A stretch of 64,000 bases of DNA from NCBI GenBank assembly GCA_029269725.1, contig JARJHS010000005.1, positions 354,608 to 418,607 of the forward strand, written 5' to 3'. Positions 1 through 64,000 of this stretch are shown in pieces. A program made the translations under genes and the position numbers. Under the pieces are notes generated by a model. That model did no database searches and was not told the DNA's origin. It saw only the letters and a program-made list of their open reading frames with translations. Each line of letters begins with the position of its first letter. The first letter of the stretch is position 1. The stretch comes from Pollutibacter soli (GTDB lineage Bacteria > Bacteroidota > Bacteroidia > Chitinophagales > Chitinophagaceae).

Positions 1-1
1 G

Positions 2-544
2 ACAGGCATCTACTCCTGTCTTGACAGCCGTGCTAAAGATGAAAAACCAAAACCAATTACCCAGGAAGAAAAAGTAAAACGCGGTGAATACCTCGTGAGC
101 TCCATTGGTTGTGACGATTGTCATTCTCCCAAAAAATTGGGTCCCAACGGTGAGCCGGAGGTTATCTCTGAACTGCGATTATCCGGATACCCGTCTTCAA
201 GATCCATTCAAAAGCCAGACAGTAATGTAATCAAACAAGGATGGATGTTGTTTGGTACCGACCTGACTTCTGCTGCAGGTCCATGGGGTATGAGCTTCGC
301 AGCTAATCTCACGTCTGATGCAAGTGGTATCGGCAACTGGACGGAGGATCAGTTTGTATATGCCATCAGGAAGGGCAAATTAAAAGGACTGGAGAATAGT
401 CGCGCGATTCTCCCGCCTATGCCCTGGTTTGTGTACAGAAATCTGACAGACGATGATCTGAAATCCATTTTTGCTTATCTCAAAACTGTACCTGCTGTTG
501 CTAATGTAGTGCCAGGGCCTAAACAGGTTGCAGACATTCGATAG
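2..544 (+). CDS. c-type cytochrome, 5' end cut by window edge
   Basis: The reading frame is open from the first bases of the window, so the true start lies outside it. A single heme-attachment motif CDDCH (in IGCDDCHSP) is visible about 35 codons in, and the C-terminal part (LTDDDLKSIFAYLKTVP) is typical of small c-type cytochromes. The Met of LPPMPWF is a possible axial heme ligand (inference). A Cys near the window start (IYSC) could be a lipoprotein site, but the context is cut off. Role: electron transfer in the periplasm or at the outer face of the inner membrane; the partner is unknown. The in-frame GTG at 95 is not a likely start, because it sits right at the heme motif and homology-like sequence continues upstream of it. 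Confidence 0.85.
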   Translation, partial: TGIYSCLDSRAKDEKPKPITQEEKVKRGEYLVSSIGCDDCHSPKKLGPNGEPEVISELRLSGYPSSRSIQKPDSNVIKQGWMLFGTDLTSAAGPWGMSFAANLTSDASGIGNWTEDQFVYAIRKGKLKGLENSRAILPPMPWFVYRNLTDDDLKSIFAYLKTVPAVANVVPGPKQVADIR

Positions 545-638
545 CAAATTTCAGGTGGATGAATTTATTCGAAGGCAGAGCTTGTTTGGTGGCTAAGCTT
601 GTCGGGACCAGCAAATGAGCTTTATTTAAATTGTGGTT

Positions 639-1553
639 ATGAAAAACAGGAAGAAGATTTTGGTGACAGGATATACGGGCGTGTCGTCAATCGTTGCATC
701 AGCACTTAACAATGATGGACGTTTTGCAGTAAGCGTATTGTTTACAGGAGATGAAACAACGGAATTGAAAAAGCTGGAGATGAACGGAATTCTTTCAAGA
801 CAACTTACAGCCTGGGAAACAAATCTTCTTGCTGATGCGATGAGAGGCTATGACGCAGTGTTTGGAACAACTACGGATCGTGCTTATCATAAAAATGAAT
901 TTGAATACGGTAAGAAGTTGATTGATGCTGTGAAAATAGCCGATGTGAATCATTTCGTTTTTGAATCAAGGCCGGCCTATCACGCGATCAGCAACAGTGT
1001 TTTCAGTGTACCTAATTTTGATACAAAAGCGTTGCTTGAACATTATTGCAGAACCATCGGAATCAATGCGACATTTATTCATCCTTCTTTTTATTTCGAA
1101 CATTTCTTTGATGACAAATTTCTTCGGATAGATAAAACGGGCAAACTGTATTTCGGATTTCCACAGGGAAAAACATCCTTAGCGATGTGTTCGATCAAAG
1201 ATATCGGGCAGGTAGTGACAATGATATTTCGGTTTCCCGAACAATATGTCGGCAGAGTAGTAGGAATTGTTGGAGATGAAAGAAGCTGCACAGAATATGC
1301 TTCGATATTTTCAGAAATTCTAAAAGTGAATGTGGAGTACAGGAATATGTCGAATACTGAATATATCCTCAATGGCGGTTCGGCAGAGTGGGCGGATATG
1401 TTTGATGTACAGAGAATTTTTATAAAAAGCAGAAGTCGTGAGCTGATCGAAAGTTATGGACTTAACCCGGCAATGACATCGTTCCGCAGATGGGTAAAGA
1501 GAAATAGGAATCAATTAAGGGAATTGATTGAATCCGGGGAATTCAGGCAATAG
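639..1553 (+). CDS. NmrA-like NAD(P)-binding protein
   Basis: A protein of about 304 residues that opens with a Rossmann beta strand and loop (KKILVTGYTGVSS), as in NmrA/SDR-type atypical NAD(P)-binding proteins. The third glycine of the usual GxxGxxG is replaced by Ser, which is common in regulatory NmrA relatives. The segment HFVFESRPAYH occupies the place of the usual HFVYTS strand. The frame also opens at a GTG six bases upstream (633), but ATG 639 gives the expected N-terminus. These proteins either reduce small substrates or sense the NAD(P) redox state; the sequence does not say which. The gene stands alone, about 95 bases after the cytochrome gene. Confidence 0.75.
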   Translation: MKNRKKILVTGYTGVSSIVASALNNDGRFAVSVLFTGDETTELKKLEMNGILSRQLTAWETNLLADAMRGYDAVFGTTTDRAYHKNEFEYGKKLIDAVKIADVNHFVFESRPAYHAISNSVFSVPNFDTKALLEHYCRTIGINATFIHPSFYFEHFFDDKFLRIDKTGKLYFGFPQGKTSLAMCSIKDIGQVVTMIFRFPEQYVGRVVGIVGDERSCTEYASIFSEILKVNVEYRNMSNTEYILNGGSAEWADMFDVQRIFIKSRSRELIESYGLNPAMTSFRRWVKRNRNQLRELIESGEFRQ

Positions 1554-2021
1554 GTAATAGGCAACGGGCAAAAGGAAACAGACGCCGATTAAAAGTCCTA
1601 TACGAACGATGATCTCATAGCCATGATTTCATTCATGTGGTACAAGGAAATAGGATTTTTGACGCAAATCATGCATTGAAATACCAGGAGGATTCAATTG
1701 CCCCGGGCTTCAGCTGTGATGAAGGGAAATAAAAGAATCCGGGCTTTGGCCCGGGAGAGAAGGAATTCAAAAGCGCGGCAACTACGGATAAAAAATGAAG
1801 GTTTTCAATTTGATTTCCTTTGAACTTATTTCAACAAACAATAGTCACGTTCCGGGAAAATGTAACATCACCATAGTCTGCTGATCTCCTAAACTCGCAA
1901 AAACTACTACTGTCCGCCGTCTACCGTGTACTGTCTGTCCGTATGAATTGACGAAATCGACGTATGAATTGTAAAAATCGACGAATCAACTGGGCGAAAG
2001 GCTGGGCTCGGTGCGTTAAAT
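1554..2021. other. 468-base gap without a supported gene
   Basis: No convincing ORF on either strand. It holds a low-complexity purine-rich start (AATAGGCAACGGGCAAAAGG), a candidate palindromic element at about 1700-1755 (GCCCCGGGCT ... CCGGGCTTTGGCCCGGG), and a 21-bp tandem duplication at 1941-1982. A promoter for the sensor kinase gene at 2022 should lie here, but no strong TTTG...TAnnTTTG pair was identified. Confidence 0.5.
1941..1982. repeat. 21-bp tandem duplication
   Basis: Two adjacent 21-bp units, both beginning GTATGAATTG and ending AATCGAC, differ at three central positions. The pair ends about 40 bases before the kinase start codon. It may be a small slippage duplication or a paired regulator site; nothing else distinguishes these. 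Confidence 0.7.
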
Positions 2022-5000
2022 TTGATTATCAAAAAGATATCGCTTTTTACAGGGATTTTTAGCGTTGCATTTTTCGCCCTTATTGCACTGAAAAGCCTGG
2101 CTCAGAAGCCGGGCAATTTTTCATTTGCCCATATTACAACGACCAATGGATTGATGAACAACACCATCCACTCCGTCGTCCAGGATAAAAACGGGTATAT
2201 CTGGATTGGAAGTTCGGGTGGGTTACAACGCTACGACGGTATCCGGTTCAAAACTTTCAGATCTAACAGGGAAGACAGCAGTTCTTTCCCAAACAATCTC
2301 ATCTTCCAGGTGATAATGGATTATACCGGCAATCTCTGGCTGCTGTTCAATGAAGGAAAGGTTGGATTGTTCGACACACATAACTTTAAATTCACAGAAT
2401 CGAAAGTCGTTCCTGATAATATCAATTCGCTGAAGACTTCGGTTATGCGCCTCGTTAAGGACGACTCTAACCATGTTTTTCTTGTGCTGGGTGGGGCTGA
2501 AGTGCTGACTTTAAACCGGAAGACAAATACATTTTCACAGGCTGGTAATTTTTTCAGTGTGCCAGACAAAAGCTATCCCGCCGATTTCGTTCACCAACCG
2601 GGTACATCGTACTATTGGATCGCCCTGCAGAGTGGGCATCTCGCAGTTTACAATCGTGCTACCGGGAAACTCAACACCCGGGAAGATCATGAGCCACATT
2701 TGAAAATCCTCGAAAAGGATATTGAGGGCCTGCATCCGTCTTTTATGTTTTTTGATACCAATGACCGATTCTGGTTTACTTCCTGGGGGCCAGGTATTCC
2801 GCTCATTTATTGCTGGGACCTGAAAAATCAGAAATGGATTTTGAATAAAGCAGAGTTTCACACAGAACTAAAAACCTATTACGAAGTCAACGGATTTTTT
2901 CAGCAATGCGATGGCACAATCTGGGCAAAGGGGGCAAGAGTGATGGCCTGGTATGATGAAAAGAATAACAGGTTTCGTCATGTAGAGAACAGTCATCGTA
3001 CTGAGAGGAGTATCAGTTTCGATGGAGTTCAATGCCTGTATGAAGATGCAAAGAAAAATATCTGGGTCGGCACAACAAATGATGGTTTGTACAGATTTAA
3101 TCCCGAAAAGCAATTTTTCCTGAATATTCCTCACATCAACAGAAAGACAGGTCAGCAGGGTACAGGCACCGTAATGTCGGTTATGCCTACAGGTTGGGGA
3201 ACTGTATTCACCGGTGCCTGGTCGGATGGACTCTATGAATACGATATGGATTTTAATCTTCTTCCGTTGTCGTTGAAAAAATATGATATTTCCGATCCTC
3301 CATCCATGTGGTCAATGGCGACATCGCGGGATAAAAATTATTTCTGGATGTCGGCGCAGCCGGGCATTTATAAAGTCAACCGGCAGGAAAGATCGTTTCA
3401 GCTTTTTCTGCCTGATCCGGTTTCAAAAAAAACGATCAGGCAGCTTGTTGAAGACAATGCCGGAAGTCTCTGGATGGGCTTGCAGTACGGTGGAGTTTTC
3501 AAATGGCAGGCAGATGAAAATGGCAGATTAATTGGCGATACTGTAAGAAGAATCAGGCCTGTACCTGATCTTGAGCTGGTAAACAAGGTTTACCACGATA
3601 CGCAGGACCAGATCTGGGTCGGCACGGCGACATCCGGTGTGTATGTTTTTGATGCGAAAACGGATAGCCTGAAATTGCATTTGTCGAGAGAAGCGGCAGA
3701 TTGGCGTAAGTTGCCTGAACCCGGTGTTTCATCTATCCTGCAGTACGATGAGAAAACATATATAATCACCACGGGTACTTATGTTTTACTATATAAAACT
3801 GATCAGAATAAATTAATCACCATACATGATTTCCGTGATCTTTCTGTATTCATTGCGTCCACAGAAAAAGATAAAAACGGCTATGTATGGATTTCGACAA
3901 CGGGTGGTTTATTCAGGTACAATATCCTCAATGATATGTTTGTCTGGTTCCGGAAATCAGATGGAATTGATAATGAAAATTTCAGCCTGAGTTCTTCCCG
4001 CATGTTACCTGATGGTCGCATGGTTTTTGGCGCAAGTGATCAGTTTGTTGTATTTGATCCTTCTAAGATTGATATCAACAATTCTTTCCCGGAGATAAAG
4101 ATCACGGATATCCGTGTACACAATAAAAGCATGCTTGTCGATTCTTTAAACAATTTGCCGAGAGTCGAATTTGAACATCACCTGAATTCAATAGTCTTCG
4201 AATTCTCTTCGCTCACTTTCGGTACAGCATACATCGATGTGAAATACAAACTGGAAGGCATTGACCAGGACTGGCTCATGGCTGATGAACATTATCAGGC
4301 CGTGTATTCTTATCTGCCTCCGGGGAACTATACATTTCTTGTACGCAGCGAAAATGCAGAAGGTACTTCGGGTAATAAGATGACGAGATTCAATTTTACA
4401 ATCCTGCGTCCATTTTACCAGACCTGGTGGTTCTATTCCATACTCGCTTTATTGGCGGTGTTGCTATTGTATTGGTTTGACAGAGAGAGGATGAAACGCA
4501 ATGCGGCGATACAGCAAATGCGAAGTTCAATTGCTGATAATTTGCATGATGAGGTTACGACTACGCTGAATAATATCACGATTCTGAGTGAAATAGCCAG
4601 GTTGAAAGCAGATAAGGATCTTGAGAAATCAAAAGAATATATCGATCAGATCAATGCTAAGAGCCGGAAGATGATGTACAACATGGAAGATGTGTTGTGG
4701 AGCATCGATCCGGAAAATGACAGTATGGAGAAAATGCTGTTGCGCATGCGTGAGTTTGCCCAGGGCTATGAAAAGGAATTTGATATCCCCATCGAATTGC
4801 AGATGGATCCGAAACTGAACAGGATAAAACTGGATATGCTGAAGCGGCAGGAGTTATTCTTCATTTTTAAGGATGCTATGAACTGCATGATCAGGGGATT
4901 CAAGGGAGAGAAGGTGAATATCAGTATGGATATCGAAAGTAAAATTCTTGTTTTGAAAATGAGAGCTGAAAAATCATGTGATGATTCGATGGTTGACAGG

Positions 5001-5114
5001 AATTGCATACACCTGAAAGACATCAGGAAAAGGGCAGCAGTATTAAAGGCACCAGTAGAGTTTATACCAGACAGCAGGTTTGTTTCTTTAATCCTGCAGG
5101 TGGATGTGGGTTAG
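2022..5114 (+). CDS. propeller/Y_Y_Y sensor kinase with degenerate ATPase domain
   Basis: A 1030-residue sensor. Domains in order: signal peptide (cut after SLAQ, residue about 27); periplasmic two-component-regulator propeller repeats (for example GYIWIGSSGGLQRYDG) to about residue 680; Y_Y_Y domain at about 690-795; one membrane helix at about 801-825; and a HisKA_3-type dimerisation helix whose phospho-acceptor His842 sits in NLHDEVTTTLNN. The C-terminal ATPase region is badly degraded. The N box reads KDAMNCMIRGF instead of KEAINNAVKHS, the DNGxGF box is absent (KMRAEKSCDD), and no GxGL or GTG box remains. It therefore probably receives phosphate from, or regulates, another kinase rather than autophosphorylating (inference). 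The start is TTG 2022: the frame is closed by a stop at 1965-1967 and TTG gives a clean signal peptide. Nineteen bases separate it from the next kinase gene. Confidence 0.85.
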   Translation: MIIKKISLFTGIFSVAFFALIALKSLAQKPGNFSFAHITTTNGLMNNTIHSVVQDKNGYIWIGSSGGLQRYDGIRFKTFRSNREDSSSFPNNLIFQVIMDYTGNLWLLFNEGKVGLFDTHNFKFTESKVVPDNINSLKTSVMRLVKDDSNHVFLVLGGAEVLTLNRKTNTFSQAGNFFSVPDKSYPADFVHQPGTSYYWIALQSGHLAVYNRATGKLNTREDHEPHLKILEKDIEGLHPSFMFFDTNDRFWFTSWGPGIPLIYCWDLKNQKWILNKAEFHTELKTYYEVNGFFQQCDGTIWAKGARVMAWYDEKNNRFRHVENSHRTERSISFDGVQCLYEDAKKNIWVGTTNDGLYRFNPEKQFFLNIPHINRKTGQQGTGTVMSVMPTGWGTVFTGAWSDGLYEYDMDFNLLPLSLKKYDISDPPSMWSMATSRDKNYFWMSAQPGIYKVNRQERSFQLFLPDPVSKKTIRQLVEDNAGSLWMGLQYGGVFKWQADENGRLIGDTVRRIRPVPDLELVNKVYHDTQDQIWVGTATSGVYVFDAKTDSLKLHLSREAADWRKLPEPGVSSILQYDEKTYIITTGTYVLLYKTDQNKLITIHDFRDLSVFIASTEKDKNGYVWISTTGGLFRYNILNDMFVWFRKSDGIDNENFSLSSSRMLPDGRMVFGASDQFVVFDPSKIDINNSFPEIKITDIRVHNKSMLVDSLNNLPRVEFEHHLNSIVFEFSSLTFGTAYIDVKYKLEGIDQDWLMADEHYQAVYSYLPPGNYTFLVRSENAEGTSGNKMTRFNFTILRPFYQTWWFYSILALLAVLLLYWFDRERMKRNAAIQQMRSSIADNLHDEVTTTLNNITILSEIARLKADKDLEKSKEYIDQINAKSRKMMYNMEDVLWSIDPENDSMEKMLLRMREFAQGYEKEFDIPIELQMDPKLNRIKLDMLKRQELFFIFKDAMNCMIRGFKGEKVNISMDIESKILVLKMRAEKSCDDSMVDRNCIHLKDIRKRAAVLKAPVEFIPDSRFVSLILQVDVG

Positions 5115-5133
5115 ATAAAATGTTGATGAAAAT

Positions 5134-6192
5134 ATGCGTTTGACGCTACCTCAATATAACAGCAAAGATTACCTGGTGCTTGCAGCAGTGATAGTACCGT
5201 ATACCCTTTTGCTGAACAGCGTCATCTTAGGATCTGCATACTTTGAAAAGTACAGTACATTTTCTGAAACATCACTTATTACCATACTCACTTTCATTGT
5301 ATATTTTATTATTTGTGGTGCTGTTGCTGTACGTCTGAAGAAAAGGTTCAGTGATGAATCACAGGATACAATTCGTCTCACCGCAATGATCATCATTTTT
5401 CTCCTGTTGTCGGGTCTTTATCTTCTGTTGCTCTTCAATATTTTTACCAGGCTCTCCTACATGAGTGTGGACGGAATCGATGATGCGTTCATATGGGCAT
5501 TTATCGGTCAGTCGATCATCAACATTTTTATTACTTTTTTAATGGAGGGCATTGCACGATTCGATAAGTGGAAACGAAAGCTGGATGAGACACATCAGCT
5601 GCAGCATTATTATCAGCAGAGCCAGATGCAAGGGCTCAAGAACCAGGTGAATCCGCATTTCCTGTTCAATAGTTTGAATTCACTTTCGAGTCTGATCTCT
5701 GAAGATGAGGACGAAGCAGAGACATTCCTGAATGAGATGAGCAAAGTTTATCGTTACATGCTCAGGAATGATACTGATCATCTGGTTCCATTAAAAGATG
5801 AGCTGGATTTTCTTCATTCCTATTTCCATTTATTAAAGGCCAGGTATGGTGATAGTATGCAGCTGAAAGTGGAACTCTCAGAACCGGTACGCGAAATGCT
5901 GCTCCCACCATTGACCCTTCAGACGATCGTTGAAAATGCATATAGTCTCAATGCCATCAGTAAAAAAGATCCGCTGGAGATTTCGTTGTTTGCAGAGGAT
6001 GATCAAACGCTGGTGATCCGCAATAATGTGAAGGCAAAAATGCTGACTGAAAATCTCGATTTCGATGCGGGGCTTGATTTGCTTGTGAAGAAATACCAGG
6101 CGCTGGGTAGCAGACAACTGGTGATTGAAGATGCATCAACAGAGCGTATTATACATATTCCACTCATTCCTAAAAAAACGGAGGTGAAGTGA
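5134..6192 (+). CDS. LytS-family membrane kinase, probably inactive
   Basis: A 352-residue protein with about four N-terminal membrane helices (residues about 15-145) followed by a His_kinase (PF06580) region. The H box is intact (QVNPHFLFNSLNSL, His175). The N box has lost its Lys-His pair (VENAYSLNAISKKDPL against the usual VENAVKHN) and the usual GIGLxNIxxRY is AGLDLLVKKY. ATP binding is therefore doubtful. It is clearly a paralogue of the next gene, which has kept these motifs. It lies in one operon with its neighbours: 19 bases after the propeller kinase and overlapping the next start by one base. It may act as a dimer partner of the active kinase (inference). Confidence 0.85.
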   Translation: MRLTLPQYNSKDYLVLAAVIVPYTLLLNSVILGSAYFEKYSTFSETSLITILTFIVYFIICGAVAVRLKKRFSDESQDTIRLTAMIIIFLLLSGLYLLLLFNIFTRLSYMSVDGIDDAFIWAFIGQSIINIFITFLMEGIARFDKWKRKLDETHQLQHYYQQSQMQGLKNQVNPHFLFNSLNSLSSLISEDEDEAETFLNEMSKVYRYMLRNDTDHLVPLKDELDFLHSYFHLLKARYGDSMQLKVELSEPVREMLLPPLTLQTIVENAYSLNAISKKDPLEISLFAEDDQTLVIRNNVKAKMLTENLDFDAGLDLLVKKYQALGSRQLVIEDASTERIIHIPLIPKKTEVK

Positions 6193-7289
6193 TGCAGGAA
6201 TGGTATAAACCCACACGGCTCCAGATCTATTCTTTCGTATACTCCATACCGGTGGTTGCTTTCCTGGCAAACTATATTCTGTATGGAAACCGGATATTTG
6301 ACGATATCAATATCTGGATCATCTCGTATCCGTTGATCATTATACTTTGCCTGGCTTTCTGGCGAGGGCATGTAACGATCGGTAACTGGGTGAGGCATCG
6401 ATATCCAAAACTCGAACAAACACGTATCAGAATAATGATCATGGCATTGCTGGTGATTCCTACGATGTCAGCATCTGTTCTGCTCATTTTCTTTTTTTAT
6501 GATTTCCTTCATATCCTCGGCTACGAAATCAATGCACAGGATATTAAGCAGGGTATATTCGTAGGGTTCTCCATCAATCTTGTTTTTGAAACCTTGTTTG
6601 AGGCCGATTATGCACTCGGGAAGTACAAGGAAACGGTGGAAGAAAAACGGGTCATGCAGGAACTGTCTGTTTTTCGTGAATTTGATATGCTGAAAAACCA
6701 GGTGAACCCGCACTTCCTTTTCAATTGCTTTAATACATTGTCATCATTAATTTCGGAAGATAAAGAGAAAGCTGAGCAGTTCCTGGATGAACTCAGTAAA
6801 GTATATCGCTACTTGCTGCGGAATAATCAGAGCGAACTGAGTACCGTCGAGAATGAGATCCGGTTCATCGATTCTTACTTTCGATTATTGCAGACAAGGC
6901 ATGGAGACGCTGTACAGCTGAACATGGAAATCGACAGGATGTACAAGCCCTATCTTCTTCCTTCATTGAGTTTACAGTTGCTGGTAGAGAATGCGGTAAA
7001 GCACAATGCGCTTTCAAAAAATAAACCATTGGTGATAGATATTTTCACTACTGCAGGAAATAAGCTCGTTGTAAATAATAACCTTCAGCGCAGAGCAGTA
7101 AAGGCACCCAGTAATAACGTTGGCCTTGAAAATATTAAAGCAAAATACGAATTGCTCGGTCAGGAAGGTTTTCAGGTGCTGGAAGATGAAAGAAATTTTA
7201 CTGTCGTGTTGCCTTTGATCTGGAACAACACCAGTGATTCCGGCAACAGGAATTTTCAGTCGGACGAACGAAAAAAAATGATTCAGTAA
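6192..7289 (+). CDS. LytS-family membrane histidine kinase
   Basis: A protein of about 365 residues. Four predicted N-terminal membrane helices are followed by a His_kinase (PF06580) module with H box QVNPHFLFNCFNTL (His174) and a normal N box (VENAVKHNALSKNKPL). It also has the shortened ATP lid usual in this Bacteroidota subfamily (VVNNNLQRR ... NVGLENIKAKYELL). Of the three kinases in this operon it is the only one with recognisable ATP-binding motifs, so it is the likely phosphate source. ATG 6192 overlaps the preceding TGA (TGATG), indicating translational coupling; a GTG one codon earlier is also possible. The response regulator starts three bases after its stop. Confidence 0.88.
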   Translation: MQEWYKPTRLQIYSFVYSIPVVAFLANYILYGNRIFDDINIWIISYPLIIILCLAFWRGHVTIGNWVRHRYPKLEQTRIRIMIMALLVIPTMSASVLLIFFFYDFLHILGYEINAQDIKQGIFVGFSINLVFETLFEADYALGKYKETVEEKRVMQELSVFREFDMLKNQVNPHFLFNCFNTLSSLISEDKEKAEQFLDELSKVYRYLLRNNQSELSTVENEIRFIDSYFRLLQTRHGDAVQLNMEIDRMYKPYLLPSLSLQLLVENAVKHNALSKNKPLVIDIFTTAGNKLVVNNNLQRRAVKAPSNNVGLENIKAKYELLGQEGFQVLEDERNFTVVLPLIWNNTSDSGNRNFQSDERKKMIQ

Positions 7290-7292
7290 TTT

Positions 7293-7658
7293 ATGCAAAT
7301 ACTTATAGTTGAAGACGAGGATCTCGCCGTACGGAAACTTCAGAAGATGCTCTCTCTTATTGAGCCGCGACTGAATATCGCAGGCGTTACAGACAGCATT
7401 GTCTCAACTGTTGCCTGGTTGAAATCAAATCCTGTTCCGGATCTGATTTTCATGGATATTGAGTTGAGCGATGGTCAGAGTTTTGAAATTTTCCGCCGCG
7501 TACAGATCGATTCACCTGTAGTTTTCACCACTTCGTATGATGAATCATCCATAAAAGCATTTGATCTTGGCAGCAAGCACTATTTACTGAAGCCGATACA
7601 AAAGGATGAACTGGAAAACATTGTCCGAAAATTTTTTCACCCGGTATCCGATACTTGA
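7293..7658 (+). CDS. receiver-only response regulator (no LytTR domain)
   Basis: A 121-residue CheY-like receiver with the full phosphorylation set: acidic pocket VEDED (residues 7-8), phospho-acceptor Asp55 in FMDIEL, the Thr switch in FTTSYDE and Lys in LLKPIQK. LytS-type kinases are normally paired with regulators of about 240-250 residues that end in a LytTR DNA-binding domain. Here the protein stops just after the last receiver helix. The TGA stop is at the tip of a perfect 17-bp inverted repeat. No LytTR-like sequence is readable in the 220 bases downstream. It may signal by protein contact or be a truncated regulator. Confidence 0.85.
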   Translation: MQILIVEDEDLAVRKLQKMLSLIEPRLNIAGVTDSIVSTVAWLKSNPVPDLIFMDIELSDGQSFEIFRRVQIDSPVVFTTSYDESSIKAFDLGSKHYLLKPIQKDELENIVRKFFHPVSDT

Positions 7659-7675
7659 AAGTATCGGATACCGGG
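7640..7675. repeat. perfect 17-bp inverted repeat spanning a stop codon
   Basis: The arms CCCGGTATCCGATACTT (7640-7656) and their exact complement (7659-7675) are separated by two bases. The TGA of the receiver gene is 7656-7658. No T-run follows, so it is not a standard intrinsic terminator. It could be a palindromic repeat that inserted and cut the regulator short, or an RNA-stabilising hairpin. Confidence 0.85.
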
Positions 7676-7879
7676 GAACTTTCGCCAAATTTCGCAGGCA
7701 GATCAATTCAAAAATCCGTTTTTTTCTTTTTTGGGGATGTATTAATCCCCGTTGGTTAAGAGTGAATTCCCCTTGTTTTCTCAATTCATCCGCGATTCAA
7801 TCATTCCATACATCCTTGCCTTTGCACCAAAATAGTTCTGATCCATCTTTACGTCATCAACAGAAAAACAGACAGGATC

Positions 7880-8719
7880 ATGAAACCGAAAACATTTAAA
7901 TCGCAGATGGTGATGCTCAGAATTTGTATCGTCACTTTTATTCTTGTTATCGCCAGCTTTTTCCTTTTCTCATTCACGGTAAAGAAAATGGCCGATGATT
8001 TCCTGGCGCAATTGGGAATAAATAAATCTGCTGCAGACGAGAAAATAACGAACAGTGTATTAGGGGGAAGCCTCGATGCCTATGGCTTGCGAAATGTAAA
8101 AAATATCGTGAAAACAAGCAGGACGGCAGTTACAAATGATCTTCTCAATTATACGAAGAAGTATCTCTCCTCTGATGCATTCCTGAAACAGTATGCCGAA
8201 ATGAAACTGAATGATAAACCCGAGATGCAAAAAGTGCAGACTGCGGAAGAAATGCGTAAATCAATGGTTGATGCATATAAAAAGAGCATCGAAGCAACAG
8301 AAGTTTCTCTCAAAACTGCTGATGCAAATATGAAACCCATGTTTGAAAAATTACTCGAGGATGCAAAGAAAGCTTTGAAAGATGCAGAGGATCCGAACAA
8401 CAAACAGATAGCTAATTATGCAAAGAATTACGAAGGGATGATGAAGAGTATGGAAACTGGATATCAGTATCAGTTGGCAGAATGGGAAAAAAGATATCCT
8501 GCTGATGCAAAAGTGTATATCAAAAGAAGACTGGAAGAATTTATGAATGAAACAAAGGATATAGATTTCAGCGCGGAATTGAAAGAAAAGGATGGGATGA
8601 AGGTTTTTGTAAACCCTGCTTATGAAAGGAAAAGCGATCGTTGGAAGATGGCATATCGGGCTGGCAAAGAAGTGGTTGAACCTGCAAGGAAATTCGTAGC
8701 TGCCTGGCTTGCCGAATAA
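7880..8719 (+). CDS. membrane-anchored protein of unknown function
   Basis: 279 residues, family not recognised. An N-terminal membrane helix (ICIVTFILVIASFFLFSF, residues about 13-30) is followed by a long charged, mostly helical region rich in Lys, Ala, Glu and Met, with a possible coiled coil at about 120-190. The last 60 residues are compact and contain conserved-looking motifs (KRRLEEFMNETKDIDF, FVNPAYERKSDRWK). It is probably anchored in the inner membrane with the helical part in the periplasm. It lies 221 bases after the receiver gene in the same direction, so it may or may not share its promoter. A good intrinsic terminator follows. Confidence 0.7.
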   Translation: MKPKTFKSQMVMLRICIVTFILVIASFFLFSFTVKKMADDFLAQLGINKSAADEKITNSVLGGSLDAYGLRNVKNIVKTSRTAVTNDLLNYTKKYLSSDAFLKQYAEMKLNDKPEMQKVQTAEEMRKSMVDAYKKSIEATEVSLKTADANMKPMFEKLLEDAKKALKDAEDPNNKQIANYAKNYEGMMKSMETGYQYQLAEWEKRYPADAKVYIKRRLEEFMNETKDIDFSAELKEKDGMKVFVNPAYERKSDRWKMAYRAGKEVVEPARKFVAAWLAE

Positions 8720-8782
8720 AAATGTCAGAATCAGTCAGAAAGGAAAATATTCAGGAGGATAGTAGTTTGGTTCAAAGGGTAT

Positions 8783-8820
8783 AAGCGCAATTGTTTCGGC
8801 AATTACGCTTTTTTATTTTT
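8783..8820 (+). terminator. intrinsic terminator after the unknown membrane protein
   Basis: An 11-bp stem with one mismatch (AAGCGCAATTG / CAATTACGCTT) and loop TTTCGG is followed by a T-rich tail (TTTTTTATTTTT). The tail covers the stop codon of the convergent DUF1801 gene at 8813-8815. Confidence 0.85.
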
Positions 8821-9226
8821 CGACCAGGCTCAGCCATTCTGTGAGGATTGCTTGAAGGTCTTTTTGTTTTGATTTAATATCATCCATATCGGCAAAAACG
8901 ATTGTTCTTCTTCCATCTTTGAAATCACCCTCCAGCCATTTTTTATTCTTTTTAATTTTTGCGCCTGAAGGAAACACCAGCATGATTCGACCTTTAAAAA
9001 GATTCATCACTACGATATCGCGTTTGTATTCTTTTGGGTCGAAGGGCGCCATTTCTCCATCAAAATAAAATGCAGGATTGTTCCATTTGATTTGTTCCGC
9101 AATTTCTTTGTCGGTTGATAAAATTATTTCGCGCAAAGCCTGTACAGATTTTGCAAGTCCTGGTTCCAGGTTTTTAATGTGTTGAGTTACCTGTTCAGCA
9201 GGAGAGCGTTTCGCAGATTTGGCCAT
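8813..9226 (-). CDS. DUF1801 domain protein
   Basis: A 137-residue soluble protein. The layout (VQALREIILSTDKEIAEQIKWNNPAFYFDG ... VVMNLFKGRIMLVFPSG ... RTIVFADMDDI) matches the DUF1801/YdhG fold, split here at each ellipsis. The family is widespread; some members resemble frataxin-like folds and the biochemical role is not established. It stands alone on the minus strand, and its stop codon lies in the T-tract of the opposing terminator. Confidence 0.8.
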   Translation of the reverse strand: MAKSAKRSPAEQVTQHIKNLEPGLAKSVQALREIILSTDKEIAEQIKWNNPAFYFDGEMAPFDPKEYKRDIVVMNLFKGRIMLVFPSGAKIKKNKKWLEGDFKDGRRTIVFADMDDIKSKQKDLQAILTEWLSLVEK

Positions 9227-9305
9227 AGGAGTTAAAGGTAAAGGTTCAAATTTTAAAGTTTGGTTTAGGTTGATAAGTTATGGGTTTTAAGTTATCCTGG
9301 GGGCC

Positions 9306-9392
9306 GGATACAGGATACAGGATACAGAATACAGAATACAGAATACGGTTTACGGAATACAGGATATGGAATACATGGATACAGAATACAGG
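9306..9392. repeat. 7-bp ATAC-rich minisatellite
   Basis: About twelve degenerate 7-bp units of the type GATACAG / AATACAG run without a gene between the DUF1801 start and the end of cydB. Related wording (AATACAG, GATACAGCATACGG) recurs after manA near 59200-59285. The function is unknown. Confidence 0.8.
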
Positions 9393-9467
9393 AAAATCTG
9401 AAACTGAAAACTGAAAGCAGTAAGAAAAATAAGTGCCTATTGCGAAATATCTGCTGCCTGCTTCCTG

Positions 9468-10496
9468 TCAATAGCTGCTTTCATCCAGCTTCACCTTTCC
9501 CTTAAATGTCCAGAATACAAAACCGGTATAAGTTGCTACCAATGGCGTTCCGATCAGCGCTATAATCAACAATATCCGCAAGGTAGCTTTTGAAGATGCA
9601 GCATTTTCAACGGTGATGCTGTTTGCTGCGTTATTGCTGGCATATAACAGATATGGAAAGAGTTCAACTGCAACTGCGATTAAGAGTGATGCAATTGTAA
9701 TAGCAGAACAAAGAAATGCATACCTGTATTGTCCCTTTTTCAGTTGCCTCGGAATATTCGCGATGGCGAGAAACATAATGAGTGGAAAAATAAAATATTG
9801 AGGGTTGCTTCGGATACGATCAGTCAGATGCGGTACATATAACAAAGTGTACAGTGTAGTTATCCCGAATGCAACAAGAAAGAAGATCGTAAAGTTTTTG
9901 GCAAGGATCGTGAGCTTGGTGTATAACCTGTTCTCCGTTTTCATTGCCAGGTATATGGCACCATGCATCATGAATAAGGCCAGTGTTGTGAAAGCTACCA
10001 GTATTGAAAACAGATTGAAAAACGAAAGAAAATTACCGGTAAATTCATGATTCTCGTCGAGTGGGATGCCAAGCGCAACATTCCCCAGCATCAGACCCAG
10101 CATTAATGAAACAACGATGCATGCAAATGAATATATAAAATCCCATGTTAACCGCCATATAGTGCCCGGCTCTTTGCTTCGGAATTCAATGGCTACCGCG
10201 CGCCAGATTAACCCGATCAGGAAGATAAAAACCGGCAAATAAAATGCTGAGAAAAGTGCTGCGTATGCAACAGGAAAACCTGCAAAAAGAGCGCCGCCGG
10301 CAATTACCAGCCACACTTCATTTCCATCCCACACCGGCCCGATTGCATTTAATGCAATCCTTCTGCTGTTTTCTTTTTTCAGAAAAAGATGAAGTGCCCC
10401 GGCACCCAGATCAAAGCCGTCGAGAATTGCGTATCCACTGATCAATCCGCCAAAAACAAGGAACCAGAGGGTATTATAATCGAGTCCGAGAAACAT
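9468..10496 (-). CDS. cydB: cytochrome bd ubiquinol oxidase subunit II
   Basis: A 342-residue integral membrane protein with about eight to nine helices. The N-terminus LWFLVFGGLISGYAILDGFD and the motif GPVWDGNEVWLV are hallmarks of CydB. With CydA it forms the high-affinity terminal oxidase that reduces O2 using quinol in the inner membrane. It starts two bases after the cydA stop, so the two are co-translated. This is the shorter Bacteroidota type. cydX was not found. Confidence 0.96.
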   Translation of the reverse strand: MFLGLDYNTLWFLVFGGLISGYAILDGFDLGAGALHLFLKKENSRRIALNAIGPVWDGNEVWLVIAGGALFAGFPVAYAALFSAFYLPVFIFLIGLIWRAVAIEFRSKEPGTIWRLTWDFIYSFACIVVSLMLGLMLGNVALGIPLDENHEFTGNFLSFFNLFSILVAFTTLALFMMHGAIYLAMKTENRLYTKLTILAKNFTIFFLVAFGITTLYTLLYVPHLTDRIRSNPQYFIFPLIMFLAIANIPRQLKKGQYRYAFLCSAITIASLLIAVAVELFPYLLYASNNAANSITVENAASSKATLRILLIIALIGTPLVATYTGFVFWTFKGKVKLDESSY

Positions 10497-10498
10497 AT

Positions 10499-11902
10499 TT
10501 AATTTGTTTTATCCGGAGATGATTTCATAAGAGGATTTTCCCTGATGCTGTATTTCTCTTCAGCATCCTCTTCAAAAGGAACAGACATTACCGGCCCATG
10601 TTTAATTTTCTTATTCAGCAGATATAAAAAAAGTATAAGGAGGATCAGGTAGACCAACGCAAACATGCATAACGATATCAACACCTGCTCAGCCTTTACT
10701 GCTTTCGATAATGCATCTGATGTACGGAGTAATCTATATACCACCCAGGGCTGCCTTCCCATTTCAGCTGCAAACCATCCGGCCTGGTTGGCAATCTGCG
10801 GTAACAGTACCGACCAAACGAAAATCCACATCAACCATCTTTTATCAAATAATGTTTCTTTTCTCCAATGCCAGCATGCAAACAGGCTCAGAGCGATAAG
10901 CGATAATCCTACAGCGATCATCATGTGATAGAATTGAAAAACGGCATTTAACTGCGATGGTCTGTCTGCCTCCGGGAAAGCATTCAGACCTGTTACGGGC
11001 TTGTTGGGATCCCGGTGAACGAGCAGGCTCAAACCTGCGGGAATTTTCAAACCGCTTGTCTTCTGATCTTTTTTGTCGACCCAGCCAAGAATGTACATAG
11101 GAGCCACCGAACTGCTATCAAAATGACCTTCCAATGCGGCGAGTTTCGCAGGTTGATTCACGGCCACACCTTCGGCGCTCTGATGCCCGGTGAACAACTG
11201 CAGCAGGGAAGATATGGTGAGTACAGCGAGGGCTATCTTAAAAGAAGGTTTGGCAATACTGAGATGCCGCCCTTTCAATATATACCACGCATTTACACTC
11301 AATACGAGGGTTGCACCTGCAAGAAATGCGCCTATCCATACATGTGATAAACGATCGACGCTGGACGGATTGAATACCATTGCCCAGAAGTCGGTAATCT
11401 CCGCCCGCGCATTCATGCCTTCACCTGCAATATGAAAACCTGCTGGTGTCTGTTGCCAGCTGTTCGCGACAACTATCCAGACCGCGCTGAACATCGAACC
11501 CAGAAATACCATGATGGTCGCAAAAAAATGAACACCCGGTTTCACCCTGTTCCATCCAAATAACAATATGCCAAGAAATCCACTTTCTACCGCAAATGCA
11601 AAAATTCCCTCCGCTGCCAAAGCACTCCCGAAAATGTCACCCACATATTTCGAGTAGGTGGCCCAGTTAGTACCGAACTCAAATTCCATTATGATCCCCG
11701 TGGCCACTCCAATGCCGAAAATCAAAGCGAAAATTTTTATCCAGAAACGCGTCATGTCTTCGTAAATCTTCTGACCTGTTTTAAGGTACATTCCTTCCAT
11801 GATCACGAGTATCAAACCAAGACCAATACTTAAAGGAGGATAGATATAATGAAATGCTATCGTGAAAGCAAACTGAATCCGGGAAAGTATTTCCACGTCC
11901 AT
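10499..11902 (-). CDS. cydA: cytochrome bd ubiquinol oxidase subunit I
   Basis: The frame opens at 11941, but ATG 11902 gives the canonical start MDVEILSRIQFAFTIAFHYI (467 residues). The first conserved His, a heme ligand, is in AFHYIYPPLSIGLG. The strongly conserved GRQPWVVY loop (in AAEMGRQPW) and about nine membrane helices are present. At this length it belongs to the short Q-loop class. It is the quinol-oxidising, heme-binding subunit of the bd oxidase and is used under low oxygen or oxidative stress. First gene of the cydAB operon. Confidence 0.96.
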   Translation of the reverse strand: MDVEILSRIQFAFTIAFHYIYPPLSIGLGLILVIMEGMYLKTGQKIYEDMTRFWIKIFALIFGIGVATGIIMEFEFGTNWATYSKYVGDIFGSALAAEGIFAFAVESGFLGILLFGWNRVKPGVHFFATIMVFLGSMFSAVWIVVANSWQQTPAGFHIAGEGMNARAEITDFWAMVFNPSSVDRLSHVWIGAFLAGATLVLSVNAWYILKGRHLSIAKPSFKIALAVLTISSLLQLFTGHQSAEGVAVNQPAKLAALEGHFDSSSVAPMYILGWVDKKDQKTSGLKIPAGLSLLVHRDPNKPVTGLNAFPEADRPSQLNAVFQFYHMMIAVGLSLIALSLFACWHWRKETLFDKRWLMWIFVWSVLLPQIANQAGWFAAEMGRQPWVVYRLLRTSDALSKAVKAEQVLISLCMFALVYLILLILFLYLLNKKIKHGPVMSVPFEEDAEEKYSIRENPLMKSSPDKTN

Positions 11903-12400
11903 ATCAAATGATTTAATGCAGGAACTGGAAAACGGCAGCAATCGGAAAATGAAAACCTGCCTTAGAAAGACAGTGAGTTGACTTTACAAAATTACTTCTG
12001 AAATGCCTTGTACAGGGCATTTTTTTTAAATTTATTGCCCGGATTTTTTTCTATCAGTCACGGATAACCTAAGTTTTATGAATGGTTTGCTGGTGGAACT
12101 TTACACCCATCAAATTCGCAATCGTCGGAAGATTGATTTTTTCAATTATAAATTTTTCAATGATTAAAAATCAGCGCCAACATAAGGGACGGCTTCTTAA
12201 ATATTCAATGTATTGAATACCAATGTTTTGTAAGATATGATTTGAATTTTTATCCGGAGTGGGAATGTTATTGTAAGGCTTGTTTTTCCTGCTGATTTTT
12301 TAAATGTTCAAATATTCAGAATTGCTTGTAACACTGAATTTTAGCCACTATATTTACGACTTACACCTGATTTTTAGCACCCTCAAGTTTGTCTGCTGAT
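11903..12400. promoter_or_regulatory. divergent intergenic region between cydA and GH106 gene
   Basis: The region holds control sequences for two diverging genes. On the minus strand a consensus Bacteroidota -7 element (TAATTTTG) lies at 11987-11994, about 85 bases before the cydA start, with no good -33 partner. At 12001-12022 there is a 22-bp near-perfect palindrome (AAATGCCTTGT / ACAGGGCATTT) followed by eight T on the plus strand. It may be an operator just upstream of the cydA promoter or a terminator-like hairpin. No ORF is supported. Confidence 0.45.
12326..12356 (+). promoter_or_regulatory. candidate promoter of the GH106 gene
   Basis: TTG at 12326-12328 and TATATTTA at 12349-12356 are 20 bases apart, close to the Bacteroidota pattern TTTG-N19/20-TAnnTTTG. 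The last position of the -7 box is A rather than G. It lies 45 bases before the ATG. Confidence 0.35.
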
Positions 12401-15346
12401 ATGAAATGGTCCCGGTATCGCATTGACCTTTCCCTGCTGGTTGCAGCAATCGCTGTTGTGAGCGTATCTCACTACAAAAAACCGGATGCGGTAAAAACGC
12501 CTGCAGAATGGTTTCCTTATTTCGATTTCAATCCCGCAAAATTTTCTGAAGCTCCGCGTGAGTATGGCCCCTTCACCAGGTGGTGGTTACCAGGTAACGA
12601 TATTAACGACAAAGAAATTTCAAGAGAGATCTCGCTTTTCGCCGAAAACGGTTTTGCTGGCGTGGAAGTGCAGCCTTTTACCATGGGCCTGAAACCAAAT
12701 GCGCCAGCGGAACAGCTGGAACGGATTTACAGCTGGGATTCACCAGAGTATTATAAACATCTCGAAGCACTGATGCAATCCGCCGAACAGGAAAAAGTAA
12801 CCGTCGATCTCAATGCAGGCAGCGGATGGCCGATGGGTGGATCATTCATCGACATCAATGAAGGAATGAAGACCCTGGCAATTTCCGACACCTTACTTGC
12901 TGAAGGAGCGAAATTTTCTGGTGAACTGCCGATGCCGCAGAATCATGACGTAACAGCCAAGGGAATGATGGCAATGCTGTTACCAAAAAAATACAATGGT
13001 ATTGGAGATGCCCGGCTTTTAAATGTTATCGCCGCGAGGGTAAAGAAAAAAGAGAAAGACCAGATCGTTATTGAGAAGTCGACGATTACTGATATCACAT
13101 TAAAAGTCCGGCAAAAATTTCTTGTCTGGTCTGCACCGGAAAAAGGGGAGTGGGTGATCATTGCATCATGGACAATCCCTACCGGAGAAAAGCCTTCACT
13201 TGTCGCTTCAAAAAATCCGGGGTATGTGACTGATGCGATGGATCCTGCCATGGTAACAAAGTCCTACGATCATCTTTTCGGCGCACGTACGGGGCTAACC
13301 AAATATTATGAACAGCCGCTTCGGGCAGTGTTTAATGATAGTTACGAATATCATACAGACAGACTGATCTCACCGGATTTTATCGATTATTTCAAATCGA
13401 AGAATGGATATGATATCAGCCCATACCTTTCAACGATTTTTACAAAAGGGTATAATCATCCGACTTACCTGGCCATATTGTATCCGGATGCCAGGCCTCC
13501 ATTTTCCATTGACGAACCGGAAGCGTGGCGGATGATGTATGACTATGACCGTACATTGAACGAAGCATTCAGAAAAAATTTTATACAGACGAGCAACAAC
13601 TGGTTTCAACGCAGAGGCATGATGCATCGGAACCAGGCATACGGGTTTCCGACTGACCTGATCGGCAATGCAGGTGTGGTGGATATACCGGAAGCTGAGC
13701 AGCTTTTTGCTGAAGGTTCCGAAGGCTATCTCAAACTGGTAAGTTCGGGAGCGCATCTCAATAACAGGCCGGTAATTACGCAGGAATCATTTGTGTCCAT
13801 ACACAGATCGGAAATGACTACGCCTCAAAAGATAAAGATCTGGGCGGATAAATCATTTGCGGCAGGAATCAACCAGCTGATCTACCATGGTACGCCTTAC
13901 CGTTACAATAATGGTGAATATGGAAAAGAGGGATGGAATCCTTTCTCTTCTCCATATCAACCATACGTAAATTTTTCTACGGGGATGAATGAATCAGATC
14001 CCTTTTGGAAATATATCGGGCAATTGAACAAATACCTCACCAGGTGTCAATATGTTTTGCGAGCGGGAAAGCCGAAGACGGATGTGCTGATCTACATGCC
14101 ATTTATTGACTTTACGGAAAACCAGATCGCGCTGAATCCTGAAGAGATTTTGTATCGTGGGTATTTCACCGGGGTTGAACCTGACTTGAAAGGATCAGGC
14201 GTTTTTGAACCTTTGAAATCACCGATCAATGCATGGTACACCAAATTATGGGATATCGTAAACGAACTGGAAGCTAAAGGAATTACATGGGAATTTGTTA
14301 ACGATGATGCTCTTCAGAAAGCAAAAATTGAAAACGGACTCATCAGGATTGAAGAGAAAAATTACAAGACCCTGGTACTCGCAAATCTTCCCTATATCCA
14401 GTTATCAACTGCGAAAAAAATTTTTTCACTTGCAGGTTCAGGCATGAACACCTGGTTTATTGGCGGACTTCCTCAAAAACAACCTTCATACCTGAATTAT
14501 AAAGAGAATGACAAAGTAACGGCAGAGTTAATCCAGGCAACAACGAAAATGATCAATTCCAGGATTGTTTCTGACCCTAAAATGCTTCCGACTGTCAACC
14601 GTAAAATTATCTTTTTAAAACATGCGCCTTTTGCCCGGATGATCAGTCGTGAGATGAGCGACAGCAGCCAGATCAGGTTTATCTGGAATAAATCGGAGCA
14701 GTGGCAGACGATCAAATTACAGTTGAATAAATCTTTTGCCGGAAGTTACTGGCTTGATCCGGAGACAGGCAAAATTGCAGAACAGCAAGGGACAACCCTG
14801 AGTTATGAACTTCCGCCATATGGCTCAGTGATATTTTATGCTTCTACGAAAAAAATACAGCAGAATTTGCTTTCACCCATCACAGAAATTAATAGATCAC
14901 CGGGAACCGTTCTGCAAACTTTGAAAAACTGGAAAATAGAAGCCGGCACTGTAACGCTCGGCAATTCAACGACAGGCGATTGGCGTACAATCGATTCATT
15001 AAAGTATAACAGCGAACCTGCTTTGTATACTACAACATTTAACCTTGACAATATCGATCAATCAAAAAAATACTTCCTTGACCTGGGTGAAGTTTATTTT
15101 ACCGCGGAAATTAGTGTGAATAATAAGAAGGTCGAAACCAGATTGTTCGCGCCATATTCCACAGAAATAACCCGGGCGCTTAAAAAAGGTCAGAATAAAA
15201 TTGAGGTCACAGTTGCGACTACACGAAGAAACGGGTTTATCGGTCAGGCAATAAAAGGGAACCCGCACTATGTTCAATACAGGTGGAAGGAAAATACATT
15301 ATTACCTTCAGGATTGGTTGGCCCGGCTGTACTTATACAACGATAA
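12401..15346 (+). CDS. GH106-type glycoside hydrolase (alpha-L-rhamnosidase-like)
   Basis: About 981 residues. The N-terminal block YGPFTRWWLPGND plus EISLFAENGFAGVEVQPF is the signature of the glycoside hydrolase 106 / alpha-L-rhamnosidase-related family (PF17132). The central TIM-barrel region (HRNQAYGFPTDLIGNAG, ITQESFVS) is followed by a C-terminal sugar-binding-like beta domain at about 830-980 (KKYFLDLGEVYFTAEISVNNK). An N-terminal hydrophobic stretch (LLVAAIAVVSVSH) serves as signal peptide or anchor. ATG 12401 is preferred to the in-frame TTG at 12389. It probably releases rhamnose or a related deoxyhexose from plant or microbial polysaccharide in the periplasm. No SusC/SusD pair is adjacent, so it is not part of a standard polysaccharide locus. 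Confidence 0.85.
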   Translation: MKWSRYRIDLSLLVAAIAVVSVSHYKKPDAVKTPAEWFPYFDFNPAKFSEAPREYGPFTRWWLPGNDINDKEISREISLFAENGFAGVEVQPFTMGLKPNAPAEQLERIYSWDSPEYYKHLEALMQSAEQEKVTVDLNAGSGWPMGGSFIDINEGMKTLAISDTLLAEGAKFSGELPMPQNHDVTAKGMMAMLLPKKYNGIGDARLLNVIAARVKKKEKDQIVIEKSTITDITLKVRQKFLVWSAPEKGEWVIIASWTIPTGEKPSLVASKNPGYVTDAMDPAMVTKSYDHLFGARTGLTKYYEQPLRAVFNDSYEYHTDRLISPDFIDYFKSKNGYDISPYLSTIFTKGYNHPTYLAILYPDARPPFSIDEPEAWRMMYDYDRTLNEAFRKNFIQTSNNWFQRRGMMHRNQAYGFPTDLIGNAGVVDIPEAEQLFAEGSEGYLKLVSSGAHLNNRPVITQESFVSIHRSEMTTPQKIKIWADKSFAAGINQLIYHGTPYRYNNGEYGKEGWNPFSSPYQPYVNFSTGMNESDPFWKYIGQLNKYLTRCQYVLRAGKPKTDVLIYMPFIDFTENQIALNPEEILYRGYFTGVEPDLKGSGVFEPLKSPINAWYTKLWDIVNELEAKGITWEFVNDDALQKAKIENGLIRIEEKNYKTLVLANLPYIQLSTAKKIFSLAGSGMNTWFIGGLPQKQPSYLNYKENDKVTAELIQATTKMINSRIVSDPKMLPTVNRKIIFLKHAPFARMISREMSDSSQIRFIWNKSEQWQTIKLQLNKSFAGSYWLDPETGKIAEQQGTTLSYELPPYGSVIFYASTKKIQQNLLSPITEINRSPGTVLQTLKNWKIEAGTVTLGNSTTGDWRTIDSLKYNSEPALYTTTFNLDNIDQSKKYFLDLGEVYFTAEISVNNKKVETRLFAPYSTEITRALKKGQNKIEVTVATTRRNGFIGQAIKGNPHYVQYRWKENTLLPSGLVGPAVLIQR

Positions 15347-15350
15347 CGGA

Positions 15351-15491
15351 TCAACGGTATCCGCTCATTTTGCCTGACATCGGGCAGCCTCCCATTTTTT
15401 TCGATGCCGTACAGGAGTTCAACGCAACTACCAGGAGAAGAACAATACCCAGTACAAAAACGACAGGACGTGAAAAGAAACGGAGCTTCAT
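15351..15491 (-). CDS. 46-residue small lipoprotein
   Basis: A short gene read on the minus strand. ATG 15491 opens a 46-codon frame closed by TGA at 15351-15353. The protein starts MKLRFFSRPVV, continues with a hydrophobic helix and reaches a lipobox (VALNSC, Cys about residue 29). The mature part is only about 18 residues and is Cys/Met/Gly-rich (KKMGGCPMSGKMSGYR). Tiny lipoproteins with this Lys-Lys / Gly-Cys-Pro tail occur in Bacteroidota (recalled, not searched). It converges on the GH106 gene, leaving only four bases between their stops. Function unknown; metal binding by the Cys/Met tail is conceivable. Confidence 0.6.
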   Translation of the reverse strand: MKLRFFSRPVVFVLGIVLLLVVALNSCTASKKMGGCPMSGKMSGYR

Positions 15492-15732
15492 AACAGGTAG
15501 ATATAGTTTATTGAATGATCTCTTCACAGTTATGATGGTTGAGCAAAATTAATAAATGCGGGGGTTGGAGAAAAGTTAAAACGAAGGCATTTCATGGTTC
15601 ATTGTTCGGAGCCTGCCAGTTGGCAGGTCTGTTTGAACAGCCGGTTATGTGTTTAAAGTTTTGTAAGAAAACGCAGCTCAGGACTCTTGAAGTCAGGACA
15701 CCGGCTCAGGACATTCGGCTATCTTTTCCCAG
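15492..15732. other. short gap, nothing assigned
   Basis: It contains the start region of the small lipoprotein gene and a small palindrome (CCTGCCAGTTGGCAGG at about 15614-15629). No gene is supported. Confidence 0.4.
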
Positions 15733-16728
15733 CTATTGATTACCGGCTCCAGACTGCTCCCACTGTCGAAGGTAAGCCAGACTGAAATTTCCCTTTTTAA
15801 GATGCCTTATCTTCTTTGATACTTTTTGCCGGTTTCCGGTGATGTCGAGATAGCTTTTGTCAATGACTGTGATTTCACCAACACCAGTAAGATAAACTCC
15901 TTCAACACTCCTGAATTCGCCCGTGCTTCCTTTGTACACATTCCATCTGCCAACACGTTCCCATGCAGGACGAAGAAAAACATCCTGGAATCTTTTATTT
16001 AGCGGGAAACCACATAGACCATACTTGCGATCAAATAACCCGGGTTTAGTCATCACCCAGCTTTCGCTGCCATACACTTCCGCATCATTTAAAATTCTGC
16101 TGAGTCTCACCATAAGTGAATCGCCACCCATAACAGAAGGAGGGTAGTCAGCAATAGCTGGTGTGGTATAGGTGGCGCCACTATAACAGGCACCAATACC
16201 CGCTTTTGTTTTTTGATCACAGTAAGCAGCGACCCTGCGTAACCAGTATATTTTTGATTCATCAGTAAGGTTCATCCAGTTGAACTCTTCATCGCCAATC
16301 TCAAAAAGTGAGTATCGTTTACTGTAATGTCCATGGCTATCGAACCAGATGTTACCGATGAGCGCTTTTTCCTTTTCAGCGATCTTTTTGATTTTTTGAT
16401 ACATCTCTTCACTGGAGCCAACTACCAATAACCTGGTTTCCTTGCGCAGAACCGCCCGCTGAATAAATGCCTGCACCTGTAAGCTGATTGTTCCCGGATC
16501 GATCCTGCGGACACGAGGAGAAATGATCAGGTTGATTCTTCTTGGTTTTGCAGATTCAGTGTGGCTGTTTGTATGGTTGACATTTGCGGTATCTGAAGCG
16601 AACATTTTAAAAGGGGAGATCAGGCACATCGCTAGAAAAAATCTCAATGTTCGAAACCTGGCATTTTTCAGATTGGAGATATAAACATGTAGCACCGTCA
16701 CTGGTTTAGAGGTTAGGGTTAGCGTCAT
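15733..16728 (-). CDS. secreted protein with caspase-like (clan CD) dyad
   Basis: 331 residues, family not recognised by name. A long N-region and hydrophobic stretch (residues about 27-44, ending KMFASDT) indicate export. The mature part has a beta strand followed by DSHGHYSKRYSLFEIG (His132-Gly133) and, about 50 residues on, AGIGACYSGATYTT (Cys181). This His-Gly ... Ala-Cys-x-Ser-Gly order is the catalytic pattern of clan CD cysteine peptidases (caspase, gingipain and CHAT types). Role as a peptidase is inference; a substrate is unknown. The gene stands alone, antisense to its neighbours. The ATG used is the first in frame; the only later Met candidates, residues 34 and 42, would destroy the signal peptide. 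Confidence 0.6.
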   Translation of the reverse strand: MTLTLTSKPVTVLHVYISNLKNARFRTLRFFLAMCLISPFKMFASDTANVNHTNSHTESAKPRRINLIISPRVRRIDPGTISLQVQAFIQRAVLRKETRLLVVGSSEEMYQKIKKIAEKEKALIGNIWFDSHGHYSKRYSLFEIGDEEFNWMNLTDESKIYWLRRVAAYCDQKTKAGIGACYSGATYTTPAIADYPPSVMGGDSLMVRLSRILNDAEVYGSESWVMTKPGLFDRKYGLCGFPLNKRFQDVFLRPAWERVGRWNVYKGSTGEFRSVEGVYLTGVGEITVIDKSYLDITGNRQKVSKKIRHLKKGNFSLAYLRQWEQSGAGNQ

Positions 16729-17107
16729 AGTCTGGATTGATTTTCAATAACTACAAAACAGTTGCTACATCAGAACTACCTGTAATCAGGATTTTAGTCA
16801 AAATCAGTGCCCTTTCGAACGAATGGAACCATCTTTTATTTCTTTCAGTTCCGGATAACCGACTTATTCCAGAGTTCTGTTATTTGACTAGGAATAAAAA
16901 TACATAAGGACTATCACCCATGAAAGAGTGTTTTTACGGTTGACCGATTTGGGATAGCAGATAAAAAGCATTAATTTATAACGCATTAGAAATATCCTGT
17001 GTTTTGAGCGAAGGCCAGGTACCAAATGAAATCTATTTCCTGTACATCGAAAATGGAGATGGGTGAAATACCCTGCGACACACCTGATGGTATCTATAGT
17101 TTTGTAT
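16729..17107. other. 379-base divergent gap
   Basis: It separates the caspase-like gene (minus) from signalling island 2 (plus). No ORF with coding character is seen. TAGTTTTG at 17097-17104 matches a -7 box but is too near the ATG to serve it. Confidence 0.4.
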
Positions 17108-19435
17108 ATGAACTCCAGGCATTTGTCTTTGCTGACTTTTCTTAACATCGTGTGCCACCTCATATGTCCGGCGCAGCAATTCTCGAGATTTCCGGAAGGC
17201 CTTTACAGTACAGAGCGACCTCTTCGATTTTATAATATCTTTCCCACTACAAAAGGATCTGCATTAATAACACATTCTGCTCCTGTTTTTGTTGTGCTTG
17301 ATAATATGGAGGTAACATTCGGACACTCCCTGACTGTGTATGATAGTGTTGGAAAACCCATCCCGGGGCAAAGATTAAGGGGAATAAATAGAGATCTGTA
17401 CCTGGATAAAAACGGTATAAAATCTGTCGCTGAGGGTCCCGACAACATTTTATATGTAGTGTCAGAAGGAAATCATTTTGGTTTTGTCGATACCAGATTT
17501 TCGTATGACCAAATCGAACCACCGCCATTTAATTTTCCCGCTGGAAAGAATGTACGCAACATCTGGTTGGATGCAGGTGGAGACTTATATGTAACCACTT
17601 CTGATGATACATTATTTATTGTTGAATCAGCTACAAAGATTTTTTCGCCTTCTCCTCCTAAAAAAATCGAAGGAGGCAGGATTCCTTTTAGAGAATATAC
17701 TTTCAAGCTATCGCTGGACACCGCTGATATGTTTGTCACCGAAGGAGCAAAGAAAATTAAAAAACTGCATATCGATCGGGGAATACATTTTCATTCGTTT
17801 GCGCACGACCCTCACAACCCACAGAGTATTTTGTTGGGCACCGATCATGGAATTTTTATTTATGACAAAACAACCGGACGAACAATATCCTTATTCACCA
17901 ACAGTGATAAGCAAAATGTTACCGTCACCCAGATCGAAATGAGGCCGAATTCTATTAAGACCTGGTTTAGCACACTTGAATCCGGCATGGGAAGTATTAA
18001 TCAAATGAACGATCAAATCCGATATTATCCATTAAATAAAGAATTCGGAACACAGCAGATCGCGGCCTTTGCGAGAAAATCTGATGATGAATTCTTTGTT
18101 GCATTAAATGAGTCGCTTCCCGCAATTTTTAATATCAATAGCGGCGAGTATAAACTTATCAATGATACATCTTTCAAATACAGTCCTGATAAAACAACAG
18201 ATATAAAAATTGATGTTTCCGGGAATCTGATACTGATTAAGGGAGGTTGGATGTATTGGAGTAAATCGGCCTTAGCAAATCCAACATTTGCATCGGTAAA
18301 GCCAGACAGCAATTTCAGGCAGGTCGCGCTTGAGGATCTGATGGTAAATAACATACGTTTTGAAACTCTTTATGGCTTCACACCCGCTCTTGGGGATAAT
18401 GGCCATATCAATCTGCGAAGCAATGAAAATAACCTGAGTTTCATGTTTGTTGTTCGGGGTTTTTCGCACGAGGATAAAATTACTCTTTCCTGGAAACTGG
18501 AAGGATTGAGTGATGAATGGAACGATTTGCCTTTTTCATTTGCCGATGAACGAATGAATTTCGTAAACGCGTTAAGTTTAAAACCCGGAGAATATCATTT
18601 GTACGTCAGGGTTAAAAAAGAGGGTGGCCAATGGATTCAGCACAAGGAAAAACTAACTATAACGATACGAAAAGAATTATGGAAGCAGTGGTGGTTCTGG
18701 GTTCTGATAATTGGCGGGGCCTCGTTGATTATTTATATCATCGTCACATGGCGCGTAAAAATTGTTCGTAAGCAGGAACGAACAAAAGCCAAATATGAAA
18801 TGGAATTGCTTGAAATGGAAGCAAGAGCGCTTCGTGCGCAGATGAACCCGCATTTTATTTTCAATTGTCTTAATTCTATAAAAGCTCACATATTGAATGG
18901 AGATAAGCAGAAATCAGTTGACTATCTGACCACATTTTCAAAACTTATCAGGGTTGTTTTCCAGAATTCCGATAAGAAGAACATTACGTTGTTTAATGAA
19001 ATCGAAACCTGTCGTTTATATACTCAGTTGGAATCAATGCGCCTGGACGGGAAGCTCGGGTGGCATTTTTTAATTGATGAAGGGATCGACCTTAAATCTG
19101 TTTTTGTTCCTGCTTTGATTATCCAACCCTTTATTGAGAATGCCATCTGGCATGGAATAATGCCAAAAGGATCTGGCACCTTATGGGTAAGAGTTTACGG
19201 AGAAAATAAGAATGTCGTTTGTGAAATAGAGGATGATGGAATAGGACGCGTGACATCGAGACAGAATAAACCAGAATCTGCGAAGATCCATGAATCGATG
19301 GGTATGAAGCTATGTCAAACCCGCCTTGAACTTGAGAAAATATTGAATAGCAGCACTGCTGCGGTGGAAATAACAGATAAGTATAATGGCACAATTGCAT
19401 CTGGTACTTTGGTGAAACTGACATTTGATTTGTAA
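17108..19435 (+). CDS. propeller/Y_Y_Y sensor histidine kinase (His_kinase family)
   Basis: 775 residues from ATG 17108, which yields a proper signal peptide (MNSRHLSLLTFLNIV ... CPAQQ); the frame opens earlier at 17063. A periplasmic beta-propeller part is followed by a Y_Y_Y-like domain (ITLSWKLEGLSDEWNDLP), one membrane helix (WWFWVLIIGGASLIIYIIV) and a coiled linker. The kinase module comes last: H box RAQMNPHFIFNCLNSI (His582), N box PFIENAIWHGIMPKGSG, G1 box IEDDGIGR and G2-like SMGMKLCQTRL. All catalytic motifs are intact. The propeller is shorter than in the next gene, of which it is a clear paralogue. It probably phosphorylates the LytTR regulator encoded at 22813. Confidence 0.9.
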   Translation: MNSRHLSLLTFLNIVCHLICPAQQFSRFPEGLYSTERPLRFYNIFPTTKGSALITHSAPVFVVLDNMEVTFGHSLTVYDSVGKPIPGQRLRGINRDLYLDKNGIKSVAEGPDNILYVVSEGNHFGFVDTRFSYDQIEPPPFNFPAGKNVRNIWLDAGGDLYVTTSDDTLFIVESATKIFSPSPPKKIEGGRIPFREYTFKLSLDTADMFVTEGAKKIKKLHIDRGIHFHSFAHDPHNPQSILLGTDHGIFIYDKTTGRTISLFTNSDKQNVTVTQIEMRPNSIKTWFSTLESGMGSINQMNDQIRYYPLNKEFGTQQIAAFARKSDDEFFVALNESLPAIFNINSGEYKLINDTSFKYSPDKTTDIKIDVSGNLILIKGGWMYWSKSALANPTFASVKPDSNFRQVALEDLMVNNIRFETLYGFTPALGDNGHINLRSNENNLSFMFVVRGFSHEDKITLSWKLEGLSDEWNDLPFSFADERMNFVNALSLKPGEYHLYVRVKKEGGQWIQHKEKLTITIRKELWKQWWFWVLIIGGASLIIYIIVTWRVKIVRKQERTKAKYEMELLEMEARALRAQMNPHFIFNCLNSIKAHILNGDKQKSVDYLTTFSKLIRVVFQNSDKKNITLFNEIETCRLYTQLESMRLDGKLGWHFLIDEGIDLKSVFVPALIIQPFIENAIWHGIMPKGSGTLWVRVYGENKNVVCEIEDDGIGRVTSRQNKPESAKIHESMGMKLCQTRLELEKILNSSTAAVEITDKYNGTIASGTLVKLTFDL

Positions 19436-19480
19436 AGTTGGTTACTGAATTTTTGAGATCAAAAATGACTGTATAAAAGG

Positions 19481-22400
19481 ATGGACCTCCTTCTAAAACT
19501 TATACCTCGAATAACCGGAGTCTTCCTGTTAATCATCGTCAACAAAGTTTTTGCCCAACAGGATTTTGTGACACCCGCATTCCGGCAGATCAGTTATCCC
19601 TTTCTTCCACTCGTCACCTCTTCTTATTTCTATTTTACGTCAGATGGATTGATGTGGTTTTCGACCAGTCGTGGACTTACCTCATTCGACGGATCTGGGA
19701 CGGTGCAGTATTCTGACGAAAGCGAGGTTGGAAAATTCCAGCTGAGTTCAATCATATCCATTGCTGAAGACAAACAACACAATCTCTATATCGGAACATT
19801 TACGGGATTGATTTACTTCGACCGGAAAAATGGACATTTCACTTCGATTCCCCTCGATGAGAAAGGTAAACGGTCACCGGTTTGTTCAATCAATTCTATC
19901 TTTATTGATGACGATGGCGTGGTTTATGCCGGGGCCATTTCCGCGGGATTTTTTATATATGATCCCGGGAGTAAAAACCTTAAGCATTATAACCTTGAAG
20001 AAAAGCAAAATCCTGACTGGGATAACCGGCTTCGGAATACAGTCAGGTGTATTGCGTTGAATAAAAAAGATCACGGAAAATTATGGCTGGGAACCTTTAA
20101 TGGAATCATGATATTTGATAAACTCACGGGAACAATCAGTCGTAAGTTTACAGTACAAACACCTTTGTACAATGCTATTGGGGAAGATAAGACATACTAC
20201 GATGTTCAGAAAATGGATTTACCAGACGATTCAACAATCTGGTTTAATATTTGGAACGGTGGATTTGCAAAATACAATACAAACACTGGTGACGCTACGA
20301 TATACCTGAGAAACGAAAAACTAAATCCTGGAAAACCGGTTGCCGGATACATTGTTCCATCCTTTGTAAAATTTGATCAGAACAACTATCTGCTGGGAGC
20401 ATCGAATGGGAGCATCGGTTGCGGAATGTTTAACCTGGCAGAGAAGAAACTCATCCCCCTTCACATCACTTCCAACGAAACTGAAATTGACAGGGTCAGC
20501 TATTTTGAGACTGACAGGAAAGGAAATATCTGGGTGTTACGCAATGGTCTTCTTTACATCAATATTCCCTTGTTCAGCAGGCTTCAGCTGACCATGGTAC
20601 CCAATGAAACCCATGAGGAGCTGAGGCATGCCCGCGAACTTCGTGGAATCTATTTTGACCCGGCTTCGGCCCAGTACTACTGCGCGGTAAGATTTGCGCA
20701 GGGCTTATATGTGCTTGATTCAACTTTCAGGATCATAAAACTGATTCATGGTAATCTCTGCCGGACAGCCTATGCTTTTAATGAAACCTGTACCGACAGA
20801 ATTACAAAAGATGGCTCGGGAAGATTGTGGATTTCCGGATGGCAAATGAATATCCTATTGCCGGGTCAAAATGAATTTGCTACCCTCGGAAAAATTATTC
20901 CTTCACTGAAATGGTTGGATGCGCAAGGGGAATTTGATGATGTCGTTGCAACCAAAGAAGGGGATATCCTGTTACAACACTCGGAAAGGCAAAGGGTTTA
21001 TTTTGTACGTCACAAAAACCTGAGGGCAGATACTTTGTTTATCCCGGATTTTACAGCAAACCGGAAAGTACGTATAACCTTTTCACCATTAGCTTATGAT
21101 AGTATCAGAAACCTGGTTTACCTGGTCAAAGACGCCGGGATAGCTCAATATGATTTAACCAAAGGGCAACTAAACGAAATTGCCGAGTTGGAGATAACAG
21201 GAGATACAACAAAAAAGACGGACATACTCAAAGTAGCTTTAATGAGTTCCGGTAAACTCGTTTTGATCAAACGATATTCTGGCCTTCGCATCATCGATCC
21301 TGTTTCGTTAAAATGTGTTGATTCAATAAAATGGGGCGAGCGTGGTCTAATGAACGGATACTATACAAATATTATCGGTGGTGATTTTGAGATGATGTTT
21401 TTGGAAGGAGAACGGGGTATCCTGGCGTACAGCTATAAGGGGCAGAAATCTTTCATGTTTGATAAGAATAACGGACTTGGAAATCCGAGGGTGTTTTCGA
21501 TGCTTAATGCAAATCATCGATTGGTGCTGGGTGGCGCCAATCGTTTTGAGTTTTATGACTATAGCGAATTTAATAGAAATGAATTTCATTATACACCGGT
21601 TCTCAACACAATGAGATATGACACATCGCAGAGGTTTAATAATCCGGACGTATCAAAAAAGATAGTGTTGCCTTATTCGGAGTCAACAATAAGTCTGACT
21701 TTTTCAACATCGGAATTTGTTTTCCCCGAAAGAATAGAGTATGCGTACCAGTTATCGGGCGTTGATATGGGATGGAAGTATGCCGATTTTTTCAACAGGG
21801 AAGTGACCTATAACCACCTTTCTCCCGGCACTTATCATTTCCTTTTAAAAGCACAGATGACGGGAGGAATGTGGGATCAGCAACCGGTAGATTATTCAAT
21901 TGAAATATTACCCGCCTGGTGGCAGACTTTGTGGTTTCGATGGGCGTGTATACTGGCAGTTATTCTGGTGGTATTTGCATTTGTACAGTGGCGCATTTCG
22001 TCTGTACGAATCTCGGCCCAAACAAGGCTTCAGTATGAAAAAGATCTGCTGGAACTGGAAGCAAAAGCATTGAGGGCACAAATGAATCCGCACTTTATTT
22101 TCAACTGCCTCAATTCCATCAAAGCTTTAATTGCGCAACAGGAAACAGAAAAAGCTACTGATTACCTCACAACATTTTCGAAACTTATCCGGTACCTTTT
22201 TAACAATGCAGACAAAAAAGAGATTTCCCTTCATGATGAAATAGAAACCTGCAAATTGTATTTGCAACTCGAGGCACTTCGTTTTTCTGAGAGATTAAAA
22301 TATTCTGTTGACATAAATACTGATATCGATATTAAATCCATCTATGTTCCAGCGCTTATCGTTCAACCCTTCATAGAAAATGCACTTTGGCATGGAATCG

Positions 22401-22678
22401 CTCCCAAGGGTCATGGGTTGCTCGAATTGAAAGTAAGCAGTGACCAGCATTCCGTCGTTTGTGAAGTCGATGACGATGGCATCGGGAGAGAAATGTCGAA
22501 GCAGAATAAAGCAGCAAATGATATTACACACCAATCACGCGGACTCGGTCTGAGCCAGGCCCGTTTGGAACTGGAAAAGAAACTGAAAAATTCGGAAGCA
22601 AGTCTTGAGATTACGGATAAGTACGATGGGATTGACGCGAGGGGAACATCGGTAAAAATTATTTTCAGTCTCAGGTAA
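19481..22678 (+). CDS. large propeller/Y_Y_Y sensor histidine kinase
   Basis: 1065 residues. Signal peptide (VNKVFAQQ), a long periplasmic propeller (for example LWLGTFNGIMIFDKLTG), a Y_Y_Y domain at about 700-790 (IEYAYQLSGVDMGWKYAD), a membrane helix (WACILAVILVVFAFV) and a His_kinase module. The H box is RAQMNPHFIFNCLNSI (His871), the N box PFIENALWHGIAPKGHG, the G1 box VDDDGIGREMSKQ and the G2 box RGLGLSQARLEL. The kinase part is highly similar to that of the preceding gene, so the two arose by duplication and then diverged in the sensor. It is placed 45 bases after that gene and 134 before the regulator. Confidence 0.92.
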   Translation: MDLLLKLIPRITGVFLLIIVNKVFAQQDFVTPAFRQISYPFLPLVTSSYFYFTSDGLMWFSTSRGLTSFDGSGTVQYSDESEVGKFQLSSIISIAEDKQHNLYIGTFTGLIYFDRKNGHFTSIPLDEKGKRSPVCSINSIFIDDDGVVYAGAISAGFFIYDPGSKNLKHYNLEEKQNPDWDNRLRNTVRCIALNKKDHGKLWLGTFNGIMIFDKLTGTISRKFTVQTPLYNAIGEDKTYYDVQKMDLPDDSTIWFNIWNGGFAKYNTNTGDATIYLRNEKLNPGKPVAGYIVPSFVKFDQNNYLLGASNGSIGCGMFNLAEKKLIPLHITSNETEIDRVSYFETDRKGNIWVLRNGLLYINIPLFSRLQLTMVPNETHEELRHARELRGIYFDPASAQYYCAVRFAQGLYVLDSTFRIIKLIHGNLCRTAYAFNETCTDRITKDGSGRLWISGWQMNILLPGQNEFATLGKIIPSLKWLDAQGEFDDVVATKEGDILLQHSERQRVYFVRHKNLRADTLFIPDFTANRKVRITFSPLAYDSIRNLVYLVKDAGIAQYDLTKGQLNEIAELEITGDTTKKTDILKVALMSSGKLVLIKRYSGLRIIDPVSLKCVDSIKWGERGLMNGYYTNIIGGDFEMMFLEGERGILAYSYKGQKSFMFDKNNGLGNPRVFSMLNANHRLVLGGANRFEFYDYSEFNRNEFHYTPVLNTMRYDTSQRFNNPDVSKKIVLPYSESTISLTFSTSEFVFPERIEYAYQLSGVDMGWKYADFFNREVTYNHLSPGTYHFLLKAQMTGGMWDQQPVDYSIEILPAWWQTLWFRWACILAVILVVFAFVQWRISSVRISAQTRLQYEKDLLELEAKALRAQMNPHFIFNCLNSIKALIAQQETEKATDYLTTFSKLIRYLFNNADKKEISLHDEIETCKLYLQLEALRFSERLKYSVDINTDIDIKSIYVPALIVQPFIENALWHGIAPKGHGLLELKVSSDQHSVVCEVDDDGIGREMSKQNKAANDITHQSRGLGLSQARLELEKKLKNSEASLEITDKYDGIDARGTSVKIIFSLR

Positions 22679-22737
22679 ACGTCGGCATCTTTTCTGCGGG
22701 ATTGAAATATTATATTGTCAGATTGGTTGATCAAACT

Positions 22738-22801
22738 GTTAAGCCAAACCGGTCACCAGCTAAATACCTTTTCAACCGGTTTGGTAATTTGGTAGCTTAA
22801 C
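22738..22801. promoter_or_regulatory. nested inverted repeat ahead of the LytTR gene
   Basis: Outer arms GTTAAGC (22738-22744) and GCTTAAC (22795-22801) enclose inner arms CCAAACCGGT (22744-22753) and ACCGGTTTGG (22775-22784). The element ends 11 bases before the regulator ATG. It may be an autoregulatory operator or a hairpin in the leader; neither is proven. Confidence 0.5.
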
Positions 22802-22812
22802 AATGAGGAACT

Positions 22813-23559
22813 ATGTTGAAAGCCTTAATTATTGATGATGAGCTGCAGAGCAGAGAAATGCTTCTAAGTGATATCAGGCAGCATTGCCCGGGCGTGAAAG
22901 TTATGTGCATGTGTGCCTCTGGCAAGGAGGGTATTCTGGCAATAAAAAAGGAAAAGCCAGATCTTGTTTTCCTGGATATCGAGATGCCATGGATGAATGG
23001 TTTTGAAATGCTGGAGATGATTGATCGTGTCGATTTCAGCATCATTTTTACAACAGCACACGACCGGTTCGCTGCCCGTGCATTTCGCCTGAGTGCTATC
23101 GATTATCTGTTAAAACCTATAGATTCAAAAGATCTGAAGGAAGCGGTAAGAAAAGCAGAACTAAAAAGCCAGGATAACAACAATATTCATATCGATAATT
23201 TATTGAAGAATTTCAGGCGAAGCGATGAAGATCAGAAAATTGCTTTACCGAACAGGGATGGCTATGAATTTGTAGATTTTAAGCATATCATTTACTGTAG
23301 TGCCGAAGGCGCTTATACAAAAGTTTACCTCGATAACAATACACATATCCTTGTATCCAAATCGCTCGGCGATATTGAAGAATTACTTGCGCCTGAAATA
23401 TTTCAAAGGATACATCACAGTACCCTGGTGAATATCCGTTGTGTAACACATTTTATCCGTACTGACGGAGGATATGTTAAACTTAGTTCCGGAGAGCAAC
23501 TGCCTGTGTCTAAGTCCAGGAAGGAAGAAGTGATGCAGAAGCTGGGCTTGAAAAAATAA
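22813..23559 (+). CDS. LytTR-type response regulator
   Basis: 248 residues, normal length for the family. The N-terminal receiver has an IIDDE pocket (residues 6-10), Asp55 in FLDIEMP, the Thr switch in FTTAHD and Lys in LLKPID. It is joined by a linker (about 118-140) to a LytTR DNA-binding domain (about 145-245; IIYCSAEGAYTKVYL, IHHSTLVNIRCV, LPVSKSRK). It is the obvious output partner of the two kinases upstream and likely controls nearby genes, including the small membrane proteins that follow (inference). Confidence 0.95.
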   Translation: MLKALIIDDELQSREMLLSDIRQHCPGVKVMCMCASGKEGILAIKKEKPDLVFLDIEMPWMNGFEMLEMIDRVDFSIIFTTAHDRFAARAFRLSAIDYLLKPIDSKDLKEAVRKAELKSQDNNNIHIDNLLKNFRRSDEDQKIALPNRDGYEFVDFKHIIYCSAEGAYTKVYLDNNTHILVSKSLGDIEELLAPEIFQRIHHSTLVNIRCVTHFIRTDGGYVKLSSGEQLPVSKSRKEEVMQKLGLKK

Positions 23560-23595
23560 GTAACGGCTTCTATCCTACTCTGAATTCAGTCTATC

Positions 23596-23618
23596 AATAA
23601 AAATTTGCAATTTTTATT
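23596..23618 (+). terminator. possible AT-rich terminator hairpin
   Basis: Perfect 10-bp arms AATAAAAATT / AATTTTTATT with a 3-base loop, 37 bases after the LytTR gene. The stem has no G-C pairs, so termination strength is uncertain. Confidence 0.35.
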
Positions 23619-23657
23619 CACACAGTCCATTAATCGAATGGATCAAAACTTTTTTGT

Positions 23658-24122
23658 ATGCATGAACCAAATCATTCTCTTCAAATATTACAGCCGCTCA
23701 AATGGAGTTTATTTCTCCTGATTATTTTATTCAACTCAATTGAAACAATTGCACAGCAGAAATCGGTTCGGGATGCCGATACCAAATATAGTATCGTCGA
23801 CTCCAGTTTGTACCTCAAAGGCAAAAAACAGCACAAACAAGGCATATTATTACTAACAGTAGGAGGTGGCGCTGTGACATTGGGTTTAGTAACAGCTGCT
23901 TTAGGATATGCTTATAGCTATAGTGATGCTCCATTATATGTCGGTGTGATCATCTTTTTTGCAGGCGCAGGAGCAATGATCGCGTCCATTCCTGTGCTTA
24001 TTGGTTCGCACAATAAGATAAATAGGAGCAGGGTAAGACTCACATTCAAAACAACACCAATTCAACCTCTACCTCAATTTACGAAATACATTCCCTCTGT
24101 GGGATTGTCATTTGCACTTTAA
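23658..24122 (+). CDS. small membrane protein, paralogue 1 of 3
   Basis: 154 residues, family not recognised. A signal peptide (about 14-33, ending ETIAQQ), a short basic segment (YLKGKKQHKQGILLLTVGGG) leading into a helix rich in Gly/Val/Ala, a second helix (VGVIIFFAGAGAMIASIPVL), and a tail ending in a hydrophobic segment SVGLSFAL. The basic-residue-then-glycine-rich-helix layout recurs in the next two genes. It probably sits in the envelope downstream of signalling island 2. Confidence 0.7.
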   Translation: MHEPNHSLQILQPLKWSLFLLIILFNSIETIAQQKSVRDADTKYSIVDSSLYLKGKKQHKQGILLLTVGGGAVTLGLVTAALGYAYSYSDAPLYVGVIIFFAGAGAMIASIPVLIGSHNKINRSRVRLTFKTTPIQPLPQFTKYIPSVGLSFAL

Positions 24123-24143
24123 TAAACCTTCAAAACACCATTT

Positions 24144-24620
24144 ATGAAAGTCAAATTTCTCGTTATGTTTATTTCTTTTTCTTCAATGTTTCTTTCTGTG
24201 TATTGCCAGGAAACATTGACCGACGAAGTGTCTGCCTTACTAAAGAAATCAAAACAACAAAAAACAAGTGGAATAGTCTGCCTGACAACAGGAACTGCGT
24301 TCGTGGTTGCAGGCGTGGTTACCGTCGGAATAATTACCAGCAAATATGATCCCGACTTTTATAGCTATGGTGATTATAGTGACGCTGATCAGGCTAAGGC
24401 CAATCTGGGTCTTGCAATGGGTCTGGCTGGTTTACTGTTGAACTATATCGGAGCATTACAACTAGGCAATAGTCATGAAAACAGGAAAAAGGCAATAAGG
24501 TTAAGCTTTGAAGATGAGCAATACCCGATGCCTGAAATTTCAAAAAGCGAATTCAAAAATTATCCGGCGTTGAAATTAAATTTTAATCTCACAGAATTGC
24601 TTAAGCGCAAGAAGCATTAA
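24144..24620 (+). CDS. small membrane protein, paralogue 2 of 3
   Basis: 158 residues, family not recognised. Signal peptide (about 1-21, ending SVYCQ), then LLKKSKQQKTSGIVCLTTG, a Gly/Val-rich helix, an acidic Tyr-rich loop (DFYSYGDYSDADQ), a second helix and a polar tail (NYPALKLNFNL). It shares the helix-loop-helix plan and the 'SH/GNSHENRKKA/INRSRVRLTF' region with the preceding protein. The gap to the preceding gene is 21 bases, so they are probably one transcript. Confidence 0.7.
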   Translation: MKVKFLVMFISFSSMFLSVYCQETLTDEVSALLKKSKQQKTSGIVCLTTGTAFVVAGVVTVGIITSKYDPDFYSYGDYSDADQAKANLGLAMGLAGLLLNYIGALQLGNSHENRKKAIRLSFEDEQYPMPEISKSEFKNYPALKLNFNLTELLKRKKH

Positions 24621-24628
24621 CTATTGAT

Positions 24629-25039
24629 ATGAAGTATATATTGCTTTTGATTTGTGCTTTAGTCTTAATGCAACTGGTGCATAGCCAGAACACATTTTTG
24701 CCGTCGATAGCGATGTTCAGTAAACCATTTTATCCGCTGCAGGATTTTACTCGTTCGACGAATGATTCGAATCGAAATATCCGTTTTGAGAAGCATTCAC
24801 CAGGTTCCGGACTGCTGAAAGAAGGTAGAAAAATAAGGAGGCGGGGCGTGGTTATTTTTGTTGGTGGATGCGCATTGGCAGCTCTTGGGATATTAAGCGG
24901 AATTAATCTGATAAAAGAAGATAATCCTCCGATCACAGGATCGATTGGTATATTCTTATTCGGCATTGGCATGATAGTTTACGCATTAAAAATGATTCAA
25001 TCTGGAAATAGTAAAGTCAAAGAGAGCCGGAAAAAATAA
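24629..25039 (+). CDS. small membrane protein, paralogue 3 of 3
   Basis: 136 residues, family not recognised. Signal peptide (LLLICALVLMQLVHSQ), a polar stretch of about 50 residues, the shared element LLKEGRKIRRRGVVIFVGGC running into a helix, then a second helix (GSIGIFLFGIGMIVYAL) and a basic end containing SGNSKVKESRKK. The SGNS-K tail corresponds to GNSHENRKK in paralogue 2. It begins eight bases after paralogue 2. Confidence 0.7.
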   Translation: MKYILLLICALVLMQLVHSQNTFLPSIAMFSKPFYPLQDFTRSTNDSNRNIRFEKHSPGSGLLKEGRKIRRRGVVIFVGGCALAALGILSGINLIKEDNPPITGSIGIFLFGIGMIVYALKMIQSGNSKVKESRKK

Positions 25040-25087
25040 TTGCCCTGAAGACGCTTTTCTTTTTGGTATTTTCAATTTCTGAAAACC

Positions 25088-25999
25088 ATGAATAAAATGC
25101 GAAACAGAAGATTGTTCTTTCTTGCCTGTGTTGCGACAATTTTTTCCTGCACTACTTCAGAGAAAAAGACTGAATTACACGATGATGTTAAAGCATTGCC
25201 GGCCGTCGTTACTGCCGGTGACGGCACTAAGCTGAGTTATATAATTTCTGGAGATAAGGATACTACTTTGTTGTTTTTACATGGCTGGGCAATAAATAAA
25301 ACATATTGGGATAGTCAGCTGGCATTTTTTTCTCCACAATACAATGTTGTTGCCATTGACCAGGCTGGTTTTGGAAATTCTGACACCAGCAGAACCAGCT
25401 ACTCTATTGAGAATTATGCTGCTGATGTTGATTCGGTAATCAGTCAATTGCAATTAAAACATGTTGTACTGATCGGACACAGCATGAGCGGTGACGTAAT
25501 TCTCGAAGCTGCAATACGATATCCTGAAAAAATTATCGGCTTAATTGGTATTGATAACTTCAATCAACCTGGAAAAGAATTTTCAGCGGAAGAGAAAAAA
25601 GAAATAGAAGATTTTATGCAGAAAATGAATGCTGATTACCAGAATACAGTCATCCCATATGCTGAACAGTCGCTTTTTCATAAATCAACAGATTCATCTG
25701 TAAGAAAAAGAGTGAAGGAGGATATACTGAATTGTAATCGCCGCGCATCGGTGGAAGCCATGAAAGCGATCATCGATTATTCTCCTAAAGAAACCGAAAA
25801 GTTAGGACAGTTAAAGCTGAGATTGAATCTATTAAACAGCGATGCGAATAAGACGGACACGGCTTCCTTAGCGAGGGCAACTGGCGCTTCTTTCCAGGTT
25901 TTCCCCATTCACGCAACCGGGCATTACCCTATGATCGAAAAACCGGGCGATTTTAACCGGATCCTCCGGCAGATCCTCGATTCGATCGGGGCAAAATGA
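25088..25999 (+). CDS. alpha/beta hydrolase lipoprotein
   Basis: 303 residues. The lipobox IFSC gives lipid-modified Cys21, so it is anchored in the envelope. It has the alpha/beta hydrolase fold with oxyanion region LFLHGWAINK, nucleophile elbow GHSMSG (Ser about 153) and a C-terminal catalytic His in HATGHYPMIEKP. Substrate unknown; similar proteins hydrolyse esters or lactones. It follows the small membrane protein genes by 48 bases and may be co-transcribed. Confidence 0.85.
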   Translation: MNKMRNRRLFFLACVATIFSCTTSEKKTELHDDVKALPAVVTAGDGTKLSYIISGDKDTTLLFLHGWAINKTYWDSQLAFFSPQYNVVAIDQAGFGNSDTSRTSYSIENYAADVDSVISQLQLKHVVLIGHSMSGDVILEAAIRYPEKIIGLIGIDNFNQPGKEFSAEEKKEIEDFMQKMNADYQNTVIPYAEQSLFHKSTDSSVRKRVKEDILNCNRRASVEAMKAIIDYSPKETEKLGQLKLRLNLLNSDANKTDTASLARATGASFQVFPIHATGHYPMIEKPGDFNRILRQILDSIGAK

Positions 26000-26300
26000 C
26001 CGGTCCGGGCTATTGCAACAACCGCGACTAAAGCTTATTTTTGGGTTTATCTTCCGCGTTAAGCCCAATCTCCATGCGAAAAATCCTCAAAACCCATGGG
26101 TGAAATCGATCAGATGCGTAAATGCCTGAATTTTACCGCATTTAATACCTGAAAGTATACTAAAACGCCCTTTATTTGAGTTTTAAGTGATCGGTAGATT
26201 CTGCGGAATTCTACTGAAATTATTGAAAACCAAAAACAATGATATTTTGGTTTTTTATCTGTTTTAAAAGAAGTGCTGATAAAGCCAAAACCACAAAAGA
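26000..26300. other. 301-base gap upstream of the polysaccharide genes
   Basis: AT-rich at its right end (TTTTTTATCTGTTTTAAAAG). No ORF and no convincing promoter pair was found, although the promoter of the epimerase operon should be here. Confidence 0.4.
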
Positions 26301-27377
26301 ATGACGCCAAAAATATTGGTAACGGGTGCCGCCGGATTTATAGGATTTCATATGGTGAAAAAACTCTGCGCATCTGGTTACCAGGTAGTTGGAATTGATA
26401 ATCTGAATAGTTATTACGATCCTGAGCTGAAAAAAGGCCGTCTCGCTGAATCAGGTATTAACGCCGGGCCACTGAAGGAAAATGAACTTGTCACCAGTGC
26501 AAAATTCCCTTCCTATCGGTTTGCAAAATTGGATATCCGGGACAAATCTGCTCTTGAAAAACTCTTCAACACAGAAGGGTTTGATTATGTGCTGCACCTG
26601 GCGGCCCAGGCCGGTGTTCGTTATAGCATCACCCATCCCGATGAATATATTTCCTGTAATATCACAGGTTTTTACAACATACTGGAATGTTGCAGGCACT
26701 GGCCCGTGAAACATTTGCTCTTCGCAAGTTCTTCCAGTGTTTACGGCAACCGCACAGAAGTTCCCTTCCGCGAAGATATCCCCGTGGATAAACCGGTGTC
26801 ACTCTATGCCGCAACCAAAAAAAGTAATGAACTGATGGCCTATACTTATAGCCATCTGTATCGTGTGCCTCTGACAGGATTGCGGTTTTTCACAGTGTAC
26901 GGTCCCTGGGGAAGGCCTGATATGGCCTACTTCAGTTTCTCTGAAAAAATCACGAACGGAGAGCCGATTTCGATCTTCAACAATGGTAACCTGCAAAGGG
27001 ATTTTACTTATGTGGATGACATCGTGGATGCCATCGAAAGGCTGGTGAATAAACCCGAAACGGAAAAAGAAGCAGAACCCGGTGTGAAAGGGTCAGCTTT
27101 GTACCGGATATTGAACATCGGGCATTCTGATCCTGTGGTGTTGGATACATTCATAAGAGAACTGGAAAAACAATTGCAGCTGGAAGCAATACGAATCAAT
27201 AAGCCTATGCAGGCGGGGGATGTGTTAACCACTTATGCCGATGTATCCGCTTTGGAGTCCATCATCGGAAAAATGAAACATACCTCATTGACTGATGGTT
27301 TAGGGCGTTTTGTAAAATGGTATCGTGCCTATAAAAATCTGCCGGTACCGGAAAATGCGGACAAGTCAGCAGTTTGA
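26301..27377 (+). CDS. UDP-glucuronate 4-epimerase family protein
   Basis: 358 residues, extended SDR fold. The NAD-binding motif is TGAAGFIG (residues about 8-15), followed by GIDNLNSYYD, which is typical of UDP-hexuronate epimerases. The catalytic Ser region is SSSSVYG, with Tyr-x-x-x-Lys in LYAATKKSNE, then RFFTVYGPWGRPDMA and DFTYVDDIV. It probably interconverts UDP-GlcA and UDP-GalA for surface polysaccharide in the cytoplasm. It is the first of three genes read in the same direction with short gaps (43 and 53 bases). Confidence 0.9.
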   Translation: MTPKILVTGAAGFIGFHMVKKLCASGYQVVGIDNLNSYYDPELKKGRLAESGINAGPLKENELVTSAKFPSYRFAKLDIRDKSALEKLFNTEGFDYVLHLAAQAGVRYSITHPDEYISCNITGFYNILECCRHWPVKHLLFASSSSVYGNRTEVPFREDIPVDKPVSLYAATKKSNELMAYTYSHLYRVPLTGLRFFTVYGPWGRPDMAYFSFSEKITNGEPISIFNNGNLQRDFTYVDDIVDAIERLVNKPETEKEAEPGVKGSALYRILNIGHSDPVVLDTFIRELEKQLQLEAIRINKPMQAGDVLTTYADVSALESIIGKMKHTSLTDGLGRFVKWYRAYKNLPVPENADKSAV

Positions 27378-27420
27378 AACTGAGTAACAAAAAATTCAGG
27401 TTTATTAACCAATTGTCGAT

Positions 27421-28533
27421 ATGCGATCTGTTTTGATGATAAATGACAGCCTGATCAAGGGCGGCCGGGAACGCAGGTTGCTGGAACTGATCAAGGGATT
27501 ACTGAAAGATGGAAATTATTCCATCACTCTGGTGATCCTGAATGATATTGTCGAATATGACTACGTACATCAATTGCCGATTGACCTCGTACTGATCGAA
27601 AGACAATCAAAATACGATCTGTCTGCTTTCAGAAGATTATACAAACTGGTAAAAGAAAAGAAGCCGGATATCATTCATTCGTGGAGTTCGCTTGCCAGCT
27701 TTTTCCTGATTCCAACATTGGTAGGGCAGCGTACTAAATTTGTAAACGGAATTATCGCTGACGCGCCGTTGCGTGCTGGTTATAGTGACAAAGAATTTCT
27801 CCGTACGCAGATGAGTTTTCCTTTTTCAGACCTTGTTATTGCAAACTCTAAAGCAGGTATCAGGTCATATAAGGCGCCGGCAAAGAAATCGGTTTGCGTA
27901 TATAACGGAATTGATTTCCGGAGGTTTGAAAATCTGAAAGACCGGGAACAACTGGCGGCAGAGATTTTCGGACAAGCAGATGAAAAGCCATTTGTGGTGG
28001 GAATGGTGGCTGCATTTCAGCGCAGGAAAGATTATGAAACGGTTGTGAATGCTGCAGTGGAATTGTGCAGTCGTTTTCCAAAGATGAGTTTTATGTTGGT
28101 TGGGAAAGGTGAGTTGATGGAAGCAATGATGGCAAAAGTGCCTCCGGCAATGCTCAACAAAAAGATCATTTTTACCGGCGCGCGTCCCGATGTGGAATCA
28201 TTGATTCAATTGTTTGATATCGGAATACTCATGACAAATTCATCAGTGCATGGTGAAGGTGTTTCCAATTCGATCATCGAGTATATGGCAGGATCAAAAC
28301 CGGTAATAGCAAGTCGTGGTGGCGGTACAGATGAAGTGATCGATGGGAAAAACGGATTGTTGGTGGATGCTTTTTCAAAAGAACAATTGGAAGAAAAGAT
28401 TGTATACCTCATGAACCATCCGAAGGAAAGGGAAGAGATGGGAAATTATGCGAGGACATATGCTATAGAACATTTCAACCTGGCAAACATGACAAAAGAG
28501 TACAGCAGGTTATATGATGATGTATTAAACTAA
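27421..28533 (+). CDS. family 4 glycosyltransferase
   Basis: 370 residues, GT-B fold. The N-terminal domain has the GGRERRL loop near the start. The C-terminal domain starts with VCVYNGIDFRRF and VVGMVAAFQRRKDYE. The GT4 Glu-x7-Glu motif is in GEGVSNSIIEYMA. It transfers a sugar from a nucleotide donor, retaining configuration; donor and acceptor are not predictable. No membrane helix is seen, so it acts at the cytoplasmic face. It fits with the epimerase that precedes it in a polysaccharide module. Confidence 0.9.
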   Translation: MRSVLMINDSLIKGGRERRLLELIKGLLKDGNYSITLVILNDIVEYDYVHQLPIDLVLIERQSKYDLSAFRRLYKLVKEKKPDIIHSWSSLASFFLIPTLVGQRTKFVNGIIADAPLRAGYSDKEFLRTQMSFPFSDLVIANSKAGIRSYKAPAKKSVCVYNGIDFRRFENLKDREQLAAEIFGQADEKPFVVGMVAAFQRRKDYETVVNAAVELCSRFPKMSFMLVGKGELMEAMMAKVPPAMLNKKIIFTGARPDVESLIQLFDIGILMTNSSVHGEGVSNSIIEYMAGSKPVIASRGGGTDEVIDGKNGLLVDAFSKEQLEEKIVYLMNHPKEREEMGNYARTYAIEHFNLANMTKEYSRLYDDVLN

Positions 28534-28586
28534 AAACAAAAACAGAAAATCCGTTTCGGCGGAATTCAAATACAAAAATTAAAAGT

Positions 28587-30497
28587 ATGTGTGGAATCTG
28601 CGGATTTATCGAGAGAAAAGGCAGTAAAGAAACTGCAGCTCCGGTGTTGACCAATATGTTGACCATGCTGGAAAAAAGAGGGCCGGATGATAGTGGAGAA
28701 AGGCTTTTGCAGAATGGTGAAATGACAATTGCGTTGGGTCAACGTCGTCTTTCGATTATCGATACCAGTTATAATGGGCATCAACCCATGATTTATAAAT
28801 CAAAGACTATTATATACAATGGAGAGGTTTATAACTACGCAGAGATCCAGAAGGAACTTTTAGAGAAAGGTTACAGTTTCACTTCTTCATCAGATACCGA
28901 AGTTATACTGAAAGCATATGATTGCTGGGGCATTGCGGCCTTTGAAAAATTCAACGGCATGTGGGCGTTTTCAATCTATGATGAAGATACCAGGAAGATG
29001 ATACTTTGCCGGGATCGCAGCGGTGTGAAACCGATGTTATGGTATTACGACGGCGATCGGTTTCTGTTTGGATCAGAGTTGAAAGCTTTCAGTCCGAATC
29101 CCAACTTCAAAAAAGAAATTAATAAAGCCGCGATGGCTTTGTTCTTCCAGTTTAATTATATCCGCGAACCGCACACGATTTTTAAGAACACATACAAACT
29201 TGAAGCTGGTCATTATCTTGAAATTGATCTGAATGATAAGATCAATATCACCAAACATCAGTACTGGAATATTGAAGATTACTATTCAAAACCAAAACTG
29301 AAAGTAGGAGAAAAGGAAGGGTTGGAAGAAATGGAACGACTGATGATTAAAGGATTTAATTATCGCATGGTAGCTGACGTTCCGGTAGGCATGTTTCTTT
29401 CCGCTGGAATTGACAGTTCTATTGTCGCAGCTATACTTCAGCATACCAATGGAAGTAAATTAAAAACATTCACGATCGGTTTTGACGAGAATGAATATGA
29501 TGAAGCCCCGAAGGCCAAACGAATTGCACAACACCTGGGAACTGAACATAACGAACTGTATTGCTCCGGTAAGGAGTTCAATGAAATGTTGCATCTCCTG
29601 CCGGATGTGATTGACGAGCCTTTCGGCGACACTTCGGTAATTCCTTCCATGTTGTTGTCGCGTTTCGCGCGCCAGCAGGTTACTGTTGCTCTTTCTGCTG
29701 ATGGTGGTGATGAATTGCTTTGCGGCTATCCGGGCTTTCCAAAAACTTTAGCTTATTATCGTCGTTTTTCGCGTTTCCCATCTTCAGTAAAAAGAGCAAT
29801 GGAATTAAGCGCCATCGGTGCCGGTGGAATGCTACCGCAGTTCAGTAATAAAAAATACCAGGCAGATAAACTGGTGGAATTTTTACAGGCAGATAACAGT
29901 CTTGATATCTACGAAACGCTTTTCAAATTTCAGTTAAATCCGGTTGTAAAAGATGTTTTTGGTTTAACACCTGAAACTCTTTTCGGGAAGGAATATGTGA
30001 AACTTCGTAAAAATGATCTCAGTAGCCTGCTTAGCGCCTGCTACAAAACTTTCATGAATAATGAGGTTTTGTTCAAAGTGGACAAGGCAACAATGCAATA
30101 CAGTCTTGAAGGTCGTGAGCCTTTCCTCGATAAGGACCTGGTGGAGTTTACTGCACAGCTGCCTGATCATTTCAAGATCAATAATGGCATTCTGAAATGG
30201 AGCAGTAAACAGATACTCTTTAAATATGTTCCTAAAGATTTTTACGATGATACCAAGCGTGGATTCTCTCCGCCACCGTTACAGTTGATCAAACATGTCG
30301 AAGAAAAATTTGATCATGTATTATTGGCAGAACTGGTGAAAGATGGTGTCTTCCCGGAAAATATCATTTCTTCCATCTCAGTGAAAAATGTGGAGTGGCG
30401 CACACGCTGGCTGGTGTTTGTATTTCTTGAATGGTACAAACGCTGGATGAAAGCCGATAGTAAGACATCAGCAAAAACTGCATTAGTTGCAGCTTAG
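28587..30497 (+). CDS. asnB: asparagine synthase (glutamine-hydrolysing)
   Basis: 636 residues. N-terminal Ntn glutaminase domain starting MCGICGF, with nucleophile Cys2 and motif RGPDDSGE; C-terminal AMP-forming synthetase domain with PP-loop LSAGIDSSIVAA and SADGGDELLCGY. It uses glutamine nitrogen to amidate an acid. In polysaccharide clusters such AsnB-like enzymes often amidate sugar uronic acids rather than make asparagine; with a UDP-hexuronate epimerase next door this is plausible (inference). Final gene of the trio, followed by AACGTT-type palindromes. Confidence 0.92.
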   Translation: MCGICGFIERKGSKETAAPVLTNMLTMLEKRGPDDSGERLLQNGEMTIALGQRRLSIIDTSYNGHQPMIYKSKTIIYNGEVYNYAEIQKELLEKGYSFTSSSDTEVILKAYDCWGIAAFEKFNGMWAFSIYDEDTRKMILCRDRSGVKPMLWYYDGDRFLFGSELKAFSPNPNFKKEINKAAMALFFQFNYIREPHTIFKNTYKLEAGHYLEIDLNDKINITKHQYWNIEDYYSKPKLKVGEKEGLEEMERLMIKGFNYRMVADVPVGMFLSAGIDSSIVAAILQHTNGSKLKTFTIGFDENEYDEAPKAKRIAQHLGTEHNELYCSGKEFNEMLHLLPDVIDEPFGDTSVIPSMLLSRFARQQVTVALSADGGDELLCGYPGFPKTLAYYRRFSRFPSSVKRAMELSAIGAGGMLPQFSNKKYQADKLVEFLQADNSLDIYETLFKFQLNPVVKDVFGLTPETLFGKEYVKLRKNDLSSLLSACYKTFMNNEVLFKVDKATMQYSLEGREPFLDKDLVEFTAQLPDHFKINNGILKWSSKQILFKYVPKDFYDDTKRGFSPPPLQLIKHVEEKFDHVLLAELVKDGVFPENIISSISVKNVEWRTRWLVFVFLEWYKRWMKADSKTSAKTALVAA

Positions 30498-30498
30498 C

Positions 30499-30526
30499 GT
30501 TGAACGTAGAACGTATAACGTTCAAC
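30499..30526. repeat. AACGTT-type palindrome, copy 1
   Basis: Arms GTTGAACGT and ACGTTCAAC with a 10-base spacer lie directly after the asparagine synthase stop. The same family occurs at 30701-30732 and 61989-62016. Confidence 0.7.
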
Positions 30527-30700
30527 GTCAGACGATGCGGATACAGTGCGAATTGTAAAAGCCAGGTTTCTGATTTTTTAGAAGTTGACATCTGCATTGT
30601 TGCACGAACAACGCTCAACCACATTAACTGCTATTGCAGAACGACTCACACTTACTATCATTCCCGCATTTCGTCGGAATGTTCGAAACCGCATAGGGAT

Positions 30701-30732
30701 ACGTTTAACGTTCAACTTTATACGTTAAACGT
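30701..30732. repeat. AACGTT-type palindrome, copy 2
   Basis: Arms ACGTTTAACGT (30701-30711) and ACGTTAAACGT (30722-30732) have a 10-base spacer. The right arm contains the TAA stop (30725-30727) of the minus-strand LytTR gene. Confidence 0.75.
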
Positions 30733-31090
30733 CAGTACCTGGTCCTTCAATCTTCTTAAAAAGACTATCCCTGTAATTATCGCTTACCGGAAGAGAGATG
30801 TTTCCGATAGTGACGGATTTTCGCGAAATTGTATTTGTTTTCCTGACAGAGACGATATAAGAACGATGTATCCGGATGAATTCAGACTCATCCATTATAC
30901 TTTCAAAATATTTCAGGTTGTGAAGGATCAGCAGGGGAGAAGTTGAAGTGGACAGATATAGTTTTGTGTAATCTTTGTAGCCTTCGAAATATAGAATATC
31001 CTGGTAGAATATCTTGTGCATTTTGTGGGCCACATTGATGAAGAAATAGTCTTTGGGTTTTTGTTGTTTCACTTGCTTTTGTTCGATCAA
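30725..31090 (-). CDS. LytTR DNA-binding protein lacking its receiver (5'-truncated)
   Basis: 121 residues if started at TTG 31090; the frame stays open to 31141. A complete LytTR domain is present (HKIFYQDILYFEGYKDYTKL, FIRIHRSYIV, LPVSDNYRDSLFKKI). The extra upstream codons read KKSINSANRVRELIEQK, which is the receiver-to-LytTR linker of a normal response regulator (RFLKSIN-type). The receiver itself is missing: at about 31126-31145 the sequence changes into an outer-membrane protein gene on the other strand. No ATG start is available. It may be a dead remnant or a weakly expressed DNA-binding fragment. Confidence 0.75.
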   Translation of the reverse strand: MIEQKQVKQQKPKDYFFINVAHKMHKIFYQDILYFEGYKDYTKLYLSTSTSPLLILHNLKYFESIMDESEFIRIHRSYIVSVRKTNTISRKSVTIGNISLPVSDNYRDSLFKKIEGPGTDV

Positions 31091-31129
31091 CTCGCGGACC
31101 CGGTTAGCCGAATTAATAGACTTTTTCGA

Positions 31130-32215
31130 ATGACGCAGGTTTCAATAAATAACCCTGCAGGAATCAGTGGCCTGCAGCGAAATTATTATTCAGTGAACGC
31201 GTCGCTCGCTAGGCGTTCTTCCACCTATTCGGGAACACCAATCAGCAGCACCAATAGCGCCGACAGGGATGCCTGGTTGAAGGGACTGGCATTGCCGATA
31301 AAAATGTTCAATTTCTGGGGAAGCAGTATCGGGTTTAATCAGTATACCAATGTCAATTATAAATACACCGGAAAGCCATATGTTGAAGGAGCATACAATT
31401 CGCTTGACGCAACATGTGATGGCAATGGTGGCCTCAATGATTTTTACTGGACGAATTCCATCGTCGTAAATAAGCATGTTTCTTTCGGCGTAAAAGCTTC
31501 CTATATCGGAGGCTCGATCAATCAGAATACTACCATTGACAATCCATCTTCATCAACAACACTGGTAACAAAACAGCAGGATTACTACAGCGGATTCAAA
31601 TTGGAATACGGGGCAATATTTTCTACGAACCTTGGCAGGAAGATGGAAGTTTCGCCTGGTACAATATTCTCGCCCGAGGTTCAGCTAAATGCTGAACGTA
31701 CATTAAATATTCTGGAGAATAATGTTGCCATTATCGCCGACAAATTTATTTCCAACAGAACAGAATATATCCCGTTGAGCTATGGAGCAGGTATCACCGT
31801 CGTTCATAATAAAAGAACAACGGTTTCTGCCGATTATAAATATGAATACTGGGGAGATCTCAACGTCGTAAATAACGGGTGGAGATATGTCAACAGTGAT
31901 CGGTTTACAGCTGGTATTCAACATGCCTGGTTTGCAAAAGCATGGGGAGGGCAGGTGTACGAGAAAAGATTTCTGCAGGCCGGCGTAATCAGCAACAGAT
32001 CATATCTCCAGGTGAAGGGTCAGCAAATCAGCGGTCTCGCGTTCACGTTTGGATATGGAGGTTCTTATAAAGATAAACTGTTGTACACGATTGCGACTGA
32101 ATTTGGGAGCCACGGTACAACAACCAATGGACTAATAAAAGAAAATTATTTTCAAATCACACTTGGTTTAAGTTATCGTGATTTTCTCTACACACGCGGG
32201 AGAAGATATGACTGA
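31130..32215 (+). CDS. outer-membrane beta-barrel protein, N-terminus missing
   Basis: About 361 residues from ATG 31130. The sequence begins in mid-domain at INNPAGISGLQ, an NPA motif that in Bacteroidota barrel proteins normally follows a signal peptide and about 60-70 residues. No signal peptide is readable upstream, where the DNA is antisense to the LytTR gene. The rest is alternating amphipathic beta strands (VSFGVKASYIGGSIN, TTVSADYKYEYWGD, FQITLGLSYRDF). It was probably an outer-membrane protein of the FadL/OmpP1-like or PorV-like type; without export signal it is likely non-functional. It faces the truncated LytTR gene head-to-head. Confidence 0.7.
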   Translation: MTQVSINNPAGISGLQRNYYSVNASLARRSSTYSGTPISSTNSADRDAWLKGLALPIKMFNFWGSSIGFNQYTNVNYKYTGKPYVEGAYNSLDATCDGNGGLNDFYWTNSIVVNKHVSFGVKASYIGGSINQNTTIDNPSSSTTLVTKQQDYYSGFKLEYGAIFSTNLGRKMEVSPGTIFSPEVQLNAERTLNILENNVAIIADKFISNRTEYIPLSYGAGITVVHNKRTTVSADYKYEYWGDLNVVNNGWRYVNSDRFTAGIQHAWFAKAWGGQVYEKRFLQAGVISNRSYLQVKGQQISGLAFTFGYGGSYKDKLLYTIATEFGSHGTTTNGLIKENYFQITLGLSYRDFLYTRGRRYD

Positions 32216-32306
32216 TGTTTTAGTATGGTTAGGTTTTCAGTTTGGTGGCGGCACAAGGTCGGCACTTTTTTATCCGGCGGGTAATGTCTTCATGAGAACA
32301 AATTTT

Positions 32307-33773
32307 CTACCTGATGATGGTCAATATTCCTTTCATTGACGGAAAGTCTTTGGAGTTAAACCGGATATACCAGGTATAATTTCCTGCGGGTTGAGGATTT
32401 CCCCTGTAAGTTCCGTCCCATGATATCTCGGTTTGTTTTGCACGATAAACTATTTTTCCCCAGCGGTTATAAACTGTTGCTTCAGCTTCAAGCGAGGGGT
32501 CGATTGTAGGTACGCGCCATTGATCATTCAGGCCATCACCGTTTGGTGTAAAAGCATTCGGCACAAAAATTCCTGCCACAACAGTTACTTTCACAGTATC
32601 CGAACGTTCGCAACTGAAAGGCGTTGTGGCTTTCAGTACATAAGTCTTGTTTACCGGGGGATTCGCCTGTGGATTTATAATCGTTGTGTTATCGAGGAAA
32701 TCAGGTGGTGACCAGTTGTATGCATCCTGTGTGCCTGTAGGAACAGCCAGAAGTGTAACAGGTTTTCCAAGATATGACACACGATCCGGGCCGGCATCTG
32801 TTTCCGGTCTGGCCCTCACATTAACTACAAGATTTTCTGATGCCACGCGGCAGGCTTTAAGATCCTGTACGGACCCTTCACTCACAGAGAGCCGGTACCA
32901 ATACATGCCAGCAGGTAATCCCGAGTTCCATGTATAACTTGTACTTGTAGCACCAGGAATGTCTTCCCAATGGGTACCTGAATCTTTACTTACCTGCCAA
33001 TGGAAAACAGGGGAGTTGTAGGAAGATGAAGCGCTTCCTGAAAAATAATAACTGGCAGTGATATTTTCACAGATGTTGATTGTATCGTTGGAGCCGACGA
33101 TATCAGCAATTACTTTTTCTCCGCAGGGTCTGAACGTGATATCATCCAAAGCGAGATCATTCCCATTTCCACCCGGAGCATTGTTTCGCATGCGTAAAAC
33201 GATGTTCGGATTATCTGCAGGTGTTTTGAAAAAGAAGCCATACTGTTTCCAGGAAGGACTGCTGGATTCAGGAATATCACCGGTAGAAAAATCCTGAAGA
33301 ATAGTTCCGTCAGGAGTTTCAATGCTGAAGGTGATATTCGGTCTTATACCAGCCTTGTTTAAAACGTTCATGATCCAGGCCGCAAATTCATAAGTAGTAT
33401 TCGGGCAAAGATTACCGACCGTTGCAACAAAGAAATCTCCTGCGGTAAAAGATGCATTCACTAACATAAATCCTCCACCGCCGGTATGATCATTTGTAAC
33501 GGTGTGCCAGGCATTCGAAAAACACCCTGAAGTAGCGTTGGTTATCGTGTACTGGCCGTCGTTCGGACAGTTGGACGAAACCAGCATATAGGCATTGGTA
33601 GGCGTGTAGCCGGTGCTGGTACCAGAGCCATAACCGAAATTGATATTGACGACAGGGTCGCCAAGACTTCCGGTACATATTTGAGCTTTAACCGAAGTAG
33701 CAAATACAGGCAGTGCAAGAAATAAAATAATCCAACGGGATGAAGCTTTCAGCAAAACAATTCTGCTCGTCAT
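32307..33773 (-). CDS. T9SS-secreted protein with CHU_C (type B) sorting domain
   Basis: 488 residues. Signal peptide (LPVFATSVKAQ), an N-terminal lectin-like beta domain ending NDLALDDITFRPCG, Ig-like segments in the middle, and a C-terminal gliding-motility-associated domain (about 405-488: FVPNAFTPNGDGLNDQW, YNRWGKIVY, NYTWYIRF). This C-terminal domain directs export by the type IX secretion system and cell-surface attachment. Role: surface adhesin or binding protein, ligand unknown. No PorSS gene is in the window. Confidence 0.9.
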   Translation of the reverse strand: MTSRIVLLKASSRWIILFLALPVFATSVKAQICTGSLGDPVVNINFGYGSGTSTGYTPTNAYMLVSSNCPNDGQYTITNATSGCFSNAWHTVTNDHTGGGGFMLVNASFTAGDFFVATVGNLCPNTTYEFAAWIMNVLNKAGIRPNITFSIETPDGTILQDFSTGDIPESSSPSWKQYGFFFKTPADNPNIVLRMRNNAPGGNGNDLALDDITFRPCGEKVIADIVGSNDTINICENITASYYFSGSASSSYNSPVFHWQVSKDSGTHWEDIPGATSTSYTWNSGLPAGMYWYRLSVSEGSVQDLKACRVASENLVVNVRARPETDAGPDRVSYLGKPVTLLAVPTGTQDAYNWSPPDFLDNTTIINPQANPPVNKTYVLKATTPFSCERSDTVKVTVVAGIFVPNAFTPNGDGLNDQWRVPTIDPSLEAEATVYNRWGKIVYRAKQTEISWDGTYRGNPQPAGNYTWYIRFNSKDFPSMKGILTIIR

Positions 33774-33956
33774 TGACTAATTGTTTGTACTGAGAGAAAT
33801 CAGGCATGGATTGACTGATACAAGAGATGTCGTCATGATCATAAAAATAATCATTCATCCCGTTGATTCTTCGTTTTAATGTAAATAGATATATACGTCG
33901 GAACGCTCCGGTTTTATAAGATGTCGGTTATCTATGAAAATGTACTTTGCGCAATA

Positions 33957-35507
33957 TTATTTAAGTCTTTTCATTGCATTGTCTTTCAAACTTTTCTCAA
34001 AATCTGTAGGAGAGGATTTCGTGTTTAACATGTCGAATACCCATTGCGATACTTTTTTCATATTAGCCTTATCGCCTGAAACTTCATAGCCTTCGGCAAG
34101 ACTGTCCATGAGATTTGGATCTTCCGGATGCATTTTGCTGTTGAGTTTGAAAATCGCGATAGCGTAGTCGTATTTTTTCTCATTAAGAAATTTATAGCCC
34201 AGGTTGTTCAGTGTAAATCCGACGTTTATGTTACTCAATGTATCACCTGGTAAAGTTTTTTCTGCAATGGCGATAGCTTCATTAATGCCTTTGTTCCTGA
34301 TGATGTATTCAAATTCGGTCACATCCGGTGCGCGTTTACTTCTTTCAAAAGTATAAATATCCCATAAAGCAGACGAAGTATTGTTTATTGTTGGCTTGGT
34401 CTCCATAAATGTTTTTGCCTTTGCATCATCTTTCAAAACAGCATTGAAAAAATTCAGAAGATAAAGATTGGATATCTCAAAACTCCTGCGGATATTCTGA
34501 TTTGCATCGCCCCTGTTATTCAAAAACAGGCAGGAAGCATATCCTTCAACTGCAAAATCCCAATGGTGTAATGCTGGTTGATTCAACAAAAGCCTGTAGC
34601 GGGTTGTAAATTTTGTTTTGTTTTCGAAATCCGAAAGAAATATTTCCTGTTTTGAAAGATCCTTGCTGAAAATGTGAAGGAAAGGTACGCTGAGATTGGC
34701 TGGTTGATAAAAGTTGGATGCTGCCAGACTTTGGTATAGCCGATCCATATAGATTCCGCTTTCGATATCAGCTACTGCTTTTATCCGATAGTCGTTCATT
34801 GCCAATAAAACCTGCGCGAAACCAGATCCACTGAATCCAAAAGTTCCTATGCGATTGCCATCAATCATTCCCTTGTTCAAAAGAAATGTCATCGCAAATC
34901 GCATGTCGGTTAAATTATCCGATCCTGATGTTGCGAGTGAGCCCTGTCCGGTTTCCCTGACCATCGCTACGACATAACCATTGCTGGCCAGCATTTCATT
35001 TGTCAGAGAAGTTGACAGCGACCTTAACATCCCGACCAGCAATGGAAATTGTTGTTTCAATGGGCTTGCATCAGCGACTGCAAGCATTTGCTGATTCAAC
35101 AGGTTGGTCCATATACTGTCAGTCACTTTACCAAACCAGTTTTCAATCGTTCTTCGCTTGTCTGCAAGCCGTTCCTGCTTTTCTTTGGTGTCCAGGTTTT
35201 CTTTTGTAGAGGAAATCTGATTGTTGTAGCAATAATCCTGGTACAGTATTCCCTTACTGCCTGTCCCCGCCTGCGCAGGATACCATAGGTGGATTGTTAC
35301 TTTCTTCCTTCGGTCTCCTTCGTTTTTTTCGCCCAGGTAATTGTATTCCGGTTTTTCAATCCTCGTATCATCGGTGAGGGTGATTATAGTGAAGCCGACC
35401 GCATATTTGCCTGTCGGAAGTTGCTGATAAAAAACCTGGCTTTGCGCTGAGCCACCTGAAGCCTGCAAAAAAAGATAAACAGTCGCAATGGAGATGATTG
35501 GTCTCAT
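33957..35507 (-). CDS. secreted alpha/beta hydrolase with C-terminal TPR
   Basis: About 516 residues from ATG 35507, which gives the signal peptide MRPIISIATVYLFLQASGG; the frame opens at 35540. A dienelactone-hydrolase or PAF-acetylhydrolase-like fold is suggested by VTIHLWYPAQAG and the nucleophile elbow FGFSGSGFAQ. His in PALHHWDF may be catalytic. The last 130 residues resemble TPR helices (NNLGYKFLNEKKYDYAIAIF). The combination is frequent in Bacteroidota periplasmic esterase-like proteins; the substrate is unknown. It stands downstream of the AraC gene on the same strand. Confidence 0.75.
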   Translation of the reverse strand: MRPIISIATVYLFLQASGGSAQSQVFYQQLPTGKYAVGFTIITLTDDTRIEKPEYNYLGEKNEGDRRKKVTIHLWYPAQAGTGSKGILYQDYCYNNQISSTKENLDTKEKQERLADKRRTIENWFGKVTDSIWTNLLNQQMLAVADASPLKQQFPLLVGMLRSLSTSLTNEMLASNGYVVAMVRETGQGSLATSGSDNLTDMRFAMTFLLNKGMIDGNRIGTFGFSGSGFAQVLLAMNDYRIKAVADIESGIYMDRLYQSLAASNFYQPANLSVPFLHIFSKDLSKQEIFLSDFENKTKFTTRYRLLLNQPALHHWDFAVEGYASCLFLNNRGDANQNIRRSFEISNLYLLNFFNAVLKDDAKAKTFMETKPTINNTSSALWDIYTFERSKRAPDVTEFEYIIRNKGINEAIAIAEKTLPGDTLSNINVGFTLNNLGYKFLNEKKYDYAIAIFKLNSKMHPEDPNLMDSLAEGYEVSGDKANMKKVSQWVFDMLNTKSSPTDFEKSLKDNAMKRLK

Positions 35508-35636
35508 GATATTCGTATTTGATCTGAAAATAAATACCACAGCAACGAATTCCTACCAGACCGATAGTTCCGGAGAACAATTTGATTTTTTCACTGTTTT
35601 TTACAGGATTAGATGAGATTCCCGATGCGAAAATGA

Positions 35637-36785
35637 TCAGATGCGCTGGCGTTGCGACGATGGTAATTTTTCAGTGCGGAACTTTGAAGGTGTTGTACCG
35701 GTCATCTTTTTGAATACTTCATTAAATGCAGATAGCGAATTGAATCCCGAATCGTATGCTATCGAAGCAATTTTATTATCGTTATACCGGGCATTATTCA
35801 ACATTTGCTTGGCATGTTCAATACGAAAACTGTTGATATAATTGTAAAAAGTCTGTTGTACACATTCATTCAGCACCTGCGATAAAACATGCCGACTGCA
35901 GGATAACTTATCCGCCAGCTGATCAATAGTTACATCAGCATGGAGATATAGCTTTGTTTGGGTCATTAATGCTTCCAGCGACTGGCAAATGCGTTCCTTT
36001 TCATCCGGAGAGAGGTTAGAACTGGCGTACTTTTTTATTGGTCGGTGCACACGCAATACAGGTGTGGCCGACTCGGGAGGAAGTGCACCACCCCGGATCA
36101 CAGAAAAGATGGCCGGTTGTTTCAGGGCTGAATAACTGATCCAGTACATAAATATAGTGATGGCAACAAAGCCATACCGGTATTTATATCCGTACGGGTA
36201 ATTTACGAACAACAGATACAAAGCAATGACAATGAGGAAGCTGACAACAAACGACATCCAGATAAAAGGTTTGAACCAGTTGAGAAGAAATGTATTTCGG
36301 GCAATTGAATCGTCATTGTACTGAAATCGGTTTCTGAAAATTTCAATTGCCAGATAGTGGTACACCGAAATACTCAGAAGAAGAAGAAACAATCTTAATC
36401 CAGGATCAAATAGTTTTGCTGCAAGGGAATTGGTATTTGTCAGCCCGGTTGAAAATAAAACAGCGATAATAATTACGGGTAAAAAGTGAAGTAGCTGTAC
36501 CGGTTCGAATTTTTCATTCCTGATCATTGATTTTACAAACAGGTAAATCAATGGACCCAGGAATAATGGAACAAAATGCGTCATCGAGTAGTATGCGGAC
36601 AGGTTATCCATCAACCAAAGCTTATTCATCAGCTTCAATGTCATCACCAGTAGAAGGGATGCGAGGTACAGGAGAAGAAAAATATATCCGCTTCGGTAAA
36701 GCTTCCTTTGCAGCAGGAAAAGGACAAAAAGCAAACCCTGCATTCCGCCTAATGCAAAAATAAAAATTGCTGCCTGTACAGACAT
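35637..36785 (-). CDS. membrane-bound AraC-family regulator
   Basis: 382 residues. About seven hydrophobic helices cover residues 5-230, and the C-terminus (about 270-375) is an AraC-type double helix-turn-helix (VTIDQLADKLSCSRHVLSQV; ASIAYDSGFNSLSAFNEVFK). It belongs to the 7TM-AraC class in which the membrane part senses a signal. It probably regulates neighbours such as the hydrolase downstream or the divergently transcribed DUF5694 gene (inference). Confidence 0.9.
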   Translation of the reverse strand: MSVQAAIFIFALGGMQGLLFVLFLLQRKLYRSGYIFLLLYLASLLLVMTLKLMNKLWLMDNLSAYYSMTHFVPLFLGPLIYLFVKSMIRNEKFEPVQLLHFLPVIIIAVLFSTGLTNTNSLAAKLFDPGLRLFLLLLSISVYHYLAIEIFRNRFQYNDDSIARNTFLLNWFKPFIWMSFVVSFLIVIALYLLFVNYPYGYKYRYGFVAITIFMYWISYSALKQPAIFSVIRGGALPPESATPVLRVHRPIKKYASSNLSPDEKERICQSLEALMTQTKLYLHADVTIDQLADKLSCSRHVLSQVLNECVQQTFYNYINSFRIEHAKQMLNNARYNDNKIASIAYDSGFNSLSAFNEVFKKMTGTTPSKFRTEKLPSSQRQRI

Positions 36786-36947
36786 GAATTTTCGTTTGTG
36801 CTTGAAATTGGCAAAAATGAGGCAAAGAATGAAGTTGAATTATTTAAGTGGTTGCCGCTTAACATTAATGACTCAAATCGATTAAATCAAAGGCGATTTA
36901 GTATTTTCAGTGGCATTGAAGATTACCCAATCTTAATTTGTTGCAAA

Positions 36948-37796
36948 ATGAAACGCTTGTTTTTTATCTTCAGTTTAGTAGTACATGGATGTATTCTGTT
37001 TGCTCAGAAAAAAGAAGCCATTCAATCGCCGGGGTCATTTTTTCCTAAGGAAAGAATAAAAGTACTGGTTGTGGGAACTTTTCATTTGGATTATCCCGGG
37101 CTGGATGCACATAAAACCGATGATCAGGATAAGATCGATGTATTAAAAGATCCCAAGAAAGCAGAGGTGACGGCGCTGGTTGAGTACTTAAAAAAATTCA
37201 AACCCACTAAAATTGCCATCGAAGCATTTCCCGGTTGGAATGCAACAAATAAATTGCGGGAGTACAACCAGGGAGGATTGCGGGATAAGAGAGATGAGCG
37301 AATTCAGATCGCGGTGAGACTGGCAAGCGAACTGAAATTGGATACGCTCTATAGCATTGATGCGGAATCATTCGATAATGAACTCAGCAAACTTGATACA
37401 AATTATTTTACAAAGTTGTTTGCAGATTATGATTTTGATAATAGCGATCCCTACAACGCGATGTACAAAAAATGGCTCATCTATGAAGACAAGTTGCCAT
37501 CAAAGATGACGCTGCTGGACTATTTCAAAAGAATAAATTCCAAAGAAAGCCACCGGTTAGGTTATGGTGCGTACCTGATCGGCGACTATAAATTAGACGA
37601 CACACGCGGTGCTGATATATTATCTGTTTGGTGGTATAACCGAAACCTTAGAATTTTCAGAAATCTTCAACGCTTATCAAAAGATCCAACTGAACGAATT
37701 CTAATGGTTTTTGGTAACGGACATGCCGCAGTTCTTCGTCAACTCCTGGAAAGTTCTCCTGAATATGAATTTATCGAATTTGATCAGTTGAAATAA
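36948..37796 (+). CDS. DUF5694 domain protein (secreted)
   Basis: 282 residues from ATG 36948; that start gives a clear signal peptide (FIFSLVVHGCILFAQ), whereas the frame opens at 36798 without one. The conserved start of the domain is KVLVVGTFHLDYPGLD, with EYLKKFKPTKIAIEAFPG next and MVFGNGHAAVLRQLLE at the C-terminus. This looks like the TraB/Tiki-related DUF5694 family, for which the activity is not established. It ends six bases from the convergent LLM oxidoreductase gene. Confidence 0.8.
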   Translation: MKRLFFIFSLVVHGCILFAQKKEAIQSPGSFFPKERIKVLVVGTFHLDYPGLDAHKTDDQDKIDVLKDPKKAEVTALVEYLKKFKPTKIAIEAFPGWNATNKLREYNQGGLRDKRDERIQIAVRLASELKLDTLYSIDAESFDNELSKLDTNYFTKLFADYDFDNSDPYNAMYKKWLIYEDKLPSKMTLLDYFKRINSKESHRLGYGAYLIGDYKLDDTRGADILSVWWYNRNLRIFRNLQRLSKDPTERILMVFGNGHAAVLRQLLESSPEYEFIEFDQLK

Positions 37797-37802
37797 AAGC
37801 AA

Positions 37803-38840
37803 TTATTCTGCGAGTGATTTTTTTACCATCGGAATGACTTCTTTCGCGAACAATTCAATGGATCGCATAATTGCTTCGTGCCCGGGATCACCTACATCCA
37901 TGTGAGCAACGAATCGTGTAAGCCCAAACATTTTGATGAGTCCTGTAATTTTCTCAGCTACTTTTTTGGGTTCGCCCATGAATAATGCACCCTGTTCACT
38001 CATCCCACCTTCAAACTGCATTTTTGTGTAAGGTGGCCAGCCGCGTTGTTTTCCTACACGATCCATCTGTGCAGCGTAGTAGAGAAAATAAGAATCGATA
38101 AGTGCTTTAGATGAATCCGCAACAAACGTGTGGCTGTGTACACCCAATTGCATTTTTGCAATATCATGGCCGCTTTCCTGGTAGACTCTCTTGTAGTACT
38201 TCACGAAATCCGTAAACTGCGCTGGCATTCCCCCGATAATTGCGAGCATCAAAGGAACACCAAGAACAGCAGCCCGGTGTACGGAAGCAGGCGTGCCACC
38301 AACGGCTATCCATACGGGCAGTTCACGATTATTGACCGGACGCGGAAATATGGGTTGATTTTTTAATGGCTTACGGAACTTTCCCTCCCAAGTGATTTTG
38401 GGTTCTTTATTCAATTGCAATAACAGGTCAAGTTTTTCAACAAACAACTCGTCATAATCCCAGAGATCATAACCGTACAAGGGAAATGATTCTGTAAAAC
38501 TTCCGCGACCTGCAATGATCTCAGCGCGACCATTTGATAATAAATCGAGTGTAGCATAATCCTGGAAAACTTTCACAGGATCAGCAGAGCTTAATACAGT
38601 TACACCACTGGCGAGTTTGATGTTTCTGGTAACGGATGAAAGGGCAGCCAGGTAAACTTCTGTAGACGCTACAGCATAGTCAGCACGATGATGCTCTCCC
38701 ATTGCTACAACATCAATTCCAAGTTCATCTGCCAGTTTAATTTCTTCAGTCATTTCTGCAAAACGTTGCTGTGCAGATTTGAATTCTTTTGTAGAAGATT
38801 CCAATCCAAGGTCGCCGAACATTCCTATACCAAATTCCAT
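37803..38840 (-). CDS. LLM-class flavin-dependent oxidoreductase
   Basis: 345 residues, bacterial-luciferase-like TIM barrel. Characteristic blocks are GIDVVAMGEHHRADY, LASGVTVLSSADPVKVFQDY and LSNGRAEIIAGRGSF. It uses reduced FMN or F420-like flavin, probably as a monooxygenase on an unknown small molecule in the cytoplasm. A -7 box (TAAATTTG, minus strand, 38865-38872) lies 25 bases upstream of the ATG, with no good -33 partner. Confidence 0.92.
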   Translation of the reverse strand: MEFGIGMFGDLGLESSTKEFKSAQQRFAEMTEEIKLADELGIDVVAMGEHHRADYAVASTEVYLAALSSVTRNIKLASGVTVLSSADPVKVFQDYATLDLLSNGRAEIIAGRGSFTESFPLYGYDLWDYDELFVEKLDLLLQLNKEPKITWEGKFRKPLKNQPIFPRPVNNRELPVWIAVGGTPASVHRAAVLGVPLMLAIIGGMPAQFTDFVKYYKRVYQESGHDIAKMQLGVHSHTFVADSSKALIDSYFLYYAAQMDRVGKQRGWPPYTKMQFEGGMSEQGALFMGEPKKVAEKITGLIKMFGLTRFVAHMDVGDPGHEAIMRSIELFAKEVIPMVKKSLAE

Positions 38841-38987
38841 AATAGCCGTTTAAAAATTATGACGCAAATTTAGTCAAATCCTATCAGCCTGTAACTATTC
38901 AGAGGCTTTCTCCAGGGTGAGCAGTATTAAGAAATATTAACAAAATAAAGTTGTATGCAGCTGTTATCCTTCAGTAAAAAGAAACAT

Positions 38988-39035
38988 TTTGTGCAATTAC
39001 CTGATTGCGCATATATTTGCAATCAGGTGATTGCA
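38988..39035 (+). promoter_or_regulatory. promoter embedded in an ArsR operator
   Basis: TTTG (38988-38991), a 20-base spacer and TATATTTG (39012-39019) match the Bacteroidota promoter exactly. The spacer and the bases after the -7 box form a 17-bp inverted repeat, TGCAATTACCTGATTGC (38992-39008) and GCAATCAGGTGATTGCA (39019-39035), with one mismatch and a 10-base centre. A dimeric repressor bound there would block the promoter, so autorepression by the ArsR protein encoded 15 bases downstream is expected. Confidence 0.8.
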
Positions 39036-39049
39036 TAAATTGATATTCC

Positions 39050-39403
39050 ATGGAAACCAGGAGAGACGTATTTCAGGCGATAGCCGATCCAACCAGGCGG
39101 CAGATCATTGATCTTATAGCAGGAAAAGAGTACAATCTGAATTCAATTGCAGAGAATTTTGATGTGAGCCGGCAGGCAATTTCTGTACATGTAAAGATTC
39201 TGGTGGAGTGCGGGTTGATTGTAATCGAGCAACAGGGGAGAGAAAGATTTTGTAAACCTCAACTGGATAAACTTGATGAAGTAGAACAATGGGTGAGTCG
39301 CTATAAAAAACATTGGGAAAGTCATCTCGATAATCTTGAAAACTACCTCGCAAAAATTCAAAAATCGAAACGAAATGCAAAACAATCCCGTAAATACCGC
39401 TGA
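39050..39403 (+). CDS. ArsR-family transcriptional repressor
   Basis: 117 residues. Winged helix: VFQAIADPTRRQIIDLIAGK, recognition helix region SRQAISVHVKIL, wing GLIVIEQQGRERFC. No CxC metal site is present, so it is the type usually paired with an SRPBCC (AHSA1-like) gene rather than a metal sensor. It overlaps the next start by 29 bases. It is very likely autoregulated through the inverted repeat at 38992-39035. Confidence 0.93.
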   Translation: METRRDVFQAIADPTRRQIIDLIAGKEYNLNSIAENFDVSRQAISVHVKILVECGLIVIEQQGRERFCKPQLDKLDEVEQWVSRYKKHWESHLDNLENYLAKIQKSKRNAKQSRKYR

Positions 39404-39833
39404 CCGGGAACTGAGAATTTCACGTGAACTAAAAGCTCCAATTGAGCTCGTGTGGGAAGTATGGACAGATCCTGCGCATCTCAAAAACTGGTGGGGTCCG
39501 GATGGATTCACAAATACAATTACAAAAATGGATATGAGGCCTGGTGGTGAATGGGATCTCGTGATGCATGGGCCCGATGGAACGGATTACAGGAATAAAA
39601 GTATTTTCAGGGAAATTGTAAAGCATAGGAAAATTGTGTACGAGCATGTCAGCGGACCAAAATTTTTTGCAACCATTGAGTTCGAAGACAGGGGCAAAAC
39701 TACTCTGATCAGCTGGCATATGTTATTTGAAAGCAGGGAAGAGTTAATCCAGACCGTTAAAACTTTTAAAGCGGATGAAGGTCTTGAACAGATTATTGAA
39801 AAACTGGATCATTATGTACAACAATCTCATTAG
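39375..39833 (+). CDS. SRPBCC (AHSA1-like) domain protein
   Basis: 152 residues from ATG 39375, inside the end of the ArsR gene; this start gives MQNNPVNTADRELRISRELK and the usual family beginning. The AHSA1/START-type motifs are VWEVWTDPAHLKNWWGPDGF, MDMRPGGEWDLVMHGPDG and LISWHMLFESREEL. The family binds small hydrophobic ligands or proteins. ArsR-SRPBCC pairs are common and probably respond to a common ligand (inference). It overlaps the following gene by 20 bases. Confidence 0.9.
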   Translation: MQNNPVNTADRELRISRELKAPIELVWEVWTDPAHLKNWWGPDGFTNTITKMDMRPGGEWDLVMHGPDGTDYRNKSIFREIVKHRKIVYEHVSGPKFFATIEFEDRGKTTLISWHMLFESREELIQTVKTFKADEGLEQIIEKLDHYVQQSH

Positions 39834-40725
39834 GCCCGGAGTCAGATACGTATACACATACTGCCGGATTTTATTTATAAGTGGATTGATTTTTAGTTCA
39901 TGTAATAACGCTGCAATGGAAAAAAATAATGAATCAGTAAATGTGAAAGATACTGCCGAAGTAAAAACGGGATATTCAGATATCGATGGTATTAGGATGT
40001 ACTATGAAATTTACGGTCATGGTAAGCCGTTAGTACTAATACATGGCGGAGGCTCTACCATACAGTCTACATTTGGAAGAATCATCCCATTGTTTGAAGG
40101 CAGGCAAATCATTGGTGTGGAACTGCAGGCTCATGGGCGAACTTCAGATCGCGGAAAGCCGAGTTCTTTTGAACAGGATGCTGATGATGTTGCCGCCCTG
40201 CTGAAAAATCTGAATATTTCTAAGGCTGATATATTTGGATTTAGTAACGGAGGGAACACGACCATGCAAATGGCAGTTCGTCATCCTGGTCTTGTAAACA
40301 GAATTATCATTGCATCTTCATTTTATAAGAGAGAGGGCATGATTGCCGGATTCTGGGAAGGGATGAACAAATCGACTTTTGATGATATGCCTGCCGATCT
40401 GAAAACAGCATTTCTGAAGGTGAACCCCGATACGAACGCATTACATACCATGTATGAACGCGATGCTACCCGCATGCAGAATTTCAAGGATTGGGATGAT
40501 GGAGTTTTGAAGTCTATTAAAGCAAAATCATTGATTATCTGCGGTGACAAGGATGTAAATACTGTCGAACATGCAGTTGCTATGTACAGGCTCATTCCTC
40601 AATGCGAACTTGCTGTAATTCCTGCCGGACATGGTACATACCTGGGTGAGGTGATGGAAAAAAATCCAGCGAGTTACCAGGAAAATTTTGTTGTGAAACT
40701 TGTTCAGGATTTCCTGGATAAATAA
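39814..40725 (+). CDS. alpha/beta hydrolase lipoprotein
   Basis: 303 residues from ATG 39814, 20 bases inside the SRPBCC gene; this start gives a signal peptide with lipobox FSSC. The hydrolase fold shows LVLIHGGGST (oxyanion loop), nucleophile elbow GFSNGG, Asp region LIICGDKDVN and catalytic His in IPAGHGTYL. Third gene of the ArsR operon, so its expression probably follows the same repressor. Substrate unknown. It is only distantly like the hydrolase at 25088. Confidence 0.85.
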   Translation: MYNNLIRPGVRYVYTYCRILFISGLIFSSCNNAAMEKNNESVNVKDTAEVKTGYSDIDGIRMYYEIYGHGKPLVLIHGGGSTIQSTFGRIIPLFEGRQIIGVELQAHGRTSDRGKPSSFEQDADDVAALLKNLNISKADIFGFSNGGNTTMQMAVRHPGLVNRIIIASSFYKREGMIAGFWEGMNKSTFDDMPADLKTAFLKVNPDTNALHTMYERDATRMQNFKDWDDGVLKSIKAKSLIICGDKDVNTVEHAVAMYRLIPQCELAVIPAGHGTYLGEVMEKNPASYQENFVVKLVQDFLDK

Positions 40726-40886
40726 AAATTCGGTTCAGATGTGGAAATCAGGGTCTCAGGAAATGTCAAAAAATAATTGCATTGTGGTCGCTGTCTATGT
40801 ATCATGATGATCAACGCACCTGTTATTGTGCAGGCAAAAGTGAGTTCATCAGTTGCAAATTAAGCAAATGGAGTGTGTTTATTTGA

Positions 40887-41843
40887 TCAGCTCACCGTTC
40901 CGTTTTCACTGAATTGTTCTTTGATCTTTTCCAATAGCTTTTGCCCAATGATTTTTTCAGCAATCAGTATCATGTTTTTGAAAGCAGGACCGTGTGAGAT
41001 CCCGTGACCGATAATCACAGGTTTGGCAACGCCTAATACAGGAACACCGCCGTACTGTTCAAAATCGAATTTGTCAAAATAGGCATCCTGTATCCCACGC
41101 TTCGAAGTAAAATCATGAATGCTTTCTGCAAATTTCAGAATTACATTTCCTGTGAATCCATCACAGACCATCACATCTGCTTTGTCGGCAAGGATATCCC
41201 GTCCTTCGATATTTCCAACAAAATTGATTTTTGAATTTTCTTTTAACAGAGGATAGGCAGCTTGCGCGAGGAGGTTGCCTTTTCCTTCTTCTTCACCAAT
41301 ATTAACCAATCCCACGCGAGGGTTGCTGATATTCCATACGTGCTGCACAAACAATGAACCGAGAATAGCAAACTGTACAAGATTTTCGGGTTTGCAGTCA
41401 GCATTGATGCCTGCGTCCAGCAACCAACCGGGAGTGCCGTTTTCCCTGGGGATATAAGTTCCGATGGTCGGTCTTTGTATTCCAGGAATTGCTTTGATAC
41501 TGAAGAGTGCGCCTACCATCATTGCGCCGGTATTTCCTGCACTGATGAAAGCATCAATTTTTCCCGTTGCGAGGAGATGAAAGCCTACGGCTATGGATGA
41601 CTGTTGTTTTTCCTTGAGTGCTTTGGTGGGATGCTCATGCATGCCGATTACCTGTGGCGCATGAACGATTTTGAAAGTTGCAGGATCAAATTGTTGCTCG
41701 GCGAGGTGAATTTTAATCTGTTCTTCGTCACCAATCAATACCAGGGCGGTGTTTGAATTGGTTTCAGCCTTAAACAAATGAATTCCTTTTACAGCTTCCA
41801 ATGGCGCATAATCGCCGCCCATCATATCAAGTCCGATAATCAT
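40887..41843 (-). CDS. plsX: phosphate acyltransferase PlsX
   Basis: 318 residues from ATG 41843 (MIIGLDMMGGDYAP, the family's standard start); the frame opens at 41888. It has ISAGNTGAMM, DAGINADCKPENLVQFA and the C-terminal VIIGHGISHGPAFKN. It makes acyl-phosphate from acyl-ACP for phospholipid synthesis with PlsY. It lies after yceD and rpmF, the conserved order in bacteria. A strong hairpin precedes it (41869-41918). Confidence 0.96.
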   Translation of the reverse strand: MIIGLDMMGGDYAPLEAVKGIHLFKAETNSNTALVLIGDEEQIKIHLAEQQFDPATFKIVHAPQVIGMHEHPTKALKEKQQSSIAVGFHLLATGKIDAFISAGNTGAMMVGALFSIKAIPGIQRPTIGTYIPRENGTPGWLLDAGINADCKPENLVQFAILGSLFVQHVWNISNPRVGLVNIGEEEGKGNLLAQAAYPLLKENSKINFVGNIEGRDILADKADVMVCDGFTGNVILKFAESIHDFTSKRGIQDAYFDKFDFEQYGGVPVLGVAKPVIIGHGISHGPAFKNMILIAEKIIGQKLLEKIKEQFSENGTVS

Positions 41844-41868
41844 GGAGCAAAAATGATGAGAATTATGC

Positions 41869-41918
41869 AAAAAATAAATTCCGGACACAGGTTTATTGTT
41901 AAACCTATGTGTCCGGAA
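41869..41918 (-). terminator. intrinsic terminator between rpmF and plsX
   Basis: A stem of 16 pairs with a 2-base bulge (TTCCGGACAC ... GTGTCCGGAA core) and a 6-base loop is followed on the minus strand by TTTATTTTTT, ending about 26 bases before the plsX ATG. It would reduce plsX transcription relative to the ribosomal gene. Confidence 0.85.
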
Positions 41919-41936
41919 CGCGTTCTATGTAAAACC

Positions 41937-42128
41937 TTATGCGATAGGAGATTTCTCTGCTACAACTTTTCCTTTATAATAAAGTTTGCCTTCGCTTTCG
42001 TGTGCACGATGACGAACATGCAATTCACCAGTCGTGCTGTCTTTACTCAACGTTACCGGCTCAACTTTATAGTGAGTTCTTCTTTTTGCACTGCGTTGCT
42101 GGGAGTGCCTCCGTTTGGGATTTGGCAT
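41937..42128 (-). CDS. rpmF: ribosomal protein L32
   Basis: 63 residues; MPNPKRRHSQQRSAKRRTHY is the characteristic N-terminus. It lacks the zinc-binding Cys pairs of the other L32 type. Part of the 50S subunit. It lies ten bases after the yceD stop. Confidence 0.97.
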   Translation of the reverse strand: MPNPKRRHSQQRSAKRRTHYKVEPVTLSKDSTTGELHVRHRAHESEGKLYYKGKVVAEKSPIA

Positions 42129-42138
42129 ATCTTATATT

Positions 42139-42684
42139 TTAAATATTCCTGAATTTATCCAACCCTTTCCAGATCGGATTTTGATTTTCTTTTGATTCAT
42201 CGTTCATTCCCCTCAGCATCTTCAGCACTTCAACATTACATTTTGTTTCATCAATGTCTTTATCGTCGCACATCCTGTGAACAGGAACACTGAGGTTGAT
42301 AAATTCATATATCCAGCCGGCAACGTCAATATGACTTTCCGTTCTGGAGATATAAAATACATCCGGGTCTTCATCCTGGGCATTCAGTTCATCGGGATTA
42401 TCTACCATCTTCACAAGCATACTAAAATCATCCCAGAGCTGAACCGTCAACGGATTTCCGCAACGGTCACAGGTTACATCACAGGTTCCACCGACTTCAA
42501 ACTTCAGCATCAAAAATGAAGTTTGTCTGTCCAGCAGGAGTTTTACATTCGCGTGGCAATTGCTGAACTCCTGTTGCGGAAAATTGAAATCTGCAAAGAA
42601 CTTGTCATCAATTGTATAGTTGAACTCGTGAACACCCGGCTTCAGACCAACAAACGCAATTTCGTATTCCCTGCGTCCAGCCAT
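42139..42684 (-). CDS. yceD: YceD family (DUF177) protein
   Basis: 181 residues from ATG 42684 (MAGRREYEIAFVGLKPG); the frame opens at 42729 but would run back through the promoter. The conserved block CDVTCDRCGNPL and the C-terminal VEVLKMLRGM ... DPIWKGL-like end (NPIWKGLDKFRNI) fit DUF177. In other bacteria it acts in 23S rRNA accumulation and 50S maturation. First gene of yceD-rpmF-plsX. Confidence 0.92.
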   Translation of the reverse strand: MAGRREYEIAFVGLKPGVHEFNYTIDDKFFADFNFPQQEFSNCHANVKLLLDRQTSFLMLKFEVGGTCDVTCDRCGNPLTVQLWDDFSMLVKMVDNPDELNAQDEDPDVFYISRTESHIDVAGWIYEFINLSVPVHRMCDDKDIDETKCNVEVLKMLRGMNDESKENQNPIWKGLDKFRNI

Positions 42685-42706
42685 AACTATGCAATTTAAA
42701 GGCTGG

Positions 42707-42737
42707 CAAAGGTAATGCAATTCAATCAAACTGCAAA
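42707..42737 (-). promoter_or_regulatory. promoter of yceD-rpmF-plsX
   Basis: Read on the minus strand: TTTG (42737-42734), a 19-base spacer and TACCTTTG (42714-42707). This is an exact match to the Bacteroidota consensus and lies 23 bases before the yceD ATG. Confidence 0.75.
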
Positions 42738-42816
42738 CACCCCTGCTTTACAATTATTAAGTACAAATTTCGTGAATCCTTTAGCCATACCGGCTTACAG
42801 TTATTAATTTCCGGCA

Positions 42817-43902
42817 ATGAAACCAGCTCGGTCATTTACTGGTGAAATTGTTTTCACTTCTGTTCTTCTTCTTGGGGTTTTTATCATCCGGATCATTGCT
42901 TCAAACCGGTTTTGGGTGGAAGAAGGGTATACCTTTGGATTGTACCAGGGGCTTTCAGTAATATTCAGGTATACCTGGGGCTGGGTGCCTTTCAGTATTG
43001 GAGATTTGCTTTATATAGGCCTTTTTATCTGGTTGGTAGTGAAGCTTTTGAAATTCATAAAAATACTCGCAAGGAAAAAGTTCAGTAGAGCTTCTTTTCT
43101 GCTGGGAGGCTTTCGTTATTTCCGGTTGGCCATTTGGATTTATCTTATTTTCAACATCTTCTGGGGACTGAATTATAATCGGCCTGGCATTGCTTACCAG
43201 TTGGCGCTCGACGTAAAAAAGGAGCCGGTGGATCAGCTTCGGAAACTTACCCTATTGCTTCTGGACAGTACAAATGCCTGCAGCGGTTTCTCGGAATGGA
43301 AGAAAAATTTAACAACAAAGCAGATTTTCTCCGGCGCTGATCTGGCCTATCAACAGGTAAGTCCGGAATATCCCTTTCTTAAATATCAGCCTGCATCTGT
43401 AAAAAAATCGCTGTTTGGAGTGATTGGAAATTATATGGGTTACTCGGGATACTTCAATCCTTTTACAGGTGAGGCCCAGGTAAATCATACCGTTCCCATT
43501 GCTGTGCTGCCCTTTGTTACCTGCCATGAAATTGCCCACCAGCTGGGTTACGCAAAGGAAAATGAAGCCAATTTCGTAGGGTTTCTTGCTGCTGAGAAGT
43601 CCGGTCAGACTGCTTTCAGGTATTCCGCTTATTTCGAAATGTTCCTTTATGCCAATTCGGAATTGTATCTTTTTGATACTGCCGCTTACCGTGCTAATAT
43701 GCGCGCACTTGCCCCTGAAGCAAAAGCTGACCTGGTGGAGTTGAGAGCTTTCAGGATAAAATATGAAGGCCCGGTGGATAAAGCAGTTTCCGCGTTTTAT
43801 GATCGATACCTGAAATTAAATCAGCAACCTTCCGGTGAGAAAAGTTACAGTAGAGTTATTATGTGGTTGCTAGCCTATTATCGGAAAGAGGGAAAAATTT
43901 AG
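42817..43902 (+). CDS. DUF3810 membrane zinc-metalloprotease-like protein
   Basis: 361 residues. Three to four N-terminal membrane helices (about 10-30, 60-80, 100-120) precede a soluble domain with CHEIAHQLGYAKENEANF. That is an HExxH zinc motif followed by a Glu 7 residues after the second His, so two His plus Glu can hold zinc. DUF3810 is a Bacteroidota family (known); peptidase activity is predicted by the motif and not established. The gene is divergent from yceD. Confidence 0.88.
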   Translation: MKPARSFTGEIVFTSVLLLGVFIIRIIASNRFWVEEGYTFGLYQGLSVIFRYTWGWVPFSIGDLLYIGLFIWLVVKLLKFIKILARKKFSRASFLLGGFRYFRLAIWIYLIFNIFWGLNYNRPGIAYQLALDVKKEPVDQLRKLTLLLLDSTNACSGFSEWKKNLTTKQIFSGADLAYQQVSPEYPFLKYQPASVKKSLFGVIGNYMGYSGYFNPFTGEAQVNHTVPIAVLPFVTCHEIAHQLGYAKENEANFVGFLAAEKSGQTAFRYSAYFEMFLYANSELYLFDTAAYRANMRALAPEAKADLVELRAFRIKYEGPVDKAVSAFYDRYLKLNQQPSGEKSYSRVIMWLLAYYRKEGKI

Positions 43903-44069
43903 CGGTCAGTGGTGTTAAGTTTATTGGCTAAAGCCAACGATAAAATATCAAAATCAGGACCAGCGGCCAAACGATAACACATCGAATCTGATAAACAGAC
44001 CGATTCCGGTATAAGCCGGCTGTTCCTGTTGTATCCTTACAAGTTCCTCTATTGTCTCACGTCTACCGG

Positions 44070-44606
44070 CTAAAATTTATTCTTCCACATCATGCTCTCC
44101 ACCGGCTTGCTGATCTGCCCCGCGTATTTAGCATTCTTTTTCTGATTGTATTTCACTTCAATTTCACCGTCAACCGGGAAATAAATAAGTTGACCGACGG
44201 GCATGCCATAATATACTTTCACGGGCTGTTTTACGGAAATTTCAAGCGTCCAGTTGCCGCAAAAACCCACATCGCCTTTTCCCGCAGTTGCGTGAATATC
44301 AATGCCTAACCGACCTGTACTCGACTTTCCCTCGAGGAATGGAACGTGGGCATGCGTTTCGGTATATTCAAGGGTTACACCCAGGTAAAATATATGTGGA
44401 TAAAGAACGAAACCCTCGTCAGGGATCTCGAAATACTCTATTTCGTTGTGTTTTTTTGCGTCGAGAATATGCTCGCGATAAGTGGCGAGGGTCCTACCGA
44501 GGTGAACATCATAGGAATTACTTCCGAGGCATTCGCGATCGTAAGGTTGAATTTTTATGGTGCCTTTAGTAATTTCTTCAAGAATTCGTGTGTCGGATAA
44601 AATCAT
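44070..44606 (-). CDS. dcd: dCTP deaminase
   Basis: 178 residues. The trimeric dUTPase-like fold is recognised by GSNSYDVHLG, FLEGKSSTGRLGIDIHATAG and GFCGNWTLEISV, where the Glu is the catalytic residue. It deaminates dCTP to dUTP for thymidylate synthesis in the cytoplasm. It stands alone, convergent with the DUF3810 gene. Confidence 0.95.
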   Translation of the reverse strand: MILSDTRILEEITKGTIKIQPYDRECLGSNSYDVHLGRTLATYREHILDAKKHNEIEYFEIPDEGFVLYPHIFYLGVTLEYTETHAHVPFLEGKSSTGRLGIDIHATAGKGDVGFCGNWTLEISVKQPVKVYYGMPVGQLIYFPVDGEIEVKYNQKKNAKYAGQISKPVESMMWKNKF

Positions 44607-44666
44607 ATTTTGCTGTAGTTATCTCCCGGTAAACAAAACCCGAAATTCGTCTATCAGACTTTTCTT

Positions 44667-45344
44667 ATGCCCCTGTTTTATCAACAAGATATTAACGCGA
44701 CCACCCGCCTGGGTATCTGGAAGATCACGGAGACCGAAGATTTTTTTCTCCGTGAAGTTCCGCTGCAACGTGAAATAACTCATCCGCACAAAAGATTGCA
44801 ACATCTTGCCGGAAGATTTCTGCTTCGGATACTTTTTCCTGATTTCCCCTATGAACTCATCAGGATAGCCGATACACGAAAACCTTTTCTGGAAAATGAA
44901 GCTTATCACTTTTCAATCTCTCACTGCGGAGATTATGCCGCTGCAATTGTGAGCAGGACTGATCGCGTGGGAATTGATGTTGAAGAATCCACTCCCAAAA
45001 TACAAAGGATCAGAGGTAAATTTCTGCAAACTTCTGAAGAGGACTTAGTGGAGGAAACTATCCGTTCTCTCGATCCACAGCATCCACTAATGAAATCCCC
45101 CTGGATACTATTGACCTTATTCTGGTCAGCAAAGGAATCGGTGTACAAATGGTATGGCCTCGGCGGTATTGATTTCAGTGATCATATTGTTTTTTCTTCC
45201 ATCGACCCTACCGTGCACGGTACGATAAGGTGCCAGTTTTTGAAAAGTCAGCCGGTGAGTCTTGTAGTATATTTCCAGGTTTTTGAAACATTGTGTCTTT
45301 CTTATGTGACCCAACCTGGGAGGTCTAAGACCTCCCAGGTATAA
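44667..45344 (+). CDS. 4'-phosphopantetheinyl transferase superfamily protein
   Basis: 225 residues, Sfp-type. The catalytic blocks are SISHCGDYAAAIVS, VGIDVEE (Mg ligand Asp/Glu) and FWSAKESVYKWYG. It attaches phosphopantetheine from CoA to carrier proteins (ACP or secondary-metabolite carriers). No carrier protein gene lies nearby. The final eleven codons (ending GRSKTSQV) and the TAA stop are made of the palindromic repeat that starts at 45313, so the repeat has replaced or extended the original C-terminus. Confidence 0.9.
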   Translation: MPLFYQQDINATTRLGIWKITETEDFFLREVPLQREITHPHKRLQHLAGRFLLRILFPDFPYELIRIADTRKPFLENEAYHFSISHCGDYAAAIVSRTDRVGIDVEESTPKIQRIRGKFLQTSEEDLVEETIRSLDPQHPLMKSPWILLTLFWSAKESVYKWYGLGGIDFSDHIVFSSIDPTVHGTIRCQFLKSQPVSLVVYFQVFETLCLSYVTQPGRSKTSQV

Positions 45345-45775
45345 AAAACCTGCGAGGTTTAAAAGACCTGCCAGGTTTTAGACTTGCGAGGTTTGTTTAA
45401 ATGAAAAACTTTCACAAAACCAGACATTGAGAATTGCCCAAGAATACTTCAAATACAAAACTGAAAGGTTTAATTAGGAAGAAGTGAGATAGACGTACCC
45501 AACCTGGGAGGTCTGAGACCTCCCAGGTATAAAAAACCTGCGAGGTTTACAAGACCTGGCAGGTTTTAGACCTGCGAGGTTTGTTTAAATGAAAAGCTTT
45601 CACAAAACCTGACGATGAGGATTGCCCAAGACTACTTCAAATACAAAACTGAAAGGTTTAATATCGGGAAGGTTTGAGAATGATGTACGCGACCTGGGAG
45701 GTCTTAGACCTCCCAGGTTTAGAAAACCTGCCAGGTCTTAAACCTGCGAGGTTTATCAGACCTGCCAGGTCTTAC
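45313..45775. repeat. tandem array of 188-190 bp units with palindromes
   Basis: Units start at 45313, 45501 and 45691 (third one partial). Each starts with a 27-bp perfect palindrome with a 1-base centre (ACCTGGGAGGTCT and complement). More hairpins built from ACCTGCGAGGT / ACCTGCCAGGT follow, then about 100 bases of unique text (for example CAAATACAAAACTGAAAGG). The array fills the gap between convergent genes and provides the end of the transferase gene and adjoins the stop codon of the MtfA-like gene. Confidence 0.9.
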
Positions 45776-46638
45776 ACCGAATAATCGTGATAAGGATAAC
45801 GAAGCGGGTCCTGGCAAAGCAGGTCGCAGAGAATATTGTACAGCTCCGGATAATGTGAGTTTAACCGCTGAGGATTTTCGAAAAAGAGCTCAATACTTTC
45901 TGCCCAGAACTCCTGGAAATTCTTCATCGCATAATCAGAATACAATCCAATGCTGCGCTCTTTTTCTTTGGAATAAATCCTGTCGCCTAGCGCAGTAAAT
46001 ACCTGGAAGCAGTTCTTGAAGTTCCTGTCGATATACTCCTCAGTTTCAAAATTTTGATAATAAAGAGCGTGGGCCATTTCGTGCAATCCGACATTGCTGC
46101 TGTCGAATCGGTTTTTATAGCCTTCGAGGAACTGTTTCCATGCAATATTGATTGTGTTACCACTCACATTCCCGATAAGAATGCGCATAGGTTCCAGCGC
46201 AATAAATTCCTGTGGATAAATCTGAATAATATTGAAATGCGGCATTAAAAATTTATCCAGACCGAACGTAAGTTGTATCGAAGACGCGCTGATCAGGATC
46301 GGCATCTCCCGGTATCCTTTCACGTCATGAATGATGAAAATTTTCGTTTTGATAAATTTCCTGAGCCTTGATAAAAATTTATCCTGGTCGGGTGGGAGCA
46401 GCCTGTTGAAATAGGGGAAATATTTTATGAGAACTTTCCTGATGACTTCGTCAGAGAAATCAAGATTCTCTCCATAGTAAACCAGCGGACTGCTTAGGTG
46501 AATATTTTCTCCGACTTCTTTATTGTATTGTAATTCACCGGCGGCGTCATCTGAATAAAGAGTTTTTTTCCGGGATTTTCCCCGGAAGATCGTATAAACG
46601 ATCACCGCGATTAATATGATCAGCCAGGTTATTTCCAT
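45772..46638 (-). CDS. MtfA-like zinc-dependent peptidase
   Basis: 288 residues. An N-terminal membrane helix (WLIILIAVIVYTIF) precedes an MtfA/PF06167-type domain with the zinc motif GLHEMAHALYY (HExxH). The C-terminal acid block is MKNFQEFWAESIELFFENP, with a possible third zinc ligand Glu. In E. coli the family member MtfA acts on the repressor Mlc; the target here is unknown. Its stop codon directly adjoins the palindromic repeat array. It follows the DUF2130 gene by 33 bases on the same strand. Confidence 0.88.
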   Translation of the reverse strand: MEITWLIILIAVIVYTIFRGKSRKKTLYSDDAAGELQYNKEVGENIHLSSPLVYYGENLDFSDEVIRKVLIKYFPYFNRLLPPDQDKFLSRLRKFIKTKIFIIHDVKGYREMPILISASSIQLTFGLDKFLMPHFNIIQIYPQEFIALEPMRILIGNVSGNTINIAWKQFLEGYKNRFDSSNVGLHEMAHALYYQNFETEEYIDRNFKNCFQVFTALGDRIYSKEKERSIGLYSDYAMKNFQEFWAESIELFFENPQRLNSHYPELYNILCDLLCQDPLRYPYHDYSV

Positions 46639-46671
46639 CAGGGTCAGAAGGCAGCCTTTCGGTATAACGCT

Positions 46672-47928
46672 CTAACCTGATGTTAAAGTATCTGCCTCCG
46701 AATCCCATGGTAATTCTAGATTTATACTGTCCTGACCTGCAATTCCTTCCACCGATCCACGGATATATTGCGTATTTAACAATGCTTTTTCCAATTGTTT
46801 TTCACGGGCTTTCCAGATCCTTTCCATCATGTCACGTTCTTTCTGAATGGAAACACGGATACTCATGAACACTTCATAGATCGCCTTCCATTGTTCGCCA
46901 AACTCTTTACTGGTGAGATAATTATATAAGAGCACCATTTTATCCCCCTTGTTTTCCTGGGCTTTACGCACAGTTGCAACACGCAATATGCCGTCGCGCA
47001 GCACATGAACCAACGCCCGGACCTCATCGAAATTACAGATCCATACACCGTCTTTTTCTCCAAAGCTGTTCATATCCTTCGGCATTGTAGCCGAAACTAG
47101 CACAGCGATGTCTGCACCCAGAGAACGCATGTCTGTTTTCAGTTTCTCTGCCCAGTCCCTGGAGAAATCTTTTGTACGCTTGCTTTCAAAAATGATCCGT
47201 CCGCATTCGACAGCCATACTATTTCTTACTACCAGAATACAATCGGCACCACGAATACCTTTGCCGACTTCCTCTACCAAATCGAAAGGAAAACTACTTT
47301 TCAGCATTTCTTCAAGCGCGAGTTCCTGTACTTCGCCCTGTAACTGCATAGACCCCTGTTCCGCCTTTCGCTTCATTTCATCCACCAGCTTCTTCTGATC
47401 TTCCAGCTGCTTTTCAAGCTCCTTCATCCGCAATTTGTTCTCCGTTTCTTTTACCTGCGATTTTTCCTCTTCCTGCTTCCTTAGTTCTTCTGTAAGTTTC
47501 TCTCTTTCCGCCTGGAGTTTGCGATGTACATCGAGTTCAAGTTCAGCTTCCCTGTTTTTCAGCTGTTGTTCTTTCTGAAGAAATTCCAGTTCCTTTTCCC
47601 GTGCAAGTTTTAATTTTTCTTCCTGGTCGCGACTGTTTTGTTTCAAAAGGGAAAGCTGGGTTTCATAATCGGAACTTACGGCCTTGCGTATCTGCTCTTC
47701 GAGCTGTTGCTGTATTTTATTTTTTTCAATCTGTAACTGTTTCCCATATTCCAGATCCTTTGCATCCAGTTGCTGCTTTAGGAATTGCTCTCTTTTTGAA
47801 TATTCTTCATCTTTTTTCCTAGTGTATTCATTCATTTTTTCCCTCAGGTCCTTTTTATAATCTTCCGATAAAGACTCTTCCAGCGGAAAAACAAAAGAAC
47901 AACTCGGGCACTTGATATTGGTCGCCAT
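46672..47928 (-). CDS. DUF2130 coiled-coil protein with nuclease-like domain
   Basis: 418 residues from ATG 47928 (the frame opens with TTG at 47949). N-terminal CPSCSFVFPLEE (single CxxC), a long coiled coil (about 20-205) rich in Glu/Lys/Gln, then the DUF2130 domain: GIRGADCILVV, CGRIIFESKRTKDFS and GADIAVLVSATMP. The D...E-x-K pattern resembles a PD-(D/E)xK nuclease core. Function unknown; DNA-related role is inference. It is in one operon with the MtfA-like gene. Confidence 0.85.
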   Translation of the reverse strand: MATNIKCPSCSFVFPLEESLSEDYKKDLREKMNEYTRKKDEEYSKREQFLKQQLDAKDLEYGKQLQIEKNKIQQQLEEQIRKAVSSDYETQLSLLKQNSRDQEEKLKLAREKELEFLQKEQQLKNREAELELDVHRKLQAEREKLTEELRKQEEEKSQVKETENKLRMKELEKQLEDQKKLVDEMKRKAEQGSMQLQGEVQELALEEMLKSSFPFDLVEEVGKGIRGADCILVVRNSMAVECGRIIFESKRTKDFSRDWAEKLKTDMRSLGADIAVLVSATMPKDMNSFGEKDGVWICNFDEVRALVHVLRDGILRVATVRKAQENKGDKMVLLYNYLTSKEFGEQWKAIYEVFMSIRVSIQKERDMMERIWKAREKQLEKALLNTQYIRGSVEGIAGQDSINLELPWDSEADTLTSG

Positions 47929-48000
47929 GCTTATCTGTTGATTGTTCAAATTACGAAACTATCAATTCTTGTCTCGTAGCGAAATACATTCAAAAAACAG

Positions 48001-48027
48001 AAAAAGCCGTCATGCGACGGCTTTTTC
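48001..48027 (-). terminator. bidirectional intrinsic terminator
   Basis: AAAAAGCCGTC / GACGGCTTTTT with a 4-base loop (CATG-type) has A and T runs on both sides. It serves the DUF2911 gene, whose stop is 18 bases away on the minus strand. Confidence 0.9.
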
Positions 48028-48045
48028 ACGAAATAAAAATTCTTA

Positions 48046-48876
48046 CTAGTTCAGTGTTGCAAGAAGATTATTATTCAGCGTTACATAATCATCATTCTTC
48101 TGTGCCTTTGCCAGCTCAATGGATTTTTTCGCTGAAGCGATAGCTTCGTTTTTCTTGCCAAGTTTGGCCTGGAGATTCGCCTGCTGATACCAAACCCAGA
48201 AAGCATCAGGAGTTTCCTTTACTGCTTTACCTAACCACTCTTCCGCCTTTTTCAAATCCTTACCAGATTCGATATAGTACATAGCTGCCTGAAAATACGG
48301 CGGCTTGGCAGATTTCATCTGCTGATCAATTTCAGCCATCACTTTCGCATCTACTTCCTGTGAAATTGTAAATGCAACGAGTGTGTTTTCCCAGATCATC
48401 ATTAAATCAATACCAGTGTTTTTGGCATTGTCAAAAGTGATCATGAATGTTTCAACAGCTACGGGAAGATTTTGAGCAGCGGCCGTAAATCTCAGAACAT
48501 CCTGGTCCTGTTTATAAGCAGCAGGACTCGTAACATCTGTCTGTTTGCTAAGTATGATGGTCCAATCGCCTGAATTAGGAATAGTCAGTAAACCATATTT
48601 CCCGGCAGGTACTTTTTTACCATTGATGATAACATCATCTTTAAAGGTAATTGTAGTTGCGGCGTTGGCACCTGTACGCCATACTTTTCCGTAAGGAACC
48701 AATTCGCCCATAATTTTGCGACCACGTGCACTTGGTCTTGAATAATTTACTTCGACACTGGTCAGTGCAAAATCCTGTTTGATGGTCTGGCCGACAGAAG
48801 CCTGTGGCGTTTTAAGTTGTGCTTCTGCGATGAAAAATAAACTGCATACGGCAACAGTCAATAGCATACGTTTCAT
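48046..48876 (-). CDS. DUF2911 domain protein with TPR-like end
   Basis: 276 residues from ATG 48876, which gives a signal peptide (LLTVAVCSLFFIAEAQ); the frame opens at 48948. DUF2911 core: VEVNYSRPSARGRKIMGELV, YGKVWRTGANAATTITF and AGKYGLLTIP. The last 80 residues (KKAEEWLGKAVKETPDAFWV, LGKKNEAIASAKKSIELAK) resemble TPRs. It is common in Bacteroidota as a periplasmic protein of unknown function. Confidence 0.88.
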   Translation of the reverse strand: MKRMLLTVAVCSLFFIAEAQLKTPQASVGQTIKQDFALTSVEVNYSRPSARGRKIMGELVPYGKVWRTGANAATTITFKDDVIINGKKVPAGKYGLLTIPNSGDWTIILSKQTDVTSPAAYKQDQDVLRFTAAAQNLPVAVETFMITFDNAKNTGIDLMMIWENTLVAFTISQEVDAKVMAEIDQQMKSAKPPYFQAAMYYIESGKDLKKAEEWLGKAVKETPDAFWVWYQQANLQAKLGKKNEAIASAKKSIELAKAQKNDDYVTLNNNLLATLN

Positions 48877-49258
48877 AAGAAAGTAAATTTCCGCGAAGGT
48901 AGGGAAAAGAGGCAAAAGGCGAGGAAATACTAAGGAGGCATAAGGCAAAAGGAAACAGCCGATTAAGGAGACGGCAGACAGCAGACACCTGACTGTAGAT
49001 AGCGGGTCGTTACCAGGAGGTAGTATCCGATGAGCTATAGGTAACGGCTTAAAGACCGGTTACATTGAAACGTTGATGGTCAGAATTGTTGAGGCCCAGG
49101 GCATGGCGTCTCTGCAATTCTGGTAAAAAGCCAATATCCATAGAAGGAATGCAGAAACCTGGGCCTTGCTGTTCAAGGTTCAATCAATGAATCACAATAC
49201 CATTTCCTTTGATATTCGAATTTATCTGCTGCCCGCGACCAGCTGCTTTTTTTCAGCC
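48877..49258. other. gap with a structured 75-base element
   Basis: No supported gene. It starts with purine-rich text (GGCAAAAGGAAACAGCCGATT) similar to that at 1570-1590. At 49092-49166 outer arms AGGCCCAGG / CCTGGGCCT enclose inner arms TCTGCAATTC / GAATGCAGA (one bulge), leaving an apical loop of about 26 bases. It could be a small structured RNA or a relic of a mobile element. Confidence 0.45.
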
Positions 49259-50614
49259 TTAAAATACGACAGTTACCTTCACCCGGATCGCCTTCTCCGT
49301 ATTATACAGTTCCCATTTCGGACCTTCTCGAACGAGCCGGAGGGCCTCACGGTCACAGGCAGTGCTGAGCGATTTTTCAACTTTGAAATCGGAGAGCCAG
49401 CCCATATTGTTTACAAGAAAAGAAAGTACAACGCTTCCTTCAATATTCTTCCCATCTGTCCCTCGCTGAGGACGAACATTGTTTAGCAGATACAGGTGAT
49501 ATAATCCCCAGCCATCAACCGGCTCAGCTACTGGTTCAGTAGAAACAAAACCAGTGTCTGCAACCGGCAAAGAATCTTCCTTTTCATGATCAATGACTGA
49601 TACTTTTTTGTCGGACGATTTAAATTTTTTGGTTTTCGGTGGCAGTGAATTCAGTACCAGTTGATGTTGCGGCTGATTGTAATTCAGCACTACAGAATTG
49701 GTCAGGTACCCGACCGATTTTATATCGACATTAAGAACGCTATCAGCAGAGAATAACCGAAAATTACCTTTGGCATCAGTGTAGGTAAGACTATTGGCAT
49801 TTTTTACCGCAATATTTGCAAAGGAAACCGGCTTTTGCTCAGCATTGGTTACTTTGCCGGTGAAAAAATACAACCTGTTCGGATTAGTCTTTTCGTCTGC
49901 ATTTGCAGGACGCAGGAAAGCTTCATTAGAGGTAGATTTTACCACGGAAGGTTTTATTTCTACTCCAGCTGCTTTGCTTTCCAAAACATCATGGCTGATA
50001 TCGATTTTGCTTGCTTCTGCTTTCTGAACCTCGGCCAATGCTTCGGGTTTCTTCTCATCGGATCTGTCCTTTTTTGACTTTTCTACCGGAACCGGAGAAG
50101 TCAATGCTATCTTATTTGTTTCTTCATATGATTTCTTCTGCCTGTCTTCGATTTGCCTGTTGAGAGATTCATCAGGTGCCGTTGTTCCAGTATCCTGTCG
50201 ATCAGCAACTGCAGACTCCTCAGGGTTTTTAGCGGAATCAGATTTCCGGACTTGTTCTTCTTTATTTATTGCGAGTTGATTTGAATCCAGTTGCCGGTTT
50301 ACTAATACTACTGTGGAAAGAATTGCAATAGCAAAAATCGCTGCAGCAACAGCAATTCTTCCCCAACTTACTCTGCGGGGTAACCGAACAATCCTGCCTT
50401 CAGTTTTTTCAGCAAGTCTTGATCTCAATTCGACGAGATCAGACTTCAACTTATTTTCTTCAATGGAAGCCATCCCTTCAATTGCATCAGCCAAAAACGG
50501 ATCCTGCAACGCCTGTTTTTCAAGCGCATACATTTCAGTTGCAGTCATTTCTCCTGAAAGATATCTGCGGATCTGTTCCTGTTGTGAGATGCTATTTGTT
50601 TCGTCCTTATCCAT
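49259..50614 (-). CDS. anti-sigma-like membrane protein with TonB C-terminal domain
   Basis: 451 residues. The N-terminus (about 1-80) looks like a Bacteroidota anti-sigma factor (QQEQIRRYLSGEMTATEMYA, DPFLADAIEGMAS). One membrane helix (about 87-107), a charged linker, a carboxypeptidase-regulatory-like beta domain (about 255-325, FFTGKVTNAEQKPVSFANI) and a TonB C-terminal-like domain (about 375-451, GSVVLSFLVNNMGWLSDF) follow. It can sense an envelope event and release the ECF sigma factor encoded 28 bases upstream (inference from order). Confidence 0.82.
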   Translation of the reverse strand: MDKDETNSISQQEQIRRYLSGEMTATEMYALEKQALQDPFLADAIEGMASIEENKLKSDLVELRSRLAEKTEGRIVRLPRRVSWGRIAVAAAIFAIAILSTVVLVNRQLDSNQLAINKEEQVRKSDSAKNPEESAVADRQDTGTTAPDESLNRQIEDRQKKSYEETNKIALTSPVPVEKSKKDRSDEKKPEALAEVQKAEASKIDISHDVLESKAAGVEIKPSVVKSTSNEAFLRPANADEKTNPNRLYFFTGKVTNAEQKPVSFANIAVKNANSLTYTDAKGNFRLFSADSVLNVDIKSVGYLTNSVVLNYNQPQHQLVLNSLPPKTKKFKSSDKKVSVIDHEKEDSLPVADTGFVSTEPVAEPVDGWGLYHLYLLNNVRPQRGTDGKNIEGSVVLSFLVNNMGWLSDFKVEKSLSTACDREALRLVREGPKWELYNTEKAIRVKVTVVF

Positions 50615-50642
50615 TGAACATTTACGATGTTATGTCTTTTTG

Positions 50643-51230
50643 TTAAAGTTCAGATTTCTCTTTTAGTTTTTTCTCCATACATATCTTCATATTCCTTCTG
50701 CCATTCTGGATCAAACTGCGTACACGGTTCCATTCGTTGCCAGTGATATCTGCTATCTCTTTATAACTTTTTTGCTCCAGGTAAAAGAGTTTCACCGATT
50801 CTTTCTGATCGACAGGCAGTAAGTCCATACATTTTTCCATCTGTTCCAGCTGCTCCTCTTTTTCCAGCGCACCATTAAGATGCCCGTTTTCCCCGGATTG
50901 CATAAGATCCGGTGAAATTGTTGAAGTCTTTTGTTTATTGCTGGCTCTCAAGGCCATAAGACAATGATTCTTAGCAAGTACATACAACCAGCTGCGGAAT
51001 TGTTCTACATCGTGTTTTGGTAATTTGACGACCAATGATTCAAAAATCTGCATCACCGCATCCTTACTTTCTTCAGTGTCCTTTAGATATTTTAAACAGA
51101 CACCATATACAAGGTCCATATAGCGCTCATACAATTGAGCCAGAACTTTCAGGTCCTGCTCTTTTTGAAACAGGTGCACCAGTTCAGCATCAGTCAGTTG
51201 GCTTGCTTCTATATTCCTAATAAAATTCAT
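50643..51230 (-). CDS. ECF-type sigma factor
   Basis: 195 residues. Region 2: LYERYMDLVYGVCLKYLKD with AVMQIFESLV. Region 4: LPVDQKESVKLFYLEQKSYK and EIADITGNEWNRVRSLIQNG. No zinc anti-sigma is fused; the cognate anti-sigma-like gene follows. Divergent from the VWA gene, which may be part of the regulon (inference). The 93-base gap between them should hold both promoters. Confidence 0.93.
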   Translation of the reverse strand: MNFIRNIEASQLTDAELVHLFQKEQDLKVLAQLYERYMDLVYGVCLKYLKDTEESKDAVMQIFESLVVKLPKHDVEQFRSWLYVLAKNHCLMALRASNKQKTSTISPDLMQSGENGHLNGALEKEEQLEQMEKCMDLLPVDQKESVKLFYLEQKSYKEIADITGNEWNRVRSLIQNGRRNMKICMEKKLKEKSEL

Positions 51231-51323
51231 TGCAGAAACGACCGGAAAATTAATATAAAAAAATTATGCAGTCGAATTATGTAATGCATTCGTGGCAGGC
51301 ATCTGATTATTAAAATCAATTTT

Positions 51324-53270
51324 ATGCGGATAATAACATTTATCCTGCTCATCGCAGCAGGACTCACGTTTTCCTTTGCCAAAAATGAAACGGTAACGAT
51401 AAAAGGTATGGTTACTGATGAGAAAGGTGCGCCTTTGTCGGGCGTTCAGGTAGTTCAAAAGAAAACAAAGAATGCAGTGACGACGGATGCTCATGGAAAT
51501 TTTTCCATTACTGTTGCACAGCTTCCGGCAACTTTAATTGTTTCCGGAGTTGGCTATACATCGCAGGAAGTAATGGTGAAAAATCAGAATACGCAGTGGA
51601 TCATGCTTCAGCCATCTGCTACGAAACTGGAAGAAGTTGTGGTGACGGGTTATGCGACAAAAAAAGTCAGCGACGTAACAGGAAGTGTATCTACTTTAAT
51701 TGCTGAACCTATTCTACATAGCCAATTGCAGGGTAGAGCAGCAGGAGTGACTGTCACCCGTTCACATAGGAAACAAAAGCAAGACAAATATTTTGAAGAT
51801 GAATATAGTCGTGAAGGTTATGATCATATAGTTGAAAACAGATACCTGCGCGTAACTGACAATCCTTTATCTACTTTTTCGATTGATGTTGATGCTGCGT
51901 CTTACAGCAATGTACGCAGGTTTATCAATGATGGTTCGCTTCCACCTGCGGGAGCCGTTCGTATAGAGGAACTGATCAATTACTTTAATTATAACTACCC
52001 TCAACCAGTAACCGAAGATCCGTTTGCTATATATACTGAGATTGCTAATAGTCCATGGAAAAAAAATCATCAGCTGGTGATGATCGGGCTACAGGGGAAA
52101 AAGATCCCGGTGGAAAATCTTCCTGCATCTAACCTGGTTTTTTTGATTGATGTTTCAGGTTCTATGCAGGATTTCAATAAACTTCCTTTGGTGAAATCGA
52201 GTTTGCTGATGCTTGTGGATCAGCTTCGCGAACAGGATAATGTGGCTATCGTTGTATATGCAGGTGCTGCGGGACTTGTGCTTCCTTCTACATCCGGCTC
52301 CAACAAAGCAGCTATAAGGGCTGCAATTGAAAGACTGGAAGCCGGTGGATCAACTGCTGGTAGTGCCGGTATCAGGCTTGCCTATAATACGGCACTTGCG
52401 AATTTCAAAAAAGGCGGCAATAACAGGGTTATTCTCTGTACCGATGGTGACTTCAATGTTGGCGAGAGCAGTGATGATGCGCTAGAAACATTGATTGAAA
52501 AGGAAAGAAAGTCAGGCGTATTTCTGACTGTGCTCGGTTATGGAATGGGCAATTACCAGGATGCCAAAATGCAAAAACTTGCCGATAAAGGAAACGGTAA
52601 TCATGCTTATATCGATCAGCTCAGCGAAGCAAAAAAAGTTTTAGTTAATGAATTCGGTGGTACGCTTTTTACGATTGCAAAAGATGTGAAACTCCAGATT
52701 GAATTCAATCCCAACCTTGTACAGGCATATCGGCTTATCGGTTATGAAAATCGCTTATTGAATAAAGAGGATTTCAATAATGATAAAAAAGATGCGGGCG
52801 ATATGGGCAGCGGTCATACCGTTACAGCTCTTTATGAAATCATTCCGGCAGGAGTAAAAGCAAGTGAATTGGAGAGTGTTGATTCGCTGAAGTACCAAAA
52901 AACAGATAAAAGTAAAAAACAGGAATCAACCTGGGCGAAGGAGATGATGAATATCAAAATCAGGTATAAGAAACCCGATGAAGATCAAAGCAAATTGCTC
53001 GTACATCCGGTATTGTATTCAGGAACCGATTGGAAAAAGACTTCTGAAAACTTTCGTTTAGCATCTGCAGTTGCAGGATATGGCATGTTATTGCGGAATT
53101 CTGAATTCAAAGGAAATATCAGTTATAGTAAAGTGCTGGAGATTTTATCAGGGGTGATGAATAATGATAAAGAAGGATATCGCAAAGAATTCAGATCTAT
53201 CGTGATAAAGACTGCAGGTATAAAAGGCCATGATATTGAAGAAGATGAGGAAGAGTTAACAATGAATTGA
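51324..53270 (+). CDS. VWA (YfbK-like) protein with SusC-plug-like segment
   Basis: 648 residues. Signal peptide (FILLIAAGLTFSFAK), carboxypeptidase-regulatory-like domain (about 24-100, VTIKGMVTDEKGAPLSGV), then a SusC/RagA-type segment (about 102-147: LEEVVVTGYATKKVSDVTG; LQGRAAGVTVTR). Next are a YfbK N-domain (FSIDVDAASYSNVRRFINDG), a von Willebrand A domain with MIDAS motif DVSGSM (about 275) and a C-terminal DUF3520 region (about 465-640). Metal-dependent binding of a partner at the envelope is likely. The segment that resembles TonB-dependent receptors lacks the barrel and cannot be a transporter. Divergent from the sigma factor gene. Confidence 0.9.
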   Translation: MRIITFILLIAAGLTFSFAKNETVTIKGMVTDEKGAPLSGVQVVQKKTKNAVTTDAHGNFSITVAQLPATLIVSGVGYTSQEVMVKNQNTQWIMLQPSATKLEEVVVTGYATKKVSDVTGSVSTLIAEPILHSQLQGRAAGVTVTRSHRKQKQDKYFEDEYSREGYDHIVENRYLRVTDNPLSTFSIDVDAASYSNVRRFINDGSLPPAGAVRIEELINYFNYNYPQPVTEDPFAIYTEIANSPWKKNHQLVMIGLQGKKIPVENLPASNLVFLIDVSGSMQDFNKLPLVKSSLLMLVDQLREQDNVAIVVYAGAAGLVLPSTSGSNKAAIRAAIERLEAGGSTAGSAGIRLAYNTALANFKKGGNNRVILCTDGDFNVGESSDDALETLIEKERKSGVFLTVLGYGMGNYQDAKMQKLADKGNGNHAYIDQLSEAKKVLVNEFGGTLFTIAKDVKLQIEFNPNLVQAYRLIGYENRLLNKEDFNNDKKDAGDMGSGHTVTALYEIIPAGVKASELESVDSLKYQKTDKSKKQESTWAKEMMNIKIRYKKPDEDQSKLLVHPVLYSGTDWKKTSENFRLASAVAGYGMLLRNSEFKGNISYSKVLEILSGVMNNDKEGYRKEFRSIVIKTAGIKGHDIEEDEEELTMN

Positions 53271-53295
53271 GCTGTGAAAAATAGCTTCGATTCCA

Positions 53296-53328
53296 GACCG
53301 GCACTGTAAAGTTGCCGGTCATTTTTTT
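53296..53328 (+). terminator. intrinsic terminator of the VWA gene
   Basis: Stem GACCGGCA / TGCCGGTC (8 bp, 9-base loop) followed by ATTTTTTT. It overlaps the stop codon of the convergent M1 peptidase gene (53319-53321) and that gene's last codons. Confidence 0.88.
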
Positions 53329-55007
53329 GAAAACTCAGAATTGCACAACAGCACAACCCTCGGATCAATATCTACAATTTTGGGTTCTTCTGCTACTTTA
53401 AAACTAAAAATGTTAACAGACTTATCAGATAAAATGACTTTGTGAATTTCGGGCAATAATTTACCATTATAGAATAATCCTATCTCGACAGGGACATTAT
53501 ATGAACCCGAAGATTGTGTTTGTTGTAGCGTAACTGTTACCTGTTCTGTATTTTTTGAATAGATCCAGCTGCCTTTTAAAAACAGGTTTCCTTTTTGAAC
53601 AAGCCATTGTCTGAAAAACCCGGAAAGATCTTTGCCGGATACCTGTTCCATTTCTAGCTGAAAATCTGCGGTAGTGGAATTGCTGTTGAAATATTTTTTA
53701 TAGTAATTCCTGATGCCTTGTTTAAATGCGGGTTCACCGATGTCGTTGCGTAACATGTGTAATATCCAGGCTCCCTTATAATAGGTTTGTGCAGAAGTTA
53801 CCTTACTCATGTCATCAAGATTATTATGTATAACGCTGTGTTCCGGTAATTCTTTATGATGCATGTAGACACGTTTTCGTTCCTGCTGCATTCTTTCCGA
53901 GAATACGTCATGTCCATAAGCATGTTCGATAAAAAGGTCTGTAAAATAAGTTGCAAAACCTTCACTCAACCAAACATCATCCCAATCGGATTCTGTTACT
54001 GCATTGCCGAACCATTGATGAGCGATTTCATGTATGATAACATCCCGCCACCTTTTTATATTTTCAAGGGAAACAGAATTCTCTGCATATAAAATAGCTG
54101 ACGCTGCCTCCATGCCGCCACTTACACTGTTGGATTGAATATTGGCAAGTTTCTCATAGGCAAAGGGTCCTACATAATCCGAATAAAATGCCAGTACTTC
54201 TTTGGAAGGCTCAGCAAAAACCTTGAAGCCGGAATCCCTCGCCTGGCGTATCACCCAGGTTTCAATTGATTTCCCCTCGAATTGATCAACATATTGAACG
54301 GCAAACTCTGCAACACCTAAAACATATAGCCATGAAGAAATTGGTACCGATTGTTTCCAGTGTGTTTTTTTGAAGCCCTTGCCAACACTGCTTTCTTCAA
54401 GTTTGATTCCATTGGATACAACAGAAAAACGTTCAGGAGCTGTCACAATGAATTCACAGGTTGCCTTATCATAAGGGTGATCAATTACCGGCAACCAGTT
54501 ACGCGTGAGATCGGGCCAGTTATCGCTAAAGAAAGTCGTATCGCCATATTTGTTGGGCTTGATATGAAGTCCGGTGGCGGGAACGCCGCGATAGAAAATA
54601 ATAAAAGAATTTTGCCTATCGGCTTTTGAAGGATCGCATCGGATGAGTATTACATCCTTTATATGCTGATGATCCAGCTTTTTATTATTGGCAATAATGC
54701 TGTCTATTTTCATTCCCTTTCCTTTCGATTTGCCCGTGTCGATCAGGGAACTCAAGTCCAGCCGGAATTCTGTAATGCCGGACTTTTTAAACAAAACGTT
54801 TACAGTGGCTTTGCCAACGATTAAGTTTGATTGTCCTGATAGTAATAGTTCGAACTTGTAATGCTGGATGTCGATATCAAAGTTCTTTGGGTATATATCT
54901 TTTGCCTGGATAGTCAAAGAAACACTGCAGCATAAAATAATTAAGTAAATCCTGGAAATGAATTTATTTAAAAGCAAATGTCTTTTGAGATTGGATTGAA
55001 ACAGCAT
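53319..55007 (-). CDS. M1-family metallopeptidase
   Basis: 562 residues from ATG 55007 (the frame opens at 55061); a hydrophobic N-terminal stretch (YLIILCCSVSLTIQA) gives a signal peptide. Gluzincin motif HEIAHQWFGN with Glu in DVWLSEGFATYF completes the zinc site. The substrate motif reads SGGMEAAS where aminopeptidases have GAMEN. Catalytic Tyr is probably in AQTYYKGAW. Likely a periplasmic aminopeptidase. It is convergent with the VWA gene. Confidence 0.93.
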   Translation of the reverse strand: MLFQSNLKRHLLLNKFISRIYLIILCCSVSLTIQAKDIYPKNFDIDIQHYKFELLLSGQSNLIVGKATVNVLFKKSGITEFRLDLSSLIDTGKSKGKGMKIDSIIANNKKLDHQHIKDVILIRCDPSKADRQNSFIIFYRGVPATGLHIKPNKYGDTTFFSDNWPDLTRNWLPVIDHPYDKATCEFIVTAPERFSVVSNGIKLEESSVGKGFKKTHWKQSVPISSWLYVLGVAEFAVQYVDQFEGKSIETWVIRQARDSGFKVFAEPSKEVLAFYSDYVGPFAYEKLANIQSNSVSGGMEAASAILYAENSVSLENIKRWRDVIIHEIAHQWFGNAVTESDWDDVWLSEGFATYFTDLFIEHAYGHDVFSERMQQERKRVYMHHKELPEHSVIHNNLDDMSKVTSAQTYYKGAWILHMLRNDIGEPAFKQGIRNYYKKYFNSNSTTADFQLEMEQVSGKDLSGFFRQWLVQKGNLFLKGSWIYSKNTEQVTVTLQQTQSSGSYNVPVEIGLFYNGKLLPEIHKVILSDKSVNIFSFKVAEEPKIVDIDPRVVLLCNSEFSKK

Positions 55008-55061
55008 AGGAGGGAAGATACGATGGAAAAGATAGTTGCGAAAAAGATGTTCCGGTTCCAA

Positions 55062-55690
55062 ATCTTTTCATCTTCTGGCTGAAGCAAGAGGCAACTGAAA
55101 AAGCATTATAACTTTTCAGGATTGTGAACGGTTGCTACAAACAGGATGCTCCTAACGGAGCAAGAGGCCGGTATTTGACTCTGTTGGTGTTTGGGATTGA
55201 GTATCAGATATGGCAATGTATTATGTGTCGTGCTGAAATAAAGAAACGTTTTATGATTGACAATTTTTGAAATCAACACCAGGTGCTTATATCATAGTTT
55301 CTTCCGCTCCATCGGAGCGTCCTGATTGTAACAAGAAAACCGAATTTGGAACCAATTTGCCGCTCCGTCAGGAGCGTCCTGTTTATGACCGTAAAAATTA
55401 AATATCTATAAGCAACACAAAATAGCCATTCGATTCACAATTTAAAATAATCTCAAAAATGTCTTTCCTCCTTCTTAATAAATCTATTAACAAAAACATT
55501 TCATCTGATAGGAATCAAAAATGAAAACAGCTCAAATCTTTTTAACTCCTGGCTTTAGCGAAGAGAAATTGCAAGGTATAAGATGACAACATAATATCTG
55601 ATTACAACTTAATAATGACTGGCGCCGACCAGGCAAAAGCTAACGTAACACCTACAACCTTCAACTTTCAGCTTTGAACTACGCCTCTCT
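55062..55690. other. 629-base gap with three related hairpins
   Basis: No gene is supported on either strand; the longest start-to-stop frame seen (about 55520-55585) has only 21 codons. Three members of one hairpin family lie at 55131-55162, 55304-55332 and 55360-55388. The last 100 bases before xerD are featureless. Confidence 0.5.
55131..55388. repeat. three GCTCC..GGAGCGTCCTG hairpin repeats
   Basis: Copies B (55306-55318 core) and C (55362-55375 core) read GCTCC-N3/4-GGAGCGTCCTG-A/T-TT in the plus direction. Copy A (core 55148-55161) is the reverse complement (CAAACAGGATGCTCC-TAAC-GGAGC reads inward). After the hairpin all continue with TCCTGTTTGT-like text. The inverted order of A to B/C may mean a composite element. 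Confidence 0.75.
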
Positions 55691-56590
55691 TCATCTGAAT
55701 CCCGGATGATATTTTCTCAAAGTCTCTCTCAAAAACTCCCGATCCAGATGAGTATAAATTTCTGTGGTTGTAATGCTTTCATGTCCCAGCATTTCCTGTA
55801 CTGCCCTCAGGTCGGCGCCCCCTTCTACGAGATGTGTGGCGAAAGAGTGTCTGAAAGTGTGCGGAGAAATTGTTTTTTTTATTCCTGCATGGTGCGCCAG
55901 ATCGCGGATGATATAAAAAACCATGATTCTTGTCAGCCCCTTGCCGCGTCTGTTCAGAAAAACATAATCTTCATACCCAGGTTGAACAGGCACATGAGGC
56001 CTGATTGTATTCAGGTAAATATTCAGGTATTTGACAGCATCGCTACCGATCGGTACCAGCCGTTCCTTATCGCCTTTACCAATTACCCGGATAAAGCCTG
56101 TCTCTGTATAAAGATGGGATCTCCTTAATGAAACCAATTCACTTACCCTTAAACCACAGCTGTAGAGTGTTTCCAGCATCGCTTTATTTCTTGTGCCTTC
56201 CGGTGTGCTAAGATCGATTTCGGCAATGATCTTCTCAATCTCTTCATAGCTTAAGGTGTCCGGGAGTTTGCGTTTGAGTTTTGGAGCTTCGAGCAATTCT
56301 GTAGGATCGGTTTTTACAATACTCTCGTCGATGCAATATTTATAAAAGCCCCGCATTCCCGAGATGATCCTGGCCTGGGTACGGTCACTCATGCCCATCG
56401 ACGCGATCCATTGCACGAATTGCTGAAGGTCCTGCAGACTGATATCCTGAGGTTGTACTTTTTTCCCAATATAGTCAAGAAACTGGGTTAGCTTTTCGAG
56501 GTCGCGGGAATAGGCTTCAACGGAATGCCCGGCAAGTGATTTCTCGAGTTTCAGATAAGCTATAAAACCTTTTTTATATGGTTCCCACAT
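55691..56590 (-). CDS. xerD: tyrosine recombinase XerD
   Basis: 299 residues, standard length. N-terminal SAM-like domain (FIAYLKLEKSLAGHSVEAYS) and C-terminal catalytic domain with Arg in SCGLRVSELVSL, HTFRHSFATHL (His-x-x-Arg), LGHESITTTEIYTH (His and the nucleophile Tyr). It resolves chromosome dimers at dif together with XerC. It stands alone, so it is the chromosomal housekeeping protein and not an integrase. Confidence 0.93.
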   Translation of the reverse strand: MWEPYKKGFIAYLKLEKSLAGHSVEAYSRDLEKLTQFLDYIGKKVQPQDISLQDLQQFVQWIASMGMSDRTQARIISGMRGFYKYCIDESIVKTDPTELLEAPKLKRKLPDTLSYEEIEKIIAEIDLSTPEGTRNKAMLETLYSCGLRVSELVSLRRSHLYTETGFIRVIGKGDKERLVPIGSDAVKYLNIYLNTIRPHVPVQPGYEDYVFLNRRGKGLTRIMVFYIIRDLAHHAGIKKTISPHTFRHSFATHLVEGGADLRAVQEMLGHESITTTEIYTHLDREFLRETLRKYHPGFR

Positions 56591-56751
56591 GATATTTCGT
56601 TCGCAAAAGAAAAAGATAAAGATACATGGATGATTATTTATTCACCAGTTATTCAATAACCGTTTTTGCGAGGCTTGCATTGAATATAAATCAGATTTAT
56701 TCTGTTATTTTCGCTCCCTGACACAGCATCAAAATAATTTTATCTCCCCGT

Positions 56752-57285
56752 ATGGAAGCGGTTAATCTCAGGCATTTCAGAAAGCAGATGAAGGCAAACA
56801 AACGCCGGATGAAAGGATTTCTCACCCGTCTTGAAAAAAAACCTCCACGCAATCTGGATAAAATATCTGCCACACTGGATAAAGAAGTGTGGAAAGAAGT
56901 CGACTGCCTGAGTTGCGCAAATTGTTGCAAGAAAATGTCTCCTACATTCACACCGGTAGATATTAAAAGAATTTCTTCTCACCTGGGTATGACGCCGGTG
57001 GCATTTAAAGAGAAATGGCTTTATCTTGACCGCACCGGTGATTGGATGAATGTAAAACAGCCCTGCCAGTTTCTGAACCTGTCAACCAACATGTGTTCTA
57101 TTTATGAGGTAAGACCTGCCGATTGCGCCGGGTTCCCGCATCTCGCAAAAAAGAAAATGATTGACTACGTTCATATCCATCGTCAGAACATTGAGTATTG
57201 CCCGGCTACTTTTCGTTGGGTGGAAATGATGGAAGACCTTGCGAAAAAAGATTTTAAATTGGAGTATCCTGTTGCTATTGTTTAG
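56752..57285 (+). CDS. YkgJ-family cysteine cluster protein
   Basis: 177 residues. The cysteine cluster CLSCANCCKKM is followed by PCQFLNLSTNMCSIYE and RPADCAGFPH, the layout of the YkgJ (CxxCxxCC ... C ... C) zinc/iron-chelating family. Cytoplasmic. It may bind an Fe-S cluster or zinc. The gene ends just before the tandem repeat array. Confidence 0.88.
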   Translation: MEAVNLRHFRKQMKANKRRMKGFLTRLEKKPPRNLDKISATLDKEVWKEVDCLSCANCCKKMSPTFTPVDIKRISSHLGMTPVAFKEKWLYLDRTGDWMNVKQPCQFLNLSTNMCSIYEVRPADCAGFPHLAKKKMIDYVHIHRQNIEYCPATFRWVEMMEDLAKKDFKLEYPVAIV

Positions 57286-57299
57286 CTCGCAGTTGAAAA

Positions 57300-57580
57300 A
57301 TGCCTTCCTGCCTTCTCAATGCCTTCCTGCCTTCTTGTAAACAAATAGTGTTTAGTTTAAAGAATTTTAACAAGAAGTCAGGAAGACAGGAAGAAAAATG
57401 CCTTCCTGCCTTCTTGTAAAAAATAGAGTTTAGTTTAAAGAATTTCAACAAGAAGTCGGGAAGACAGGAAGAAATAAAAATGCCTTCCTGCCTTCTTGTA
57501 AAAAATAGAGTTTAGATTAAAGAATTTCAACAAGAAGTCGGGAAGACAGGAAGAAATAAAAATGCCTTCCTGCCTTCTTG
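57300..57580. repeat. 79-82 bp tandem repeat array
   Basis: ATGCCTTCCTGCCTTCTTG occurs at 57319, 57398, 57480 and 57562 (periods 79, 82, 82), with a partial copy at 57300. Each unit also holds CAAGAAGT..GGAAGACAGGAAG, an imperfect inverse of the opening text, so units can fold. It fills the space between the convergent YkgJ and YraN genes. Confidence 0.9.
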
Positions 57581-57588
57581 TAATGATC

Positions 57589-57942
57589 TCAGCAATACAC
57601 ATCTTCGATAAAAAGAAATTCTGATTCGGGCTCGCGGATATTAATAGCAAGAATATCATACCGGACACTGTCCCAGCTACCAAACTGGTAAAGATATTCT
57701 GCTCCAGAAGCAACCATCTGTTTCAATTTTGATTTACTCACCTGTTCTTCAGGGAAGCCATAGGCTTTGCTTTTCCTGGTTTTTACTTCAATAAAATGGA
57801 TACAATTTTTTTTTGATGCTATGATGTCGATTTCATACCTGAAATGGCGCCAATTGCGTTTAACGATCTCAAAACCGTTGGACTGGAGCCAGGTGGCCGC
57901 AAGTTCTTCACCCTCTTTGCCGGTATCATTGTGCTTCGCCAT
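57589..57942 (-). CDS. YraN family protein (UPF0102)
   Basis: 117 residues. GKEGEELAATWLQSNGFEIV, EIDIIASKKNCIHFIEVKTR (Asp and Glu-x-Lys) show the PD-(D/E)xK nuclease-like core of YraN. Function not established; YraN proteins are often near ribonuclease HII or signal peptidase genes, not so here. It is divergent from manA, with 60 bases between. Confidence 0.92.
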   Translation of the reverse strand: MAKHNDTGKEGEELAATWLQSNGFEIVKRNWRHFRYEIDIIASKKNCIHFIEVKTRKSKAYGFPEEQVSKSKLKQMVASGAEYLYQFGSWDSVRYDILAINIREPESEFLFIEDVYC

Positions 57943-58002
57943 ACGGTATGATTTTGGTTAACTTCGAAAATAATTATCGCACCGGTTGAAAAAAACGTTT
58001 TT

Positions 58003-59205
58003 ATGCAGCCTTTGAAAGGAAAAATACAGCATTATGCCTGGGGAGGAACGGATTTTATTCCCTCACTTTTATCTATAGAAAATACTGATCATAAGCCTTT
58101 TGCTGAATACTGGCTGGGCACCCATCCGGGAGGTGTGTCCCGCATAGGCCTAACCGAAAATGAGTCTGTTTCCCTGGCTGATGCGATTAAAAAAGACCCG
58201 GCGAAATGGCTTGGAGAAAAAGTAAATAACTATTTCGGGGAATTGCCTTATCTCCTCAAAATACTGGATGTAAAAGATATGTTGTCCATCCAGGTGCATC
58301 CAACAAAAACTGAAGCAGAAAAAGGTTTTGACCGGGAGGAAGCGCTGGGTATTCCTCAATCAGCTGCGCACAGAAATTATAAAGACCGAAATCATAAGCC
58401 TGAAGTGATGGTAGCGCTAAGCGATTTCTGGCTGCTTCACGGCTTTTCACCCAATCTTCACTATATACTTGAGAACAGCGAATGGTTCAATACTTTGCTT
58501 CCGATATTTGAAGCAAAGGGAATTGAGGGTTTGTACCAGTTTGTAATGGAGTTACCACAGGAAGGAGTTGATAAACTGCTTCAACCTCTCGCACAGAAAA
58601 TAGTACCACTTTACGAAGCAGGTCAATTATCAAAATCTTCACCTGATTTCTGGGCTGGAAGGGTGCTGGTAAACAGCAAACCCGATTTTAAAAATCTCGA
58701 CCGCGGGATATTTTCCATTTATTTTTTCAACATTGTACAACTGGCAAGAGGAGAAGGGATATTTCAGGCTGCCGGCGTTCCTCATGCCTATATGGAAGGG
58801 CAGAATATGGAACTGATGTCAAACTCTGATAATGTATTGCGCGCCGGCCTCACACCGAAATATATCGACGTACCGGAATTGTTGAAACATACCATATTCG
58901 AATACACACATCCCCGGATTATCGAAGGCGAAGTCAATGGTCATGTAAAGAAATATCCCTGTCCTGTCCCGGATTTTGTGATTTATCATACTTCATTGAA
59001 AGCCGGAGAATTTTTAAGAGGAGCTACGCAAGGGCCGGAAATTGTAATTCTATTGAATGGTAAAGCCAACTGGCATTCGGGTGATACCTGGATACACATT
59101 GAAAAAGGTCATTCTTTGTTTTTCCCTGCAGGTGAAAATTATGAAGTCAGGGCAGACGGTGATTGTGAATGGTTTACGGCAGCAGTACCGGTGGAGAAAT
59201 TGTAG
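58003..59205 (+). CDS. manA: mannose-6-phosphate isomerase, class I
   Basis: 400 residues. KIQHYAWGGTDFIPSLL, the zinc-binding blocks QVHPTKTEAEKGF (His) and GVPHAYMEGQNMELMSNSDN, and VLRAGLTPKYIDVPEL are type I PMI signatures. It converts fructose-6-P and mannose-6-P for GDP-mannose and other sugar nucleotides; needs Zn. Confidence 0.95.
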   Translation: MQPLKGKIQHYAWGGTDFIPSLLSIENTDHKPFAEYWLGTHPGGVSRIGLTENESVSLADAIKKDPAKWLGEKVNNYFGELPYLLKILDVKDMLSIQVHPTKTEAEKGFDREEALGIPQSAAHRNYKDRNHKPEVMVALSDFWLLHGFSPNLHYILENSEWFNTLLPIFEAKGIEGLYQFVMELPQEGVDKLLQPLAQKIVPLYEAGQLSKSSPDFWAGRVLVNSKPDFKNLDRGIFSIYFFNIVQLARGEGIFQAAGVPHAYMEGQNMELMSNSDNVLRAGLTPKYIDVPELLKHTIFEYTHPRIIEGEVNGHVKKYPCPVPDFVIYHTSLKAGEFLRGATQGPEIVILLNGKANWHSGDTWIHIEKGHSLFFPAGENYEVRADGDCEWFTAAVPVEKL

Positions 59206-59443
59206 AATACAGAAAACAGAAGGAAAAAACAGAGAAGAGAAACTTAAAGCCGGAAACAGGAAGATACAGCATACGGAATACAGGCAGTATCAACAACAGA
59301 AAACTTTATACTTTCAGCCATCAACTAAATCTCCTGCCTCCGATCTCCTGCCTCCTGCCTGTTGCCTTGTACCCACCCTGTGGAAAACCGTTGCTGAAAA
59401 AAGGGAATAAAATCATAGTTTTGCCTCCTAAATTTTTCTGCTG
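59206..59443. repeat. gap with degenerate short repeats
   Basis: Purine-rich AATACAG/AAACAG words (59206-59290) resemble the 7-bp array at 9306. They are followed by CTCCTGCCTCC / CTCCTGCCTGTTGCC words at 59330-59365. No gene. Confidence 0.5.
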
Positions 59444-60016
59444 ATGAAAGCCAACAGGAACGTATTGATTTCTTTCGTTTTACTCGTAATTATTGCCGCT
59501 GTTTATCGTGCGATTCCGGGCAGGCCCTGGGGCTTTGCGCCTCAGATTGCCATGGCAGTTTTTGGCGGATCATTTATCAAGGATAAAAAGCTTTCATTCG
59601 CTCTTCCAATTCTTTCCATGCTGATATCTGATATTTTCTACCAGATTCTTTACATCAACGGCATTGGTGAAATACAGGGTTTTTATGAAGGGCAGATCAC
59701 GGTTTATATTTTATTCGCTGCGCTGACTGTTATTGGCTTTTTCATTAAACCTGAAAAACCGGTACAGATTCTTGGTGGATCGATCATAGCTCCTGTTATT
59801 TATTTCCTCACGTCCAACTTTATGGTGTGGATTGAAGGTGCAGGCCTTAAACGTGCAAAGACATTCGATGGATTATTGATGTGTTACAATGATGCATTGC
59901 CATTCCTGAAAGGAAGTTTGTACGGGACATTGTTCTTTAGTCTGATTTTATTTGGCGGAGCATACCTGCTCAAACATTATTTTGTACCGCAGACTGCAAG
60001 AGAAAAAGTCTCTTAA
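59444..60016 (+). CDS. DUF6580 family membrane protein
   Basis: 190 residues with about five membrane helices. AIPGRPWGFAPQIAMAVFGG and KKLSFALPILSMLISDIFYQ match the DUF6580 family, proposed as putative transport proteins (S-component-like). Substrate unknown. The Dph6-like gene converges on it; in Bacteroidota these two gene types are sometimes near cobalamin genes (recalled, uncertain). No riboswitch was seen upstream. Confidence 0.8.
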   Translation: MKANRNVLISFVLLVIIAAVYRAIPGRPWGFAPQIAMAVFGGSFIKDKKLSFALPILSMLISDIFYQILYINGIGEIQGFYEGQITVYILFAALTVIGFFIKPEKPVQILGGSIIAPVIYFLTSNFMVWIEGAGLKRAKTFDGLLMCYNDALPFLKGSLYGTLFFSLILFGGAYLLKHYFVPQTAREKVS

Positions 60017-60031
60017 CTGTTTTACCTATTT

Positions 60032-60694
60032 TTAAAGACTTACCTGGAGGAACCAATATCCTTCGTGATGGAGTTTTGCGCCTTTCTTTATTTCAAGTTT
60101 CTGACTGAATAAGGAACAGTTCAAAACGAGGGTATGAAATTCTCCGTTTTCACCGCAGACATCGACGTCGAGTAATTTCAATTCTTCAGCAAGATCCTTT
60201 GTCAGGATCTGGCCGAGAAATTTTTCTCCCATGACTTCATTGCAGCTGATGATCATCGTTTCGATGCCTCCGTCCAGCATCTGATCCAGTAGGCGTTCGC
60301 GGTCAATTTGCCATAGCGGCAATACTGCTTCCAGACCGGCATTGCTGCACACTTTTTCTTCCCAGTCACGGTGCGATTGCAGGTCAATGTCGCCGAAAAC
60401 AGCATGACTTACATTGAACCTGGTTTTTAAATTGATTAAAGCGTCGGTAAACTTTGTTTCGTAATCTGCCCATGACGATGAAATCAATCGGATAGGGATA
60501 CCGGCCAGCTCAGCCTGCCGTTGAAGCACAGCCGAAGGTATGCCGTGAGACCTTGAGATCTTTCCTTCTTCATTCAGCACATTCAGAAGTACTGTGGGAA
60601 TAAATCCTTCTTGTTCCGCTTTAATTAAAGCGAAGCAGCTGTCTTTTCCACCGCTCCAGGAACAAAGTGAAGGGTTATTTACCATGGTTGTCAT
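60032..60694 (-). CDS. Dph6-related ATP pyrophosphatase
   Basis: 220 residues. PP-loop SWSGGKDSCFALIKA, HAVFGDIDLQSHRDWEE and the C-terminal GENGEFHTLVLNC are those of diphthine-ammonia-ligase-like (MJ0570) N-type ATP pyrophosphatases. Bacteria have no diphthamide, so the substrate must differ. Its ATG overlaps the rnhA stop as ATGA (60691-60694), which indicates translational coupling and settles the start. Confidence 0.88.
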   Translation of the reverse strand: MTTMVNNPSLCSWSGGKDSCFALIKAEQEGFIPTVLLNVLNEEGKISRSHGIPSAVLQRQAELAGIPIRLISSSWADYETKFTDALINLKTRFNVSHAVFGDIDLQSHRDWEEKVCSNAGLEAVLPLWQIDRERLLDQMLDGGIETMIISCNEVMGEKFLGQILTKDLAEELKLLDVDVCGENGEFHTLVLNCSLFSQKLEIKKGAKLHHEGYWFLQVSL

Positions 60695-61182
60695 TCCAGT
60701 GTTTCTTCGTAAACAGAATCAATTTCGAGGTTACTGCCATCTGCAGCCTGCGTAGCAAGTTCATCACAACGATTGTTGTAAGGGTTTGAAGCGTGCCCTT
60801 TTACCCAAACCATTTTGATGCGATGTTTTTTCAGCAGAGGATAAAGTCGTCGCCAGAGATCACTGTTTTTTTTGCCGCCTTTGAAATCCGTGCGCATCCA
60901 GTTTTCCAGCCATCCTTCGGTAATAGATTTAGTCACATATTGGCTGTCGGAATAAATAGTAATATCAAGACCTGTACGTGTAAGGGCTTCCAAGCCAACA
61001 ATTACAGAAAGTATCTCCATCCTGTTATTGGTAGTAAGCCTGTAGCCGCCTGACAATTCTTTTTTTGTATTCTTCCAGATCAGGAGCACACCATAACCGC
61101 CACGTCCGGGATTTCCGCGCGCAGAACCATCCGTGTAAATGGAGAGGCCGTTTTCATTCAGCATCAGGGATATAGATTTCAC
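60691..61182 (-). CDS. rnhA: ribonuclease HI
   Basis: 163 residues. Catalytic Asp in YTDGSARGNPG, Glu in NRMEILSVIVGLEAL, Asp in YSDSQYV and the last acidic residue in HASNPYNNRCDELA. It degrades RNA in RNA-DNA hybrids. Starts at 61182 or at ATG 61164 (28 or 11 bases inside the phzF gene). It overlaps both neighbours, so phzF-rnhA-dph6-like form one operon. Confidence 0.95.
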   Translation of the reverse strand: MKSISLMLNENGLSIYTDGSARGNPGRGGYGVLLIWKNTKKELSGGYRLTTNNRMEILSVIVGLEALTRTGLDITIYSDSQYVTKSITEGWLENWMRTDFKGGKKNSDLWRRLYPLLKKHRIKMVWVKGHASNPYNNRCDELATQAADGSNLEIDSVYEETLE

Positions 61183-61954
61183 CTTTCAGGAAAAGAACTC
61201 CGTAGCCACTCATCAGCACACGGTCGTCTCTTAATTCACAATCCAGCCATCCTTTGCGTGAAGAAAGCTGAATAGCTTTTAAATTCTTCTTACCGGTTTT
61301 TAGACTCCAGTAAGGAACGAGCAGACAATGCGCTGAACCCGTAACCGGATCTTCGTCTATTCCTGACTGTGGGAAAAAGCAACGTGATACAAAATCGACA
61401 TCATCACCTTTCGCAGTTGCGAGTACACCACGGGAGGGTATAACCGCAATTTTGCGCATGTCAGGTTTCAGTGAATCAATATCAGATTGTGATTCGAGCT
61501 CTACGAAATAATCGAATTTGCCTTTGTACACTTTTACGGGTGTTATATCCAGGCCATCAAAAATTTCTGCGGGTGGATGGGGGACTTCAACAGGGAAATC
61601 TGCAGGGAAATCCAGCGTGAATTTCCCATCACTTTCTTTTTTTACGATCAGTACTCCGCTTTTGGAATGAAAACGGATTTCTGGTTTGTTATATCCGAGC
61701 AGATTGTAATACACGAATGCAGATGCCAGTGTTGCGTGACCGCAAAGCGCAACTTCAACGGCAGGTGTAAACCAGCGTATGCTGAAGTCTTCACCTTCAG
61801 GCACAACAAAAGCAGTTTCTGCAAGGTTATTTTCCATTGCGATTTTCTGCATCATGTGCTCAGGCAATGCTTTTTCCAACGTGCAAACCGCTGCAGGATT
61901 TCCCTGGAAAGGATTCGAACAGAAAGCATCCACCTGGTATATAGGTATCGTCAT
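61154..61954 (-). CDS. PhzF-family isomerase
   Basis: 266 residues. The diaminopimelate-epimerase-like fold with QVDAFCSNPFQGNPAAVC, NLAETAFVV (catalytic Glu region), FTPAVEVALCGHATLASA and DEDPVTGSAHC is characteristic. The family isomerises small metabolites; phenazine production itself is not indicated because no other phz gene is present. First gene of the operon. Confidence 0.93.
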   Translation of the reverse strand: MTIPIYQVDAFCSNPFQGNPAAVCTLEKALPEHMMQKIAMENNLAETAFVVPEGEDFSIRWFTPAVEVALCGHATLASAFVYYNLLGYNKPEIRFHSKSGVLIVKKESDGKFTLDFPADFPVEVPHPPAEIFDGLDITPVKVYKGKFDYFVELESQSDIDSLKPDMRKIAVIPSRGVLATAKGDDVDFVSRCFFPQSGIDEDPVTGSAHCLLVPYWSLKTGKKNLKAIQLSSRKGWLDCELRDDRVLMSGYGVLFLKGEIYIPDAE

Positions 61955-61988
61955 TTGTAAAAGTTGAGCTGCAAAAATAACGTTTAAC

Positions 61989-62016
61989 GTTTAACGTTCA
62001 ACGTTGAACGTTAAAC
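61989..62016. repeat. 28-bp perfect palindrome (AACGTT family)
   Basis: GTTTAACGTTCAAC followed immediately by its complement. The right part includes the TAA stop (62011-62013) of the carboxylase gene. Further AACGTTTAACG words precede it. Same family as 30499-30526 and 30701-30732. Confidence 0.85.
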
Positions 62017-63639
62017 CTGGAAGACGCCGAGTTTCATACTCTCTGCAATGGGTGCATTATTGGCAGCCGCTATGCATTCAGACACGATCTGCCTGGTTTG
62101 CACCGGATCGATAATGCCATCTACCCACAATCTTGCTGCCGCATAGTAAGGACTCGTTTGCGACTGATATTTTTTAGTGATATCGTCCAGTAATTTCTTC
62201 TCCTGTTCGGGTGAAATTTCCTGGCCTTTTGCCTTCATCCCAGACACCTGTATCTGCAACAAAGTTTTCGCAGCCTGTTCACCTCCCATAACAGCGATCT
62301 TTGCGCTGGGCCAAGCAAAAATAAATCGCGGATCATAAGCTTTTCCGCACATCGCATAGTTGCCTGCACCATAAGAATTACCAACAATGATGGTGATTTT
62401 CGGAACGATGCTATTGGCTACTGCATTCACCATTTTTGCGCCGTCCTTGATAATTCCTGCATGTTCACTTCGGCTGCCTACCATAAATCCTGTCACATCC
62501 TGCAGAAATAATAATGGAATTTTTTTCTGATTGCAATTCATGATAAATCGTGCCGCCTTATCAGCGCTGTCGTTGTAGATAACACCACCCATCTGCATTT
62601 CACCCTTTTTACTCTTCACCATTTTGCGTTGATTCGCGACAATTCCCACTGCCCATCCATCAATTCGACCATAGCCGCAAATGATTGTTTTGCCGTAATC
62701 CTCCTTGAACTGATCAAATGCAGAATCATCAATTATCCGCTCGATAATCTCCAGCATGTCATATGGTTTCGAACTGTCCGCCGGCATTATCCCATAGATG
62801 TCTGATGAATTCTTTTTCGGCTGAACCGGTTTAATCCGATGATAACCGGCAAGGGTAGGCGAACCAATCCTCGACATAATTCTTTTTACTTCATCAAGGC
62901 ATTCTTCTTCAGTCTTGAATTTATAGTCTGCAATCCCTGATATTTCGGTATGTGTAACAGCTCCGCCCAAAGTTTCCTGGTCGATATCTTCACCTATGGC
63001 AGCTTTAACAAGATAAGGGCCGGCAAGAAAGATTGATCCATTCCCTTCCACCATCAACGTTTCATCGCTCATGATCGGCAGATAGGCTCCACCGGCAACG
63101 CATGCACCCATCACCGCAGCAATCTGCACGATGCCCATCCCGCTCATTCTCGCATTGTTCCTGAATATCCTTCCGAAATGTTCTTTGTCTGGAAATATTT
63201 CATCCTGCATAGGAAGAAAAACTCCGGCACTATCAACAAGATAAATAATAGGTAACCTGTTTTCAAGTGCTATTTCCTGTAATCTTAAATTCTTTTTACC
63301 GGTGATTGGAAACCAGGCACCGGCCTTCACCGTCTGATCGTTTGCTGCGATTACACATAGTCGCCCACTCACATAGGCAAGTCCGCCAACAGTTCCTCCT
63401 GCAGGGCATCCACCATATTCGGGATACATACCATCACCTGCAAAAGCACCTATTTCAATAAAAGGCTTGTCTTTATCGCACAGATAAGCAATTCGTTCGC
63501 GTGCAGTTAATTTGTTTTTTTCGTGTTGCTTCTCAATAGCCTTTTTCCCACCACCCAGTGATACCAGCTCCATTTTGGTGCGCATCTCACTGAGTGCTAG
63601 TTTCATCTGGTCTTCATTTTTATTGAAGTTGATATCCAT
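62011..63639 (-). CDS. acyl-CoA carboxylase subunit beta
   Basis: 542 residues, carboxyltransferase with the two crotonase-like halves (PF01039). N-terminal KLTARERIAYLCD, CPAGGTVGGLAYVSG and the C-terminal YGAGNYAMCGKAYDPRF, MGGEQAAKTLL are typical of methylcrotonyl- or propionyl-CoA carboxylase beta chains; the MCC type is closer by layout (inference). It needs a biotin-carrying alpha chain, which is not in the window. Its stop codon is part of a palindrome. Confidence 0.92.
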   Translation of the reverse strand: MDINFNKNEDQMKLALSEMRTKMELVSLGGGKKAIEKQHEKNKLTARERIAYLCDKDKPFIEIGAFAGDGMYPEYGGCPAGGTVGGLAYVSGRLCVIAANDQTVKAGAWFPITGKKNLRLQEIALENRLPIIYLVDSAGVFLPMQDEIFPDKEHFGRIFRNNARMSGMGIVQIAAVMGACVAGGAYLPIMSDETLMVEGNGSIFLAGPYLVKAAIGEDIDQETLGGAVTHTEISGIADYKFKTEEECLDEVKRIMSRIGSPTLAGYHRIKPVQPKKNSSDIYGIMPADSSKPYDMLEIIERIIDDSAFDQFKEDYGKTIICGYGRIDGWAVGIVANQRKMVKSKKGEMQMGGVIYNDSADKAARFIMNCNQKKIPLLFLQDVTGFMVGSRSEHAGIIKDGAKMVNAVANSIVPKITIIVGNSYGAGNYAMCGKAYDPRFIFAWPSAKIAVMGGEQAAKTLLQIQVSGMKAKGQEISPEQEKKLLDDITKKYQSQTSPYYAAARLWVDGIIDPVQTRQIVSECIAAANNAPIAESMKLGVFQV

Positions 63640-63788
63640 GCAGAAAGTTGAATGTTATAAGTTAAAGGGTTACAGTGGCCGGTTAAAGATAGCGATAGTT
63701 ACATCAGATAGGAACAGGTGCGAAGCTTCTCTCAATGAATTAGACAGTTCCTTCCCAATTGTACATCTTTAAGAAAAGTTTTTTAACG

Positions 63789-64000
63789 ATGGGTTCACCG
63801 GTGAAAATACTTCCTCTCTACACTTATACCAACAAAGAACAATGGGAGGGAAAATGGGAGCAGATTGAAAATATTCCTTATGCAATGAGTCCATCATTTG
63901 TGCCAGAGCATCAATGCATCGCGTTTAATCTTACTTCTTTGTTTCACGGACAGTTAAAAGAATGCCGGAACTGTACGGTATGCCAACCCATTTACTATCG
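63789..64000 (+). CDS. Uma2-family protein, 3' end cut by window edge
   Basis: Open from ATG 63789 to the last base (about 70 residues). YTYTNKEQWEGKWEQIENIP and YAMSPSFVPEHQ are typical of the N-terminus of Bacteroidota Uma2-type PD-(D/E)xK proteins, and CRNCTVCQPIYY matches the following strand. The catalytic Asp/Glu-x-Lys lies beyond the window. Assignment is from motif recall. Confidence 0.6.
   Translation, partial: MGSPVKILPLYTYTNKEQWEGKWEQIENIPYAMSPSFVPEHQCIAFNLTSLFHGQLKECRNCTVCQPIYY

Follow-up and report, generated by a model that had tools for sequence, protein, structure and literature searches.

A Pollutibacter soli cluster of three histidine kinase genes belongs to a conserved Bacteroidota module that includes a putative sensor pseudokinase

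Introduction

In a 64,000-nucleotide stretch of the Pollutibacter soli genome (hereafter the window), three consecutive histidine kinase genes, designated Y, K1 and K2, precede the gene of a response regulator, R, without an output domain, raising the question of whether this cluster forms one signalling system or a decaying locus. Pseudo-histidine-kinases are known from a few case studies (DivL, RcsD and RetS). A first-pass annotation of the window had proposed a phosphorelay or a pseudokinase switch with one active kinase. Here, the window module (locus A) was compared with a second module in the same genome (locus B) and with related loci elsewhere.

Genetic organization of the window locus

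Motif reading agreed with the first-pass annotation on every component of the cluster (Table 1). Y carries the acceptor motif NLHDEV, its N-box stretch reads IFKDAMNCMIRGF, and neither DNGxG nor GxGL is present in it. The PF06580 acceptor domain with NPHFxFN was found in both K1 and K2, and the intact N box (ENxxxH) in K2 but not in K1: K1 reads NPHFLFN, VENAYSLN and AGLDLL, a partial damage that spares the N-box E and N as well as the leading G of its G2 box, while K2 reads NPHFLFN, VENAVKHN and VGLENI. K2 is thus alone among the three in having a complete ATP motif set and, since it holds both acceptor and ATP motifs, the set is not a split kinase devoid of any complete enzyme. Pfam gave no HATPase match for Y, K1 or K2, and because it misses the domain even in K2, whose motifs are intact, our argument rests on motifs and not on this absence. 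R (121 aa) matches Response_reg only, with the phosphorylation residues in place (acidic residues 7-9, D55, T80 and K100). As the annotation claimed, gaps of 19 and 3 bases separate neighbouring genes, and the K1 stop and K2 start overlap in TGATG.

Table 1. Genes of the window locus and recurrent neighbours of the module (neighbour counts include near-copies)
Feature	Position	Strand	Description
c-type cytochrome	95..544	+	recurrent module neighbour, 40/113 loci
Y	2022..5114	+	Reg_prop propeller, Y_Y_Y, HisKA_3-type DHp with His, degenerate CA (putative pseudokinase, class II)
K1	5134..6192	+	LytS-type (PF06580) kinase, NPHFLFN present, N-box KH replaced (VENAYSLN)
K2	6189..7289	+	LytS-type (PF06580), usual boxes; start GTG 6189 or ATG 6192
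R	7293..7658	+	receiver-only response regulator, no LytTR
279-aa protein, family unknown	7880..8719	+	recurrent module neighbour, 27/113 loci

The cytochrome frame stays open 5' of the start codon given here. Neighbour family c1 had no match in Pfam or NCBIfam; its candidate identification as a hemerythrin was dropped on these grounds and it was left without a name.

Distribution of the module

The cluster is a conserved Bacteroidota module. A same-genus genome has an orthologous locus (L016) of the same gene order with 66-80% identity per protein, and both this genome and that of the window hold a second module locus, with a full-length regulator in locus B. Profile searches of genome contigs with a 35-row alignment yielded 80 named loci, many of them with the module, against zero matches for a contig search with a single K1 protein. 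In the fetched survey loci, a K1 without the N-box Lys-His pair (KH-less), K2 and R occur together in 31/39, with Y in the stretch in 21 of those and absent from it in 10/31; Y is likewise absent from the fetched stretch at 26/50 named loci holding a KH-less and an intact kinase, some Y-less loci stopping at a contig end and others coming from different tandem lineages. No regulator was found near K1-K2 in the fetched stretch of four named loci (L155, L161, L164 and L170). Of 71 K1-K2 junctions (near-copies included), 62 offer a candidate start for K2 that overlaps with the stop of K1.

In the kinase trees, K1 forms a single clade of 35 rows (support 100/100), none with an N-box Lys-His pair, and K2 a separate clade (99/99). 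A recent duplication giving rise to the window K1 and K2 was ruled out by these two clades, and loci A and B are not a recent duplicate pair either, as B clusters with G273/G291, A with genomes other than these. In two unsaturated pairs, dN/dS was 0.043 and 0.093 for K1, 0.050 and 0.063 for Y, and 0.037 and 0.040 for K2.

K1, a degenerate LytS-type kinase

Among the 25 PF06580 kinases found in the window's genome, only the window K1 and the K1 of a second module (L009) are without both N-box K and H; 22/25 have the N-box His, and the other deviants comprise four WH and one KF (L027). The phospho-His is present in 182/182 kinases compared, and the N-box K in 103/108 kinases that retain the N-box His, against 4/74 where this His is lost. 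The degenerate positions are common to orthologues, and the prospect raised by the annotation that orthologues might have full ATP motifs, which would have pointed to decay, did not materialize.

One reading of these data is that K1 is active in spite of its unusual N box, the kinases being separate sensors that converge on one regulator. The KH-less set often retains the N-box E (67/74), the N-box N (59/74) and the G2 G (59/74), and as most K1 keep E and N together with a GLDNL-like G2 box, some nucleotide binding is possible. The DHp and CA folds are also predicted to persist in K1, with a best match (TM-score moderate only) to the solved kinase GanS, whose N box reads ENAFIHG, so that the N-box Lys is not universal. 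However, the N-box His that GanS and most PF06580 kinases of this genome possess occurs in no member of a 66-row K1 clade, and the N-box Asn is additionally lost in several K1, which makes an active K1 quite unlikely.

Two reciprocal forms of the sensor Y

When near-copies at 95% and two rows with profile scores below 100 (L173 and L219) are excluded, class II Y have the acceptor His in 50/50 sequences and the N-box Asn in 5/50, and class I Y have Thr at the acceptor position and the N-box Asn, each in 15/15; acceptor His and ATP site occur together in 0/66 module Y. Of the excluded rows, L173 is a contig-end fragment whose acceptor part is missing and which is degenerate across its readable length, and L219 (score 72), in which every motif is present, is an ordinary kinase and was not counted as a module Y. 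The ATP state of L037, L038, L180 and L183 was assigned by reading motifs, as stricter patterns mislabel them. The Emticicia Y (L152), with His replaced by Tyr and the ATP site lost, is the sole module Y with both losses; the window's genome also has an orphan Y (L225) in the same state. In a tally that omits outgroups and uses corrected labels for L180 and L183 only, Y adjoining a KH-less kinase has the His in 44/45 cases and no ATP site in 45/45, and Y beside intact kinases only has Thr for His together with an ATP site in 15/15. Behind this pattern lie about three changes on the tree of Y and one on that of K1, so that the 60 loci are non-independent tests of how Y state corresponds to kinase content, and the independent changes are too few to tell a linkage from common descent. 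These reciprocal classes, like the second module with its full-length regulator, lie beyond the first-pass annotation.

The window Y, with its DHp His kept and its CA ATP motifs lost, is best read as a class II sensor pseudokinase. In this it resembles the Spo0B/ChpT type, a DHp with His and a CA-like domain incapable of binding ATP, and not the DivL type (acceptor His replaced, ATP fold kept), to which 15/15 class I relatives conform. Bacteroides hybrid two-component proteins fuse a propeller/Y_Y_Y sensor to a receiver and an AraC-type output; neither of these two domains was matched in the window Y. Among the 13 HisKA_3 kinases found in the genome, the two module Y are the only ones without the N-box Asn and DxGxG. 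The predicted Y fold retains DHp and CA, with DesK as best structural match at a moderate TM-score only.

That Y and K1 each retain a DHp with its acceptor His, yet no complete ATP site, might indicate that they act on R~P as phosphatases or as sinks for its phosphate and are not phosphorylation partners; for CheA3, a phosphatase activity that is segregated has been reported (PMC3591291). This reading seems very unlikely: in class II Y the +5 Gln is present in 2/50 and the +1 Asp in 8/50, so that DxxxQ is mostly missing. DxxxQ is the phosphatase motif of HisKA_3 proteins.

The receiver-only regulator

The LytTR output domain is carried by 110/112 module regulators (near-copies included), and the receiver-only form is peculiar to the window locus and its ortholog L016, in which the phosphorylation residues are also retained. 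In the annotation, a full-length regulator in relatives would have spoken for a decaying locus, and relatives do carry full-length regulators. Of its phosphorelay or pseudokinase switch, what is supported is a single system spanning the locus, in which one kinase is intact and its two partners are ATP-degenerate; the receiver-only R is not the module norm.

Locus A could be a second module copy in decay, as suggested by the loss of LytTR and by its faster divergence between the same two genomes (identity of R 70% in locus A vs 95% in locus B; K2 80% vs 87%), and constraint on R may thus be relaxed. In the regulator tree, whose 117 columns resolve too poorly for placing the locus A R, this protein and its ortholog lie on long branches, which would likewise fit a relaxed constraint. 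Yet both genomes have all four frames intact, a non-synonymous change of 0.13-0.22 contrasts with saturation at synonymous sites, and a six-frame search 3' of the window R for a LytTR remnant gave chance-level matches only (best E 0.2). As L016 shares the receiver-only gene, its phosphorylation residues (D55, T80 and K100 in the window R) and the gene order, decay is not implied by the loss of LytTR and is, in our view, highly improbable. The three-kinase cluster is not simple decay.

The same regulator invites a relay from K2 to R, from R to the His of Y, whose DHp beside a dead CA would act in the manner of Spo0B/ChpT, and onward to another regulator, with the locus A R as a Spo0F-like shuttle and the LytTR regulator of the second module as candidate end point. 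The invariant His of class II Y, kept while the N-box Asn is mostly gone, would fit this scheme, as would a receiver-only R with its phosphorylation residues and a full-length R in the same genome. HisKA_3 kinases require an acidic residue beside the His for autophosphorylation, and its presence in just 26/50 class II Y fits phosphotransfer. Nevertheless, nearly all module regulators are full-length LytTR proteins for which a relay is unnecessary, the end-point regulator is a candidate only, and the DHp families differ (HisKA_3 in Y, PF06580 in K1 and K2), so that this relay appears rather unlikely.

Proposed mechanism and known systems

The reading we favour, with a probability of roughly 45%, is a conserved multikinase module in which K1 and K2 would form a hetero-oligomer, K2 would be the sole kinase, and Y would gate the complex or carry phosphate. 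K1 and K2, whose frames usually overlap, would be made together and assemble with K2 as the only phosphate source; K2 would autophosphorylate, probably phosphorylate the K1 His as well, and the phosphate would then pass to R. Y would be a periplasmic sensor incapable of autophosphorylation, whose DHp would set how active the K1-K2 complex is, how far R is phosphorylated, or both, and whose retained His may receive phosphate from R or K2. R~P would usually act on DNA via LytTR; as the window R has none, its output would have to be by protein contact, onward phosphotransfer, or competing with the second module's full-length R. A bolder version, possible but doubtful, is an obligate distributed histidine kinase drawn from two families, in which Y would never phosphorylate itself: one lineage would supply only an acceptor His, charged in trans by K2 or R~P, the other only an ATP-bound CA without an acceptor, and which half is retained would go with whether a degenerate LytS-type partner was acquired.

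Several known systems resemble parts of this module. In Rhodobacter sphaeroides, acceptor and ATP binding are split over CheA3 and CheA4, neither of which autophosphorylates alone (PMC3591291); the module likewise places these functions on separate proteins but differs in having one complete kinase (K2), membrane sensors of two DHp families, and a sensor Y in two reciprocal forms at different loci. In Caulobacter DivL, as described in PMC4211667, the acceptor His is replaced by Tyr and the CA is kept. Class I Y, with Thr, is comparable; L152 and L225 share the Tyr of DivL, yet have no ATP site, and the window Y, a HisKA_3 protein, shows the opposite combination. No DivK-like partner is known for Y. 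The Spo0B/ChpT likeness lies in the DHp His beside a dead CA, and the receiver-only R of locus A recalls Spo0F, but Y is a propeller-bearing sensor of 1030 aa and its relay partner is only proposed. In RcsC/RcsD/RcsB, one regulator answers to an active kinase together with a sister protein whose kinase domain is inactive, as would be the case here, although RcsD has an extra Hpt domain and RcsC is a hybrid kinase (PMC13317618). K1 and K2 share PF06580, and the usual R its LytTR domain, with the LytS/LytTR systems BtsSR and YpdAB (PMC10653868 and PMC5552118), from which the module is set apart by a tandem kinase pair with one degenerate member and a third sensor of another family; the regulators of the window and L016 depart from this scheme in having no LytTR.

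Significance

The conservation of the cluster suggests a shared kinase machine with division of labour. It offers a natural series in which one sensor loses either the acceptor or the ATP site, and just once both, tracking its kinase partners. Such a series lends itself to comparative study of the use of a kinase fold that has ceased to act as a kinase, and of whether kinases can exchange acceptor and catalytic halves. With the receiver-only R of the window, the same system also includes a natural case of lost output.

Gene content and motifs of the module

Four consecutive genes of the window encode a propeller sensor (Y), two LytS-type kinases (K1 and K2) and a response regulator (R), hereafter locus A. 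The first-pass annotation had described Y as keeping its phospho-acceptor region without ATP boxes, K1 as altered in these boxes, K2 alone as having the usual ones, and R as devoid of an output domain, and motif reading agreed on each point. Y carries NLHDEV, with no counterpart of the N box, DxGxG or GxGL; K1 retains NPHFLFN, with VENAYSLN and AGLDLL in its ATP boxes; K2 displays NPHFLFN, VENAVKHN and VGLENI; and R retains its acidic residues along with D55, T80 and K100, after which the protein ends. Since Pfam detected HATPase in none of the three kinases, including K2 with its full motifs, absence of this match is no argument, and the motifs carry the case. Against the PorZ family model, the propeller of Y gave a weak match of 57 bits, the cut-off being 260.

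Location of the genes discussed (window coordinates unless a locus or contig is named)
Feature	Position	Strand	Pfam match or description
c-type cytochrome gene	95-544		
Y	2022-5114	+	Reg_prop, Y_Y_Y, HisKA_3
K1	5134-6192	+	His_kinase (PF06580)
K2	6189 or 6192-7289	+	His_kinase (PF06580)
R	7293-7658	+	Response_reg alone
279-aa protein	7880-8719		
cydB, cydA	9468-11941	-	cytochrome bd
Orphan sensor L225	5115-8147 (contig C4, window's genome)		Y-like
380-aa protein	L012:4477-5619 (window's genome)	-	
Tyr-type Y	L152:4882-7923		
Glycosyltransferase	L009:15362-16759		macrolide-type (MGT-like)

Among the 25 PF06580 kinases found in the window's genome, 22 keep the N-box His (four with W, not K, before it), one reads ENAIKF (L027), and only K1 of locus A and K1 of a second module, locus B, have lost both Lys and His (hereafter KH-less). 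Likewise, 11 of the 13 HisKA_3 kinases found retain both the Asn of the N box and a DxGxG; the only two without them are the Y of each module. The orphan sensor L225, missed by the HisKA_3 model, carries Tyr where the acceptor His would be and is devoid of ATP motifs; neither a kinase nor a regulator was seen adjoining it. The 380-aa protein, which aligns weakly (13%) with LytS-type kinases and is without their motifs, adjoins an intact kinase-LytTR pair.

Distribution in Bacteroidota

The module is a real, conserved system. Among 59 other genomes searched, a single one, of the same genus (G033), gave a match at E 1e-60; there locus A is complete, its gene order is unchanged, R is again receiver-only, and NmrA-like, 279-aa and cydBA genes are the neighbours. 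Both genomes also harbor locus B, composed of K1 (ending at the contig end in G033), K2, a full-length LytTR regulator and Y.

A survey of 396 genomes of the order, whose counts are lower bounds with few candidates scored per genome, yielded at least 39 further loci, each scoring above K2 proteins. K1, K2 and a LytTR regulator occurred together in at least 31 of these, from 31 genomes, and Y lay within the fetched stretch in at least 21 of the 31, convergent behind R in 18 and collinear, as in the window, in three (L120, L124, L138). For the 10 survey K1-K2 loci without an adjoining Y, a Y of the same state was found elsewhere in four genomes (L053, L065, L069, L071). At least 8 of the 39 loci had intact kinases only. 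In a named collection, 80 loci matched, under record titles including Terrimonas, Lacibacter, Niastella, Flavihumibacter, Chitinophaga, Saprospiraceae, Emticicia, Dyadobacter, Larkinella and Arenibacter. A KH-less kinase accompanied an intact one in 50 of these, Y being present in 24, and some of the 50 represent other tandem lineages; 28 had intact kinases only (16 with Y), and two were cut at contig ends. No response regulator was present in the fetched stretch at four named K1-K2 loci (L155, L161, L164, L170). Because the two collections may share genomes, near-copies were removed before sequence counts unless stated (95% for Y, 93% for kinases).

The receiver-only regulator, which the first-pass annotation took as a feature of the system, proved to be a local exception. 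Among 112 regulators whose receiver match was strong, a count that includes near-copies (98 are distinct), 110 possessed LytTR, and the other two were R of the window and its ortholog. No LytTR remnant was found after the window R. Both receiver-only proteins occupy long branches, so that either a new role or relaxed constraint is possible.

Two reciprocal states of the sensor

The reciprocal loss in Y is a more striking fact than the network first proposed. None of 66 non-redundant module Y combined the acceptor His with ATP motifs: 50 (one, in L156, partly masked) had the His without ATP motifs, 15 had Thr in its place with ATP motifs, and one, from Emticicia sp. BO119 beside usual-type K1, K2 and R genes, had Tyr and no ATP motifs. 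When 61 sequences were scored by locus (L210, whose kinase is cut off, being left unscored), Y accompanying a KH-less kinase was of the His type in 44 cases and of neither type in one, and Y at loci with intact kinases only was of the Thr type in 15/15. The other five (L053, L065, L066, L069, L071) were all of the His type. The N-box Asn was kept in 5/50 His-type Y, an acidic residue after the His in 26/50 and Gln at +5 in 2/50; all 15 Thr-type Y had the Asn of the N box as well as the residue that aligns with the His of that box.

In a first tree, 30 His-type module sequences grouped together as a clade (100/99), with the Thr class next to it (89/80); a wider tree, read with corrected labels, again placed the Thr class in a single clade (94/90) and required three changes to account for the four states. 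Both classes coexist in Terrimonas ginsenosidimutans NA20 (L163 and L196) and Flavihumibacter solisilvae 3-3 (L170 and L203) and are therefore systems that run in parallel, neither being a decayed form of the other. Y genes were doubled in tandem at L130, L149 and L156.

Origin and maintenance of the incomplete kinase

In a tree of 81 kinases, all 35 K1 formed one clade (100/100), joined by six of eight single intact kinases (98/92) with the other two branching next, and the 35 K2 formed a separate clade (99/99); the KH label required one change. In a larger, quickly built tree of 182 kinases, all with the phospho-acceptor His, N-box His loss required five changes, four of them forced by well-supported branches. 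Its KH-less clades comprised one of 66 members, small ones in Larkinella and Dyadobacter (two), and a long-branch pair (Flavisolibacter L199 and Xanthocytophaga L209); KH-less tandem partners therefore seem, from these trees, to have arisen more than once. Outside the main clade, KH-less kinases in tandem with intact ones were seen in Larkinella, Flavisolibacter, Dyadobacter and Xanthocytophaga (L189, L190, L199, L200 with near-copy L202, L209, L211, L213, L215). A Ferruginibacter sp. MAG (L192) has two tandem intact LytS-type kinases, the second without degeneration, and a Thr-class Y.

In two close pairs with unsaturated synonymous change, dN/dS was 0.043 and 0.093 for K1, 0.050 and 0.063 for Y, 0.037 and 0.040 for K2, and 0.005 and 0.019 for R. 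Between locus A and G033, synonymous differences were saturated, non-synonymous ones were 0.13-0.22 across the four genes, and the ATP-binding (CA) part of K1 was faster than its acceptor (DHp) part (0.26 vs 0.11). Counting near-copies, 62 of 71 K1-K2 junctions have a candidate K2 start that overlaps the K1 stop, in 54 cases by four bases, which suggests coupled translation; three junctions had no candidate start.

AlphaFold models kept the DHp and CA folds in both K1 (mean pLDDT 82.8, pTM 0.56) and the C-terminal part of Y (85.5, 0.75). The best PDB matches, with moderate TM-scores, were DesK for Y and GanS, a LytS-type kinase, for K1. In GanS the N box is ENAFIHG, which shows that the Lys is not found in every kinase; GanS has the His, whereas K1 is without both. 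RetS, itself a non-autophosphorylating kinase relative, as are Spo0B/ChpT, was also among the structural matches.

Gene neighborhood

Of 113 loci, a count that includes near-copies, 40 have a gene for a c-type cytochrome close by, frequently immediately upstream of K1; this gene may be a target or have a part in the signal. With cydB and cydA downstream of locus A in the window and in G033, the neighbours hint, by association only, at respiration or redox. Also near module loci were the 279-aa protein (27/113), without Pfam or NCBIfam match, an unnamed family of about 235 aa (32/113), a lipoprotein-like family with a weak TTHB210-like match (25/113) and the glycosyltransferase gene (24/113, L009 included).

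Proposed mechanism

The pseudokinase network of the first-pass annotation is partly right: judged from motifs, the window has one complete kinase and two incomplete ones. This incompleteness is shared and of long standing, and dN/dS was low in both pairs tested; the receiver-only R is the local exception. Non-autophosphorylating kinase relatives have precedents in the split kinases CheA3/CheA4 (PMC3591291), DivL (PMC4211667) and RcsD (PMC13317618). A literature search with most subscription journals outside its scope found no published description of the module. K1 and K2 may form a hetero-oligomer in which K2 would be the ATP user, and Y would be a sensor unable to autophosphorylate, acting through its DHp, its His taking phosphate from R~P or K2. 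Given the usual roles of these motifs, a His kept without its usual neighbours would fit phosphate acceptance better than either autophosphorylation or the canonical phosphatase action of HisKA_3 kinases.
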